Shown here: positions 1 to 64,000 of the stretch, in pieces
How positions within the stretch are numbered: the stretch's first letter is position 1
Layout: each line of letters starts with the position of its first letter
DNA from: Ceratodon purpureus
Lineage: Eukaryota; Streptophyta; Bryopsida; Pseudoditrichales; Ditrichaceae
DNA: 64,000 nucleotides
Direction: 5' to 3'
NCBI GenBank assembly: GCA_014871385.1
Contig: CM026432.1
Location: forward strand, 9,416,825-9,480,824
Made by a program: the position numbers and the translations under genes
The notes under the pieces: model-generated
The model's input: only the letters and a program-made list of their open reading frames with translations
Databases searched by the model: none
What the model was told of the DNA's origin: nothing

Positions 1-2070
1 AATCAAAATCTAGCCACACATCTATCTAGGATATAAAAAAAACATTTATTCTTTCAGATGTAACAAAGGAAATTATTTTTTCCCATCTTTTTTCTTCTTT
101 GATAAAAGAAATTGGCTTGTTGATGAGTTTTTGGATGTAAATTATATACAAATTCCGAAAGATTTTTTTTTTTTTTAAATTTTTTTAATGAAATGTTTTG
201 AACCTTCATCCATTGCGATTTGTCATTGAAAATGCTATATTCATCTACTACCCTCAAGATTTCATATACAACTAACTAGCATGGTTAACTTATAAACTTG
301 AAGGCCATCTAAGTTTGGTTGTAATAAAAATCCATCGAGCAAACATTACAAGGTGATTGTATAAAAACTTCATCCTACAAATATGGATGTATTGATTTTG
401 CATTGCAATGTTTCAAAAAAATATTCTTCTTTACTTGAAACATTATTTTCTTCTGATTCACATGGTTAATGTCAACTCAAATAAATCATATACTTATCTC
501 TTTAATTAAACAGGAAAAACTATATTTAAAATTGATAAATGAATGTTTTTATTTTTATTTTTGCGTTAAAACTAAATAGAGTTTTAATTTTTTAATTTTT
601 TAATAATTTTAATTTTTAATAATTTTAAAAATGTGGTTAAGGTACTATTGGATTAAGTGCAGCAAAAAAAAATGCACATGGTCATGTTGATTCTCAACAT
701 TATAGATAAAATAAAAACAAAGTTAAAAAATTAAAAAATACCAACCAAAATTCCAATCATCTAACAATGCAGAATAAAACTTCAAATCATGAAGAATACA
801 TAACATGCTTATAAATTTCTCAAAAATATTTTGGCTAGAAACAATCTTCTAATTTGCAACTATTATAAAACAGATGATAAAAAGCCTCCATAATATATCA
901 AAAAAATGCATAGCCTATCTTTATTCATTGACACATTAAAGTAGAAACTAACAATATTTGACAATATCATGGTGGTTAAAGGTTTTATGCAGAAGGTGGC
1001 ATTTCTTCATAGACTCAAAAGAAGAATATTTGACCAAATAATTCTTTAGATCTACTTTAAAAAAATAAAAATCTTCTATTGTGATTTTATATGTTTGGTC
1101 TTGAGTTACTAGTTGCTTATGAAGATTGCATGCTTTTGAAAAATAAACAAACAAATAATTTATTCATGCGGCCTTCTCAAAGTCTTGCAATTGACTAACA
1201 TCAAAACAATTAAGTATGTGACTTATTTAAAGTTTCTTGAAAAACCATAACAACCAATCAACTACTCACATTTTTCCTATTTTGGTTCAAACGGTGAATC
1301 ACTTCATTATTCATCTAATACCAATCTCAATAACCATTCTAAACAAATCCATACAATTACTAAAACATTCCATGAACCCCTAGACTTAAAAAAATCAAAG
1401 CAAAAACACATACAAGGACAAAAATCATAAAATCACTTTGCCTCATTGTAATTTCTTCATATCTTAAAAAAATAAACAAAATCGTCAAACAAATTATCAT
1501 TCATAATATCAAAAACACTTTCCTCTCACCATTCATACAATTCCTACAATATGCCTTTACTCTTCATCTACCGTAACAATCTAGCAAGTTCATTCCCTAC
1601 AGTACATTTCTTTTTTTTAGAAAAATGAAGTTTGTCCATCAAAAATTGATTTTCTTGATTTTTGTTTTCTTGGCAAAAATATCACTAAAATAACCTTAAA
1701 TGGCTTAAATATAACAAAATATCTAAAAATAATAATTCAATTTTCATTTATTTGTCTTCATAATTTCTAAATTTTTACATTCTTTTTTTTTGAAAATTAT
1801 TTACAAACAAACCTATTGTGGTCTTCCAGTAGCAAGAAACAAAAGTATCATTAAAGCTCCCAACCTCACACCCCAAAAGCTCCATAAGTTTCAAACTTCA
1901 CATGAGTATTTGAAAAGTTTCAGAGGTCATCCGACTATTTATTTTTTAATAAGATTATTCAGTAATTTATGTAGAATACTTGGATGATACTCAAATCATC
2001 TTTAGATAAGATTTATATTTTGAACCTAAGTAAATCCTAAACCTCCAAAATCAAATCAATAATCTGACAT
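1..2070. other. AT-rich intergenic DNA
   Basis: This stretch is strongly AT-rich, with A and T runs and short reading frames that resemble nothing I know. I see no gene, RNA gene or clear repeat. GC content rises only after about 2080, where the upstream region of the first histone gene begins. Confidence 0.6.
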
Positions 2071-2315
2071 TTTCATTTGACTAACTTACAACTAATTGCC
2101 GGATCTTCCCAATCATTGCTTCACATCTCCAATGCTCCCAATCTCCCAACCTCATACCTTCACACCAACATCACAACCCCCAAGTTCCCAACCCGGTTAC
2201 CCAAAGCTCCCAAGAGGAGACTACGACGAGACGTGCAAATGGGCATGACACTGGAGCACCGAAATTCAAACTCTCACCCCGCGCGCAAATTCAAACGCCC
2301 CGCACAAGCGCGGGA

Positions 2316-2323
2316 GCGGGAAA
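2316..2323 (+). promoter_or_regulatory. E2F-type site upstream of histone H1 copy a
   Basis: GCGGGAAA is the reverse complement of TTTCCCGC, an exact match to the E2F consensus TTTSSCGC. It lies about 508 bp before the H1a start codon. The same octamer, in the same orientation to the gene and inside the same longer context (GCGCGGGAGCGGGAAA), occurs upstream of H1 copy b. E2F sites commonly drive S-phase histone expression in plants. Binding here is inferred. Confidence 0.55.
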
Positions 2324-2536
2324 CCCCGACCCAGAGCGCCATCGCCATGTGCACCCCCGCAAACAGCATACAGTCCAAAGCACACAGCCCCACCCCCACC
2401 ACTCCCCATACTCCATACTCCCCCCCCACTCACTCACTCGCCCACTCTCTCTCTCTCGCCATCGCCATCCCCACCCCCATCCCCCGCTCTCATCGCCCTC
2501 CCCCGCTCGCCCTCGCCCCCTCCCCCGCCCCCCTGC

Positions 2537-2560
2537 GTGGCTGCCGATCCATCGATCCGC
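2537..2560 (+). promoter_or_regulatory. 24-bp upstream block shared by both H1 genes
   Basis: A 24-bp block containing CCGATCCATCGATC occurs here, about 271 bp before the H1a start, and again without a mismatch at 35803-35826 in the same orientation, about 109 bp before the H1b start. Such conservation between diverged paralogs suggests a promoter or 5' leader element. Which of the two it is cannot be told from the sequence. Confidence 0.5.
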
Positions 2561-2694
2561 ACCCCCGCCGCTCCCCCCGCTTCCGTCTCTCTCACGCTCC
2601 CTTGCCGTCTCTTCTACGCTACTCCCTACCAAACCCTCGTCTCGTCCCGTCTCTCCGTTCTCACGTCGCTGAGGTTACTGTGGTTGTGCTTGGA

Positions 2695-2765
2695 GGTCTG
2701 TGATTGTGGTTGGAGGTCTGTGATTGTGGTTGGAGGTTGTGAGGTTACTGTGATTGTGGTCGGTT
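2695..2765 (+). repeat. 20-bp direct repeat in the H1a leader
   Basis: The unit TGTGATTGTGGTTGGAGG with its flanking bases is repeated twice in tandem, followed by a decayed third copy. It lies in the G/T-rich probable 5' leader just before the H1a start codon. H1 copy b has nothing similar in its leader, so it is probably a local expansion. Confidence 0.55.
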
Positions 2766-2830
2766 TTGTGTTTTTGAGGTTGTGAGGTTTTTCGTTGTGG
2801 TTTGTGGTTAGGGTTTGTGTTTGTGTTGTG

Positions 2831-3852
2831 ATGGCTTCTGTGGATTCTGCGCCGGTGGTTGAGGCTGTGGTTATTGCGGAAGTGACTGCGGTTGCGACGC
2901 CGGTGAAGGAGATGAAGGCCAGGAAGGCGAAGGAACCGAAGGAGAAGAAGGAGAAGGCTGTGAAGGTGCCTAAGGAGAAGAAGGAGAAGGTTGTTAAGGA
3001 GAAGGTTGCGAAGGAGAAGGGGCCTAAGCCTGCTGCGTTGCATCCGTCATATCTCGTGGTGAGTTTTGTGGTGGGGGTTGTGGAGGTGGTGTTGTTGTGG
3101 TTGTGGTTGTGGTTGTGGGAGGTTGTTTGGGTGATGGAGGGTAGGGTTTTTTGAGTTGGGGTTTTTTTTTGGTGTGGTGGTGAGTCTGATGGTGGGGGAA
3201 ATTGCAGATGATTGTGGAGGCCATTGGTGCGTTGAAGGAGAGGACTGGGTCCAGCCAGTATGCCATTGCGAAGTACTTGGAGGATAAGTATAAGAGTGCT
3301 CTGCCGCCGAATTTCAGGAAGACGTTGACCGTGCAGCTGCGGAACCTGACCAAGGCGGAGAAGCTGGTGAAGGTGAAGAACTCGTTCAAGTTGTCTGAGG
3401 AGTTGAAGAAGCCCGCGAAGGCTGCGGGCGCTCCGAAGGCGGCAGTGAAGATTGCGCCGAAGGCGAAGGTTGTGAAGAAACCCTCGGCGGTGAAGACCAA
3501 GACTGTTGGAGCGAAGGCGAAGGCGCCTAGCGCAAAGGCTGCGAAGCCAGATGCGAAGGCGACGAAAGCGGCAAAGCCTAAGACTGTGAAGGCGAGTGCT
3601 CCAGCAGCTAAGAAGGCGAAGGTTGCAGCTCCTGCGAAGAAGGCTGCGCCGGTAGCGAAGAAGGCCGCACCAGCTGTGGCCAAGAAGCCCGCGGCACCGA
3701 GGAAGCCTCCGACGGTGAGGAAGATGGTGACGCCGAAGAAGGGTCCGAAGACTGTGAAGGCCGTGGGTGCCAAGGCGAAATCACCGAAGCCTGTGGCGAA
3801 GGCGAAGCCGGCGAAGGCTGCAAGTCCGGCTGCGAAGAAAGCGAAGAAGTGA
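2831..3852 (+). CDS. Linker histone H1, copy a (two exons)
   Basis: Linker histone, which binds nucleosomal linker DNA in the nucleus and compacts chromatin. Exons are 2831-3058 and 3208-3852, with a 149-bp GT-AG intron in phase 0; the product is about 290 residues. The start is the ATG followed by codons for ASVDS. Residues 1-69 are an acidic-then-lysine-rich N-tail. The H15 globular winged-helix domain spans about 70-145, with HPSYLVMIVEAIGALKERTG followed by SSQYAIAKYLEDKYK. The rest is a tail of Lys, Ala and Pro with many AKA and PKK motifs. The intron cuts the globular domain after HPSYLV, exactly as in copy b at 34389-35694. The domain signature is unmistakable, and the length is ordinary for plant H1. 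An E2F-type site upstream suggests S-phase expression. Confidence 0.93.
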
Positions 3853-3882
3853 GATCTTCGCTTCTTGTGAATCCTATCCAAC

Positions 3883-3900
3883 TGGTGTTTGTGAACACCA
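3883..3900 (+). promoter_or_regulatory. Conserved 3' stem-loop after H1a
   Basis: TGGTGTT-TGTG-AACACCA forms a perfect 7-bp stem with a 4-base loop, 30 nt after the stop codon. The same 18-mer sits 31 nt after the stop of H1 copy b, inside a longer 3' block that is also conserved. Animal replication-dependent histone mRNAs end in a 6-bp stem with a 4-base loop. Plant histone mRNAs are normally polyadenylated and lack that element, so a processing or stability role here is speculative. Confidence 0.5.
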
Positions 3901-3909
3901 CCATCCCAT

Positions 3910-4950
3910 GGAATTTTCAATCGTCTCGAGATTGTATGTGTTGAATTTTTCAATGCTTTGTTGTAAACGGATGTTTTGCGCACAGTTTTTGAGGATTCGT
4001 CGAGTACTGCACCGTTTTTAGCTGCACAGTGTGTGCTGATTCTCGAGGAGAGTAGGTTGAATTTTGATGTCTGACATTTTTGTTTACGTGGATAGGATTC
4101 TCCCTCGCAACCGGTGGACCTCCTTTCTGTTTCGCAATTCCGGTTCTGGCTTCCTGTTTTGCACTTGAAATGTCGTCTTTGCTCCTCCTGCCCCCAAACT
4201 CTTCCTCATGCCATCTGGTGTTTCAACAGCAAACGTGCGTCGTCAACACGTTGGGTAGCGTGCTTCGTCAACACGATTACAAGACGAGCGTGCTTAACCA
4301 GCTGCGAAATTTATCCACGTCATCAGGTCCTGGAGGTGAATGTCCAGCCTCTGTCTTCGAAGGGTTGGTGTTAAAGGTGACTGCACGCAACTCGCGATCT
4401 CTGCACATGATGCCTAGATTCAGAAATCGGAAGAATCTGCGACTGTGACGTCTTCAAATCCGTCTACTTGCAACTCTCGGACTTCTTAGTGTTGGACACG
4501 TGCAGTGACTCTGCGCTAACATGGCAGGATCCACTCTCGAGCATCAACCGGGGCTTGACAGGAGGCGTTGTGGAAACCGCTTCGTCAGATGAATTGTAAC
4601 TCTAGGCTTATGTTATTACCAAAGTGGATTGCAGGTCAAGTGGAGCTCTCACTTGCAGGTGAGTTTCAACCCCCCCAAGCGAGTGATTAGACATGTCTGA
4701 CACAGACGCCCCATCCAGGACTTCGGACGATATGATGATGTGCCTGCTGAGTGAAATCTCTCTATCGAAACGTTTGTTACGCAAACACACCATTCCTTTT
4801 TTGCTGCAAGTCACGTACTAGAAACGTAGTCTCTTGCAAAGGCTTAACATGAGACGCGCAACCATAAGGGTAAGAGTCTACTTGAGACATGGAAGTGGCG
4901 AACTGGTTGAATGTTAAAAATCACCCAAAAAACAATTTACACTTTACTCC
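3910..4950. other. Intergenic DNA between H1a and glycosyltransferase A
   Basis: Moderate-GC DNA holding the rest of the H1a 3' region and the convergent 3' region of the glycosyltransferase. Reading frames of up to about 120 codons occur on the plus strand but show no family signature. I see no RNA gene or repeat. Confidence 0.5.
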
Positions 4951-4955
4951 TGATT

Positions 4956-6682
4956 CTACCTATGCTGAGGCGGACTTGAATGGGTCGCCTTCTTCCGGAC
5001 CAGCTCCACGAAAGTCGTGAGGGCTCGTTCTGAGGATCCTCCCTTTGCAACTGCTTCTCTTCCTGCCTTCTGGAAGTTTCTCGAGTTCGATCGGATCTCA
5101 TCGACCTCCATATTCGTCCCGTCTGGTGCCATGATCTGCCTCACCTTGAGCGCGACTTCCTCCTTCGGCACGACTGCGCTTCCGTCCCTGACCTGGCTCT
5201 CGAATTGAAGGCCGATTTTCCACACATGGGTGATGTAGCGGCAGTTCGTGTTCTGGTCATAGAATTGTGGCCATCCCAGCATCGGAACCCCACTCGAGAC
5301 GCTCTCGATGATGGAGTTCCAGCCGCAGTGGGTGAGGAAAGCCGCCACCGAGGGATGCGACAGCACTGCTGTTTGCGGCGCCCACGACACCAGCAGAGCG
5401 CGGTCTTTGGTCCGCTCCACGAATTCGGAGAAGATTCTCTCGAACTCCTTGTTCTCGCACATGTCGTCGATGAGGTCTGACCTCACCACCCATATGAATG
5501 CGTGCCCGCTTATCTCCAGGCCGCAGGCGAACTCTTGCATCTGCTCCACGGACATGGTTGCGATGCTACCGAAGGAGACGTAGAGAACCGAGTTGGGGCT
5601 TCGGGCATCGAGCCAGGACAAGCAGAGGTGGTCCTCATCCAAGAGGGCACTTCCAGCTCCGGCTATGGCCACCTCTTCAACTCCGTCGGCGGTGGTCGTC
5701 GAGTTCAAGATGAGAGGGCCCACAGCGAAGATGTTGGAATTCATGTCGCTCATGGCGTCGAGGACGTCACCTTCGAGATCGTGGAACGTGTTGAAGAGGA
5801 TGCAGTCGCACTCGGGCAGAAGCGGATTTGAAATTTGATAGAAGCGGTACCAGAAGGTATCGGGTTCGTGTGTGAGCAAGGGTGTTGGCAAGTCCTCCAC
5901 TTTCATGGTTGGTGATCCACCGGGAAGACATGTGAGTGGAGCTTGCCGAGCGGCAGCCTCTTCGGCACTCCGAGGTGGTCCAAGGATCATGGTGCGTGCA
6001 TCGAGGGACGGAGTGGGAGCGTGAGCTGGAGGAGGTGGTAACGGGAGAATCCGCGAAGACACGAAGGTAGGGAGGTGGAATTGACATTGTGTAAAAATGG
6101 CAGAGGGTGATGCGAATGCTACGACAGGAATGCCCAATTTCTTAGCTGCATTTTGAGCAGCCCAGAACCTGATATCACGGATCACGCATGTGATCGGAGA
6201 CTTGTGCAGCAGCTTGATGAAGAGCTCTTCAAACGCGGGTCCCATTTCCAACAACCCTGTGAGAAATGCAGTCGCATCACGAAGTCGGGGGTGATCGTCA
6301 GGAAACCCATCGGAGACCGAGACGAACTCGATGTCGTTGCTGCACATGTGTGGAAACTAGGTTACGATCTAGTAATCTTCCTCACGACATTGTGAAGTGG
6401 AAGGTGACGAACATCGCGGCACATGATATAGCTTGCGGTTCCCAAATTTACTTAAGGCTGTAGGAGAACGACTTACTCAGTTTGCTCGTTTTTGGAACGA
6501 GTTTGCATGAGTCGGTCATGGTTCTGTGTGGTGTTGACGAACGTGATGCGAAACCCACGTGCTACCAGTTTCTTCGCAAGCTGCAAGGATGGAGTGATGT
6601 GCCCTTGCGCAGGCAATGGGATGATGACGGCATGCAAGCCCTCGGTACTACCCTCGCTCCCTTTCCTATGTTCAACCACCAT
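4956..6682 (-). CDS. Family-1 UDP-glycosyltransferase A (two exons)
   Basis: Cytosolic plant GT1 enzyme that transfers a sugar from a UDP-sugar to a small acceptor. Exons are 6682-6477 and 6339-4956, with a 137-bp intron (GTAAGT...GCAG) in phase 2; the product is about 529 residues. The ATG at 6682 was chosen because the frame further upstream opens only with a non-ATG codon and the other two copies start at the same distance from the HAVIIPL motif. His28 in PAQGHITP is the likely catalytic base and Asp124 in CVIRD its partner. The 44-residue PSPG box is complete at about 388-431: it begins WAPQ, contains HCGWNS and ends DQ. The final Gln is typical of, but does not prove, UDP-glucose use. 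No signal peptide is seen, and the acceptor cannot be predicted. It is closest to copy C. Confidence 0.92.
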
Positions 6683-6779
6683 CTTGTTCACCTTCACCAA
6701 TAAACCAACGCAGATTCCCTCAATAACTCCAATTTCCAAACTCACAAAAACTCTTAAACACTTGGGTTAACCATCAACG

Positions 6780-8800
6780 ATGATTCTCACTTGTGTCTGT
6801 GCAGAACGCAGAGAACCAAGAGCTAGGAGTAAAACTCCAACACCTCAGAGGTCGGAGTCTAAACTTTCAGGATTACAGTCATGTCAGTGACACTCTTCGA
6901 CATAGCCATGGTAGATTTATAGCAACTGAGCAGGTCACATAGAAGCTGCAACAATCTTCCATGAAATATTTTCACGATGTTGCAGACCTGAAGAGACGAC
7001 GAACACACACCAATAATATACAGGAGATCGTGTGATTTGTTTGGGCAATGACGCAAAACCTGACGACAGGTTTTGATATGCATCCCTCGGATCCAGTGGT
7101 CAAGTACTGGGCATCCTGGTGAGGTACGCGTGAGAGATGCCAGGGATTCATTGCCAAGGCTGCCATTGTCCTGAAACCAACAGTGTCATGGCTTCTGAAG
7201 AGCTCTGCATGTGTGAACGTTTGGCGTCTCTGGTATCTGGAAAGTGCATTGAGGTACACTACTGTGCTTGTAGAGTGGAATATTTGCCTAACTTATCGCT
7301 TAATTTATGTGATGGTTGGAGGGCTGGAATGGAATCATCCTTTCGGTTTGCAAGGGGCTCACACGGGTGTATGAACAGGGTTAGTATGCCTAAGAAGTGA
7401 AAGAAACTACTGGTAGACAGTTTTCTGCTGTAAGGTAGGAACATCTATTCATAACCGTGACCCAATCTTGACCCTTGTAATATCACCAGAAAGTGAACCT
7501 AAACTTGAATACAACTTTACTAAAATTTCACTCAAATGAGATGGAAGCATTGACAATTTTTGTTAGGGTTTTTTTTGGGTAAGTCTACAGGTTTAAATAG
7601 GTGTCTATAACACCTTCACTTCAAAAATTCATGTAAAATTGTTATAGCCTCCAATTTTTTTGATTCAGAGACCAATCACTTTGTCTCCAATTTATTAACA
7701 CATTCATGATTTCACTTCGTGCTCATTGAACTCCCAGGTTACCAATTCCCTTACACTATCATAAAAGGATGTGCATACCTTATAAAGAACCTAGGTGAAA
7801 GGCCATGAGTACATTGTGTTAATGCAATGGAAGGAAGCAAAGCATTTACTACTAGAGAGGAACACATGTCAGGGCATGATCACTAACAATTTGGGAAGAA
7901 AGACGTTAGCAAATTCACCACTAATTCTCTTATTTTGTGAAAATGTATACATGATTAAGAACAATGGACACTATTATAATTGTAAGATATATATGTTGCT
8001 CATTAGTTCTCTAGAATATTAGTATAATTGTGACACGAGTATGATTGAATTACAAGCCAATAATTACTTTATTAAAATGTCATATGTAAATCTAGAAATT
8101 TGACACAAATAATAGTCTTTTCACAAGTACTAATCTTTAATGTACTTTAAAATGTACATGTTTTGATAGTATAGCCTTTATTTAATGTAATTTATATTTA
8201 ATTTAATGATTCAAAATCTCAATATAAGATAATTGATGTCCACATATATTTAAATCACACTTTTTTAATTATTTTTGAAATATGCCTCCAATTTTATTTT
8301 ATCACTTTCACAACCTCTAGTACTTCCAAAACTCAATGGAGGAAGGGCACATGGACAATGAGGAGAGAAAGGAGAGTGCCATCAAACACAAGCCCTTGTT
8401 GTCATATGCTTCTCAAACAATTGATGATTCAATGCGAAACAACTCTTGTATTTTAGCTTCGAAGATGGAAATCTGCTCAAATACGAACGAGAGGCTTCCG
8501 AAAGATTCCAAAAGCCATGCAAGCACCCATCTTTGGGTCGTGTACTTCCTACCGCTCAACCGTTGCCCTAAATCGTAAACTACTGCTCAAAGCGGGCGTG
8601 CAAACGGTCTAACTAAGGATTTGGGCGATGAAAAACAACGGTGCGCGATTTTGAACTCTAAATCCAAAAAACCCAAATCCACGATCTCCAAATTGCATTT
8701 GCCCAAACTTGCAAAAAATATTCCATACTTATCAATAAATTCCTTATTTCCTTGTAAGATTTTTGGAAAAAAATTCAAGTATTGTACTTTGGCAATTAGG
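6780..8800. other. Intergenic DNA upstream of glycosyltransferase A
   Basis: The first kilobase has moderate GC and should contain the promoter of the minus-strand glycosyltransferase; I could not assign a confident TATA box. From about 7450 the DNA becomes AT-rich with no gene-like frame. The short frames between 7795 and 8800 resemble no known family. Confidence 0.5.
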
Positions 8801-8817
8801 GACAACTAACCTTGTCA

Positions 8818-9091
8818 GGTCTCTTTATTTCTCCCCATCAAGCATAGCTTGGATGCTAGGCTTGGTTGGATCCATTTTTTTGGCCCTCCCGTTTGACATC
8901 CTTAGGTCTTTTTTTGGTTTTTATTTAGCTAAATTTGGAGCTTCAAGCCCCAAATTACTCTATAGAAGTCCTCTCTAAATCAATAAAGGGCTTACTTAAA
9001 TATAACAATAGGGGCAGAGATTTGCCCCACCACTCCCGATCGTGGGCCCGGAGTCTGAACCACTCTAAATGAAGGGATTTAGACAGTTCCT
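8818..9091. mobile_element. MITE, copy 1 (9-bp target duplication)
   Basis: A 274-bp non-coding element flanked by the perfect 9-bp direct repeat ACCTTGTCA (8809-8817 and 9092-9100). It starts GGTCTCTTTATTTC, and its end, read in reverse complement, is a degenerate inverted copy ending CTGTCTAAATCCC. The body shares several blocks, such as GGGGCAGAGATTTGCCCC, with the elements at 20394-20985. A 9-bp duplication suits a Mutator-like origin. It cannot encode its own transposase. Confidence 0.7.
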
Positions 9092-9395
9092 ACCTTGTCA
9101 CAGCCCAACACAAATGAGCTGATAATTTGATCACCAGGTTGCTGGTAGTTTGCCTGTTTCCGCTGGTCTCCTTTCCATTCCCCTTAGAGCATCTCCATCG
9201 GAGACTCTGGGAAATGGCTCTAGCATGGGCTTTGGGCGAGCTTGAGGAATGTGCCAGAGGGCAGAAAAGTCGATCCAGTGGCACCACACCCACCGGTGGC
9301 TCTCGTGCACCAGGCCAGTCCCGCCTTATCCTGATTCGAACTCCCCTCCTGACTTCGAAGCAACTTCCGGCTCATGAGAACACCGCCCCTGTTCA

Positions 9396-9430
<35 letters not shown>
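9396..9430 (+). repeat. CT dinucleotide microsatellite
   Basis: A run of about 16 CT units inside the PIF/Harbinger element, just upstream of the transposase start. Such tracts are common in 5' leaders; here it probably expanded by slippage. Confidence 0.85.
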
Positions 9431-9436
<6 letters not shown>

Positions 9437-9457
9437 TTGCCTCTCTACTGTGCTGTG

Positions 9458-10010
9458 ATGGACCTGGAAGGCTGGAGGCAGCTCCTGGTTGCTGGAGGAC
9501 AGGAGCTCTTGGAAGACGACGAGCAAGATGATTTGCTCATAGGTGTATTGATGGACCAACTTGGTGATGGCCATGAGTTTGAGGTCCGGAGAGGCCGATA
9601 TGGTGGATCAAGGCCTGGCAAGCAACCTAATTTACAGCGAGATCGATTGGCCGGCCATGAGCACATCTACCGTGACTACTTTGCAGATGAGCCTGTGTTT
9701 GGACCTCAGCTATTCTGCCGTCGTTATCGAATGTCACGGGAGTTGTTTTTGAGGATAATGGAAGAGGTTTGCGCCCACGATTCCTTCTTTGTGCAAAAGT
9801 GTGATGCTGCTGGTGTGATGGGATTGTCGTCAATCCAGAATGCACTGCCGCATTGCGAATGCTTGCATACGGCATTAGTGCAAATGGCACCAATGAGTAC
9901 TGTAGGTTGGGGGAATCCATGGCAATGTTATCTTTAAAGAGATTTGTAGTGGCAGTGAGAGCTGTGTTCGAGGCTAGGTACTTGAGGCAACCTACCCGTG
10001 GTACTTATAC
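9458..10010 (+). pseudogene. PIF/Harbinger transposase remnant
   Basis: N-terminal part of a Harbinger-type DDE transposase. Family blocks visible from the ATG at 9458 are YFADEPVFGPQLFCRRYRMS, then RELFLRIMEEVCAHDSFFVQ, then DAAGVMGLSSIQ. The frame is lost by a one-base deletion at 9840/9841, in what should be an AAA codon. Reading resumes in the next frame with RMLAYGIS and EYCRLGES, then RFVVAVRAVFEARYLRQPTR. The homology stops at about 9995, before any of the catalytic Asp/Asp/Glu segments. It is therefore both frameshifted and truncated and cannot make active transposase. The family call is secure; the exact break point is read by eye. Confidence 0.85.
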
Positions 10011-10405
10011 AATCCCAGCGCTTTCTCCAAGGTGTCCTCCGCGTTTGTGCCGCTCACGTTGAGCCGCTCTACCTGCGCATAGCATCCGCCAAACTTGCTC
10101 ACGTCGTGGCGAATTACATGAAATTTGGATTCAAGGGAGCGAGCAGGGCGACTACCTGTGGTGACATGCTCGTTGAAGTGCACCGTGATCCTCTCCCAGA
10201 ACGCGTCCTTCCTCTGTCCATTCTCCACACAAGGATCCTGAGAAACGTGCAAGAAGCTCCTGCACAACTGACGCTCCTCCTCGGGTGTGAAATTGCGCCC
10301 CTTCTTGGGCTTCGGCACTGCAGGTCCAAAGGTGAGAGGCGCGGCACTAGTGAGCGTTGACGTGAGAGGTGCAGCTTGTGAAGAAGCTCTCCCACTTCCC
10401 GCCAT
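9992..10405 (-). CDS. PIF/Harbinger Myb/SANT-like accessory protein, truncated
   Basis: Second gene of the Harbinger element, convergent with the transposase. In this superfamily the Myb-like protein binds the element ends and helps bring in the transposase. The first ATG in frame is at 10405. The reading frame contains GRNFTPEEERQLCRSFLHVS, then FWERITVHFNEH and RSLESKFHVIRHDVSKFGGC, the usual SANT-like core. The C-terminus is cut short: after EKALGLYK the sequence runs into the deletion junction and ends within the opposite transposase remnant, so the usual C-terminal helix is missing. Probably not functional. Confidence 0.7.
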   Translation of the reverse strand: MAGSGRASSQAAPLTSTLTSAAPLTFGPAVPKPKKGRNFTPEEERQLCRSFLHVSQDPCVENGQRKDAFWERITVHFNEHVTTGSRPARSLESKFHVIRHDVSKFGGCYAQVERLNVSGTNAEDTLEKALGLYKYHG

Positions 10406-10789
10406 CCTTCCCAAAAAGGTGCAAAACCCAAGAAGATTTGCTTTGACCAGCTCTCAAATGCGGTGTAGAGAGCTCTGTATATCGTGAGATTTGGCCGTGC
10501 CCTGGGCCTCCTTGGCCGAGTCCGACTTCTATGCTACCGTTGCAGAGTGAACGATGTGATTCCACTTTCCAAGGTTGGCAGCATGTGGCCGTTTTTTTGG
10601 CCTCCCAGAGTCTCCGACGGAGACACTCTTAGCCTTTTGATTTTTGCCATCACCTCTCTGCACTGTGCCTGCGGCCCCCCCACTTTCCCCTGTTCTCTTC
10701 TGTTTTAATTCAAGATAGACTTATGTGGAAAATATAATTGGAGTAACCAATCTATAAATGTCTTGATATTGATTTTCAACTATCTTAAA

Positions 10790-11145
10790 CCTCAAGGCTT
10801 CTTTAATCCCCATTTCGTCCAAACAATCTTGACAACTTAGATAAAGTGATAAAAAGTAATATTTTAGTGAGAATTTTTTGTGAAGTAAGATTTTACCTAA
10901 TTGTGTATTTCTTTTTCGGTGAATTTATGATTTTTGAGGAATTTTTCATTGACAAGTTTTTTTCTTTAAATTTGGGTTACTTAAAAGCATTTTATCTTCA
11001 ATAACATTTTTGAATTTTTTTACTGTAATGTATTCTTAACTAAATTCTTAATCAAATTACCAACTTACCCAAGCTGTAGTGTACATGAGTTTTACAAGAA
11101 CATGCATCAAAGTTTGACAAAAGAAGTACTAGATTAGTTGGAAAA
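10790..11145 (+). repeat. Diverged dispersed repeat, copy 1
   Basis: This AT-rich segment can be aligned by eye over about 330 bp with 21800-22130. Both hold the ordered blocks TTTATGATTT, ATTTGGGT, AATCAAA, CAACTTA, GAGTTTTACAA and CAAAGTTTGA. Both then run into a 'TTAGC(C)CACTT' block. No coding potential is visible. It may be an old retroelement leader or LTR, but that is not established. Confidence 0.4.
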
Positions 11146-11149
11146 ATAA

Positions 11150-13150
11150 TTTAGCTCACTTTGATCTTTATGATCTCACAAATAAAGGAAAGTCAACAAT
11201 CTCATATTGGTATATGAGTATTATATCAAATCAATTTTAAGATTTTGCGGCAAAATCTACTAAAAATGTTGATATTGAGATTCATTTGGCCTCTAGTAGA
11301 AAGAAGTTAGTTTTAACCAATTTGAAACAATGATCTCTGGGGGTTAATAATATTACCAAAAATAAATATGAAGAAAACTTTGATTGGTTTAAGGTTGTAA
11401 ATAATATTATTTAAAATGTCACTTGTAAATTGATTTGTCTTCATAATAAATGTAATATAATACTAATTATTATTTTGATATACTTGAAAAAAATGTCTTA
11501 ATCCTGATTCCTTTCATTTATCTCACAAATAACATTGATCATTAAAATCCACTTTATTGAATGATTCAAATATAAATCGAAAAGATAAAATCAAAATCAT
11601 TACCATAATCCATTATCCTTTGAATATTTAACATTTAATGTATTATTACATATTCAATAGATAAGCCCATTATCTTTAAAAAAAAATTAAAAAATCTTTA
11701 ATAACCAACATGTGATGTGCATACACAACTACCTTCATGCCATTTAAAACAACTATGAAACATGTATTTTTAATCAGATAACTTTACTATTTCTTCCATT
11801 ATAACTATTCTTTTTTTGTCATATGTTTAGAATTTGAGTCTGTAACCACCATGCTTTTCACCCATTTCCACCACTTTAGTAAAGTTGATGGTTAGTAGAT
11901 GGAGTTTTCTTGTTGTTGATCATTGATAGTAAATGCTTAGAAATCAAATACTTTCTATAAAAATCCTAAACCTTTACGTAAATGAATTTTAACTATCAAG
12001 TTTAGTACTATGGAATATAAGTCATACATAGAATTGAGATGTTGTATAAAATATAAATTTTATTTTTCTTCAATGATATAAATTTCATCCATATAGATTG
12101 GTCTTCATGGCATTTATAAGAGTTGTTTGATTTTTGAAGGTAGTAAAGGATAAAATGTATATGGTTTGTCTAGCCAACACTTAGAATGGATACTTGACAT
12201 CCATAGAGGAATACATTTTTTGATTTTTCCCTAATACCATGCTTTTCTTTTTAATGAATTATTTTATAGACATTAGAATTTTATTTAAAGTACTACGACT
12301 TTGAGAAAATGCATTTTCTAACATAATATGGTTTACTGATCCTAAAGTACATGATATCTATTCAAAGATTTGTAGGATCTATCAAGATTCAAAGCATTCT
12401 AACATTTACAGGGAAATTGATGGTTTTCAGCTTTTCAAACATTAAGTCCCACCATGTGTTCATAAATTCACATTTTAACTTACAACTCTTACCTTGGATT
12501 CATAACCTTTTAAGATAACTCTACTTTATTAGAAAAATTTACAGACAATTATATGGAATCTTCTACATTTACAATTACTATAATTAGTAAAATTATACCT
12601 AATGTCGATTTATCATTTGAATTGATCATAATACAATATAGCTTAAGGTATTTATGAACTCGTCCACTTCTTATCAAACTTGATAGTTTTCTCCACTATT
12701 GTTGGATCCCTCAAAATGTTATTCACCACCTTTCAATTGTAAGCCCTCTTCTTCTAAACAAGAGCCTATCCTTCCTTAACGTATAGAAGTGCTTTAAAAG
12801 TAGCAACTTGATAAACCACCACTTCCGCAACTTTTTTGCTCGGTAAATTGCATAGTTGATGTGATGAAGAATATACAAAGGCCGGGAAATCATTGACAAT
12901 ATTGAACCAAAAAAAAAGTCAAAATTTTAGAAGTTGAATCAAATTTTTGTGAATCTTCAAAAGTCTAAAAGCAAAATTCTAGTAATCAATACTACAAGAC
13001 TATTCCTAAAATAAACCTTGCCCTCGTCTTAATGACAATGGCCCCTCAACCAAGGTTCCCATTGGATAGGGCAAAAGGCTACTTAAAAATATTTTGTTGA
13101 TGAAAAAAAAAAAATTAAAAATATATAAATTATCTAAAGTAACTAAATGG
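11150..13150. other. AT-rich intergenic DNA
   Basis: About 2 kb of AT-rich DNA with no open frame of note, no RNA gene and no repeat I could align elsewhere in the window. Confidence 0.55.
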
Positions 13151-13156
13151 ATCCCA

Positions 13157-15090
13157 TTACACTAATTTGGGGTCCTTGATTCTATTAAAAATATAAAATT
13201 TACTAAAAAAGGATGCACACCCTCTAAAATCAAAATCACAAAGGAGAGGAGGGGGGAGGGCCAGCCTCGTCATTAAGACGAAGGCGAAGTTTATTGTCCG
13301 GGCACGACTATCAACACCATGTGCTTTGAACCAAGAACTAGTCCTGTTGATTTGAGCTACTTCAACAATGCCACTTGTTGATTTCCAATTACCACTCCAC
13401 CTAGGCTCAGCAGCTGGACCTTCACAAGATATTGCTCCTCCCACCTCAGTCAACAAAAACACTGTCGTCCTCTGTTCTCGTTGCAAACTCTCCAAGCTCT
13501 CATTTTCCGTAACAAGCTCTTGTCGCACAATTGTTAACAACAAAGCCTGGTAAGAAAACGTAACCATCTCATCGTTTCCAAATCTAGTAATGGTCAGTCC
13601 AATATCTAGTCACAAGTTTCTTGTGATCGATCAGAGAGTGATCGAAAACACCGCCGACCTCGATACTTGCATTGATCAGTTGTTGAAGAGGATGAAGTGT
13701 TGTATGAGACGCCATCTAGTATGCTTACGAGTGTTGTTTTTAATGGTTTAGTGTTTCTAGAGCTTCGGTATTCTGCATCAAGGCAGGTGGAGGTTTGGAG
13801 GTGCGAAGGGATCAGCGAGTGAGTTGTCGATCTCCTTGTCGGTAATTACCGTGGTGAACACGCCATGCTTTTTATTGTTGGATTGTGGTTTGTTGCTGAA
13901 GCACTGGATCGGTTTGAGTTTTGTCTGAGGCTTGAGATCTAGCTTTGGGAGGGTTAACTCTAGTGGGAAGGATGAAGTTAGTCGGTGTACTTGGACTGGA
14001 ATCCGATATAGGTTTTGTCCCAAGTACAGTTTGTTGCTGAAACAGAGAATCGGTCATATGGATCTGTGGGCTTTATGATCTTCGTGAGGCTTGACCTTTG
14101 TGGGAAGGGTTTTGGAAACTAGTGTATGATTCTGGAAATAATTGGTTGATGTCACGGAAACTGGTTGAATGATGTTGGCCGAAGTATGGTTTCTATGGTG
14201 ACTGCTGTCCTTGGCTGGCTGACTAGAAGTTATGAACGGTTTTGGAATATGTGACAAATACTTGTGTGTTTGGTTTAGTAGCTAATATGAAATTGTGCTT
14301 GCAATTGGATGTAGACGTTCAACTTTGCATTTAGGGTTGTATTTAGATATTAGGAGGTGATCTAGCGAAATTTATTTGTGTGTTACCAAGTGCTATGGAG
14401 TCTGAACGAAAGTTTCTTTTGCTTGTGCGTCGGCTGAGTGAGTTTCCGTAGCAGTCTTCTAGCGCTCACTGGTAGAGACGATTGTCGGATAGGATGTGGG
14501 ATGTTTTGCAATTGAGGACGTGAGTCATATTACTGAATCATGTACCTCTTGCTGTCAGTGAAGCTATGGCCTCACATACTACACTTTAAATGGTGTGGTG
14601 CCTTGAAGGCTTTGATGTCACAGGTGTGTATTTAGAGGTCCCTTAGTCTGATACGGTTTGTGAAGGGTATTGACAATGTCTATTCAATCGCACGTTGGAG
14701 AATATTATCTCTGCCCAGGCGCTTTTTGCCTCTTCAAATTGCGGTTTAGGAATCCTCAACCATCTTGAGGGTAATTTGAACTCTGGAGCTACTGATAACT
14801 GCATTTGATTTGTGAATGGCAAGGGTATTCAGGCTCATGAACACTATGATGTCTACCAGTCCTGTGCATCTGTGTGCATCTGTATTGAATGTGCATCTTC
14901 TTGTCTCCAGGTGAACTGCACGGAGTAATTTACCGGCTGGTAACAACTCCCAATCCCTGCGCTGAGAGACTACGACAATTTCGTCACCCTCACAACGAAG
15001 GTATTACGCGATCAGGCCGGCGTTAGGAGCTCAAAACAGCCCAAGAAGCAATTTGGTGTTCGATCTGGGAACGTTCAACGACCACGAAGA
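13157..15090. other. Upstream region of the F-box/PP2 gene, no other gene seen
   Basis: GC content is intermediate from about 13.2 kb on, unlike the AT-rich DNA before it. A minus-strand frame of about 136 codons (13157-13567) lacks any family signature and runs into AT-rich DNA. The part from about 14.4 to 15.09 kb is a plausible promoter and 5' leader for the plus-strand F-box gene. No transfer RNA or other RNA gene was recognised. Confidence 0.4.
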
Positions 15091-15094
15091 GATC

Positions 15095-16425
15095 ATGGCT
15101 ACCGAAACAATGCTCACCGATTTTACGTGCACAAGTCTGCTTGTACCGTATCTGACTCCCATTGATATTGCGAGACTTGAATGTGTCTGTCGAGAGCTGC
15201 GAAATACATTGGACTCTGATTTAGTATGGGGACGATTTGTACCCAGATCAACTGCCAAGGTGGTGAGGCTCAATGATGAGCAAGCCCCAACGAAAAAGAG
15301 GATTTTCACAGTCCTGTGCAAGCCATTCCTGCTAGAAGAGACGCTGGTATGAAAATCTGTTTCGCATTTGTTTTGGCCATGTCAATCGATAAAGTGTGTG
15401 AGATTAACCGACATTACGCTCAATGGTTATATTGTTTCCATCTGATAGAAACTACAGGCTTAGTGAGACAAGCTTATGATTTCCCTCATTAGCGCTAAAC
15501 TGGAAGTCTTGTTGTTCGTTGCAGGCATACTGGTTGAATCCAGGCACAGGAGGGGTCTGTTGCAGTTTGGCAGCACGGGGTCTTGGAATTGATTGGGGAA
15601 GTGACAGGAGATACTGGAGCTGGGGTCCACAGAATGGTGCAAGGTATGTTTTCTTTAGATATAGTGTCATATAATTGTAAAGAGTTTCGATTGCAACTAC
15701 TTACATACAAACTAGTTAATGCATAAAAATCGTTCCTCTGAAACACCAATGTGATCTCTCCCAGGTTTCATTCAGCGTCTATTAGGTGTTAAAAAAACAA
15801 TGAACAATTTGAATTGATCTCCTTCAGGGATGAATTGGTCGTTATTATCTATATTGACTAATGCAACAAATGTGAAAATGTTTTCTCAAACAATTGCTGA
15901 GGTTTTGAGCCTTGATGGAGAGCTAATATGATGATGCTTTGGCACAGGTGGCCAGAGGTAGCATGTTTGGAAGAGGTGTGGTGGTTCCATGCAAGAGGAA
16001 ACATCAAATGTTTACTTCCCAAGGGGGCCTATACGTTGTCATGGCGTATTCAATACCGCAGGAAATGCTCTGGTTGGACTACTCTGCCCGTAACCTTTCG
16101 TTTGTCAATGAGCGATGGGTCTCAGGCAACTACCAGCCATCGCTATCTGGGTAATCGACTCAGGAATGGCCCCGACCAAAATAGTCTCGATGACCTTACC
16201 CCAGTTCGTCAGGTTGAACGTTGGTTAGAGTTTGACGTGGGTGAAGTAGTTGTCACCGATGAGGAGAAAGAGACTTCGTTGGAGTTTTCAATGAGGGAGA
16301 CTGCCTGTGGGACTCTGAAGAGCGGAGTAGTTCTGGATGGTGTTGTGTTGCGGCCTACTTCTTTAACAAGGGTTACTGGACGATACGGTAACTCATCTGG
16401 AAGATTTGTTGTTAAGCGGAGGTAA
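15095..16425 (+). CDS. F-box protein with PP2 (phloem protein 2) domain, three exons
   Basis: Probable substrate receptor of an SCF ubiquitin ligase. Its PP2 domain is a lectin-like fold that in some relatives binds N-glycans. Exons are 15095-15346, 15525-15643 and 15948-16425, all with GT...AG introns (phases 0 and 2), giving about 282 residues, which is normal for the family. The ATG at 15095 is the first in the frame. The F-box is at about 10-50 (SLLVPYLTPIDIARLECVCR, then LWGRFVP-like DLVWGRFVP). The PP2 domain follows: exon 2 supplies AYWLNPGTGGVCCSLAARGL with WSWGPQ, and exon 3 supplies EVACLEEVWWFHARGNI. The domain ends with VTDEEKETSLEFSMRETACG and GVVLDGVVLRP, the standard closing strands. 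It looks intact. The ubiquitination target and sugar ligand are unknown. Confidence 0.88.
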
Positions 16426-16429
16426 TTTT

Positions 16430-17290
16430 TAGTTACATTTTTATTATTATTATTTCTTACGCTTCTACTCAGTTTTCGCATACAGCAGTAGCTAGCGGAA
16501 CAAATATTAGTGTTCGCTTGTCAGTTCTGTTGTCAAGTGGTAATAGACTGGTCGGGAGATTTTTATTTAGAGCGAGCTGTTGTGATGTAGGAGCATCTAG
16601 AGTTTTGTGCCAGAGTTCCAATCCTTACACAAAGATATGATTCAGGCTTTCAAAGTACTGTGCAACCAGCTTTTCACAGTTGCAGCAGATTATCTTATTG
16701 TTTACAAGATACTGAACTATATGGTTATTTACAATGGTTTAAACAAGTATACTGTAAATTGTACATAAATCTGCTCATGATGCTGCTCATACTTAGAAAT
16801 TCTGAGTTCATCGTGACAGGATCCGAACTCAGGGAATCGTCCAAGGCTTCAGAACTGACTCTGGGTTGATCGAGAGTAGATGTTCATCTTACTACTGCAG
16901 ATGAATTCCTTTGTTTAAAATTACAGTGGGCCGCAAGTCGCTAATGATACCGTGTTTGTAGGTGGGTTTCGTTTCCCTTGTGAATGATTCGACACGATTC
17001 ATCTCCTACATTACTCTCACACAGATGCTTACTTAGCAACTTTGGAGGACATGAAAATGTACCCTGTCGTCACAAGTTTTGAGTGAAGTCTCTCGTTCTG
17101 AACTGAAAACAAACATTCGTCTTGCAACCAGTCCATTATTGTTGTGTTGCATACTGAATGGTACTGTAGTGTACTGTACAAATAAACTTCTTCCTCCCGA
17201 AGAAGTTAGAAGGTAAACTCTACCTGAGAGCTTAGTACGACGAATTGATTAGAACAGTCAAGATCATCACAAAACTGCATCGTTATATAC
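16430..17290. other. Intergenic DNA between convergent genes
   Basis: Holds the 3' region of the F-box/PP2 gene and the 3' region of glycosyltransferase B, which point towards each other. Several AATAAA-like strings occur. I see no further gene. Confidence 0.5.
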
Positions 17291-17298
17291 ATCGAAAT

Positions 17299-19025
17299 CT
17301 AGCAATGCTGTGGTGGACTCGAATGTTTCGCCTTACACTGGATCAGCTCCACGAACGCCGTCAAGGCTCTTTGTGAAGATCCACCTTTCGCAACTGCCTT
17401 CTTTGCTGCCTCCTGGAAGTTCCTCGAGTTCAACCGGATTGCATCAACCTCCATATCCGATCCCTCTACCGCCATGATCCGCTTCACTTTGTGCGCGACT
17501 TCCTCCTTCGCCACGACAGCATTGCCATCCCTGACCTGGCTCTCGAATCGAAGGCCGATTTTCCACACATGCGTAATGTAGTGGCAGTTCGTGTTCTGGT
17601 CAGCGATTCGTGGCCATGCCAGCATCGGAACTCCACCTGAGATGCTCTCGGTGACAGAGTTCCAGCCGCAGTGGGTGAGAAATGCAGCCACCGAGGGATG
17701 CGACAGGACTGCTATTTGCGGCACCCAAGGGACCAGCAGAGCGCGGTCTTTCGTCCGCACCACAAACTCAGAAAAGATCCTCTCAAACTCCTTGTCCTTG
17801 CACATGTCCTCGATGAGATCTGACCTCACCACCCACAAGAACGCGTGGCCGCTCATCTCCAGACCGCAGGCGAACTCTTGCATCTGCTCCAAGGACATAC
17901 TTGCTATGCTCCCGAAGGAAACGAACAGAACCGAGTCGGAGCTTCGGGCGTCGAGCCAGGACAAACAGACCCGGTCCTCTTCCCAAAGGCCACTTCCAGC
18001 TGGCGCCATGCCCACATCTTCGACCCCGGCGACAGTCGTTGTCGAGCTCAAGATGAGAGGCCCCACAGCGAAGATGTTAGCATTCAAGCCACTCATGGCA
18101 TCCAGGACATCACCCTCGAGGCCGTGAAACGAGTTGTACAGAACACAGTCACACTCAGGCAGCAGCGGACTCTGAGTTTCTAGAAACATCCGATGCCAGA
18201 AGCTGTCGATGTCGTGCGTGAGCAAGACCGGTGGCAAGTCCTCGACGCGCATAGTGGGCGATCCACCGGGAAGACATGTAAGAGGAGCTCGTCGAACAGC
18301 AGCCTCCTCATCACTTCTCGGTGGTCCAAGCGTCAAGTTCACTAGATCAAGCGACGGAGTGGGATCATGAGCTGGAGGAGGTGGTAACGGGAGAATCCCC
18401 GTGGATAAGAATGTCGATAAGTGGTAATTACATTGTGTAGAGATAGCAGAGGACGTCACTAATCCCACCACAGGAATGCCCAACTTCTTCCCAGCGTAAT
18501 GAACCGCCGAGAACCTACTGTCACGGATCACGCATGTGATCGAAGACTTCTGCAGGAGCTCCTGAAAGAGCTCCTCAAACACGGGTCCCATCTCCAACAA
18601 CCCGTTGCAAAACGCAACCGCATCCTGAAGCCGGTGCCCTTCACACAACCGGTCGGACACCGAGACGAACTCAATATGATCATCACTGCACATGCATCGA
18701 CCAGTATCAATCCAACCATCTTCCTCACAAGATCACCAGCACTAGTTTGTGAGCTCATCACTACCACATGACTCAAAGTTGCAGGAATGATATGACAAAC
18801 TTACTCAGGCTCCGAATTCTTGCACCGCGCTTGCATGAGTCGATCATGGTTATGTCTGGTGTTGACGAACGTGACGCGGAAGCCGAGCGCTGCCAGTTTC
18901 TTCGCAAGCTGCAAGGCTGGAGTGATGTGCCCTTGCAGAGGCAATGGGATGACGACGGCGTGCAAAGGCTTGTGTCCATCGTCTTCCTCCTGCTCCAGCA
19001 CCTGCTTGTCATGCTCTATCTTCAT
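17299..19025 (-). CDS. Family-1 UDP-glycosyltransferase B (two exons)
   Basis: Second member of the GT1 trio, a soluble UDP-sugar-dependent glycosyltransferase of unknown acceptor. Exons are 19025-18805 and 18685-17299, with a 119-bp GTAAGT...GCAG intron in phase 2 at the same codon as in copies A and C; about 535 residues. The start is a true ATG (MKIEHDK). The N-terminus is some 5-10 residues longer than in A and C because of an acidic insert (EQEEDDG). Likely catalytic His33 lies in PLQGHITP and Asp129 in CVIRD. The PSPG box is complete: [31 protein letters not shown], ending ADQ. Ala and Ile replace Gly and Phe seen in the boxes of A or C, and the loop after VSVSD lacks the DDHPRLRD found in both others, so B is the most diverged copy. 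Confidence 0.92.
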
Positions 19026-19059
19026 CTTGTCTGAGCTAGCTTTGAGAAGCAGGACGTGA

Positions 19060-20380
19060 AGGCCAAGTGTTGCAATTAGTACTGCTCCTCTTCAAGGAAC
19101 AGAAACAGTCAACAGTTGTGGAATAACGGTGGTGTTACTGAGCAGGAAGGTTGAGTGTCCTAAAACCAACCACTGTGAGCAGTTTAGGGTATTTTTTTTA
19201 TTTTTTACTTTTTATTTTTTTCATAACACACGGATTACTTTTCGCAATCCGCGGCAAGCGGACAAGTGGCTTTTCGCCACCCATCGCCGAGGTTTTCCAT
19301 CCGGTACAAGTGAGATTTTACGGCCGATCGGAATCGAACAGTTTAGGGTATTTGAGCAATGGAAAATTTTGGAAAAAAATACGTGAGGCTTCGAAATAGG
19401 ATTTTAGAGGGATTGGAAAAAAATTTAGAGGCACCTAAAATTGACTAGATAAGAGTTTTCCCACTAAAATTGGAGGTGCATAACTTGAGGGAGATTTTTT
19501 CTGGAAAGGGAAATAGGTTTTAGGAGGAATGCAACTTTAAATTTCATGTTTACTCCAATGTTTAAATTACTACGAATTTTGAAAGCCAATTTTTTGTAAT
19601 ACATTTAACCAATATGTAGGTTCAGCTAAAACCGACCACCATGACACCAAAACTTGATCAGTGTGCTACCATCAAAATATTCTCATATGATTCCCTTTTT
19701 ATCAATCATGCTTGATACTTTCTTCTAGATCTCCCAAGAATTTCATTTTGAAAACTTGTCGGAAATGGAGAAGTCTACTGATGAGTTATGGGACTTGGTC
19801 GGCTATGGGTGCCTCGATCTTAGTTGTATTAACCCTAATGTCGAGAGAAGTCCAAATCCGGTTGCTCATCTGAATTGTTTTTTGTGCAAAAATTGGAACT
19901 TTGACTCTGAATACATCTCAAGATTCGTACGGTCAAATTTGATAAAACTTGGTGACTAGACTAATTGAATGGCACTGAACAAGATTCTTCAGTTGGATTT
20001 TTCAAAATCAAGTTTGAAAAACAATTGTGCAAAGATTTCAAATAGGATCGTTTGGAGGTCACTACACCACTTTCCTTTAAAGGCTAATTTACAGTATGCA
20101 GATTGCAGGAAGTGGAGAAATGGAATAGCTGATGACTAAATGTTTACAGTTGTGTAAATTATTCGGACAGGAAAAGTGGTAACTTTCACAAGGCCACGTG
20201 GCGAAGTGATAGAATTGCAGGCATGTGGGTGACAGTATTACTGTATCTTGTTACATCATCGTGTCAGTTGAGGGGAGTGTGATGTACTTGAATGGCTTTG
20301 CCTGGGTTTTTTTATTCGGAAGTCTCGTATTTTTTTTAGGGGATGGATGCTCATTTTTCCAGCTGCTCAAGTTTGGGGAA
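19060..20380. other. Intergenic DNA upstream of glycosyltransferase B
   Basis: Contains the presumed promoter of the minus-strand glycosyltransferase, then AT-rich DNA. A 19.2-kb stretch holds the inexact direct repeat CAGTTTAGGGTATTT (19177 and 19339). A frame at 19756-19959 of 67 codons resembles nothing I recognise. No RNA gene seen. Confidence 0.45.
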
Positions 20381-20393
20381 GTGGTCAAAGATG

Positions 20394-20985
20394 GGTCTCT
20401 TCATTTTTCCATCTGCTCGGGTGCTCACGCTCGGGTGGTTCCATTTTTCTGGCACTTCCCGTTTTGGCATCCTAGGGTCTTTTTTTTTTGTTTCATTTTT
20501 GCTAAATCTAGGACTGTAGGCTTTAAATTACTCTATGAAGTTTCTCTTAGGTCTCTTTATTTTCCCCCAATAAAGAGAGGTGCAACCGCTGGTTTGGTTG
20601 CTAGGCTCGATGGGTTCCATTTTGCTACCCCTCCCCGTTTTGGGGTCCTGGGGTCTTTTTTTGGTTTTTTTTTTTTATAAATTTGGGGCCGTAGGTTCAA
20701 AATTATCCTAAGGAGGTCCCCACGAGATCACTAGGACCCCCACTCAAAGCAAATAATAGGGGCAGAGATTTGCCCCCTCTACTCCCTACCCCCTGAGCCT
20801 AGCCTCCGACCCACGCCCCGAGCACCTCTTGATGGGGGAAAATAGACAGATCCGTTTCTCTTGAGATTAAGAAGGGCCCCACTCAAACACAATAATAGGG
20901 CAAAGATTTGCTCCAATATCCCTCCTACCCCCTTCCAAACCTTGGCTCCAAGCCATGCTCGATGGGGGGATTTAGAGAGTTTCCA
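20394..20985. mobile_element. MITE, copy 2 (outer, split by copy 3)
   Basis: Begins GGTCTCTTCATTTTTCC and ends in a degenerate inverted copy (AACTCTCTAAATCCCC in reverse complement). It is flanked by the perfect 9-bp repeat TCAAAGATG at 20385-20393 and 20986-20994. The head half lies at 20394-20549 and the tail half from about 20855 to 20985; a younger copy sits between them. Removing that copy leaves an element of about 290 bp, matching copy 1. Confidence 0.7.
20550..20854. mobile_element. MITE, copy 3 (inner, younger)
   Basis: An element of about 305 bp whose ends are clear inverted repeats: GGTCTCTTTATTTTCCCCCA on the left, and GGATCTGTCTATTTTCCCCC read in reverse complement from the right. 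It is flanked by TTTCTCTTA (20541-20549) and TTTCTCTTG (20855-20863), an 8-of-9 match target duplication. Because it interrupts copy 2, it inserted later. The GGGGCAGAGATTTGCCCC block is shared with copy 1. Confidence 0.72.
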
Positions 20986-21069
20986 TCAAAGATGGGTGAC
21001 AGTTTGTGGAATGCTCCAATCAAAGTTTGAGGTAATTACTTACATGTTTTTTTGAGTTACACTTTAAGT

Positions 21070-21136
21070 TGCACTTCATGTAGATTATCAAATAATGTAA
21101 TGTGCACTTCATGTAGATTATCAAATAATGTAATGT
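21070..21136 (+). repeat. 33-bp tandem duplication
   Basis: A unit containing GCACTTCATGTAGATTATCA is present twice, head to tail, with no visible mismatch before the third copy would begin. It lies in AT-rich DNA with no gene. Confidence 0.8.
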
Positions 21137-21613
21137 TCAATTAAGGAAGACCGAATGGAAGATATGTATGATTTCAAATAATATGGATTTTTAGTTTGTA
21201 TAGTAATGCATGATTAAAAGGTTTATTCTATAAATAGGACAAATTATAATAAATCTAAAATTTTGTGGATTTATCGATTGAAGTGGATGATATTAAGAGA
21301 AGGTTTTTCAATATTGATGAATGGTTGTTTATCGATAATGTTTAAATATTGTTCTCTAACATGCCATACAACTTCAAGAAAATGTTTTTGCCTTTGTCAT
21401 TGAACTTCACAAATTATATAATGATTTATAAAGGAAAGATGTAAAGTTGATCATGTCTAGTATTCATCTTTCAAAAAATAATAATAAAATTTATTACCAT
21501 AGCAATAACATCTAATTGTATATAATACAAGTGCATCATAAGTTCAAATTGTATCATTAAATAGCAATTTTAGTAATTGTGCATGTCAAAAAATACCATT
21601 AACTTCTATTTTG

Positions 21614-21615
<2 letters not shown>

Positions 21616-21670
<55 letters not shown>
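21616..21670 (+). repeat. AT dinucleotide microsatellite
   Basis: An uninterrupted run of about 27 AT units, self-complementary and prone to slippage and cruciform formation. Assembly length here may be unreliable. Confidence 0.9.
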
Positions 21671-21673
<3 letters not shown>

Positions 21674-21799
21674 ATAATTTAACCTCTATTATATAACAAA
21701 TCAGCCAAAAATACACAAGTATACAAAAAATGAACTCTAGTCAATGATTAATCCTTAAAGTTCCTTCAAATTGGATTTGGATTTTGGAGCTATGAATTG

Positions 21800-22960
21800 C
21801 TTAGATTAAGTAGTAAAAAGTCATATTTTGGCATAAAAAATTTTAAAGAGAAAGATTTTATTGCAATTTGATTGTCTCATTTTTTAGAGAGATTTATGAT
21901 TTCTTGAGTGTTTTTATTTTACAAACTAATTTCTCTTCAGATTTGGGTAGCTACAAACTTTTTCTTTAAGATCTATTTCATATCTTTTATTATGATGTAA
22001 TCCTGACCAAAATCCTAATCAAACTATCAACTTATTGGAATTGGAATATATACGAGTTTTACAATGGCAGACTTCAAAGTTTGATAAAAAAAAAATGTGA
22101 TAATTGCTGAAAATAAATTTTAGCCCACTTCAATTTCAGCAGCACTTCAATCTTATTATGGTTTTGAAAAGGGATATTCTTGTTGACGGTGGCCCAATGT
22201 TTATATCTGAGAGTTGCTACGAAGGTTTAAATGAAGAACAATTAAGCCACAAGGTTAATAAGAATGATGATGGACATCATCAATATTAAAAGGTCTATTA
22301 AAGCTTCTGTAGAGGAATGATATGGGAGTTTATATTACCTCTACAGTACATAAGGTTTGGAGTTTATATGATCATGATGTTGATAGTTGAAGCATAATAT
22401 GTTGAGTTTCCATATTTCTTGCCAACTGATTTTTATTGATATTTATAGAATATACTTTATAATTATTTGGATATATATATGACTTTATAACTTTACATAT
22501 GATCACCATCTACAATCTAGTATTTTTAATTTTAGCTACTATGATTTTTTGTTTCCATTACCACAATGTTTTGTCTGCATAAATAAGGTTTGTTTGATAT
22601 ATCTAAAAGTTTTGCTCAAGTTGAAAATAAGTTAAGGTTTTCCATCCAACAAATTTAATTTTGTGAAAGACTATATTCTTGAAGATAAAAACTCCTTTAT
22701 TATTTGCTAAAGACAATAATTCTATTGATTGTAGACATATTATATTACATGATCGCAATACTGGTTATTGAGTTATTAATTTGAAACTATGGCTCATCAT
22801 ATATTGACCATTATCTTGTAAGACAATTAAGACTTATCATCTTGCAAGTATTTTTCTCTTATTTGTTAGCAGTTTTTAAAAATATTTTTAAAATAAAATT
22901 AAATTAAAAGTTTTGCAATAAAAGTTATCAAACTTTTTTTAGTGTAAATTTATGACAAAA
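21800..22960. repeat. Diverged dispersed repeat, copy 2, then AT-rich DNA
   Basis: The first 330 bp are the partner of 10790-11145, with the same ordered blocks. The remainder to 22960 is AT-rich. It contains an open stretch at 22104-22289 of about 61 codons which I do not recognise. An origin from a retroelement leader is possible but not shown. Confidence 0.4.
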
Positions 22961-22974
22961 ATTAGACTGCAGTA

Positions 22975-23520
22975 TCCCTCGCAAATAAGCTTAAAAGTTT
23001 AAAATATTCTCTTCTTAAATGAAGATTATTTGGGAATAGTATTGCACTTCGAAATGGTTTAGCGAGCAATTTTTTTGTAGCGGCGCAAAAAGCATTGCCA
23101 CTCAAAGGTTTAAGAGCAATTCTAGCTTTGTTGCAAGGAATATTGCCTAGCAACAATTTAACGAGCAATTTTTGCCATCTAGCGAGCGATATTATCCAGC
23201 AATAGCCCTCACAAATTACATCCAAATTTCAAATTCCTCACTAGTCTCAAAGGAGAGCACAAGCGAGGGGTATTGCCCATCAAAAGTTTGGCGAGCAATT
23301 GTTTTGCACTATGGCGGGGCATATAGCTTCATAAAAATTTCATGAGCAGTTTTTTGCTGAGTCACAAGCAGATATTATAGAAACTAAACTCACAGCAACA
23401 AAGTCTACAAAATACATACATAATCTATTTCCCCGAATACAAACTCGTCTACCTTCAAATCCTAAATTCCTTTCTGATTCAAATAGACAGCACCAGCAAA
23501 TGGTATTGCAAATCAAAGAA
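22975..23520 (+). repeat. Degenerate satellite array, segment 1
   Basis: About two to three diverged units of a family that recurs at 25966-28215 and 29766-30605. Each unit has the order CTAAATTCCT, then AGCACCGGCAA-like, then ATTGCACATCAAAG, then GCGAGCAATTGTTTTGC, then a second TTGACGAGCAATTTTTTG half, then GATATTG and CCTCGC. Spacing between successive CTAAATTCCT landmarks is mostly 170-190 bp, with some near 230. Confidence 0.65.
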
Positions 23521-23986
23521 CGCACTTCTCATCTTCAGTCTTAATCATAAAAACGCACTTCTCATCCTCAGTCTTAATCATAAAAACGCACTTCTCATCC
23601 TCAGTCTTAATCATAAAAACGCACTTCTCATCCTCAGTCTTAATCATAAAAACGCACTTCTCATCCTCAATCTTAATCATAAAAACGCACTTCTCAAAGT
23701 CAGCATGAACTTGTAGAACCTTCTTCAAATATTCTTCATAATTGGCATTGACCTATAAAAAATGAAACAATAATTTGACAAAATTTTTAAGACATAACTA
23801 AAAAATATACAAACTTTAATTTCAAACAATTACCTCAGATAAAGACTTTGATAACTTCTTATTTTGAAGTTTCAAATTATTAACTTTGGTTTCTAAATCA
23901 CGAGATCTTCTACAATGGTATGCTTTCGCAGTAAGTATTTTCTGAAATTGGCCCTCAAGTTTCTCCATTTTTTTTTTGGTGGTCAT
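23513..23986 (-). CDS. Unknown coiled-coil protein with in-frame 11-residue repeats (two exons)
   Basis: I do not recognise this protein. Reading from the ATG at 23986, exons are 23986-23834 and 23752-23513, joined across an 81-bp GTAATT...TATAG intron in phase 0, giving about 130 residues. The first exon is Lys/Leu/Glu-rich and likely coiled coil (EKLEGQFQKILTAKAY, then SRDLETKVNNLKLQNKKLSK). The second starts VNANYEEYLKKVLQVHADFE and passes into five copies of an 11-residue unit (EDEKCVFMIKT). The stop lies a few bases past the repeats, at the junction with the satellite DNA. The piggyBac relic lies directly upstream in opposite orientation, and a further coiled-coil-like piece occurs on the far side of it (25466-25661), so the original gene may have been longer and split. 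A pseudogene or transposon accessory gene is equally possible. Confidence 0.4.
23521..23704 (+). repeat. 33-bp minisatellite, five copies plus a partial
   Basis: The unit begins CGCACTTCTCATCCTCAGTC and is 33 bp long, so it preserves a reading frame. Five full copies (23521-23685) are followed by a partial one. Copies differ by at most one or two bases, so expansion is recent. On the minus strand it encodes repeated EDEKCVFMIKT. Confidence 0.92.
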
Positions 23987-24189
23987 CAAGAACTTGTTAC
24001 AAGTTAGGGGGGCGGGGATCTTGCGGGGGCGGGGATCTTGCGGGGGCAGGGCCGGAGGGGGGGGGCAGGGTGGGCCAGCGGGTGAAAGTGGACGGGGTAG
24101 GGCTTTGCAAGGGACTATGGGTCGCGGCAGGGGTAGGAGAGCAGGTGGGAGATGGAGAAGTGCTCCGCTTTCAAAGAAGCCCAAAAAAA

Positions 24190-25470
24190 ATCCAGCCTGC
24201 TTGCATTGAAGATGTTTTTTGGGAGGACAGTTGGACTGTTGATGTAGAATTTAACAGCCGTGATACAAGTACATTTTTTGATCCACAGCCCGGTGTGAGG
24301 GTCAAATTTGAGAAGGTGCTCTTCCTTTTGGGCCTTTTCCACTGATTTTTTCCCATTTCTACTTTGAAACAAATTTGTATCGAGACAAACCGTTACTCAT
24401 TGGAGGTGATAATGGATGATGGTAGCATTAGAGGAGTAAAAAAATGGGTTCCTCTAACCTATCGAGAGTTTGAGGGGTATTTATCCATTTGCATGTTACT
24501 GAGTCTCAAGAGACTTCCAAATCTTCGATTATATTGGTCAACGGACCAAGTTATTTATCACTGTGCAATTGTCTCATCCATAATGTTCCGCGATCAATTT
24601 GAGTCTATTACGAGATCCTTGCACTTGACACCTGAGAGTGATAGGGAGGGTGATAAGAGGGATCCCAACTATGATAAAATTTAGAAGGTGAGATGGTTGA
24701 CCAATGATGTTTGAGATGCATGTACAAGGCTATGGAATCCCAACATTGTTCTTAAGGTGGATGAGACAATGATAAGGTACAAGAGCAAGTATTGTCCTAT
24801 AAGACAATACATGCCAAAAAAACCCACCAAGTTTTGTATAAAGGTTTGCGTTTTGGCAGATTCAAGGGCAAAATTTGTCCTTAATTTTGAGATTTATTGT
24901 GGGGCAAGCTGTAAATATGGTGAGAAGAAGAAAGAGAGTGGACCGAGAGTGGGCAAGCAAGGTAGGGATGTAGTGCAGAACTTATTGAAGATTTACATGG
25001 AAGAAGATACCTTATAGTGGTAGAGAACTTTTTCACAAGCATCACTTTGTTCACTTCTCTTTTAGATTTCGAGATTTTTGCCACGCGGACGGCAAGGAGT
25101 GATAGAAAGGGCCTCCCACCTTGCTTGACCAACAAGGTAGAGAATGCGAAACACCCCCCAAAGGTGGTATGACTTTCACTTCCACAATTCGAGTCGGTAT
25201 GTTGTTTGGTGTGGATGGATAAGAAGCTCGTCTTGCTCTTATCCACCCACACTTTGCCAAAACAACCAAGTGGGAAACCGTCATATGTATGGCGGCTAGT
25301 AGATGGTGAGACGAAGAAGGTCAAAACCACCCCTATCTACTTCGAATATACTAAAGAAATGAGGGGAGTTGATGTGGCGGATTAATTGAGGGGGGCTTAT
25401 TCTTTGCTTTCCAAGAGCCACAAGTGGTGGCATAGGGTGTTTGATTTTCTACTGGACTCGGCGTTTATCA
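24190..25470 (+). pseudogene. piggyBac-like transposase relic
   Basis: A near full-length but dead transposase of the piggyBac (DDE_Tnp_1_7) family. In one frame I can read DVFWEDSW, TFFDPQPGVRV, ICIETNRYSLEV, YLSICMLLSLKRLPNLRLYW, then VDETMIRYKSK with the first catalytic-type Asp (24760-24762). Next come IRQYMPKKPTKFCIKVCVLA and FVLNFEIYCG. After a frameshift near 25013 it continues VVENFFTS and SDRKGLPP, then WRLVDGETKKV, MRGVDVAD and LRGAYSLL with HKWWHRVFDFLLDSAF. In-frame stops occur at 24343-24345, 24682-24684 and about 24712, and TAA at 25383-25385 replaces the Gln after GVDVAD. The second catalytic Asp (expected in DNFFTS) reads Glu. No terminal repeats or TTAA duplication could be seen. 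Confidence 0.8.
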
Positions 25471-25661
25471 TTATGATGTTCTTCAACTTTCCTTAACTCC
25501 GCATTATGATATTCTTCAACACCAATTAAGTCCTCCAAATCCTTTTGGAAATTACCACAAATGTTCTTCATATTTCTAAACAAAATACATAAAAAATTTG
25601 TCAGCTTCCAACAAAACCATGTCTCCCATTGCTTAGAGCACACATCAAATAAATTTTGCAT
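25466..25661 (-). pseudogene. Coiled-coil-like fragment beside the piggyBac relic
   Basis: A frame of about 65 codons with FCWKLTNFLCILFRNMKNIC followed by a charged stretch (FQKDLEDLIGVEEYHN, then VEEHHND) that includes a short internal duplication. It lies immediately after the piggyBac relic. It has the same strand and a similar flavour to the spliced frame at 23513-23986, so it may be an upstream part of the same gene, split by the insertion. I do not recognise the family. Confidence 0.3.
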
Positions 25662-25965
25662 TCAAGAATTTCATCATCTACGCTAAAACCTCACATTATA
25701 TAAAAAAACATCAACCACATCGCCAAATCTCACCACACATTCTATAAAAGAATATAACAAAAATCTAAATTGTCACTAACATCGGCTTGCCTTTGTACCA
25801 AACAGAAGAATTAATATTGGTTTGCATGTTGGCTTTGTTTAGAAATAATACCTAATAGTTTAGCAAAAAAAAAACATCCACAATTATTAATCAAACCATC
25901 TGCATTAATATACCATACGAACAATTTTAACACAAGATAAATATTGTAATGACAACGACGCAATA

Positions 25966-28215
25966 CCCTTAGCTATTTACCTCTAAATTTTAAATTTCTT
26001 CCTAATCTAAATGGAAAGGACCGGCAAGAGTTATTGCACATCAAAGATTTGGCAAGTAATTGTTTTGCTATATCGCTAAATCTATTGTCTGACAAAATTT
26101 TGGCAAGCAATTATTTTGGTATGTCGCAACGAGTATAGTCTAGCAAGGGTTTGAGGAGGAATTTTTTGTTGTGTCGCAAGTGGAGCTGCAAGGTAATACC
26201 ATTGCCAATTTCCTTTAATTCCCAAATTACTTCATGGTCCAAATGAGCAGCTCCGGCAACACTTATAGCACTTCAGAGGTTAAGCAAGCAATTATTTTTG
26301 CCCTTTCAGAAAGGTATCACTTGGCAAAGAATTGACGAGCAATTTTCTGTTATGTTGCGAGCGATATTGCATAGCTATAGCCCTCGCAAATTAGTTCCAA
26401 ATCTCAAATTCTTACCTAGTCTCAATGAACAGCACCAAAAATAAGCACATCAAAGGTTTGGCGAGTACTTATTTTCCACTGTCATGGGACATGTAGCCTA
26501 GCAAATTTTTTACGAGTAAATTTTTCTGTGCCGTGTGCGGTATAGCAAGGCAATATTTTTTGCCAACTACCTTAAAATCCAAAATTCCCTCTTGGTCTAA
26601 ATCAAAAGCACCAGCAAAGTGGATTGCATATCAAAGTTTTAGCCATCAACAATTTTGTAGTTTAGCGAGCAATATTGTCTAGCAACGTCTAGAGGAGCAA
26701 TTTTTTGCTATGCCGTGAGCGATATTAATTGGCAAAGGTTTGACGAAAAACTCTTTGTTGAGTTGTAAGCAATATTGCATGAAAGTACTCTTCACTAATT
26801 ACCTCTAATTCCTAAATTCCTCCATTGTCCAAATAGACTCGACTAGTAAGGGTCATTGCACATAAAAGGTAAAACGAACAATTGTTTTGTACGCTCGGAG
26901 TCTCGGAAGAGGTATTGCTTTGCAAAGAATTGACAAGGAATTTTTTGCTCTACCATAAGAAATATTGCCAAGCAATACCTCTCGCCAACTATTTTCGAAT
27001 CCTAAAGTCCCTCCTGATTCAAATGTACAACAGCGAGAGATATTGCACACAAATTATTATTTTTTTGTTTTACGGCAAAATTGTTTAGCAAAGGTTTGTT
27101 GAGCACTTTTTTGTTGTGATACGAGGAATATTGAGAGGCAAAATACCTCGCCAACTAGCTTCAAATCATAGATTCTTTCTAGGTTGAAATAGTGAGCATC
27201 GGAGAGGGGTATTGCACCTCAAAGGTTTGTTGAGCAATTATTTTGCACTATCTCAAAGGATGTAGGCTAGAAAAAGTTTTACAAAAAAAAATTTGTTGTG
27301 TCACCAGCGGAATTGGATAGCAAAGCTTTTACGACCAATTTTTTTATGCTACAAGCGGTATTGCTTGCCAATACTCATAAGCAATTATTTTCAAATCCTA
27401 AATTCCTCCATGGTCCAAATCGACAACAACGGCAAGTGTGTTGACTTTTGAAAAGGGTGAAAGAGTAAGTTCCATGCCTCAGAATCGACTGTATAACAGA
27501 TGCCATAAAGATATTGTCGCCAATTGCGGAAGTTGACGTACACAATTGCTGAGGAGCGAACCTTTTAGAATTATAATCACAACGCGTCGATTTATCTTCA
27601 CTTCAGATCTTTCATTGTTTTTTTTTAAATCCATTTATTATTATGAAGCTAAAAATTATCATGTAAGCAAAAATAACTTGCACATAAAAGGTTTAGAGAG
27701 AAATATTTTTGCAATATCGCAACGAAATTGTTTGGCAAAGGTTTAACGAGCATTTTTTTGTTGTGTCATGAGGAATATTGGCAGGCCGAACTCCTTAGCA
27801 ACTACTTCCTAATCCTTAATTATTCCCATGTTCAAATGGAGAGCATGGGCGAGGGATATAGCATATCAAAGGCTTGGCAAGCAATTGTTTTGCACTATCG
27901 CTAAAAGTATTTTCCAACAAAAGTTTCATAAGAAATATTTAGTTATGACACAACCAATGTTGCTTAGAAATTGCACTCATCAATTTTCTCCAAATCTTAA
28001 ATTCCTCCCTAGTCTTAAGGAAGAGTACCAACAAGAAGTGTAGCACATCATATATTTGACAAGCAATAATTTTGTTGTGTCCTATAGAAAATTGCCTCTA
28101 AAAAGTTTAAAGAGTAGTTTTTTGATAAATCGCAAAGGATATTGTTAGGCAATACATTTCGCCAATTATTTTCAAATCCTAAATTCCTCCTTAGATGTAA
28201 TGGAAAGCCGGCAAG
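25966..28215 (+). repeat. Degenerate satellite array, segment 2
   Basis: About eleven to twelve diverged units of the same family as 22975-23520. Landmarks like CTAAATTCCT recur near 26219, 26403, 26576, 26810, 26995, 27163, 27395, 27812, 27990 and 28172, giving intervals of roughly 170-230 bp. A stretch at about 27440-27665 does not fit the unit and looks inserted. The copies share blocks but are heavily diverged, so the array is old. Short minus-strand frames with NIPC and AKQLFAK-like peptides arise from the repeat and need not be genes. Confidence 0.65.
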
Positions 28216-29765
28216 AAGTATTGCACATTAATCCCTAACTATCCTTAAAATCCGAAATTGATTTTGATTGTTTTGATCAAAGAAATTGACAAAGCAAAAA
28301 TAAAAAAATTATATTCATTTTTTTATCGGAGGTGAGTTTATATATGACAAAGGTGTGGTAAAAACTTCAAGTCCAAATTCCCTTTTTTGCTCTTCAATTA
28401 GCGTATTTTAGATTTTAGACCCAGAAATAGCAAAACGGGCAGAGCTTTAGGCCAATGAGAGTGGCTGTCAGAAACTGGGCAATGCTTTGGGTACCCACTG
28501 AAATTTGGACTTATGCAAGTGGTTTGGAATGGATTAATGTCTAACCCAGCATTTCACAAATGTTAGTGTTCACCTAGCTTTTTAATTGCATGGAACGTTA
28601 GCTCTTCTCTCAATGCCATAAACTGAAGAAGTCATTTTGACATGATTGTTGCTTCAAATCCGAATTTAAATTTTGAAACTATAACTTGAACATTCCATTT
28701 TTTGTGACCAACATGATGGCATTTGTGCAGAATTCGAGCACTTGCGTTTCTGATACTGAGAAAGAGATTAGTTGCATTATGAGGAAATAATAAGTCATGC
28801 AATCAGAGAGTACAGAAGTCACAGAATGCAGAATGAGTAGAGGGGGCTGTCCGGAACTGATGTCAATAGAGTCGCGTGAGGGATGAGCGGTCTGGCCATG
28901 TGGCATGCCAGGTCCAATTTGCCGGCTCGGCGGGAGCGAATTCTGATGGGAATTTTTAAATAATATCCAACTAAGTTACTGATCTGGGTCACAGTGAGTA
29001 GACGTTGGAGTTGAGCTTCAACACTGAACAGTCAGCTACAGCTGGTTGCTGTGCTTGGCTCGTACCATTTTTGGTGTTGTAATCAATGTTTTTTTCAATG
29101 GAGCCTTAGGCCATACAGTAATGACCAAATCAAGAGGCCTGACATGCTTTGGCAAGGGGGTAAAGGGGTGAAGGAAGGGCCCGGCTTTGCTAGGCTGCCC
29201 ATGTTAATTACCTCTTATTTTTCACTGGTTTGCCATTTGAAATTCATAAAAAAATAAGATTTTATTTTTGATACACAATAAATGTGCCCAAAATTCACAA
29301 ATGTTCAAAGGTATACTCTCACAGTTCACTTTTGTATAATTCCAAGCCATTGTATTCCTACAAGAGTTTGTCTATTTTCAATCACAAAGTCACATTCATG
29401 ACCTTTGTGTAGAAAACATTTTTGACAAAGGTTGTAAAAGAGGTTTCACTTTCTAATTTTTTTCATAGTTGTAGACAACTTAGTCACCTACATGAAAAAA
29501 AATACGACCAAAATGTTTGAAGGTAAAAATCATCAAGCTGAAAAAAAAATTCTGCTGTAAACTTTGAATACTATGATTTCACCAATGAAAAACATTCAAC
29601 AATAGAAATTTGGATTAGTTCTTCCAAGTTGATTTAGGTATAAGAATTTATGATTGAAATTCCAAAAAAGTTTTAAAATATATTTCATATCATCGAGAGT
29701 GCATAGTGGTAAAAAATTGCAGTTTTGAGGATTCAAGCTCTCAAAAACACAAGGAACTTTAGGGC
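28216..29765. other. Non-satellite segment interrupting the array
   Basis: About 1.5 kb unlike the flanking satellite. On the left the satellite stops at ATTGCACAT; on the right it resumes at AAAGATTAGGCAAGC, so the monomer is cut at nearly one point. The interior has moderate GC near 28.4-29.2 kb and AT-rich DNA after that. No transposase, long frame or clear terminal repeats were seen. Confidence 0.45.
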
Positions 29766-30605
29766 TTAAAGATTAGGCAAGCAATTGTTTTGCACTGTCA
29801 AAAGGAATATTGTTTGGCAAAGGATTGACGAGCAATTTGTTTCTATGTTGCGAGGAGTATTGTCAAGCAATATGCCTTCTCAATTACTTTGAAATTCTAA
29901 ATTCCTTTTGGTTTCAGCTAATGGAGAGCGTTGAGGAGTTGTATTGCACTTCAAATATTTGGTGAGCAATTGATTTGCAGGGTACTAGAGTGTATTGTTA
30001 GGCAAAGGCTTGACAAGCAATTTTTTGTTGTATCGTAAAAGGTGCTGCCAAGAGATACCCCTCGTCAATTACCATCAAATCCTATATTTCTTCCTAGTTT
30101 AAATTGGAAATATTGATGAACGGTAGCGCACATCAAAGGTATGGCGAGCAATTGTTTTGCAATGTCATAAAGGTTATTGTCTGGCAAAGGTTTGACAAGC
30201 AATTTTTTGTTGTGTCATAAGCGATATAACTAGGCAATATCATTCGCCAATTACCTCTCAATCCTAAATTCATCCATGGTTGAAATGGACAGCACTAGCA
30301 AGGGATGTTGCTCATCAATGGTTTAGCCACCAATTGTTTTGCACTCTTGCAAGGGATATAGCCTAAAAAAAGTTTGACGAACAATTTGACAAAATTGGCA
30401 AAAGATATTGTAGTCGGAGGCAATATTTTTTTCCAATTTTGTCCAAATCCTAAATTCCTTCTAGGTTCAAATGTAGAGCACCGGCAAATGGTAATGCACT
30501 TCAAAGATTTAGCGAACAATTGTTTTGCTGTGTCGCAAGGGATATTGTTTGGCAAAGTTTTGAGTAACAGTTTTTTGTTATGTCGTTAAGTGTATTGCCT
30601 GGTAT
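29766..30605 (+). repeat. Degenerate satellite array, segment 3
   Basis: Four to five units of the same family, with landmarks near 29880, 30068, 30255 and 30440, spaced 185-188 bp. The array ends at about 30605, where plain AT-rich DNA begins. Confidence 0.65.
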
Positions 30606-30609
30606 ATAA

Positions 30610-31540
30610 AATTATTGGTTTATATTTCCAAATTTTTATAACTAAAAAAAATTAGTAATGAAAATTGGTTTCAATTTGCACATTTTTACAAACTTTAAAT
30701 TTGAAAATCTATTTATTTTATTTTTTGTAATGATTTATTATAATTCTGTTTTTTGTATGAAATATTGTATGTTTATATTGGATCATGTGTTTATATAATT
30801 GAAATATATTTATCTTTTTTTATTGTGAGTTTTTCGTATGTTTTATTTTAAAGTATTATCTCTTGAAGTTTATGTTTTTATACTTCATGATATCATATTT
30901 TGAATGTGATTGCATCCGTCTATTTGCATTATCATCAGACTTGTCTGGAACCAAAAATTTATTAGATAAATATATAAGTCATAGATGTGATCAATAGTTA
31001 CAGTGCTTAGAACAAAGATATTTATTAATATAAAGTGATTGACGTGCAAAATTTTTATAAGCATGAACTATGTAATTTTAGGCAATCGAGTTTCTGAAGT
31101 TAAGCAAATGAAAAATAAGTCAAGGTTTTTCAATTAAAAAATTTATTTTAAATTATGAAGCATGTTATTGAAATTAGCAAATATATGTATACCTATACAA
31201 TAAGCTTTTCAACTATCTAATATAATTAGAAAAATTGATAAATGAATACTTAACTTCTTCTTTTTTTATAAGAAGATAGAGCTTCTTGAAACAACTTCCA
31301 CTTTGATGTGAAACAACTTCCACTTTGATGTAAAAATATTCACCAAATACAAATGTTTGAGGTATAATTTGCAAATCTGTGACTTATAAATACAAAAAAA
31401 AATACAATGTAAGGTTACTATACTATCAAATTTTTCAATCACAAAATGATTACAACATAATAATTGCAATCATAAAGAATATCATAACATAATTATAATT
31501 TTAAAAATTATTGTAATAATAAAACTACAATCTCTTAACC
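30610..31540. other. AT-rich intergenic DNA
   Basis: AT-rich DNA with no gene. It includes a direct duplication of about 22 bp, GAAACAACTTCCACTTTGAT with two more bases, at 31286-31330. Confidence 0.55.
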
Positions 31541-31544
31541 CGAA

Positions 31545-32090
31545 GCCTACACCTCCCTCTCCCTCCCCCTCCCATTCCCCTCCTAGGTGCATTGTTCTAG
31601 TCAGTGGATATTTGAATGAATACTGCAAATACGACCATCCATATTATCCTATGTTTTGTACAATTAGACTGGACAACATTCAAGTGTTCATTCAGGTTGT
31701 GTATATTTGTGAAATTTACAACTTCATCAATTTTCATATGCAGGAGTTTCTCCTCTCTCTCTCCCTCCCCCTCCATGTTTCTCTTCTCCTCTCTTCTCCT
31801 CTCCCCCCTCTCCCTCGCCCTGATTCTGTACACTTTTCTCTCCTATGACTCTATGTCCATCTCCTCTCTTGTGACTCCCTGTCCATCCCCTCTCCTATGA
31901 TTCTTATATCTACCCCCTCTGATCGCCTACCTTCAATCTCTCCTCACCGTACCTCCTCTCTCCCAACCCCCCTCCCTTCTAATTTCCTCTCACCCGACCC
32001 CTCCTCTCCTTCCTCCCAAATCCCCTCTCCCAACTTCCAACTCCCATGTCCCAAGTACCCTCTCCCCGCCTTCGCTTGCAGTTAACCTCA
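31545..32090 (+). repeat. Pyrimidine-rich CT/CCT tract
   Basis: Long stretches of C and T on the plus strand (for example CTCTCTCTCCCTCCCCCTCC) at 31553-31575, 31750-31830 and 31850-32060, separated by ordinary sequence. Open frames across it are Ser/Pro/Leu-rich only because of the composition, so I do not call a gene. The tract could adopt triplex-like structures. Confidence 0.6.
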
Positions 32091-32903
32091 CTGTTCATTG
32101 ACTTGTCCCATCACCGTGCCTCATCATCTTGCCTCGTCACCAATAGATGAATAATGGTTTAATTCATGAACGTAATTGAATAAATGAAATACTTTTGCCA
32201 ATGTAGCATTTAGAGTAGATAAGACGCTGTCCCTGCAATGCCTCTTCCCTAGGGTCAGAGCCAACAAACTAATGCTATGGCAACAATTGGATGGGGAATG
32301 TTTAAAAGTACCCTTCAAATTGAAAAGCTAAAATAGGATCTCTCCAATATGGACTCCCATGCTGTAATAAATTGCATTGGATGGGGCCACATGGCCATAG
32401 GCACCTACATATCGTACCTTAGAGGCAGCTTCCGCACTTCTCTGTCAAATAATTAATTAATTTCAAATTTTTATGTTCGACACTTTAAAAAGTAATTCTT
32501 TCAAATTTGACTTTTTAGGAAATAAATAACATTAAGTTCAACTTTCATCCACAATTGATGAAGTTTCATTGAATGTTTGTTATTTTAGCAAATTTTATGT
32601 AATCACTCTTAACATGTTTAATCTCTTTTATTTTTAGTTTATGTATTCAATTCCAAGATATTTCATCATTCATCTAATTTCATTTCATGGTTTTCCAGCA
32701 AATAGGCAACATAATATTATTTTTTAATCCGACATTTTTATTTGGAATTATTTTTTGCCGCAACAGCCCCTAAGCTACGGTATCAGAACTTTTACCACAC
32801 TCCCAATCTCGAAGTGCCGTGAAATTACTGTAACCCTCAGCCGGTGTCATAATTATGGAATCGAGAACTCCCATTGGCCAAGAGCAGCACGTTACTGGCA
32901 GTA

Positions 32904-32998
32904 ACCTTGCGATCATGATTGCTGGATGAAAAGTCATGATTTCTAGATGAAAAGTCATGATTGCTAGATGAAAAATTGTGATTTCTAGATGAAAAAGA
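32904..32998 (+). repeat. 21-bp tandem repeat, four copies
   Basis: Units such as CATGATTTCTAGATGAAAAG with one more base follow one another four times, differing at a few positions (TTGCTGG, TTTCTAG, TTGCTAG, TTTCTAG). Alternating variants suggest an older two-unit duplication. Confidence 0.75.
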
Positions 32999-33009
32999 CT
33001 TTAATCTTG

Positions 33010-34330
33010 GATGTTGAGCGGAATCCATCCATTGGCTGAGGGTTACGTAAGGTAACCAGCCTCTTCTCGCTGGTTACCTAATACGTAGTTGTCCTCGTGA
33101 TTGTGAAGAAACGCAATCCCTTTCTTCATACTCTTGCCAGCTACCATGCTGGACTCGCAATTGAGTCTGCTCAGGGAAGTTGAGGGAACTGGAGATATCA
33201 TCACTCAGCACTGCATTTTGTGTGAAAGGAAGGATGCGAGATGGGCTCGGAAGTTTGTCAAGTCCTTTCACATGACTCATGTACATTCAATCGAATCACA
33301 GTTTTGACTAGCTGAGAAAGATGTGCATTGAATGTGAGTATTGGAGCTGTTGGCTTCCCAGCCTCTAAAGGTACAATGGTAGCTAGAAAGTCTACTACGA
33401 GGACGACGCTCCTGGAATTGTTTCGATTCCAGTCTCGATGCTGTCTGGAGGACTCAAACTCGGACTTGCCGTGCCCATGTTAACATAATATAAGCACAGA
33501 CATTTCATGCATGCATATGGAAGGAGAAACTGGAGTATGGATCAAAAGCCAATAGAGTATATACAAGTTTTAGAATGTGTACTGATACAGAACTGATGAG
33601 GTCCAGCTTCGGTGGAAACTAAGGAGTGCGACATGCGTCTTCCATAAGGTTGCACACTAATACCGTACCGCTGTTGCCTACTTTTTCATAATGTTATCTA
33701 CTCTGAAGAGTTTATGCATTTTGCAAAGAATAGTAAAAGAGTACACTGTACAAACGACAAGTCCTTGTCCCACTGCTGATAAGGTCGGACGTAGCTGAGG
33801 TCGATATACATTTGGCGCAACTGTGTATTCATCACCGAAGAAGGCGGTTTCACGTTTCTGCAAATTATCCGAGAAACGGCCTGCTTCCGCTCACTACAAC
33901 TGTGTGGAGAATTCTCAAAACGGGGCTGCTTCTGCCATTCCCGGCAAGTCTGCATCACCTCACGCCTGGAAGGCAACAAACCCTCGATTACCCTCTCCCA
34001 AATCCTCGCCGTCGTGATACCCTCTTCGCAATCGTGCCGAGGCGTGTGCGAACTGTTACGCTTTCCGTGGACCTGTTCACAGCAATACCCGCCATTACCC
34101 TGTACACAGCAATCAATCCACCTTAAGCTCGGTGCAATGCATCAACCCATTTCGACGAATAGATCAACACCAATGTCAGACTGAAAGATGAATTCAACAC
34201 TCGTCTGAATCAGCACCCCACAACTTCCACAAGAACAATCCACCTTCTCTGCAATGTACAACGCATTGAGAACACCACCGGCGTATATTCACGAATCCTC
34301 ACACCCGAATCAGGAGCCAATTCAAATTCC
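33010..34330. other. Intergenic DNA before the H1b 3' end
   Basis: Moderate-GC DNA containing short frames on both strands (around 33.8-34.1 kb) without any family signature. The right end belongs to the 3' region of H1 copy b. No RNA gene recognised. Confidence 0.4.
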
Positions 34331-34339
34331 ATGGGATGG

Positions 34340-34357
34340 TGGTGTTCACAAACACCA
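34340..34357 (-). promoter_or_regulatory. Conserved 3' stem-loop after H1b
   Basis: Read on the gene strand, TGGTGTT-TGTG-AACACCA, identical to the 18-mer after H1a, lies 31 nt past the stop codon. The flanking 3' sequence (ATCCTATCC before it, CCATCCCATGGAATTT after it) is also shared between the two genes, while much of the coding tail has diverged. Confidence 0.5.
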
Positions 34358-34388
34358 GTTGGGATAGGATTAACAGGAAACGAAGATC

Positions 34389-35694
34389 TCACTTCTTCGC
34401 TTTCTTCGCAGCCGGAGTTGCAGCCTTCGCCGGTTTTGCTTTCGCCACAGACTTCGGTGATTTCGCCTTGGCACCCACGGCCTTCACAGTCTTCGGACCC
34501 TTCTTCGGCGTCACCATCTTCCTCACCGTCGGAGGCTTCCTCGGTGCCGCGGGCTTCTTGGCTACAACTGGCGCAGCCTTCTTCGCAGGGACTGCAGCTT
34601 TGACCTTCTTTGGTGCTGGCACAGCCTTCTTCGCAGGAGCTGCTGTCTTCGCCTTTTTAGCTGCTGGAGCACTCGCCTTCACCGTCTTAGGCTTCGCAAC
34701 TTTTGTTGCCTTCGCATCTGGCTTCTTCGCCTTTGCAGTCACTGCCTTGGGCTTCGTTGCAGCAGTTTTGGTCTTCGCCGCCGAGGGTTTCTTCGCCACC
34801 TTCGCTTTCGGCGCAACCTTCACAGCCGCTTTCGGAGCGCTCGGAGCCTTGGCCGCCTTCGCGGGCTTCGTCAACTCGTCAGACAACTTAAACGAGTTCT
34901 TCACCTTCACCAGCTTCTCCGCCTTGGTCAAGTTCCGCAGCTGCACGGTCAACGTCTTCTTAAAATTAGGCGGCAGAGCAGTCTTGTACTTATCCTCCAA
35001 GTACTTCGCAATGGCATACTGGCTGGACCCAGTCCTCTCCTTCAACGCGCCAATGGCTTCCACAATCATCTGCAAGCACGCACAGTATGTAATTCATCAG
35101 CACTGCACCAACACAACCCACCCCCACACAATGTCTAAAGAAAACACCACACACGCCTACAAATTGCCAAAAACGGAAGGACATGCACATCACCTAAACC
35201 CTCTCCCTCCCGTAAATTCTCCTGAACCCCATCCGCTCAGCCAGAAACCCCCATTGCTAACACTCCTCGGGCACGAACAACAACACAACACTCACACTAC
35301 ATACTCAAAATTCAACACAGAATTCCCATGCAACCATCCACCAACCAACCCCACCCTCTCCCCCCAATCCCACACACACACACACCCCAAACCACCCCCA
35401 CTTCTTGAACAATTCAAAGAAACTCACCACAAGATACGACGGATGCAACGCGGCAGCCTTCGGCGCCTTCTCCTTAACAACCTTCGCCTTCGGCTCCTTC
35501 ACCGTCTTCTCCTTCTTCTCCTTCACAACCTTCTCCTTCTTCTCCTTGGGCGTCTTCACAACCGCCTCCTTCTTCACCGCCTTCGCCTTCCGGCCCTTAG
35601 TCGCCTTCACCTCCGTAACCTCCTCCATCGCCTCCACCGCGTTCCCTTCAATCACCTCGTCCTCCTTCGGCGACCCCGAGTCGACAGACGCCAT
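34389..35694 (-). CDS. Linker histone H1, copy b (two exons)
   Basis: Second linker histone, a nuclear chromatin-compacting protein. Exons are 35694-35428 and 35069-34389, with a 358-bp GTGAGT...GCAG intron in phase 0 at the same codon as in copy a; about 315 residues. The start ATG encodes MASVDSGSPKEDE. The N-tail (about 82 residues) is acidic first, then rich in EKKEK repeats. The H15 globular domain runs HPSYLVMIVEAIGALKERTG and SSQYAIAKYLEDKYKTALPP, with an LSDELTKPAK boundary. The Lys/Ala/Pro tail is about 20 residues longer than in copy a. The globular domain is almost identical in the two copies, so they are paralogs from one duplication that included promoter and untranslated regions. 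The long antisense open frame here is composition-driven and not a gene. Confidence 0.93.
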
Positions 35695-35802
35695 AAAACC
35701 CTAACCAAGAACTCCCAAGCCGAGACGAAACACCAGGGTTTCGCACGGCGTAGCGGAGAAGAAACGGCAAAGGCGCGCAAGAAAGGCACGCAACCGGGGG
35801 GC

Positions 35803-35826
35803 GCGGATCGATGGATCGGCAGCCAC
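35803..35826 (-). promoter_or_regulatory. 24-bp upstream block, H1b copy
   Basis: Exact copy, on the gene strand, of the block at 2537-2560 upstream of H1a. It is about 109 bp before the H1b start, so it may lie in the 5' leader. Confidence 0.5.
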
Positions 35827-35987
35827 GGAAACCGGATGCGAGAGAGATCGAGAGAGCGAGAGAGCTATGAGCGAGCGAGCGAGCGAGCGAGAGAGAGAAT
35901 GTGTGTTGCGATTGTGCGGGGGATTTGAGGGAGACGCGGGTTTGCGCCGGAGGCAAGCTTGTTGGTGGCGATGGCGCCTCGCCTCGC

Positions 35988-35995
35988 TTTCCCGC
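35988..35995 (-). promoter_or_regulatory. E2F-type site upstream of histone H1 copy b
   Basis: TTTCCCGC on the plus strand (GCGGGAAA on the gene strand), about 294 bp before the start codon and within the same GCGCGGGAGCGGGAAA context as in copy a. This supports cell-cycle control of both genes. Confidence 0.55.
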
Positions 35996-36072
35996 TCCCG
36001 CGCTTCGCCTCGCCATTTGAATTCGCCCGCGCCCTTGCGCTTTCGAATTGCGCTCATTGCCTGGTCGCCACT

Positions 36073-36455
36073 GGGAACATGGGAACTTCTTGTTATCCTC
36101 CTCTGTGAACGTTAGAACTTCTGTTCTCAACACTTGGATAACGTGGGAGCGGATGTTCCCTTTATTGGGAAATTGGAATCTATGTGGAATATTCTATATT
36201 TGTGGATTCGGGAACTTGGGGGTCTTTGTTCTCTGTTAGAGAACGTGCTGGGGAGCGGATGGTTCTGTTTTGGGACGTAGTTTCTAGGCAGGTGCTGTGT
36301 TTGGGGAGAATTGAGTCGGGCGTTCCCTTTGTGCAGTTCCCGTGTTCTCATTGTCCGTGGGAACGTGGGAGTGTTTGGGATCGATGTGGGAACGGATGAT
36401 AAGGGTGTTCCCTGGGGTGTGCGCTGGCGGTGGGAACGTGGGATCGCGTGTTCCC
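36073..36455. repeat. Cluster of GGGAAC/GTTCCC hexamers upstream of H1b
   Basis: Eleven copies of GGGAAC or its complement GTTCCC occur in 383 bp, starting at 36073, 36081, 36155, 36210, 36322, 36336, 36359, 36388, 36407, 36432 and 36450, in both orientations and with irregular spacing. Chance would give fewer than one. They lie 380-760 bp upstream of H1b. A degenerate repeat or clustered protein-binding sites are both possible. Confidence 0.5.
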
Positions 36456-36552
36456 TTGGGAGGATTGCCTCGGGGCTTGGAGATGCGAATACAGAGGTCG
36501 ATGTTGGTTTCGGATCATGTGAGCGTGTGCAGGGGAATTGACAATCTGGGTC

Positions 36553-36619
36553 TATTTTATTTTATTTTATTCTATTTTATTTTATTTTATTTTATTTTGT
36601 TTTGTTTTGTTTTATTTTG
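36553..36619 (+). repeat. TTTTA pentanucleotide microsatellite
   Basis: About 13 units of TTTTA, some changed to TTCTA or TTTTG, in a region with no gene. Confidence 0.88.
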
Positions 36620-36629
36620 ATTGGAGCGA

Positions 36630-38440
36630 ATGGGGTGAAGGTTTGGGGGTTGTGAAAAAAAGTAGTAACACCTTAAACGGACAGAATAAGGGAATTGGTA
36701 ACCGGGAAGTGCAAAGTGCATGAAGTGAAATCATGAATGTGTTAGCTAATTGGAATCTCAATTTTGGACATTAGATCAATTTTACACAAGTTTTTGAAGT
36801 GAAAGTGTTATAGACACCTAATAAAAAGAAACAAAAGAAACACATGGACAAAACTTGTCAATGCTTTAATCTCATTGGTTCTATCTCATTAGTGAAGTTT
36901 TAATGACGTTGTGGTCAAGTTTAGGTTATCTTTCAATCACTTTGAGGTGAAATTATAAGAGTTGAAATTAGGTGTTTGGCGATTTAGATGTCGATACCTT
37001 ATGTTGGATGTAAATTTGTGGGTCTGCCTGTATCCATGGAAGTATCTAAACCCCCCATCGAGCGTGGTTGAGAGTCAAGGTTCCAAAGGGGGTAGGAGGG
37101 GTGGGAGGGGTTGGACAAATCTTTGTCACTATTATTATGTTTAAAAGGGGGCCTTCTTGATCTAGAAAGGACCTTCATAGAATAATTTGGGGTTTGTAAG
37201 CCTTGAATTTAGCAATGTTATTTTGCATATTAACCCAAAACGGTGAGAAAATGTTTGATTATGTACAGAAAGAAATTTTTTAATACAAAAGATTTTATTA
37301 CTTTTAAACCTCAAAGGCAATGTATTTGTTACGTCTATAAAATATTCCAAATACAATTGAGCAATGTGGGATAGATTTTTGAGCTGTCAAATAAATATGA
37401 ATAAAATGTAAATCGATTTGGTCAAAACATAGGTATATGTCTATTTTTGGAATGCAATCCTGAATAATTGATTTTCATTTTCTAAAATCAAATAAAACAA
37501 TAAAATATTTTCTTGTACACTAACTAAAAACGGTCAAAATATATTTGACTTTTCATCGAAATAATTTCTTCTACTATATATATATATATATATATTTAAA
37601 TACTCAAAGGCATTTGTATTCTTTGCGTTTATAAAATATACCAAAGATACTTGAGGAACGTAGCAAAGATTTATGAGGTGCCTAAAAAATAAGAATACAA
37701 TGCTTTGGGCATCATAAATACTTTTTTGAAGTGTACCCAAAAATATTATTTTCCCGCAAGGTCTTGAAATTCCTCTTCTCTACAAAAGAGATTCAAGAAC
37801 TTACATTAAAAATTGACACTATAGAAATTTGCCCTAAATTTCAAAAAAACCCATTCTATGTTTATTTTCATCTAAGAGGTATAATATCTAAAGCCAAAGA
37901 TTAGTTGAAATTTGAAAAAAAATCAATGTATAAAAGTAACCTTTAGTAATGAGATACCTTTGTAACTGTCATCAATTTTTTGTTCTAAATAGAAGAGAAT
38001 AGAACAAGAACCTTTTATGAGATGCCAAATTAATATCATTTAGATCATGCTTTGTTTCTACATATTCATTACTTCAAATTTTATTTTAAGAGAAACACAA
38101 ACACCAACATTTTTGAAGTTTTGAAAGCTTGCTATTGCTAGACTTACAAATAAATCTCGTTTTAAAGTTCAACATGATTGTAAATGTACCAATTTGGTTT
38201 TTGGTTTTTTTGAAAAACTAATGAAGCTAAATTTTTTATTTTTTATGACCTCTTTATGTAGATGGGCAATTCGGTTTCTTCTAGTTACGTAAAGTTCAAA
38301 ATTTTAAGTTTATTGTGATATTGCTAAAACATAAATGTCATGCGGATCTGATTAAAAAATACAATCTTTATATTTCTAAAATAATTAGATTATGAAGTTG
38401 AGATACTAGAAACCATTAAAATGATTAGATTATGACAAAT
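36630..38440. other. AT-rich intergenic DNA
   Basis: No gene seen. It includes a short TA run at about 37576-37595 and several short frames of biased composition only. Confidence 0.55.
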
Positions 38441-39074
38441 TGTTTTTTTAGAAGTATAAATGGTTTTTTTAATCCTTGAAGGGCTATAGCCTATTTGATA
38501 GACATTTGGAAGTCTAGGCAAGTTCCAACAATGTTAGTTTTGAATGTGATTTTTTCAAAACTTTTGTGGATATAGTGAATTGAAGTGTTTTTTTGTAAAT
38601 ATCATTACTTTTTCCACAAACCTCTAGAAAAAATTATGCTTTTTGAAGCTATTTTACTTGACTGGAGACGCCTATAATGTTTTTGCTACAACCTTCTCTT
38701 GTCTTTGAGATTTTTTTTAAACAAGTGATTTAAACAATTGCCTTTGATACTATCAAAAAAGCATTTGTCTATTGTAGAAAATATCCGTTGCATAAGGAGT
38801 TAAAGTGCTGAAATCCTTTTTGGTGAGGATTGAAAAAAACTTATTTTATAACTTGAAACATGGAATTTATATTCTCTTTGTTTTTATTATTTAAAAAAAA
38901 AAAACATAAACAAACCTTTGCTTTGACCATATAGATTTAGGTTCAATAAAAATTTGATTTAGCTCTTTGCACAATTTGTTTCACAATGCCATTATACCCC
39001 CTTTGTTACATATAAAATTTTGTGTACAAGGAAAATAACATTGTGTGCATGATAATTCAGACCTTGTTTAGTGC
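38441..39074 (+). repeat. 633-bp direct repeat, left copy (LTR-like)
   Basis: Nearly identical to 44281-44912, with only about eight single-base or homopolymer differences seen by eye (about 98-99 % identity). The shared block begins TGTTTTTT and ends TTTAGTGC, so the start fits an LTR but the usual terminal CA is not clear. No target duplication was found flanking the pair. Confidence 0.8.
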
Positions 39075-42000
39075 TATTATTTTTCAATTTGTTTTTCAAT
39101 TTAATATCTCACTTGCATATATTTTTTGATTTTAAATTTATATACATATATATTATGAATAAGTGACAAATAGTTTGTTCATTCAATAAAAGATTATTCT
39201 AATTGATTGAAGCATCACTTTTAAACGAAAAATGTCATGTTATTAGCCTACTAGTTGTTAAGTGCAAAGTGATTGTACTTAAATGGATTTGTTACACATG
39301 TGAAAAATCAAAATTATTTAATTCCAACTTCTAAATTTGCAGCCATGTTGTGAGAGTAACTATCTATCCATCCATTTGGGACAAATAAGATAAATTCTAT
39401 ATGCACACATTTGAAAAGAAAAAAAATATTAGTCTACAAATGTCTTTAAAACAAACTATCAGAACATATAGTTTCATATTTGGCTCTATCATATATGAGG
39501 AACTCAAAGAGGGTTTTGAAGAAAAATCATAGTCGTAGTACAAAGAAAAATACAAAGGGAATTGGAAGGCGTAGGCATTGGCGTGGTTGGGGTCATGATT
39601 TTTGTCAACCTAGCCTTGCTTGCAACTTCGTGAATATAAATTTATTTATTTACTTCCGAAATGTGAGACTTCACAGCTCTTTGGCGTGTGCCGTAATCGA
39701 CACTTGATTGTGAGATATTTTAATTTTAATTTACATTAAAAAATATGGAGTTTGTACCAAAGGATATTATAGATTATGATTTTCGTCAATGCTTGTGCGT
39801 AGCATTGCGTAGCCCTAGTTTTTAAAATTTAAAATTTTCATAACCAATAAGACAAAAGTGTATGTGCATACAATAAGTTACTTATTCCTAGTGGATTTTT
39901 CTTGGGGATTGAAAAAATTAACAATGAACCATTTTTACAAGTCTTTGAATATAAAACTTTAAAGCAAATGTTTTAAGTCTTAATTGTGTTATATAAACTT
40001 CACCAATAATGTGGATAAGACTTAATTTTAATCCATTTTTATGAAAAACATTATATATGATTGAGTATTAAATGATTATAAAGAATATATATAAGTCTCT
40101 TACATACGTATATGAATTGTTGTTGAGTTTGATATGTGGTTTTAAAATTATATGTATATTTGTGTTAGTATTTTTATAAACTAAATAACAATTCTATAAG
40201 CCTTGTACGCCAATGATTTTCATTTGGTTTTAAAACTTAAATTTATTTTATTTCTACAATTTTGGATTTTAATAGTGAAAGGATCAATCTTTGTGCTTTA
40301 AGACAATTTTTGACAATATCAACATATTCTTTTAGCTAGTTTGACCAAAAGCAAGTTCTACATAATTATACAAAAATACCTCTTTACGATTTGACCTCTA
40401 AAGGCCTTTGAGACCACATTATGGTGGTAGCACTATTGGGCATTCTATTTTAAGGTCTCAAAATTTAATTATTTTCTAAAATTTTAAATACACATATTTT
40501 TCAACGGATGTTTTTGAATGACGCAAATTTCAAAGCATTGGGAGTTATGATGCAAAAGTTATGAATTTTAGAAGAATTTGTTTAAAATCTGGGCTACAAG
40601 TAATCAATCAGAATCTTTCATTTTCTGCCCAAGTTGCCAGTCATTCACAAGGGCAAAAAGTGACAAGACTAAATTTAGAACTTGCAAAAAAATGAGCCCA
40701 ATATTCTTTCATCCATTCTCATTGATGATGGTTTTCATCCGATATAAATTTGACAAGAAAACTTGCACATTTCACTTGTAGATGCTCGAATGCCATTGTA
40801 AACATTTGAACAAAGGAATTAGATATGATGAAATAATTTGACTATAAATTACTGAATACAAGTCTGAACAAGGACAATGAAATATGAATCTTATATCTCA
40901 CATTAGGCTTATTTCAAAAATCTTTAAATAAGCATCATATGACCTATGTTGAGAAAAATATGAAGTTTTAAAGGCTCTACACATGAAAGTTTAGATTTTT
41001 CCTTCATTTATCTTCAAATGCTACTTAACAACATGTATAATATAGCCTCTGTTTAGTTCTTTTGTTGCAAAAAATGTTAGATTAATTAAATAACATTATA
41101 TAAAAGGAAATCTCAAAATTTAATACTTAAATATAAAATTATTCATTAATTTTTTTTAAGTTGTTTAAATCTTGTTTACAATGTATGCATCTTAAAGGTT
41201 CAATGACATCTTTCTACTAAGCAAAATTTTAAATGTTAATTCAAACTATTGAGTGATATATAATAAATAAAAGTGTTGTTTGGAAGTTTAGGTGTTCATA
41301 ATGATATAGGATTTAACGAAGTTTGTTTTGAAGTCATTCTAAACATGTTTTTTACAACCCTAAATTCATAAATATAGATTAAATAACATTTTGAAGAAAA
41401 AAGATATATTATAAATAATATCATCTAAAAATAATTTTTCTATACAAATTCTTTTAAATGCCATCACATATTGTATACATACATTCATTTAAAAGTGGAA
41501 TATCTTGAATTTTGCAAGATTCTTTATGTTTTAAATCTTAAATATTGATTAATTTAAAAAAAACTTATTTATATATTTTGTATTAAATAACTATGATTCA
41601 TTTTCATATGTGGTAAGAATATGATAAGACTTAATAGAAACAAATATCTAAGTAAAGATTGTTTCTATATATATATATATATATATTCATTCATATGAGC
41701 AATGATATACTCACACACACATCACTAATTTTACATAATTTTTTCCTAAGAAGACCTTTCCTCAAGATGTTCATATATCTTCTTACAACTTCATCAATAA
41801 ACAATTGCAAGCATTCTAATACGTCTTACATAGTTTTTTAACTTTGGCTAATATTACTACAAATTACAATGCAAAAGTGCATTAAATGAACTCAATATAT
41901 TGGATCTATTACATACAACACAAGAAAGAATGAAAATTACAAAATAAAATAAAATAAACAAAATAGAAGTACAAAAAACACACACATACAAAAAACATAC

Positions 42001-44280
42001 TAAACATATGCAAAGATGTTAGAAAATTTAGCAAATACATAAAATTGACAAAGTAAACACATCACAAGGCCCAACCACCAAAATGTGGCACTCAAGATTA
42101 GAAAATTTAAATAGGCCATGTAATATATATTGTTTTTTATAGGTTGATTATTATAACTATGTTTGTTAATTTATATATATATATATGTGATTATGAATAA
42201 ATATATGATGATATATCAGATTATGTGATATATCAACTAAGGCCTACTCAATAATATTGCCGCAGCTCATTGGTACCTCTAGTGCTAATATCCAATCATT
42301 TATAAATATGCAAGTAGATTTCCTATGTAATAAAAAATCATTTTATACATCCTCTTTTCTAGCTTGTTTCTAGAATCACAAAGTAGTAATAACTTCCAAA
42401 TATTTTACATTATAGTAGCATTATTATTTTATCTTTTAGTTTATGTTTTTTTTACTTGAAAAAAAATATATGATTAAGAAAAAAATATAAATGAAAATTA
42501 ATATGAACTTGTCATATAAAATAAAGAGAAATTTATAAAATCAACATAATAGAGTTATATGTAAAGGCATTGGATGTTTGAATTAGATACTATGAGTTTC
42601 AATTATGAATAATCTTATCTCCTTTGTCTAAATATTTGATAAATATGTAAGAACTTGGTGGTATTTCCTTATATGGTGCGGAGAAGCTTGGTTTTCTTAA
42701 CTTTAAAGAAAATAAGTTTGTAACAATATAGTGATGGTAAAACTAATTTTCCTTGAATTTAAATTTCACAAAGTTTTGACATATTGAATATAGTAAAACT
42801 ACCAGATCTTTCTATGTCATCCAACTATTTTAAATAAAAAATGCAATATAATAAAAAAATACACATAGTTTCCCTTCAAAACTCAAGGTGACTTTATAGA
42901 GATAAATTTAATAAGCTAGTTGCTTTATATTGAAAGCAATGGTTGTAGATTCAAATTTCGCATTTTCCAAAAAACAAAAATTTCCAAGAAAAAATCATAT
43001 TACATTTATATAACCGGTTGATTCATAAATATGAATATAACTTTTTTAGCTTGAATTCTTAAAAACATTAAACCTGTGAATTTGAGGTATCAAAATATTT
43101 ATAAACAAATATGATTTAATATTTTTAGATCCAATGATATGGAACATCAAAGTTAACTAGATTTAAGTGTGAATAAAATAATATTTTTGATTGTTATTAA
43201 TTTTATTAAAGATTTTTTATTTATCTTTAAAAAAATCACCTTTAGCTTTTGAGATTTCTATAGAATTTGTTTCATTGGTGTTGAGTTATTTATTACATTT
43301 GTATAGAAAAATCACTATTGTACCCATGTCATCAAGCAATTTATTTTTATGTATGAATCACAATATTTGGAAGCTATTAAATCTTTTATACAACTATTGT
43401 ATTTTTCAACAATTAGTTCACGTTGTGGCCTATGGGCTACTACAAATTGCTAGTGCCTACAACACCAATGCATACACACATCTAAAATCTATTATAAAGT
43501 TAGATAGAAAAAATTGAAACATCAACACTTTTAAAGCATTTTTCTTCGTTTGAAAGGTAATTTTAGCTTCCAAATAGTATACATACTCCTCATATTTGAA
43601 TCCATTTTTGTATATAGTTTAAAATTTCCATGAGCAAGAAAAAACACATATGCAGATTAAAACGCATATTGTGTAATATTTATAAATGAATGTAAAAGTA
43701 TTTTGTAATATAATTATATATTATAACATCAACTATATTGTTTTTGGATTCAAAAGAAGTGCGTTAGAAAAATTATGAAACTTGAAAAGGATTTTTAGTT
43801 TTGAAAATGTCCATGAAATAAATGATAACATGTATGAATTAAAGAATGTGTATTATGTGAAATGAGATGCATGAACACACAAAAGCACATCGTGTAAAAA
43901 AATATACATAAAAATTTAATGTATATACATTTGTATTTATGTGTTCATGTATTTAACATCAATTATATTATGTATTATATTCTCAAATACTTACATCTAA
44001 TAAAACATATTATTAAAGTTAAAATGGTTTAACAAATTTTAAATTCTTTGTGGTTAAAATATAATATAATTGGATTTATTTGTAAGCATACATAAAATTA
44101 CCAAATATTTATTCTGTTGAAGATTTAAATTGAAAAATCCAAAGTTTCAAAAGACACTGAAACAATTACTTAAGTATTATAAAGGTTGCAAAGGTTCTAA
44201 AGCTATATCAATTTGGTTTTAACTATGTACGAGTAACAAGCTTAAAGACAAACAAAAATACAAAATAAAAATGAATAAAG
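39075..44280. other. AT-rich interval between the LTR-like repeats
   Basis: About 5.2 kb with no gag, protease, reverse transcriptase, RNase H or integrase motif. A primer-binding site just inside the left repeat is not visible, and the purine-rich tract before the right repeat (AAAAATGAATAAAG) is weak. A 75-codon frame at 39480-39707 is Arg/Lys-rich and unrecognised. Short TA runs occur near 41668-41690 and 42170-42186. Confidence 0.45.
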
Positions 44281-44912
44281 TGTTTTTTAGAAGTATAAAT
44301 GGTTTTTTTAATCCTTGAAGGGCTATAGCCTATTTGATAGACATTTGGAAGTCTAGGCAAGTTCCAACAATGTTAGTTTTGAATGTGATTTTTTCAAAAC
44401 TTTTGTGGATATAGTGAATTAAAGTGCTTTTTGTAAATATGATTACTTTTTCCACAAACCTCTAGAAAAAATTATGCTTTTTGAAGCTATTTTACTTGAC
44501 TGGAGACGCCTATAATGTTTTTGCTACAACCTTCTCTTGTCTTTGAGATTTTTTTTAAACAAGTGATTTAAACAATTGCCTTTGATACTATCAAAAAAGC
44601 ATTTGTCTATTGTAGAAAATATCCATTGCATAAGGAGTTAAAGTGCTGAAATCCTTTTTGGTGAGGATTGAAAAAAACTTATTTTATAACTTGAAACATG
44701 GAATTTATATTCTCTTTGTTTTTATTATTTTAAAAAAAAAAACATAAACAAACCTTTGCTTTGACCATATAGATTTAGGTTCAATAAAAATTTGATTTAG
44801 CTCTTTGCACAATTTGTTTCACAATGCCATTATACCCCCTTTGTTACATATAAAATTTTGTGTACAAGGAAAATAACATTGTGTGCATGATAATTCAGAC
44901 CTTGTTTAGTGC
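44281..44912 (+). repeat. 633-bp direct repeat, right copy (LTR-like)
   Basis: Right partner of 38441-39074 in the same orientation, 5.2 kb away. Together they would bound an element of about 6.47 kb. The two copies are far more alike than any other repeats in this window, so the duplication is recent. Confidence 0.8.
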
Positions 44913-45221
44913 AAAAACCTGACATCAAGAAGATAGTGATTATGTTTGGATGAAATTGAAGATAAAATAAAATTACTTACTTCAAACTCTATATGGTAAC
45001 GCCATAGCATGTTTGCAACTTGGCCTCAAAACCAAAAATTGAATTTCAGCGCTGGCATTGCTGATTGGCTGGACTCCTTGCTGGACCCACATAAATTCAC
45101 TCTTGTCAGCGAGATGGCAGCATTGGTGCCACCATCACAGTTTGGGATCAATTTTTTTTGCACGTAGAAATGTCAAAGGCCCCTTTGTGACCAAAGTTTT
45201 CTCCTATTGAATAATTTCTAA

Positions 45222-45510
45222 CATGAATGTTCAAGAGTATTTAAATTATAAGCTTGAGTTTGATTTGAATAATCCTTATCACCCCACTGATGAAGAAATT
45301 ATTGAAATGCTTCAATCTTCAGAAGGTAATGATCACAAAGATAGTAATCTTGATAATGTCTAAAATATAGTATAAGAGGTTGTAGGCTTTAAAGATGTAG
45401 GTAGTGGTTTTCAAACTTTGAAGAAGTTTTTTGAAGGAAGGACCTAACAACACCAAGTTATTTGTTAGGAATATTGAAGCATTGAAAAAAGAATCTTAGC
45501 GTGTAGCATA
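45222..45510 (+). pseudogene. Possible pogo/Tigger-type transposase tail relic
   Basis: An ATG-initiated frame reads YLNYKLEFDLNNPYHPTDEE then IIEMLQSSEG to a stop at about 45363. Beyond it, and past further stops, come EVVGFKDVGSGFQTLKKFFE and, in another frame, RNIEALKKES. An acidic DEEI segment, then a 'F..GLK.L..FFE' segment, is the layout of the C-terminal tail of CENP-B/pogo-type transposases. The match is by pattern only; catalytic motifs were not found upstream. Two Stowaway-like MITEs lie just downstream. Confidence 0.3.
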
Positions 45511-45607
45511 AACTTGCCACATATTATTTATTCATTCTTTCAACGGACTTAGAGATGAATAATAAATCAGTTTTTTGTAATTTCATCCATTTCTCCTATA
45601 AACATTG

Positions 45608-46131
45608 CTCCTTATGTCCTACTAAAAGACCGTGGTTTCATTAGAATAATGGAATTAAGGCAGTGTTTCAATTTTTGGCAAATTTATGCCTAAATCTTAC
45701 CTCAATTTGGATGTGGCTACTTGTACATTAGGAAAAATGAACAAAAAAATGGATAAAATAGCCAAAATCTTCTAAAACAAAATCACAGTTGCCACTATTA
45801 GGATAAAAGTGCCTTATAATAGATAAATTTTTGAATGAACATATTAATATGAATGATTCTATCCATTTTTTTATTTATGTGGCTATATTCCAAGGTGCAT
45901 GTTAGTCTACCAACAAAAAAACAAAAATTAAACGCCAAATTAAGAGCAATTACATTTTTTATGTCCCAAAATCGTAATACATTAAATATATATTGTTTGT
46001 TTCAATATATACCTCCATGGAATGTCCAAACCTTCAAAGAATGGCCCATGTTGGCAAAATTCAATAACCATAGACTAAACAACAATCTTATTTAGAGACA
46101 AATATTTTTACCAAACCACGGACTTTTAGTG
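45608..46131. mobile_element. Stowaway-like MITE 1
   Basis: Inverted ends share CTACTAAAAGACCGTGGTTT on the left and CCACTAAAAGTCCGTGGTTT in reverse complement from the right, giving an element of about 525 bp. The sequence resembles the neighbouring element at 46176-46375 and plant Stowaway families (CTCCCTCCGT... type). The outer ends and a TA duplication are not crisp. Confidence 0.55.
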
Positions 46132-46175
46132 GGACAAAGGGATTATGTATTTAACTTTTTAATTCTTTTAAGTAT

Positions 46176-46375
46176 CACTCCCTCCGTCACACTAAAAGAC
46201 CTTTGTTTGCTAATAATATAATATTTAAGGAAAATTCTAAATTTAGAATTGAGTTGGCCAAATTCAAAAATAAGTGGCTAAATTTAAATATAAATTGGCC
46301 AAATTTAGAAACAACAATCTTATTTTGAGACAGATTTTTTGATCAAACAATGGTCTTTTAGTGAGATGGAGGTAG
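46176..46375. mobile_element. Stowaway-like MITE 2
   Basis: About 200 bp with terminal inverted repeats: CTCCCTCCGTCACACTAAAA on the left and CTACCTCCATCTCACTAAAA in reverse complement from the right, both followed by GACC, then TTGTTTG. A TA dinucleotide sits next to each end, as expected for Tc1/mariner-derived Stowaway elements. No coding capacity. Confidence 0.7.
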
Positions 46376-46389
46376 TATTTTGTTAAGTG

Positions 46390-47560
46390 TTACAAATCAT
46401 CGGCATCACCCTCTATAAGTGTTATATGTTATTACTATCTAAGTGTTACCTGAAAGTATGCTTCCAATCCCTAACACTTATCACAGTGTGACCGTATGTC
46501 GTTTTCAACAATCATGCACACAAAGAAAGTCTAGTAACAAAACCTCATAATATCATAATATAAATATCTAGAAATTATACCACAAGCAATTATGAGAAGC
46601 ACTCCTTTGGTCACTTTGTAGCATGCAGTTTGGCCTTATGTTATTATCGGCCATCATTTGTAGTCAAAACTAATGACCAAAGCATTGGCAAATATAAGCT
46701 ACAAAAAACTACAGCATGAGCACTGTGGAAGCTCTAGCAAAATCCGAGTTGCTTGCCAAATTCAAAGTAGCTCTCGTAAGTCCTTGTGAAGTAGGGCTCA
46801 AACACTCACATCTTCTTTGATAAATTAACTATTATAAAACCGAACACTTATTCCTCCATCCACATGCTCTTCATGAAACAAAAACACAAATGTACGAGGT
46901 TGGCCATCCAAAGCCTCTACTATAAGAAATCTTTCTCCCGCACCTTCACATTGGTCTTTTTTGGGCTGAGTACGGTTGGTGGTAAATGATCACTACTCAA
47001 TTGAAAGACCATTCTTTCACAAATCTATAACACAAGATAGAGCCGCTTAGTCCAACACTCCCTGAAAACACCATCCACAAACGCTCTCATATTAATGAAA
47101 ACAAGAACAAGAGAATGAACAGCCATTTAAAGATATGCCCATAAATGAGAGATCCTAACTGAATGAAATTATAATATCATTAACATGTACATGTATATTA
47201 GAATGTCAATAAAACATACCATTTGGATTTGTGTTGCCCTTCTGTGAAGATAAGACCACAGTGACAATTAATTAATCAATAGTAAATGTCTAAATAAATT
47301 TAAAACCATCTAATATCCAAAATAAACAAGATACATAGTTTAATGATTTAATAGGGTTTAAAGCTTATTAATGAAAGAGAACATGAAAATTTAGAATTGA
47401 TTATTTGTATTTGTCAATAATTTATGTTACAGAAAATAAAATTCAATCAAAATAGAAAACCAAAAGACTTATGACATTATTTTTTCATGACTGTCTACAA
47501 AGCATATGTCCAAAATTTTATTATTATTATTTTTCTTGTGCTTCGAATGACAACAACTTA
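46390..47560. other. AT-rich intergenic DNA
   Basis: No gene, RNA gene or clear repeat seen. Confidence 0.5.
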
Positions 47561-47566
47561 CAATAT

Positions 47567-47881
47567 TCAATTGCCATGGGTTGAATTGGTGGTCTTCATG
47601 GCATTTGATGGAGTAAGTGGCAGATAATTTATAAGAAACGAAGGTTGTTTATGCAAAATTTGAACCAACACAATGACTCCAATGATATATAAATTAAAAC
47701 CTAAAATATTAAAACAAAATCCGAGTTGATAAGATGTTGTTGGAAATCTGTCACTTCTTTTCAAAAACGGCAAAATCATACCTACTAAAAAGGGAAGAAA
47801 GAAAAACAAACCTAAAATAAAAGTAAGCCACTGCTCATTAAAAAATATATTTTCTATATCATCAACCACAACATTAGCCAT
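47567..47881 (-). CDS. Hypothetical small membrane protein, 104 residues
   Basis: An ATG-initiated frame with two strongly hydrophobic segments: about 19-38 (LTFILGLFFFLPFLVGMILP) and about 54-76 (GFCFNILGFNLYIIGVIVLV), linked by a short basic loop (FLKRSDR). The N-terminus is acidic and has no obvious cleavable signal. The layout is faintly like the C-terminal membrane part of plant 'L18a-like' proteins, but I would not name it so. It stands alone in AT-rich DNA where chance frames are rich in Phe, Ile and Leu, so it may not be a gene. Confidence 0.3.
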   Translation of the reverse strand: MANVVVDDIENIFFNEQWLTFILGLFFFLPFLVGMILPFLKRSDRFPTTSYQLGFCFNILGFNLYIIGVIVLVQILHKQPSFLINYLPLTPSNAMKTTNSTHGN

Positions 47882-47889
47882 TATTATAG

Positions 47890-50800
47890 TAATTTTGAAA
47901 TTTAAGAATTCAAAGGATCTATTCTACATAATTTTAATAATTTTGAAAATATTGGAAGCCCTTCTATCTACATTTCTGAAATCTTCAATTTTAACTTGGT
48001 GAAAATTATGTCAAAATCATAGTATGAAATGTGTTTTATCATATTTGTTTTAAATACCAAAAATTTAGAAAATAGTACATGTTGTTTTTAAATGTTTGAA
48101 TATTTAATAAAGATACTAAATGAATAATAATTAAATAAACTAGGGCTTTGCGATGCTACGCATGACCGTCGATGATAATATTCTTAGCGGTAGATATATT
48201 ATTAGTATATAATATCAAATTTTAAAAGATGGAAAAACAATTCAAATTCACATATTCTTTTTAATATCAACAAATTTTTAAAATATTTCTCAAAATCATT
48301 TTAAAATTTCCTTTCTAATTAATTCTAAAAATTTAAAATAATTATTTATTTATTTTAAGGTTGAAGTTTTTTGAGGGCTTGTGAACAAGATGCCAGAAGA
48401 GGCAACACATGCAAGCTTGTTCCTTTGGACCCTTTTTTTTTTTTGGTATTGAAGATTTCATCTTTGGCATACATGTATATGTGAAAACTTTGATACAATA
48501 AGGATGATACTCTGATTGTTAAATTGGGTTTTTTTGGCCTAAATTTAGAATTACAACAATTCATTGAAACAACAAAAGAATTTTCATTTATGAGAGTTTC
48601 AAAATTAAGTTCACACAATCAACTGTTATATGTAGTAAAGCAAAACAAGAATGAAAACTATAAAACGAAAAAGAAAACAAACCAATACTACATATTCCAA
48701 ATAATTCAAAAAAAAGATGATGATTAAAGATGATTAGTGTTTTACAAAAAAAATATCTATAGCTTCACTTATAATGAAAAAGCTAGAGATTGTGTATAGA
48801 TAAATTTAGTGTCAATTTTAAGGGCTTTTAGAAACTTTAAGAATTTCTCAAAGTTCAATCTGAAGTACACATTTTGAAGCCTGTAGAATCAAACTTTGAA
48901 TTGATTTGGTTCTATCTTTGTAAATTATCAATGTAGCTTCATAACAAATAAACCATTATATTCTTTGTAGATTACAAAATTTGCTTGTACTATCAAGTTT
49001 TGATTTTCTATATCTTAAATCTAAAACTAATATTTGGTGTTATAAATTTAAAATCTAAAATATATAGAATATTGTAAAAAGTTGTCAAATATCATATTTT
49101 TGTAAATGTATATGATATGATTATTTCTGCACTATATTAATTTTGTAAACATTGAAAACTTGTTGAAATCCAAAATGTCTTTTAAAATGACCTAATTTAC
49201 TTTGTGTTATTTTTCTGAAACATGTCTTTGTATATAGTCATTCATTCAGGAAAAATCTTCAAGTACAATTTAATCAAAAATACCATTAAATATAAATTCA
49301 AATGAATTTAAGCAATATTTGTTATCAATACATTCTTCAAAACTTGAATATTCTCATGATTTTGAACTTAGATCCATGATGGGAGCAAATTCATTCTTAT
49401 TTTTATAAATTCATTTCAGGTTAAATAATCATTGTTTTTAAAACAACCATGTAATGTGAATTCACATAGTTTTTTTTCTTTTCAAATTCAATTTTCATAA
49501 ATCACATTGCTAGTAATTTCAATCAATGTAGATTAAATTAATTTGTATTAATTTCTTCATCTTTTTCGAATTATTGTGATTTTGAAATTTTTTTTTTCTT
49601 TTTCAGCTGCCCATCTTGACTACTTGCTGCCCCTACTCCAATACATTCTACGATTGTCCTAGATTTTAGATAGCATCTTGCCTAGGTTTAGATCTCTGTG
49701 ATATACACCACTCCTACATAGTACCGCTTAACCCCTAAAGTTCAGAGGGTATTTTTCATCAAAACTGCCTCAAAACAGCCCCTCTTCAAAGCAAGGTGGA
49801 TTTTGCAAACTTGGGGTCTTTTTTAGAACATCTAATCGTAAGATCTTGTAGCTAACTTCTATGTCTACATATCCACCAAATCTCACACACTCATTCTTGA
49901 CCAATTGCAAGATCATAACATTCAAAGTAGAAAAACAAGTTTTTTTTCCCTGCAAAAAAAGGGGACAGCAGAGTTTTGAAGGCCCAAAAAACCATTTTTT
50001 TGCATTATGGATTTTGGTGGTTTTGATGCACGCCAAAGAAGACTGAGTTAGCTAATTGTTCTAAGAAAATTATATTCAAAAAAGTTGTGGAAAGTTGCCA
50101 AAAAAATCATTTTCATCTATGGGGTATACTGAAATTCACAAACAAAGGCCGTTTTTGGACAATAAAAATAACATATGAAAAAATTTTGGATTGAAAATCC
50201 GAACGGTGAGAACATGCTCTACTGCCTTCTCTATACATAGAAATTTTTATTTTTAAAAAATATCAAAATCTCAATTTTTGGTGGAATTTCAAAGTTTAGT
50301 CTTTGGGCAGTTTTGGGCAGTTTTGGGCAAAATTTGCTGCATTCACAGTGGCTTAGAACAATTCAGTAGCTGCCCAACGAGCAGCATTTGACACTTAAAC
50401 CTTCATAACTTTTGATCCCGATGTCGGAATTGAAAAAATAAGAATACCCACACGAAGATCTCCAAACGGCCCACCTTCAATAAAAATTTCAAAAAATCCT
50501 GATATAAATTGCATTCATAGGTACCTGCCCAAATTCCAAAAAAGCCCAAATGTGGCATATTGTCCTTTAGGGGTTAATTTTCCTATACTTTCCTAGTGTG
50601 TAAACCTTTCTTTGATTTTACAATCCTCAACGGAATATATCACTTCAATAAACTTTATTATATTCTAGATAAATGTATAATTTTTATACAACAAGATTTT
50701 GATAAAAGACAGAAATTTATGCATAAATAATTTTATTTGTTTTTATCCCATATAAATTTATGATAATTTATGCACCTCATTTAAAAAAATTCAAGTAATT

Positions 50801-51220
50801 TTTTATTTTTATTTTTTAAATATTAGTAACTATCTTAATTTTGAATTCATCATCAAGGTAGATTGTTTGAAATGTTAATGTCTAATGTATACATATGAAT
50901 TAAAAAAAATTAGCAAGAGTCTAATTTTTTTTGTTTATTGGCCTTTGGAAATCATTGGCATCTATGGTAACAATGAGTAATTATTTAAATAAGCTATTAT
51001 AAATCTATATAAAAATAATAACATGCCGACATACCAAAGCTTTGTTTTTGCATCAACAAAAATTTAGAACCGTATGTTATTCAATTTATTTAAACAATTA
51101 GTTTTTTGAATAAATTTATGCTTTTTATTTTAAAGTCTATAAACAAATATAAATGTAAGTTAAAATATATATTTGGCAAAAATCGCATATACATAAATAT
51201 GCAACATCTTCATATAGTAT

Positions 51221-51253
<33 letters not shown>

Positions 51254-51650
51254 ATTGATTATATATACATATATATTTTCGAATTTACATTAAAAAATAT
51301 GAAGTATAGAATATTCTAAATAATTTGAAAATAAACATTCATGCATTACCAACATGCACTATGTAAAAGTATAGATAAACATATAAATTTTAGATAGTTG
51401 AATCATCTTGGCTTTGACAAAGAAAATGAAGAAGAGTAGAAGAAAATGATAATTTCAATGATAGTTTCAAGAGACACATAGATTTTTTATTTTTTTTAAA
51501 ATTTATAAAGTACATATACAATAGTTTTTTAAAAGTAAAAAATGTTGCATTGATAGGACATGTAAATATTTCCATGAAAGATTTTTTATTGAATTGTTTT
51601 TATAAGTGACAAACTCTATCCGTTTCTCTATAAGTCACAAGCCAATTCTA
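47890..51650. other. AT-rich intergenic DNA
   Basis: Nearly 4 kb of AT-rich DNA without a credible gene. It holds a 30-base T run at 51222-51251. At 48137-48162 there is a motif (CTAGGGCTTTGCGATGCTAC in its core) that is an inverted near-copy of 39795-39823. Confidence 0.5.
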
Positions 51651-51659
51651 TAAGCCTTA

Positions 51660-52100
51660 GAGCTATTTTGAGGGTCAAGGAAAGGGCTTCCCGTTTCCTA
51701 GACTCGATTGGCGATGTGGGCTTCTGATTCACCATGCTCTCTTCTGATTCAACTCTTACAAAAAAACCTCACTTGCCCTCTATAAGATGGATTCACCAAC
51801 TTTGTTTGCAATTTCTTGTTGTCGTCCAGGTCGGTAGCAAGCTCTCGTTCGCCACAGGAATTGCGCCGCCTAGTGGCTTCATAATCGCAGCCATGGCTGC
51901 CCTATAAGCCCTCCGCGGGCAACACCACTCCCTTGACTTTTCCGGGCGGACATGTAGCCAACAAGGCTTGGATGTTGTCGGCAACCTGGAAGAGGTCACG
52001 ATCAGTAGGCTTGAGAAGCCATGATCAACAATTTAGAGTGCGGCCGTAGGCTGACGTGTGAGCACACTCTGGCCAATGCTGCCAAAGTAGCGAAGGAGAC
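51660..52100. other. GC-richer island, possible gene fragment
   Basis: A 440-bp pocket of clearly higher GC in AT-rich surroundings. On the minus strand, 52026-51902 reads protein-like: GLLKPTDRDLFQVADNIQAL, then LATCPPGKVKGVVLPAEGL before a stop; other frames are open for short distances after it. I do not recognise the family. It may be a degraded exon or processed copy of a nuclear gene. Confidence 0.3.
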
Positions 52101-52109
52101 ATTGTATGG

Positions 52110-53640
52110 AAAATGATGGTCCAAGAATAAACAATGGCCTTGTACACTTAATATTTTATGCATTGTTGGAGTCTAGAGAATAGTGCCAAAGTAAGAGGCA
52201 TTTACCACCTTGAAGGTTTGTGGCGGGAGAACGTGTGTTTGTCCATGTCATACTAGTTGGCGTGGACTTAAAATAGTTATGAATAGCGGTTGCAGTGACG
52301 TTGTTACGTAAAATTCTGAAACCATATGTGAATCTTGATTTATGTCTCTTCTTATCTTTTTATATTACTTAAAAGGTTTTATTATGTGTTGTTCGAAATT
52401 CTTCAATTATTCTCTATGTATCTTTTCACACATTTTCAATTTGAATGTTTATGTATACTTTCACATAGTGCATGTTATCAATGCATAAATGTTTCTTTTA
52501 AAAAAATCTATAAATTCATTTAAATCAAAAAAATATTTCACAATTCATATCTCAATATTATTTTTTTACATTTAATGTCTAAAAAAAAATTTGAAGTTAA
52601 AAACAATAGTTATTGCAAAAAAAATTCTGCACATTACATGAGAATGTTATATAACCTATATTTATTTCACAAAATGTACATTTGAACTTACATTCATGTT
52701 TTTTTTTGTTTTTTTTTGTTTTTTTTTTAAAACAAATTTTAATTTATAATTTCATAATAATTTATTTTAATTTTAAATGTAAAAAAGCATCATATCTTAT
52801 CTTTAAGTAGATGAAAACTGAGTTTAATTGTCATTGATAATAAAATGTACATTATTTGAAAGCTATAACTACTTCGTCATTGCAAGAATGATTTGCAGTG
52901 GTCCATAGGCCACAATTTATTTTAGTTGTGATAAAAAATTCTAAATTCAAAGATTTAAGGCTTACACCAAATTATAATATAGATTTATACATATAGCAGT
53001 TTTCAAACCGAGATGTACTCGAAGGTTGCATAATTCATAACTTTCTTTAAAAATCCACAAACTACCAAAATCTACTATTTAATAAGCTTAAAGTAAATTT
53101 TCATCTATATTAAAGAAGTTAAAAATACTTAAAATAGGGATAATCAATTAAAGCCATTAGAATGAGATATTCTTCATTCAAACATGAAAAAATATAGCAT
53201 ACATTCCTCGTTCTAGAAAATACAAAAAATGGAGTTTCAACCTTTCAAATAGTGGAGCTCAGAAGATAGCTTTGCGACAACATGATGAGAAAGAATGACC
53301 TTTTACTACATTCTAGGATAGTATCCTTTTACTTTATTCATGTTAAACCGATTTCACTTTGACCATCTTCATTCATTTTACTTTCCCCATGTTTTCTTGA
53401 TTTTACTTTAGTCATTTACCTTTATTTTACTTTATCAAATTTATAAAAGAAATTACATACACATGCATAAATTTACCCACTTCAATACACACTCTTCATA
53501 TATCCTTATATTGTATCAAATTATGGTCCAAAATTTTGGACATTAAGTATAACTCTTTTTTGATTCTAAGTTTGAGAGCCTATCAACAAAATTGTCCGAA
53601 TTGGGAAACCACTTTCTTGCACAAATCTTGTTTTGTGGTT
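52110..53640. other. AT-rich intergenic DNA upstream of the orphan gene
   Basis: No gene seen. The last few hundred bases must include any promoter for the plus-strand gene that follows. Several A/T homopolymer runs occur, for example at about 52708-52730. Confidence 0.5.
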
Positions 53641-53656
53641 GGTCTCTTTCACATCA

Positions 53657-54046
53657 ATGGCAAAATTGAAAATACAAAATAACACAAAATACAAGATTCG
53701 TGTGGTAGAGATAAGAGAAGATTCACAATTTTGTCGAGAATCACGAATTGATGAGAATTCTTCTTATTACTGGAAAGTTCCTAGGCATAAGTACATAAAC
53801 TTTGTACATGATTCATGTTTCAGTGAATGTATTTTAGAAGTGATACAAACAGAAACAATGTTGCCATCGGTGACTTTTGATTGCCTTGGAAAGTTTTCAA
53901 GCATCGAAATCTTTGAGGAGATTGGAGGAAAAATAAGTTGGAAAGGTGTTGCCATATACCAACCTAAACTATATGTTATCTCATCAAATTCAACAGGACG
54001 TGGTGTGAAACTAGGCTATTTTGTTAAAGCAAATTCATGTTCATGA
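53657..54046 (+). CDS. Small orphan protein, 129 residues, single exon
   Basis: I do not recognise this protein. The ATG at 53657 (MAKLKIQNNT) is the first in the frame; codons upstream lack an ATG. The sequence is well mixed and not composition-driven, with alternating hydrophobic residues suggesting a mostly beta fold: KLKIQNNTKYKIRVVEIRED, then INFVHDSCFSECILEVIQTE, SVTFDCLGKFSSIEIFEE and KISWKGVAIYQPKLYVISS. It has six Cys, no signal peptide and no membrane segment. Its quality contrasts with the AT-rich DNA around it, which has no other credible frame for 2 kb either side. It might be one of the small lineage-specific beta-sandwich proteins of non-seed plants, but that is a guess. Confidence 0.55.
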   Translation: MAKLKIQNNTKYKIRVVEIREDSQFCRESRIDENSSYYWKVPRHKYINFVHDSCFSECILEVIQTETMLPSVTFDCLGKFSSIEIFEEIGGKISWKGVAIYQPKLYVISSNSTGRGVKLGYFVKANSCS

Positions 54047-54049
54047 AAT

Positions 54050-56580
54050 GGAATTATAGTATATTGACTTTTTGAAAGTGATTTTGTAAAATGCCAATGA
54101 AATTGATTCAATGGATTATTTGGCTTTGGAATTCATTCATGGCTCTATTTACTTGATTGTTACTCACAGAGAGATCAGATGTGCTAGATGATTTTTTTAG
54201 TGAAAGTTGAAAATAAGGCATTATCTGTGAGAGATGGGTTGTTTAATTTGCAAAGATGGTTGGACTCTTTTGTTTCGGACTAATTTTTTTTTTTAAAATA
54301 AAATTAAAAATGGATGGATATTGAAAGGATGAATGAAAAACATCTGATACTTGGTTTACATGGAAGTGCACTATTTGGCTAGTTTTTTTCTTTCTAAATA
54401 CATCATCTTATTATTCATCTATGGTCTTTATTGCTACCTTTTAATATATAAACCCTAATCATTTCCAATTCAATCAAATTACAAGTGTGCACATACTCCC
54501 TTTTTTCTCTCCTGTAAAGCTATTCAAAAGCTAACTTTATTTCAAAATGTAAATAAAAACCAAAACGATAAAATGTCATATGCAAGATCCTTCTACCTTG
54601 AACATGCTTTCTACTTAAGCTATCAAACTCAAATATCACATCCAACAAATCTCAATAAATGTAATTTATTTTAACCATTTTATAATATGCCTATTTATAT
54701 ACAACAAATGCAATAACCAATATTGCCATGGACATTTTGAAGCTTTATATGAACTTCACTTACCTTCATAGCCAATTTACACCATTCCCAAATGACATTC
54801 ACAATGTCAAAGCTATTCACATGTGGTGTGATCATAGGCCTATACTCTAAAAAACATTTCTACCCAAAAAATAAAAACAACTCAAACATGAAATTCAACC
54901 TAATCTTTAAGTAAAAAGTGTAAAAACAAACTAAGGTTTACACTACTGACCAAAAACTCATTCCATACAACTCTAAAATTTGTAATTGACTCCATCTATA
55001 ATTGACTAGTTGATGCAGTTAGTCACAAATTTTAGAGCTGTATGGGACATGTTTTTGGCCCATAATATAAACCACCTTTATTTACTGCTAGAATATATTG
55101 GTTTTTTGTATTTAAAAAAAATATATATATATATATATTCTTTTAAACCTTGGATACAAGATAAAGGAGCACACTGTTCTATATCCACCGATTCCCTTAG
55201 AGAACCTTTTTGTATAATGTAAAATGCTATTCATATTTTTCATATAAAACCCTAAAATCAATAATTTAAGGTTCTACAATTCTTTTTTGATTTTTTTTTG
55301 GATTTTTTTTGGCCAAATTCAAATTCTATAATCCAAATTTAGTGAGGAGAACCCTTTTCGCAAGATGTTGGACCAATGTCCTGTAAGTTGGAAGGTTCTG
55401 CTAGGGCCCACTCAAGGTTCTCTGGAGTTCGATGGATGTTGTTTGAGGTAGAGGCTCTGAAAACCACACAGGTCCAGAAATTGCACACGTCCAGAAACCA
55501 CACAGTAGGGGCAATCACATGAAAGCTAGATTCTAGCTTTCAACTCCAAAACGTAATATACACATGAGTTAGATTTTAGGGTGAATGGTTTTGGAAAGCC
55601 CCAACGATTTTTCATTCAAAATTTCATTACTAATTCAAAAAGAATTCAAAAATTATAATTCCATCATCAGTGGCCTCCCACAAACTTTGCCGAGCCTCTA
55701 AAAATATACCCTTCACCACTCCACAATATACTTGCCAAATCTGAAATTCGTGCGGTTTTCAGTACCATTACCTTAGTGTACCCCAAAGACAAGCAACCAA
55801 CAACAAAAACCCAAATCATTGTCCTTCCAGGCCCACATGAAAGACGTCACTCGCCCACGCAGATTCCCGTACTTTCTAAAGACCTCTAATCTATGAATCC
55901 TCAATTCTCCTTCTTCCCCACTCGAAGATCTCACATCGAAATCTACAAATCCGTAAGGTCCGTCCTCTCTCCAACTTATCCAACTTCCAAAGAGAAAAGC
56001 CAACGCTCGTGAACCGCATGCGACGACGGCATCACTCTCATTCCACCCCAAAACCTTACAACTTCTAATCTCATCGTACACACACGTCCAACGCAGACAC
56101 TAATTTACACCAGATAATCAAATCATTAACCCCCCACATCACGAGTACCGTATCCCTTCACAAAACATTCAAGTTTCTTGTCGAAATCCGAAGCAATCAT
56201 GTCTGTAATCCACAATACCTGCCTGTGTATCATACTAGTATCAGATAGATCTCGCCTGAATATCACCTAGGTATCACGATGTGGTGAGCTCCTCGTGTGC
56301 AGCGTGATCAGTCTTCGGAGGAACTGGAGTAGTCGAGAGAGTCATTTCTAAGGCGGAAGTTTTGGAATAGAAACATGTAAAGATGAGTGCTGGGAAGAGT
56401 TTATTAATTTGTATGATTGCGTTTTTTGTGTGTATGATACAGTAAAGATGTTAGTTTGTTAGATGATGAGTTAGCCTGCAGTCGGTGTTTATATGGATTG
56501 TCTAGAAGTGATGATGGTCATGTGTTCGGGGTGGAGTTCGACGTTTTGTAGTTTTTGAGCTGATTTGGTGGCGTTGGTGA
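54050..56580. other. AT-rich DNA, then the upstream region of glycosyltransferase C
   Basis: AT-rich to about 55.3 kb, including a TA run near 55119-55138. A GC-richer stretch from about 55.7 kb holds a minus-strand frame (55773-56081) without an ATG start or known family. The last 300 bp, with TTTATATGG at about 56490, are a plausible promoter for the gene at 56585. Confidence 0.4.
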
Positions 56581-56584
56581 GGAG

Positions 56585-58307
56585 ATGAAGATCGAGCGTG
56601 AGGAGGTGGATGGTTTGCACGCGGTGATTGTCCCGTTGGCTGCGCAGGGGCACATCACGCCGTGCTTGCAGCTCGCGAAGAAACTGGTTGCACATGGGTT
56701 CCGGATCACGTTTGTAAACACTGTACAGAACCATGAGCGGTTGATGAGAGCGCGGTCGAAGAATTCGGAGGTGGAGTAAGTTTGTTATGGTGCTGGAGCT
56801 TTGAGAGGGAGAGTTTCTGAGCTCATGGTTGAGATGGGTCATGTGCTGTGGATGTCATTGCAGTGTGTTGTTTGTTGTGAAGTGAGTGACGAATTATAAC
56901 CCTAGTGTTTGATATAACATGTGCAGTAATGACATCGAGTTCGTGTCGATCTCCGATGGGTTGCCGGACGATCACCCCCGACTTCGCGATGTGACTGCGT
57001 TCTGCGGGGCATTGTTAGAGATGGGACCTATGTTTGATGAGCTCTTTCGGAATTTGCTGCAGAAGGGTCCGATCACGTGTGTAATCCGTGATATGAGGTT
57101 TTCGGCAGCTCACGACGCAGCTAAGAAATTGGGCATTCCTGTGGTAGGATTTGTGACGCCCTCTGCCATTGCTGGGCAATGTTTCTTCCACCTGCTGACG
57201 TTCGTATCGGCGGGGCTTCTTCCGCTGCCACCTCCTCCAGCTCACGCTTCCACTCCGTCGCTCGATCCTGTGAACTTGTCGCTTGGACCGCCACGGAGTG
57301 ACGAGGAGGCTGCTGCTCGGCGAGCTCCACTCACATGTCTTCCCGGTGGATCACCAACTATGAAAGTTGGGGACTTGCCAACAAACATGCTCTCACACGA
57401 CCTTGATAGCTTCTGGTATCGCTTGTATCAAATCCAAAATCCTCTTCTGACCGACTGCGACTGCCTTATCTACAACACGTTTCACGCGTTGGAGAGTGAC
57501 GTCCTCGACTCTATGAGTGACATGAATTCCAACATCTTCGCCCTGGGGCCTCTCATTTTGAAGCTAACAACAGCTCTGGATGGAGTCGAAGAGGTGGCCA
57601 TAGCCGGAGCTGGAAGTGCCCTCTTGGATGAGGACCACCTCTGCTTGTCCTGGCTCGACGCCCAAAGCCCCAACTCGGTTCTCTACGTCTCCTTCGGGAG
57701 CATCGCAACCATGTCCGTGGAGCAGATGCAAGAGTTCGCCTGCGGCCTGGAGATGAGCGGGCACGCATTCATATGGGTGGTGAGGTCAGACCTCATCGAG
57801 GACATGTGCGAGAACAAGGAGTTCGAGAGAATCTTCTCCGAGTTCGTGGTGCGGACAAAAGACCGCGCTCTGCTGGTGCCCTGGGCGCCGCAAACAGCAG
57901 TGCTGTCGCATCCCTCGGTGGCGGCTTTCCTCACCCACTGCGGCTGGAACTCCATCATCGAGAGCGTCGCAAGTGGAGTTCCGATGCTGGGATGGCCGCG
58001 ATTCGCCGACCAGAGCACAAACTGCCACTACGTTGCGCACGTCTGGAACATCGGCCTTGACTTCCTGAGTGAGGTTAGGGGCGAAAGTGCAGTCGTGACG
58101 AAGGAGGAAGTCGCGCTCAAGGTGAGGCAGATCATGGCACCAGACGGGACGGACACGAAGGTTGATAACATCCGGTCGAACTCGCGGAACTTCCAGATGG
58201 AAGCAAGGAAGGCAGTTGCAAAAGGAGGATCCTCTCAAACAGCCCTGACGGAGTTCGTGGAGCTGGTCCAGAAGAAGGCGAAACAGAGTCCGTTGCAGGA
58301 TTCTTAG
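56585..58307 (+). CDS. Family-1 UDP-glycosyltransferase C (two exons)
   Basis: Third member of the GT1 trio, on the opposite strand to A and B. Exons are 56585-56775 and 56927-58307, with a 151-bp GTAAGT...GCAG intron in phase 2; about 523 residues. The start ATG encodes MKIEREEVDG and matches the start of copy B. Likely catalytic residues are His23 (AAQGHITP) and Asp119 (CVIRD). The PSPG box, about residues 383-426, is complete: [22 protein letters not shown], ending ADQ. It shares the NDIEFVS and DDHPRLRD blocks and most of the second exon with copy A, 50 kb away, so these two diverged later than B. No disabling change seen. Acceptor unknown. Confidence 0.92.
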
Positions 58308-58319
58308 AATTTGGTGCAT

Positions 58320-60640
58320 CTTTTTCCTTCATTCTTGGTGATTCTGATCATTCAAATCATTTGGGTGCATGTGTCAGCTGGAAGATGGCGTATGTCTGGT
58401 TCTTATTTGGGAAAAGGAATTATATCGAACTCCCCCATTCTCGAGCCAACTTATTTTGGGTCTATCAGCAGCGCATCAACCGTCCCATGTTGTGGAATCC
58501 TCAGGGGCGAGAACCTTGGTTTCGGAAACCGAGAATCCGCAGGCTGCAAGCCTGGAACTCAAAGGTCTCCTACATGATGGCTTTCCAGTAGTCATCGAAG
58601 TTGGAATCTTCGACACATGCGCCATCTGATTCCAGAATTGGTGCCTTGAAAGCAAAACTGCCTTCAATCTGCATTTAACTTCAGTACATATCGATTGCAT
58701 AAGCAGCGCATGTGGTTATGGCACCTTTAGTTTGCACATCTACGAGAAGCGAGTAATAAGCTTGGGTTATTAGGTTATGATTTGTAACTACCAGGACTTG
58801 TGTGGAGCCAGAGCGAGAAGCAGCAAGCTGATTCCAAGAGTAGGGTGAAGGATTAACGAGCCATCCAGTTTTGTTCTCTTGGGAGACTCCAATACACTCA
58901 CCATGGATCAATCAGGTATTGTACTAGAGCTTGTGTTTTATAAATCCTCCATCGTTGTAAAGTATGGTAGTGAAGGACATCTATGGTAGTGAAGGACATC
59001 TATGGTAGTGAAGGACATCTTCACAACAACATAGTGTCTTCTAAAAGGAACGGTATATCAAAGTCTGAAAGTATTGATGATCATGTAAGGCATCTTGTCA
59101 TTCTCTGTCGAAGAATGACACAACGAACACTTTACTTGTTCTGTTTAGAACAAGGCTAATCATACTCTACTGGTCCATATGGACAACGGTCGAAGTGTCT
59201 CTCATTTCCTTTGACCACCATAACCGTCATTCATAGGACACAAGGACTCAACCTTAAACTTCTTCCTGTGTCTCTCTGTATCTCGTAGGTCTTTGTGTTA
59301 TCTACCCTTATCTCTTGTGATCTGTGTCATTCGTATCTTCTTCAAGGCTGTCGTCACTTGAGTTTGACGGTGTTCAGGAATGATGGCACATTGGTCACTT
59401 CCATCACGCCAGGGGCTCCTTGCTACCTCAGTAGCATTCTCACAAGCTTTGGCGGTGGCGTTGCGGTCCACAAATATTCCTCCCATTCCCTTCTTTGCTT
59501 CCTGGACCATCGTCTCCATTGCTCGTATTCCAACTCTCATCTTGCTCTACACCATGTGAACCTTCTTCAGTTTGGGTCTCACATTCTTTATGTTGCAGTA
59601 ATGGAGACTGCCATTCTCCCCTTTCAAAATACAGTGAGAAGCCGAATGATACCGTAGTCTCTCTTCTTGGCGAACATTTGTTCAAACTTTATTGCTGGCA
59701 ACATAGACATTTTTGAAGTGGAGTGCGTAAAAACCAAGGAATGCCAACTTCCAAGTGTAGGACAAAGGAGCTTCAAATGTTTGAATTGTGGATATTCGCA
59801 CCCACTTGCAGATACATTGCCCTTGGGAAAGAAGTTCTACATGTAGAAATGCTGAAAAATGTTATATTGTACCTTATGCAATGAAATATCTGGTGACAAT
59901 TGGTTTTTAAAGAAATTAAGCTTCATCGTTTGTGTTATCTGATTTTCAAGATCTCTAATTGAATGCTTCGGATTGTAGATCCCGATGTCTAATGCATTCC
60001 TATATGTTTCCAAAAACTGAAATCCAGAAGCGATATTGAGTTAATTTGACATGTACCATCACCACAGTAGCCATTTAGAGTACTTCCTGGAATATCTTTT
60101 GACAGTTTACATCCAATGAGTCGACACAATTTACAAATTCCCTATATTTCACTGATATTTTCTTGATCTGATAGAATTGAAATGTAAAGCGTACTGTATT
60201 ATTTAACTTACTCTTCTTTGAACACGTTATCCTTGCACCCTGAAGAGATGCTCATCTCAAGATACTTGAGTGAGACTGGACATGGCTTTGTGAAAGAGCT
60301 TAATCTGCACGTCCTTATTTCAACTTGAGTGTGCCGTATCTAGAGATAACTGAATGCAAAACAGAGTTACTAGATAGCATCGGAAATCAGCAGTCCTTTA
60401 TCTTCAGAACACTGTCTTGAGACCTAGATTGTGAAGACTCACATTGCAACAGCTCATAATGAAAAGAAGACCTGAAACGTTATAGCAAATAACTCCGACT
60501 GACATTAATTAAACCTCACTAATAACCTAGTTAAGCAAGCAGAAATGTTGTGCACACCCACCTTCACACTTAGTTAAATACTCTTTTCCTCAAAATTTCA
60601 CATCTACTTTAAGTACTCAGCTCTGCAGCTGGAATTGGTG
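58320..60640. other. Intergenic DNA between glycosyltransferase C and the terpene synthase locus
   Basis: Moderate-GC DNA without a gene I can support. Frames at 59295-59685 on both strands lack family motifs. A zinc-knuckle-like CLNCG peptide near 59770 is incomplete. It could include scraps of a retroelement. Confidence 0.4.
58963..59019 (+). repeat. 19-bp tandem repeat, three copies
   Basis: TATGGTAGTGAAGGACATC is repeated three times without a mismatch. Confidence 0.92.
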
Positions 60641-60644
60641 TTCA

Positions 60645-61010
60645 ATTCACATCTCTAAGCTCTTAAAGGAGGGTACTCATGGTGCTTTGACAAGTTGTGC
60701 CTGGAAAGGATGTCAGACAGATTGAGTTCCTCTAAACCTTTTGCGTAGCAATGTCCAGTAAGTGCCTTCGATTCTTCATCCCCGGAGATGGCCATGGAAG
60801 CAAGGAGCAGAGGAAGCCTGCTTATCATGAAACTTAGCAGGAAGCTAGACAGATTTGACTACAAATTCTACATTTAGACTGAATGCAATTAAACTGACGA
60901 GAACAGTGCTTGAAGTGGAGGGAAAGGCAAGACATTGTTCGACCCAGAAGAGGACATGCACTGAGGATGAAGGAAGGCATGTATAGGAGGGGCACACTAC
61001 TGTGCAAAAG
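60645..61010 (-). pseudogene. MTPSL remnant lacking its catalytic core
   Basis: The left part (about 60645-60740) is similar to the 3' end of the adjacent terpene synthase (compare CACATCTCTAAGCTC with CACATCTCTCAGCTC, and GACAAG with the same spacing). The right part (about 60775-61010) aligns with its 5' end: GGAGATGGCCATGGAAGCAA against GGGGATGGCCAGGGAAGCAA, and AGCAGGAAGCTAGACAG against AGCAGGGAGCTGGACAG. The intervening roughly 900 bp, with both metal-binding motifs, are missing. It is therefore a tandem duplicate reduced by an internal deletion, in the same orientation, and disabled. Confidence 0.7.
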
Positions 61011-61200
61011 AATGAACTACATGTTGACCAATTATTGTTTACCAAGGACATTAAGTTGTAACCATTGCAACGTAAGATTGTCCTTGCATGACATGATCAT
61101 TCTCTTTAGAACTGATATCAAATACGATCTGCAATTGCAAAGTATCTGAAGTATTGCATCTAAAAACATACTGAACATGCTCGGAGAACAATATCAACTA

Positions 61201-62481
61201 TTACACGCCTTTAAAATGTTCAGCTTTAGCTCTAACAGGGATGTTCACATCTCTCAGCTCTGGGAAAGGGGACTCACGGAGCCGGTAGCGCTTGGACAAG
61301 CTGTGAAAGTAAAGAGTGCCAGACATGAATTCTTTCATACCCTGTACATACCGGTGTAAAACATATGCCTTCTGTTCGTCCTCCCACACGGGCAGATGAG
61401 TCTCCAGCTCCATGAAATCCCGAGCAATTGCATTGGTCAGGTTCACAGCTTTCCATGCAGCTTCAGGCAGTGACATGCTTTCACTTCTCATGAATACCAT
61501 GATCAAATTTCGCGAATGAGGTTCATCTTGCTCTTTGGAATACGAGTAAATATCGTTGAGGTAAGCATTGTAATACCAGAGGCACTTTGTTAGTTGTTGG
61601 ACTACAGGGTGCTCACGAATCTCAGCTGAAAGAAGGACATTGTTGCTGAGCTCAACACAAATATTACAAAGAGACCCGCCTGTGTTTCGTAGGCGCATTC
61701 TGGTGTAGGAATCCAAATCCATGACGTATTTGCAATGACCTTCTCCTTCCACATCGGCAGAGTAGCTCTCAAGGCTCGAGTCAAAATAGTCCAGGACCGC
61801 ATCTGCAAAATCGCTGAACCACTCTGGGTTGGATACTTCTCTCACGTCACGGCCAAGTTTCCATGTCAACTCCTGGATCGGAGTGGGGTTCGGCAGTGGC
61901 AATTCTTGCCGGAGGACTCCATTCAAACTGTGGAGATACTCTCGCATCCTGTCTGGGCTGCGCGAGAGGTCAATGCCGCTTTTCTCTCTGAGGATGTCAT
62001 TCTGCCCATCAAACATTATGTCGTCCACGAAGAGAACGAGAAGATAAATGGAAGAGACGATTCCCAAACTATCACAACGGACTGTCGAAGGGTGTACGAA
62101 ACTTGCCCATGCGACGCAGGTCTAGAAAATGTTAGAATCTAGCCAGTTGTACGACCAATGCTTCATGATGTGAGCGCAAGCTTCATCTGCATAGACGCTC
62201 TCTCGGCATGGGGGAAGGCCGGGGATGGCCAGGGAAGCAACAAGGGGAGGAAGCTCACTCTCATCAAACTCATCAGCAGGGAGCTGGACAGGTGGAACTG
62301 TATTTTCCAATCTGAGACTCGATGCGCACCAGTACTCGCCGCGAGAGCAGTGCTTCAAGTGGGGAGACATTAGGCAAGATTTTCTAAGCTTCAGATGCGT
62401 AGTCGTAGCAGGCAATGAGGCGGGGGAGAGGCAGCTTGTGTGACAAAGGAGCGACACACTGCTGTGAAAACGAAACGCCAT
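61201..62481 (-). pseudogene. Microbial-type terpene synthase-like (MTPSL) gene with one in-frame stop
   Basis: Class I terpene synthase of the MTPSL group, which ionises a prenyl diphosphate and cyclises it to a mono- or sesquiterpene. From the ATG at 62481 the frame is open for 119 codons, meets TAG at 62124-62122, then continues in the same frame to 61201; read through, it spans 426 codons, a normal MTPSL length. Before the stop is a leader-like N-terminus and KHWSYNW, usual in the alpha domain. After it come DDIMFD (about residues 153-158, metal-binding) and NDIYSYSKE (309-317, NSE motif), with RLRNTGG between and a KRYR near the end. No intron could remove the stop: the only GT-AG pair spans about 31 nt. 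So it looks like a recent nonsense allele, a sequencing error, or recoding. There are no other visible lesions. Confidence 0.85.
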
Positions 62482-62489
62482 TCTGACAC

Positions 62490-63850
62490 TGGTCGTTGTA
62501 CAACGTCAATTTCGAAGGATAGGAAGAACAAGCTTGGGTTGAAGGTTGCTCACTTGTGACTTGAAGGAAGATTGGAGGGATGATTGAAGTTGGTCTGATG
62601 GCGAATTTGTACATGCTCGGATTTGCTGCATATGTGCCTTTCCGGCAGTTCAGCATACATTGAATTTGTCACATTATAACTGTAAAAAACTCGATCGTAG
62701 TCACCGAATAATTTTAGAGCTTATCCTAGCTTCCGCGACGTCAAAACCGTTTTAGTTGCTTAGTTGTATACTCAAACATCACCAGGACTTTACATCACCA
62801 TGCATCACCTTACACCGTACATCTGCCCACTTGCGACTTGAAGGAAGAGTGTCCACGAGATTGGGACTCTTTTTCGTGAAGATCCAAAGTAGTGAATGAA
62901 GTGTTCGCCACTTTGGAGATGAGTCCAGAGAAGAGTCCAATACAGTGATGAAGTGTCTGCGAAGGCAGATTTATTTCGACGAGCAGAAGGTAGAGGCCCC
63001 GCGGGCCACGCTTCAGCCCGGGCAGGGCTGCCTCCGTTTCGAAGCCCCCACTCTCGCCAAGACTCCACCGACGCAGGACCCGCGACCTGACTTTACTTCC
63101 CCCGCCTCCGTCCGTCGCCTCCCCTCCGAGGCTCCGTCCCTCCCCCTCCTGTGTGCCCCCCCAACCCTCCTCCCTCCGAGGTCAACGTTCACCGTCTCCC
63201 TCCCCGTCACCCTAAGAGCATCGCCACGCTTGCACTGCAACGGGGAACTTCAACGGCCCTTGACGGGCCCGGCCTCAAAATGCGCCCCACCGCATCCTCT
63301 TCAACGGCATTCTTCAGCCAGGGCCCTCCAAATGCGAGACCCGGCACGGCCAACTACAGTGCGCGCGCTCCTCCCTGCAAGTGCAGAATTTTATTGTTTG
63401 ACCAAATCTTATCTGTTGACTCTGTCTGTGATAGGACTAAACCGCGTTGCAGTGGCAGACATGCTGTGCAAGGCTGGGGACACGCTCTGCCCACCCTCGC
63501 CACTAAGGGCGGGGCAAAAGAGAGGGTCCGCGGAGGCTGCCCCGCCCTCGCCCTGCCCGCACCCTCCCCCGCCTTGAGCCCCTACAACCGTGACTGGGCC
63601 TCCGCTCCCCGTTCAGGCCCTCCCGTTCCCCGTCATCGCCTTCGTCGCTTGGTCCAGTTCGTAGCTGGGGCTCGGGCTCGCAGGCAGCCGTCCCCCTTTG
63701 TTCACCCTCTCCGTTCCCGACGGTTCCCCACGTTCCTAAGCACCTAAAAAAATAAAAAAATAAACTGAATTCAATTGTACTATCCTGTCCCTATGGCGTA
63801 GCCGCAGTAGTTCCCTACGCCGGAACGGCGTCTTAGGGTTGATGACTCCT
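62490..63850. other. Upstream DNA and a GC-rich island
   Basis: The first 500 bp would contain the terpene synthase promoter; a short block (CACTTGTGACTTGAAGGAAG at about 62548) recurs with one change at about 62829. From 62990 to 63740 the DNA is strikingly GC-rich and open in several frames on both strands, but the peptides are Pro/Arg/Ala-rich with no family motif, so I call no gene. A TAAGAGCATC string at about 63213 resembles a PIF/Harbinger end, but no partner end was found. Confidence 0.4.
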
Positions 63851-63854
63851 TTGT

Positions 63855-64000
63855 CGAATTTTCTCCATCCTCTTTGGGTTTATGACATGTTTTGGTTAGT
63901 ATTTTGGGAACTAAACCCTAAACCCTAAAACCCTAAACCCTAAACCCTAAACCTAAAACCCAAAACATGTTATAAACCCAAAGAGGATGAAGAATATTCG
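63855..64000. repeat. Telomere-like repeats inside an inverted repeat
   Basis: About six CCCTAAA units with small irregularities lie at 63910-63956. They are flanked by 41-bp arms in inverted orientation (63855-63895 and 63960-64000) that match at all but about three or four positions, sharing CATCCTCTTTGGGTTTAT. The window ends at the right arm, so the structure may be longer. The repeat unit is the Arabidopsis-type plant telomere sequence, here interstitial or at a contig edge. Confidence 0.8.

Follow-up and report, generated by a model that had tools for sequence, protein, structure and literature searches.

The window, by which we mean the whole stretch of 64,000 nucleotides that was analysed, contains three related UDP-glycosyltransferase (UGT) genes (PF00201) at 4959-6476 (-), 17302-18804 (-) and 56776-58304 (+). 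Their short introns were inferred by motif, and the GTAAGT donors of these introns place an in-frame TAA where exon 1 ends. A pair of complete or partial linker histone H1 genes (PF00538) with similar sequences lies on opposite strands, at 3190-3849 (+) and 34392-35093 (-), and a Phloem protein 2 domain (PF14299, E 5.4e-24) is encoded at 15916-16422 (+). Scans for tRNAs and Rfam families returned nothing.

The minus strand carries a terpene synthase gene whose reading frame is interrupted by one stop codon. The frame runs for 119 codons from an ATG at 62481 to a TAG at 62122..62124, and then for 306 codons to a TAA at 61203-61201. The reading phase is unchanged across the TAG, and the 425 remaining codons hold no other stop or frameshift. 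This frame check agrees with the first-pass annotation, which had reported a single in-frame TAG with 119 codons before it and 306 after it.

The segment downstream of the stop (C part, 61201..62121, minus strand, 306 codons plus the TAA) encodes the catalytic part of a class I terpene synthase. PF19086 is its only Pfam match (E 2.9e-26), solved microbial structures are related to it from E 4.8e-11, and it scores 149 bits against a profile built from 12 bacterial relatives. The metal-binding motifs had been described as intact and were both recovered: DDIMFD (62008..62025, minus strand), a DDxxxD motif read directly from the sequence, and NDIYSYSKE (61531..61557, minus strand), an NSE motif that aligns with that of the relatives. 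A C-terminal RY is present as well. The replacement of DDxxD by DDxxxD is a variant described for MTPSLs (PMC6779861, PMC13098426); PMC6779861 reports these enzymes from nonseed plants and gives them as absent from seed plants, which points to a nonseed plant as the source of the DNA. The gene shares with the MTPSL genes of nonseed plants (Selaginella, mosses, liverworts, ferns and hornworts) the single alpha-domain PF19086 enzyme and the DDxxxD variant. It differs from them, as far as their published descriptions allow the comparison, in the in-frame TAG and in an apparent shortening at that place.

The segment upstream of the stop (N part, 62125..62481, minus strand) is less easily classified. 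Its gene frame is free of stops, where 5 and 8 occur in the alternative frames; an open frame of this kind would arise by chance in about 1% of cases. With a codon score trained on the three UGT exons and the C part, the gene frame was the best of the three in 6 scoring windows starting from 62340 to 62190, with only a small margin over frame 1 in three of them, and was not the best in those starting from 62490 to 62370. In addition, the ATG at 62481 and its surroundings recur in a relic copy of the gene described below, with similarity beginning 27 bases upstream of the ATG. Open frame, codon score and recurrence suggest that the N part, or at least its second half, probably codes for protein. 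The N part comprises perhaps a plastid transit peptide, which its first residues could form, and then the start of the catalytic domain; the moss protein PcMTPSL1 has 440 residues, of which 113 form a putative transit peptide (PMC13098426). No Pfam domain was found in the N part and no match among plasmid records, and the search against solved structures yielded just two proteins, one of them ribosomal S10, at E 0.21 or higher. Structure prediction for the read-through protein alone gave a mean pLDDT of 34.0. A reading of 62354-62166 in another frame, which recalls an N-terminal motif, was rejected: it scored 2.1 bits, while segments elsewhere reached 7.1 among 2059, and joining it at a donor at 62258 gained 0.1 bit.

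The spacing around the stop was compared with that of 12 relatives, all bacterial, taken from 11 of 28 matched plasmid records and 1 of 2 genome loci. The plasmid records H5 and H27 and 15 Streptomyces clavuligerus rows (H8, H10-H23) were left out, as was genome locus L001, where the gene is cut off at the end of the locus; no relative was confirmed in the viral contigs searched. Spacings of the relatives come from an alignment of the relatives alone, and that of the window gene from the same columns in a joint alignment; a pairwise alignment (A1) was misaligned in the N part and was not used. From the Asp column of the PHVDE of L002 to a conserved Pro there are 38-41 residues in 12/12 relatives against 32 in the window gene, a shortfall of about 7 residues at the TAG, measured from an anchor column that is poorly conserved (Asp in 3/12 relatives). 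The distance from Trp to Pro is 29-32 residues in all 12 relatives (30 in 9 of them); in the window gene it is 18, or 22 when the other Trp is taken, so that the shortfall is 8 to 12 residues when measured from either Trp. Between a farther anchor on the N side and the DD motif the gene has 66 residues; one relative has 65 and the remaining 11 have 69-78, which leaves the gene only about 4 residues short.

The profile of the relatives also failed to recognise this region. The last 49 residues before the stop were matched as well by 169/500 shuffles, and the full 119 residues by 91/500. When relatives were left out in turn and their corresponding 49 residues scored, no shuffle out of 200 did as well in 10/12 cases, and 4 and 2 did in the other two. 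When they were cut just after the Trp, the count was 0/200 in 9/12 cases and 1, 6 and 50 of 200 in the rest. Profile failure is thus not unique to this gene, since relatives cut in this way sometimes fail too. Taken together, short spacing and lack of recognition suggest that the N part, by the yardstick of bacterial relatives, is not an intact terpene synthase N-terminus, either because residues are missing or because the plant lineage has strongly diverged here. The description of the gene as intact apart from its stop is therefore doubtful.

These comparisons bear on a rival account of the locus, a plain recent nonsense point mutation in an otherwise whole gene whose short spacing is normal for the plant lineage. 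The kept phase and the 425 other open codons are what such a mutation would leave, the shortfall from the farther anchor is slight, and the N part may be diverged and not damaged. However, the nearer anchors lie farther apart in every one of the 12 bacterial relatives, and a point mutation leaves unexplained the sequence context described next; we consider it possible but rather unlikely.

The TAG lies at the end of a stretch, CTAGATTCTAACATTTTCTAG (62122..62142, minus strand), that resembles the 3' end of an intron, in phase 0 before ACC. An acceptor-like context was defined, after the site had been seen, as at least 9 pyrimidines of 12, 6 T, a pyrimidine before the AG and a CTRAC within 45 bases. 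Under this post hoc definition it was shown by 1/88 AGs in the gene, 0/261 in the three UGT exons, and window-wide by 6/3647 AGs on the minus strand and 0/3436 on the plus strand. Among 21-nt windows of the gene, 26/1260 are as AT-rich as 62122..62142. The CTAAC at the TAG sits closer to the AG than is usual. The inferred introns of the three UGT genes (137, 119 and 151 nt, with GTAAGT donors), which served as the comparison set, end instead in ATGTGCAG.

An intron that could remove the stop was sought by enumerating every frame-keeping GT/GC-AG intron of 20-1000 nt between the ATG at 62481 and the TAA. There were 850 candidates touching the stop, and none kept both the second Trp of WSYNW and the conserved Pro, although two (51 and 42 nt) kept the first Trp and the Pro. 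For the sequence shown, the statement of the first-pass annotation that no plausible intron removes the stop holds. Nor does this sequence contain a usable splice donor for the intron-end-like stretch. Published MTPSL genes have few introns (PMC7826640), mostly none or one, with one in the moss gene SuMTPSL2, according to the account of MTPSL introns in PMC11579073, which does not state the position of that intron; for Selaginella MTPSLs PMC6779861 gives 0 to 7. No ancestral intron at this place was seen in any of the relatives.

The same context could mean that the TAG is the true end of an intron in an intact gene, with the N part intronic and the 5' exon lying beyond 64000 or unrecognisable in 62125-64000. 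The phase 0 acceptor-like context, the failure of the relatives' profile on the N part and the end of the window 1.5 kb upstream would agree with this, and the sole strong donor-like site found upstream, at 62813, lies 692 nt from the acceptor. As an intron, however, the N part would be open at a chance of about 1% and coding-like over part of its length, and its similarity to the relic (70%) is close to that of the C part (71%). Alternative upstream exons also gave nothing above noise: of 1873 possible ends in 62125-63997, 1222 were scored, those with fewer than 12 open codons being skipped, and when fused in phase 0 to the C part they reached at best 7.2 bits (at non-GT sites) and 5.3 at a GT. 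An intact gene with its first exon elsewhere appears quite unlikely.

Just downstream of the gene lies a degenerate tandem copy, which was absent from the first-pass annotation. Its 5' piece (60782..61050, minus strand) matches the gene at 62508-62219 with 70% identity over 264 aligned bases (alignment score 141, where 200 shuffles reached at most 41), and its 3' piece (60590..60790, minus strand) matches 61398-61194 with 71% over 190 aligned bases (score 98, where 200 shuffles reached at most 36). The two pieces are joined, with about 820 bases of the middle missing. No counterpart of 62218-62125 or of 62121-61399 of the gene was found in the relic. The similarity does not extend into the 5' or the 3' flank, and beyond the relic no further intact copies are found within the window. 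Over 454 aligned bases the relic shows 19 alignment gaps relative to the gene, 10 of them frame-breaking. Gene and relic differ at 54/150 third codon positions of the gene's frame against 80/304 of the other positions (p 0.038), an excess that would be expected if the TAG-bearing gene had been under selection for part of the time since duplication. The gene shows two features of a duplicated (non-processed) pseudogene: a disabled frame, with an in-frame TAG and 0/850 introns keeping the second Trp and the Pro, and a related copy nearby (the relic at 61050-60590).

The lack of further damage can be turned into an upper limit on age. Under neutrality, and for assumed indel/substitution ratios of 0.05-0.15, some 93-188 further stops or frameshifts per unit divergence would be expected over the 425 codons. 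Finding none puts the divergence since loss below about 0.032-0.016 substitutions per site (95%; ratios 0.05 to 0.15). This agrees with a recent loss, and no less with an assembly error or with a gene that is in use. Of the earlier proposal of a very recent nonsense allele, the recency is supported by the absence of other lesions in 425 codons, while neither a deletion scar nor an intron end was among the options set beside it, and the tandem relic did not figure there either.

An assembly or base-calling error, by which the genome would have a sense codon here or a stretch would be missing from the assembly, would account for a single lesion amid 425 other open codons. Against it, the sequence bears no sign of error and no N, and the tandem relic shows that loss does occur at this locus. 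We regard such an error as very doubtful.

A working gene decoded by stop-codon readthrough or nuclear transcript editing, both raised by the first-pass annotation, would explain why the frame stays open beyond the stop and keeps both metal motifs. A recent loss would leave the frame just as intact, and such a frame is no evidence for recoding because the loss can be recent. The stop is followed by ACC, and UAG then ACC is not known as a leaky stop context. The 120 bases downstream fold no better than shuffled sequences (z 0.16; 116/200 shuffles fold as well), so that neither a leaky context nor a stimulatory downstream structure, the marks of programmed readthrough, was found. The editing that removes stop codons in plants is known as an organellar process. 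Both proposals are left without support, and continued function through either is extremely improbable. Should transcripts and peptides show that the gene is alive, it would offer a rare example of a nuclear gene of a plant that is recoded; that the nuclear message for a plastid-targeted terpene synthase is read beyond its UAG by either route, with the dose of enzyme set by the recoding, is hardly credible.

The reading that we prefer, with moderate confidence, is that an MTPSL copy, one of a tandem pair in decay, was inactivated recently, and that the TAG marks a deletion scar, possibly across an exon-intron boundary. The downstream relic would be long dead, and the TAG-bearing copy would have been kept by selection until recently. 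A deletion may then have removed most of an intron together with its splice donor and the last part of exon 1, so that just the final bases of the intron, which end in TAG, were left and would now be read as codons. The former intron at this site is inferred; CTAGATTCTAACATTTTCTAG is read as its possible remnant, with the donor deleted, because the stretch has an acceptor-like context and no working donor. The copy would now most likely be null, presumably yielding no working enzyme.

Several sequence features are consistent with a deletion scar, namely the short spacing, the unrecognised N part, the intron-end-like context, the 0/850 introns, the decayed neighbour and the third-position excess in the gene-relic differences (p 0.038). 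An intron would not be out of place in a family whose published genes mostly have none or one, with one in SuMTPSL2 (PMC11579073). On the other side, the comparison set is entirely bacterial and the plant lineage may be shorter or diverged here; the farther-anchor shortfall is about 4, the nearer anchor column is Asp in 3/12 relatives and profile failure is not unique; and the acceptor criteria were post hoc, with the UGT introns ending in ATGTGCAG instead.

Premature stops or frameshifts are known from plant terpene synthase families, in full-length genes too, with 3/17 full-length mint TPSs affected (PMC6681836). The present gene resembles such pseudogenes in carrying a premature stop. It is unlike them in being an MTPSL and not a typical plant TPS, and in a lesion that may include an intron end. 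If the deletion scar is right, the locus would be a routine gene loss in a plant terpene family. It would also advise caution: where a frame appears intact but for one stop, that stop can mark a deletion scar or what is left of a splice site, which shows only when spacing is compared with relatives and the adjoining sequence is inspected.

Some repeats were also observed. A 24-base stretch, CTTCCTTCAAGTCRCAAGTGRGCA, seen by eye, occurs twice upstream of the terpene synthase gene, at 62824-62847 and 62547-62570 (-), and a tandem array at 23511-23696 holds 5.7 copies of a 33-base unit, 97% matching. A telomere-type CTAAACC array (63911-63966), within 63855-64000, is flanked by two inverted repeat arms (63855-63895 and 63960-64000) that measure 41 nt each and are 93% complementary to one another, and array and arms together are perhaps a mobile element or a hairpin.
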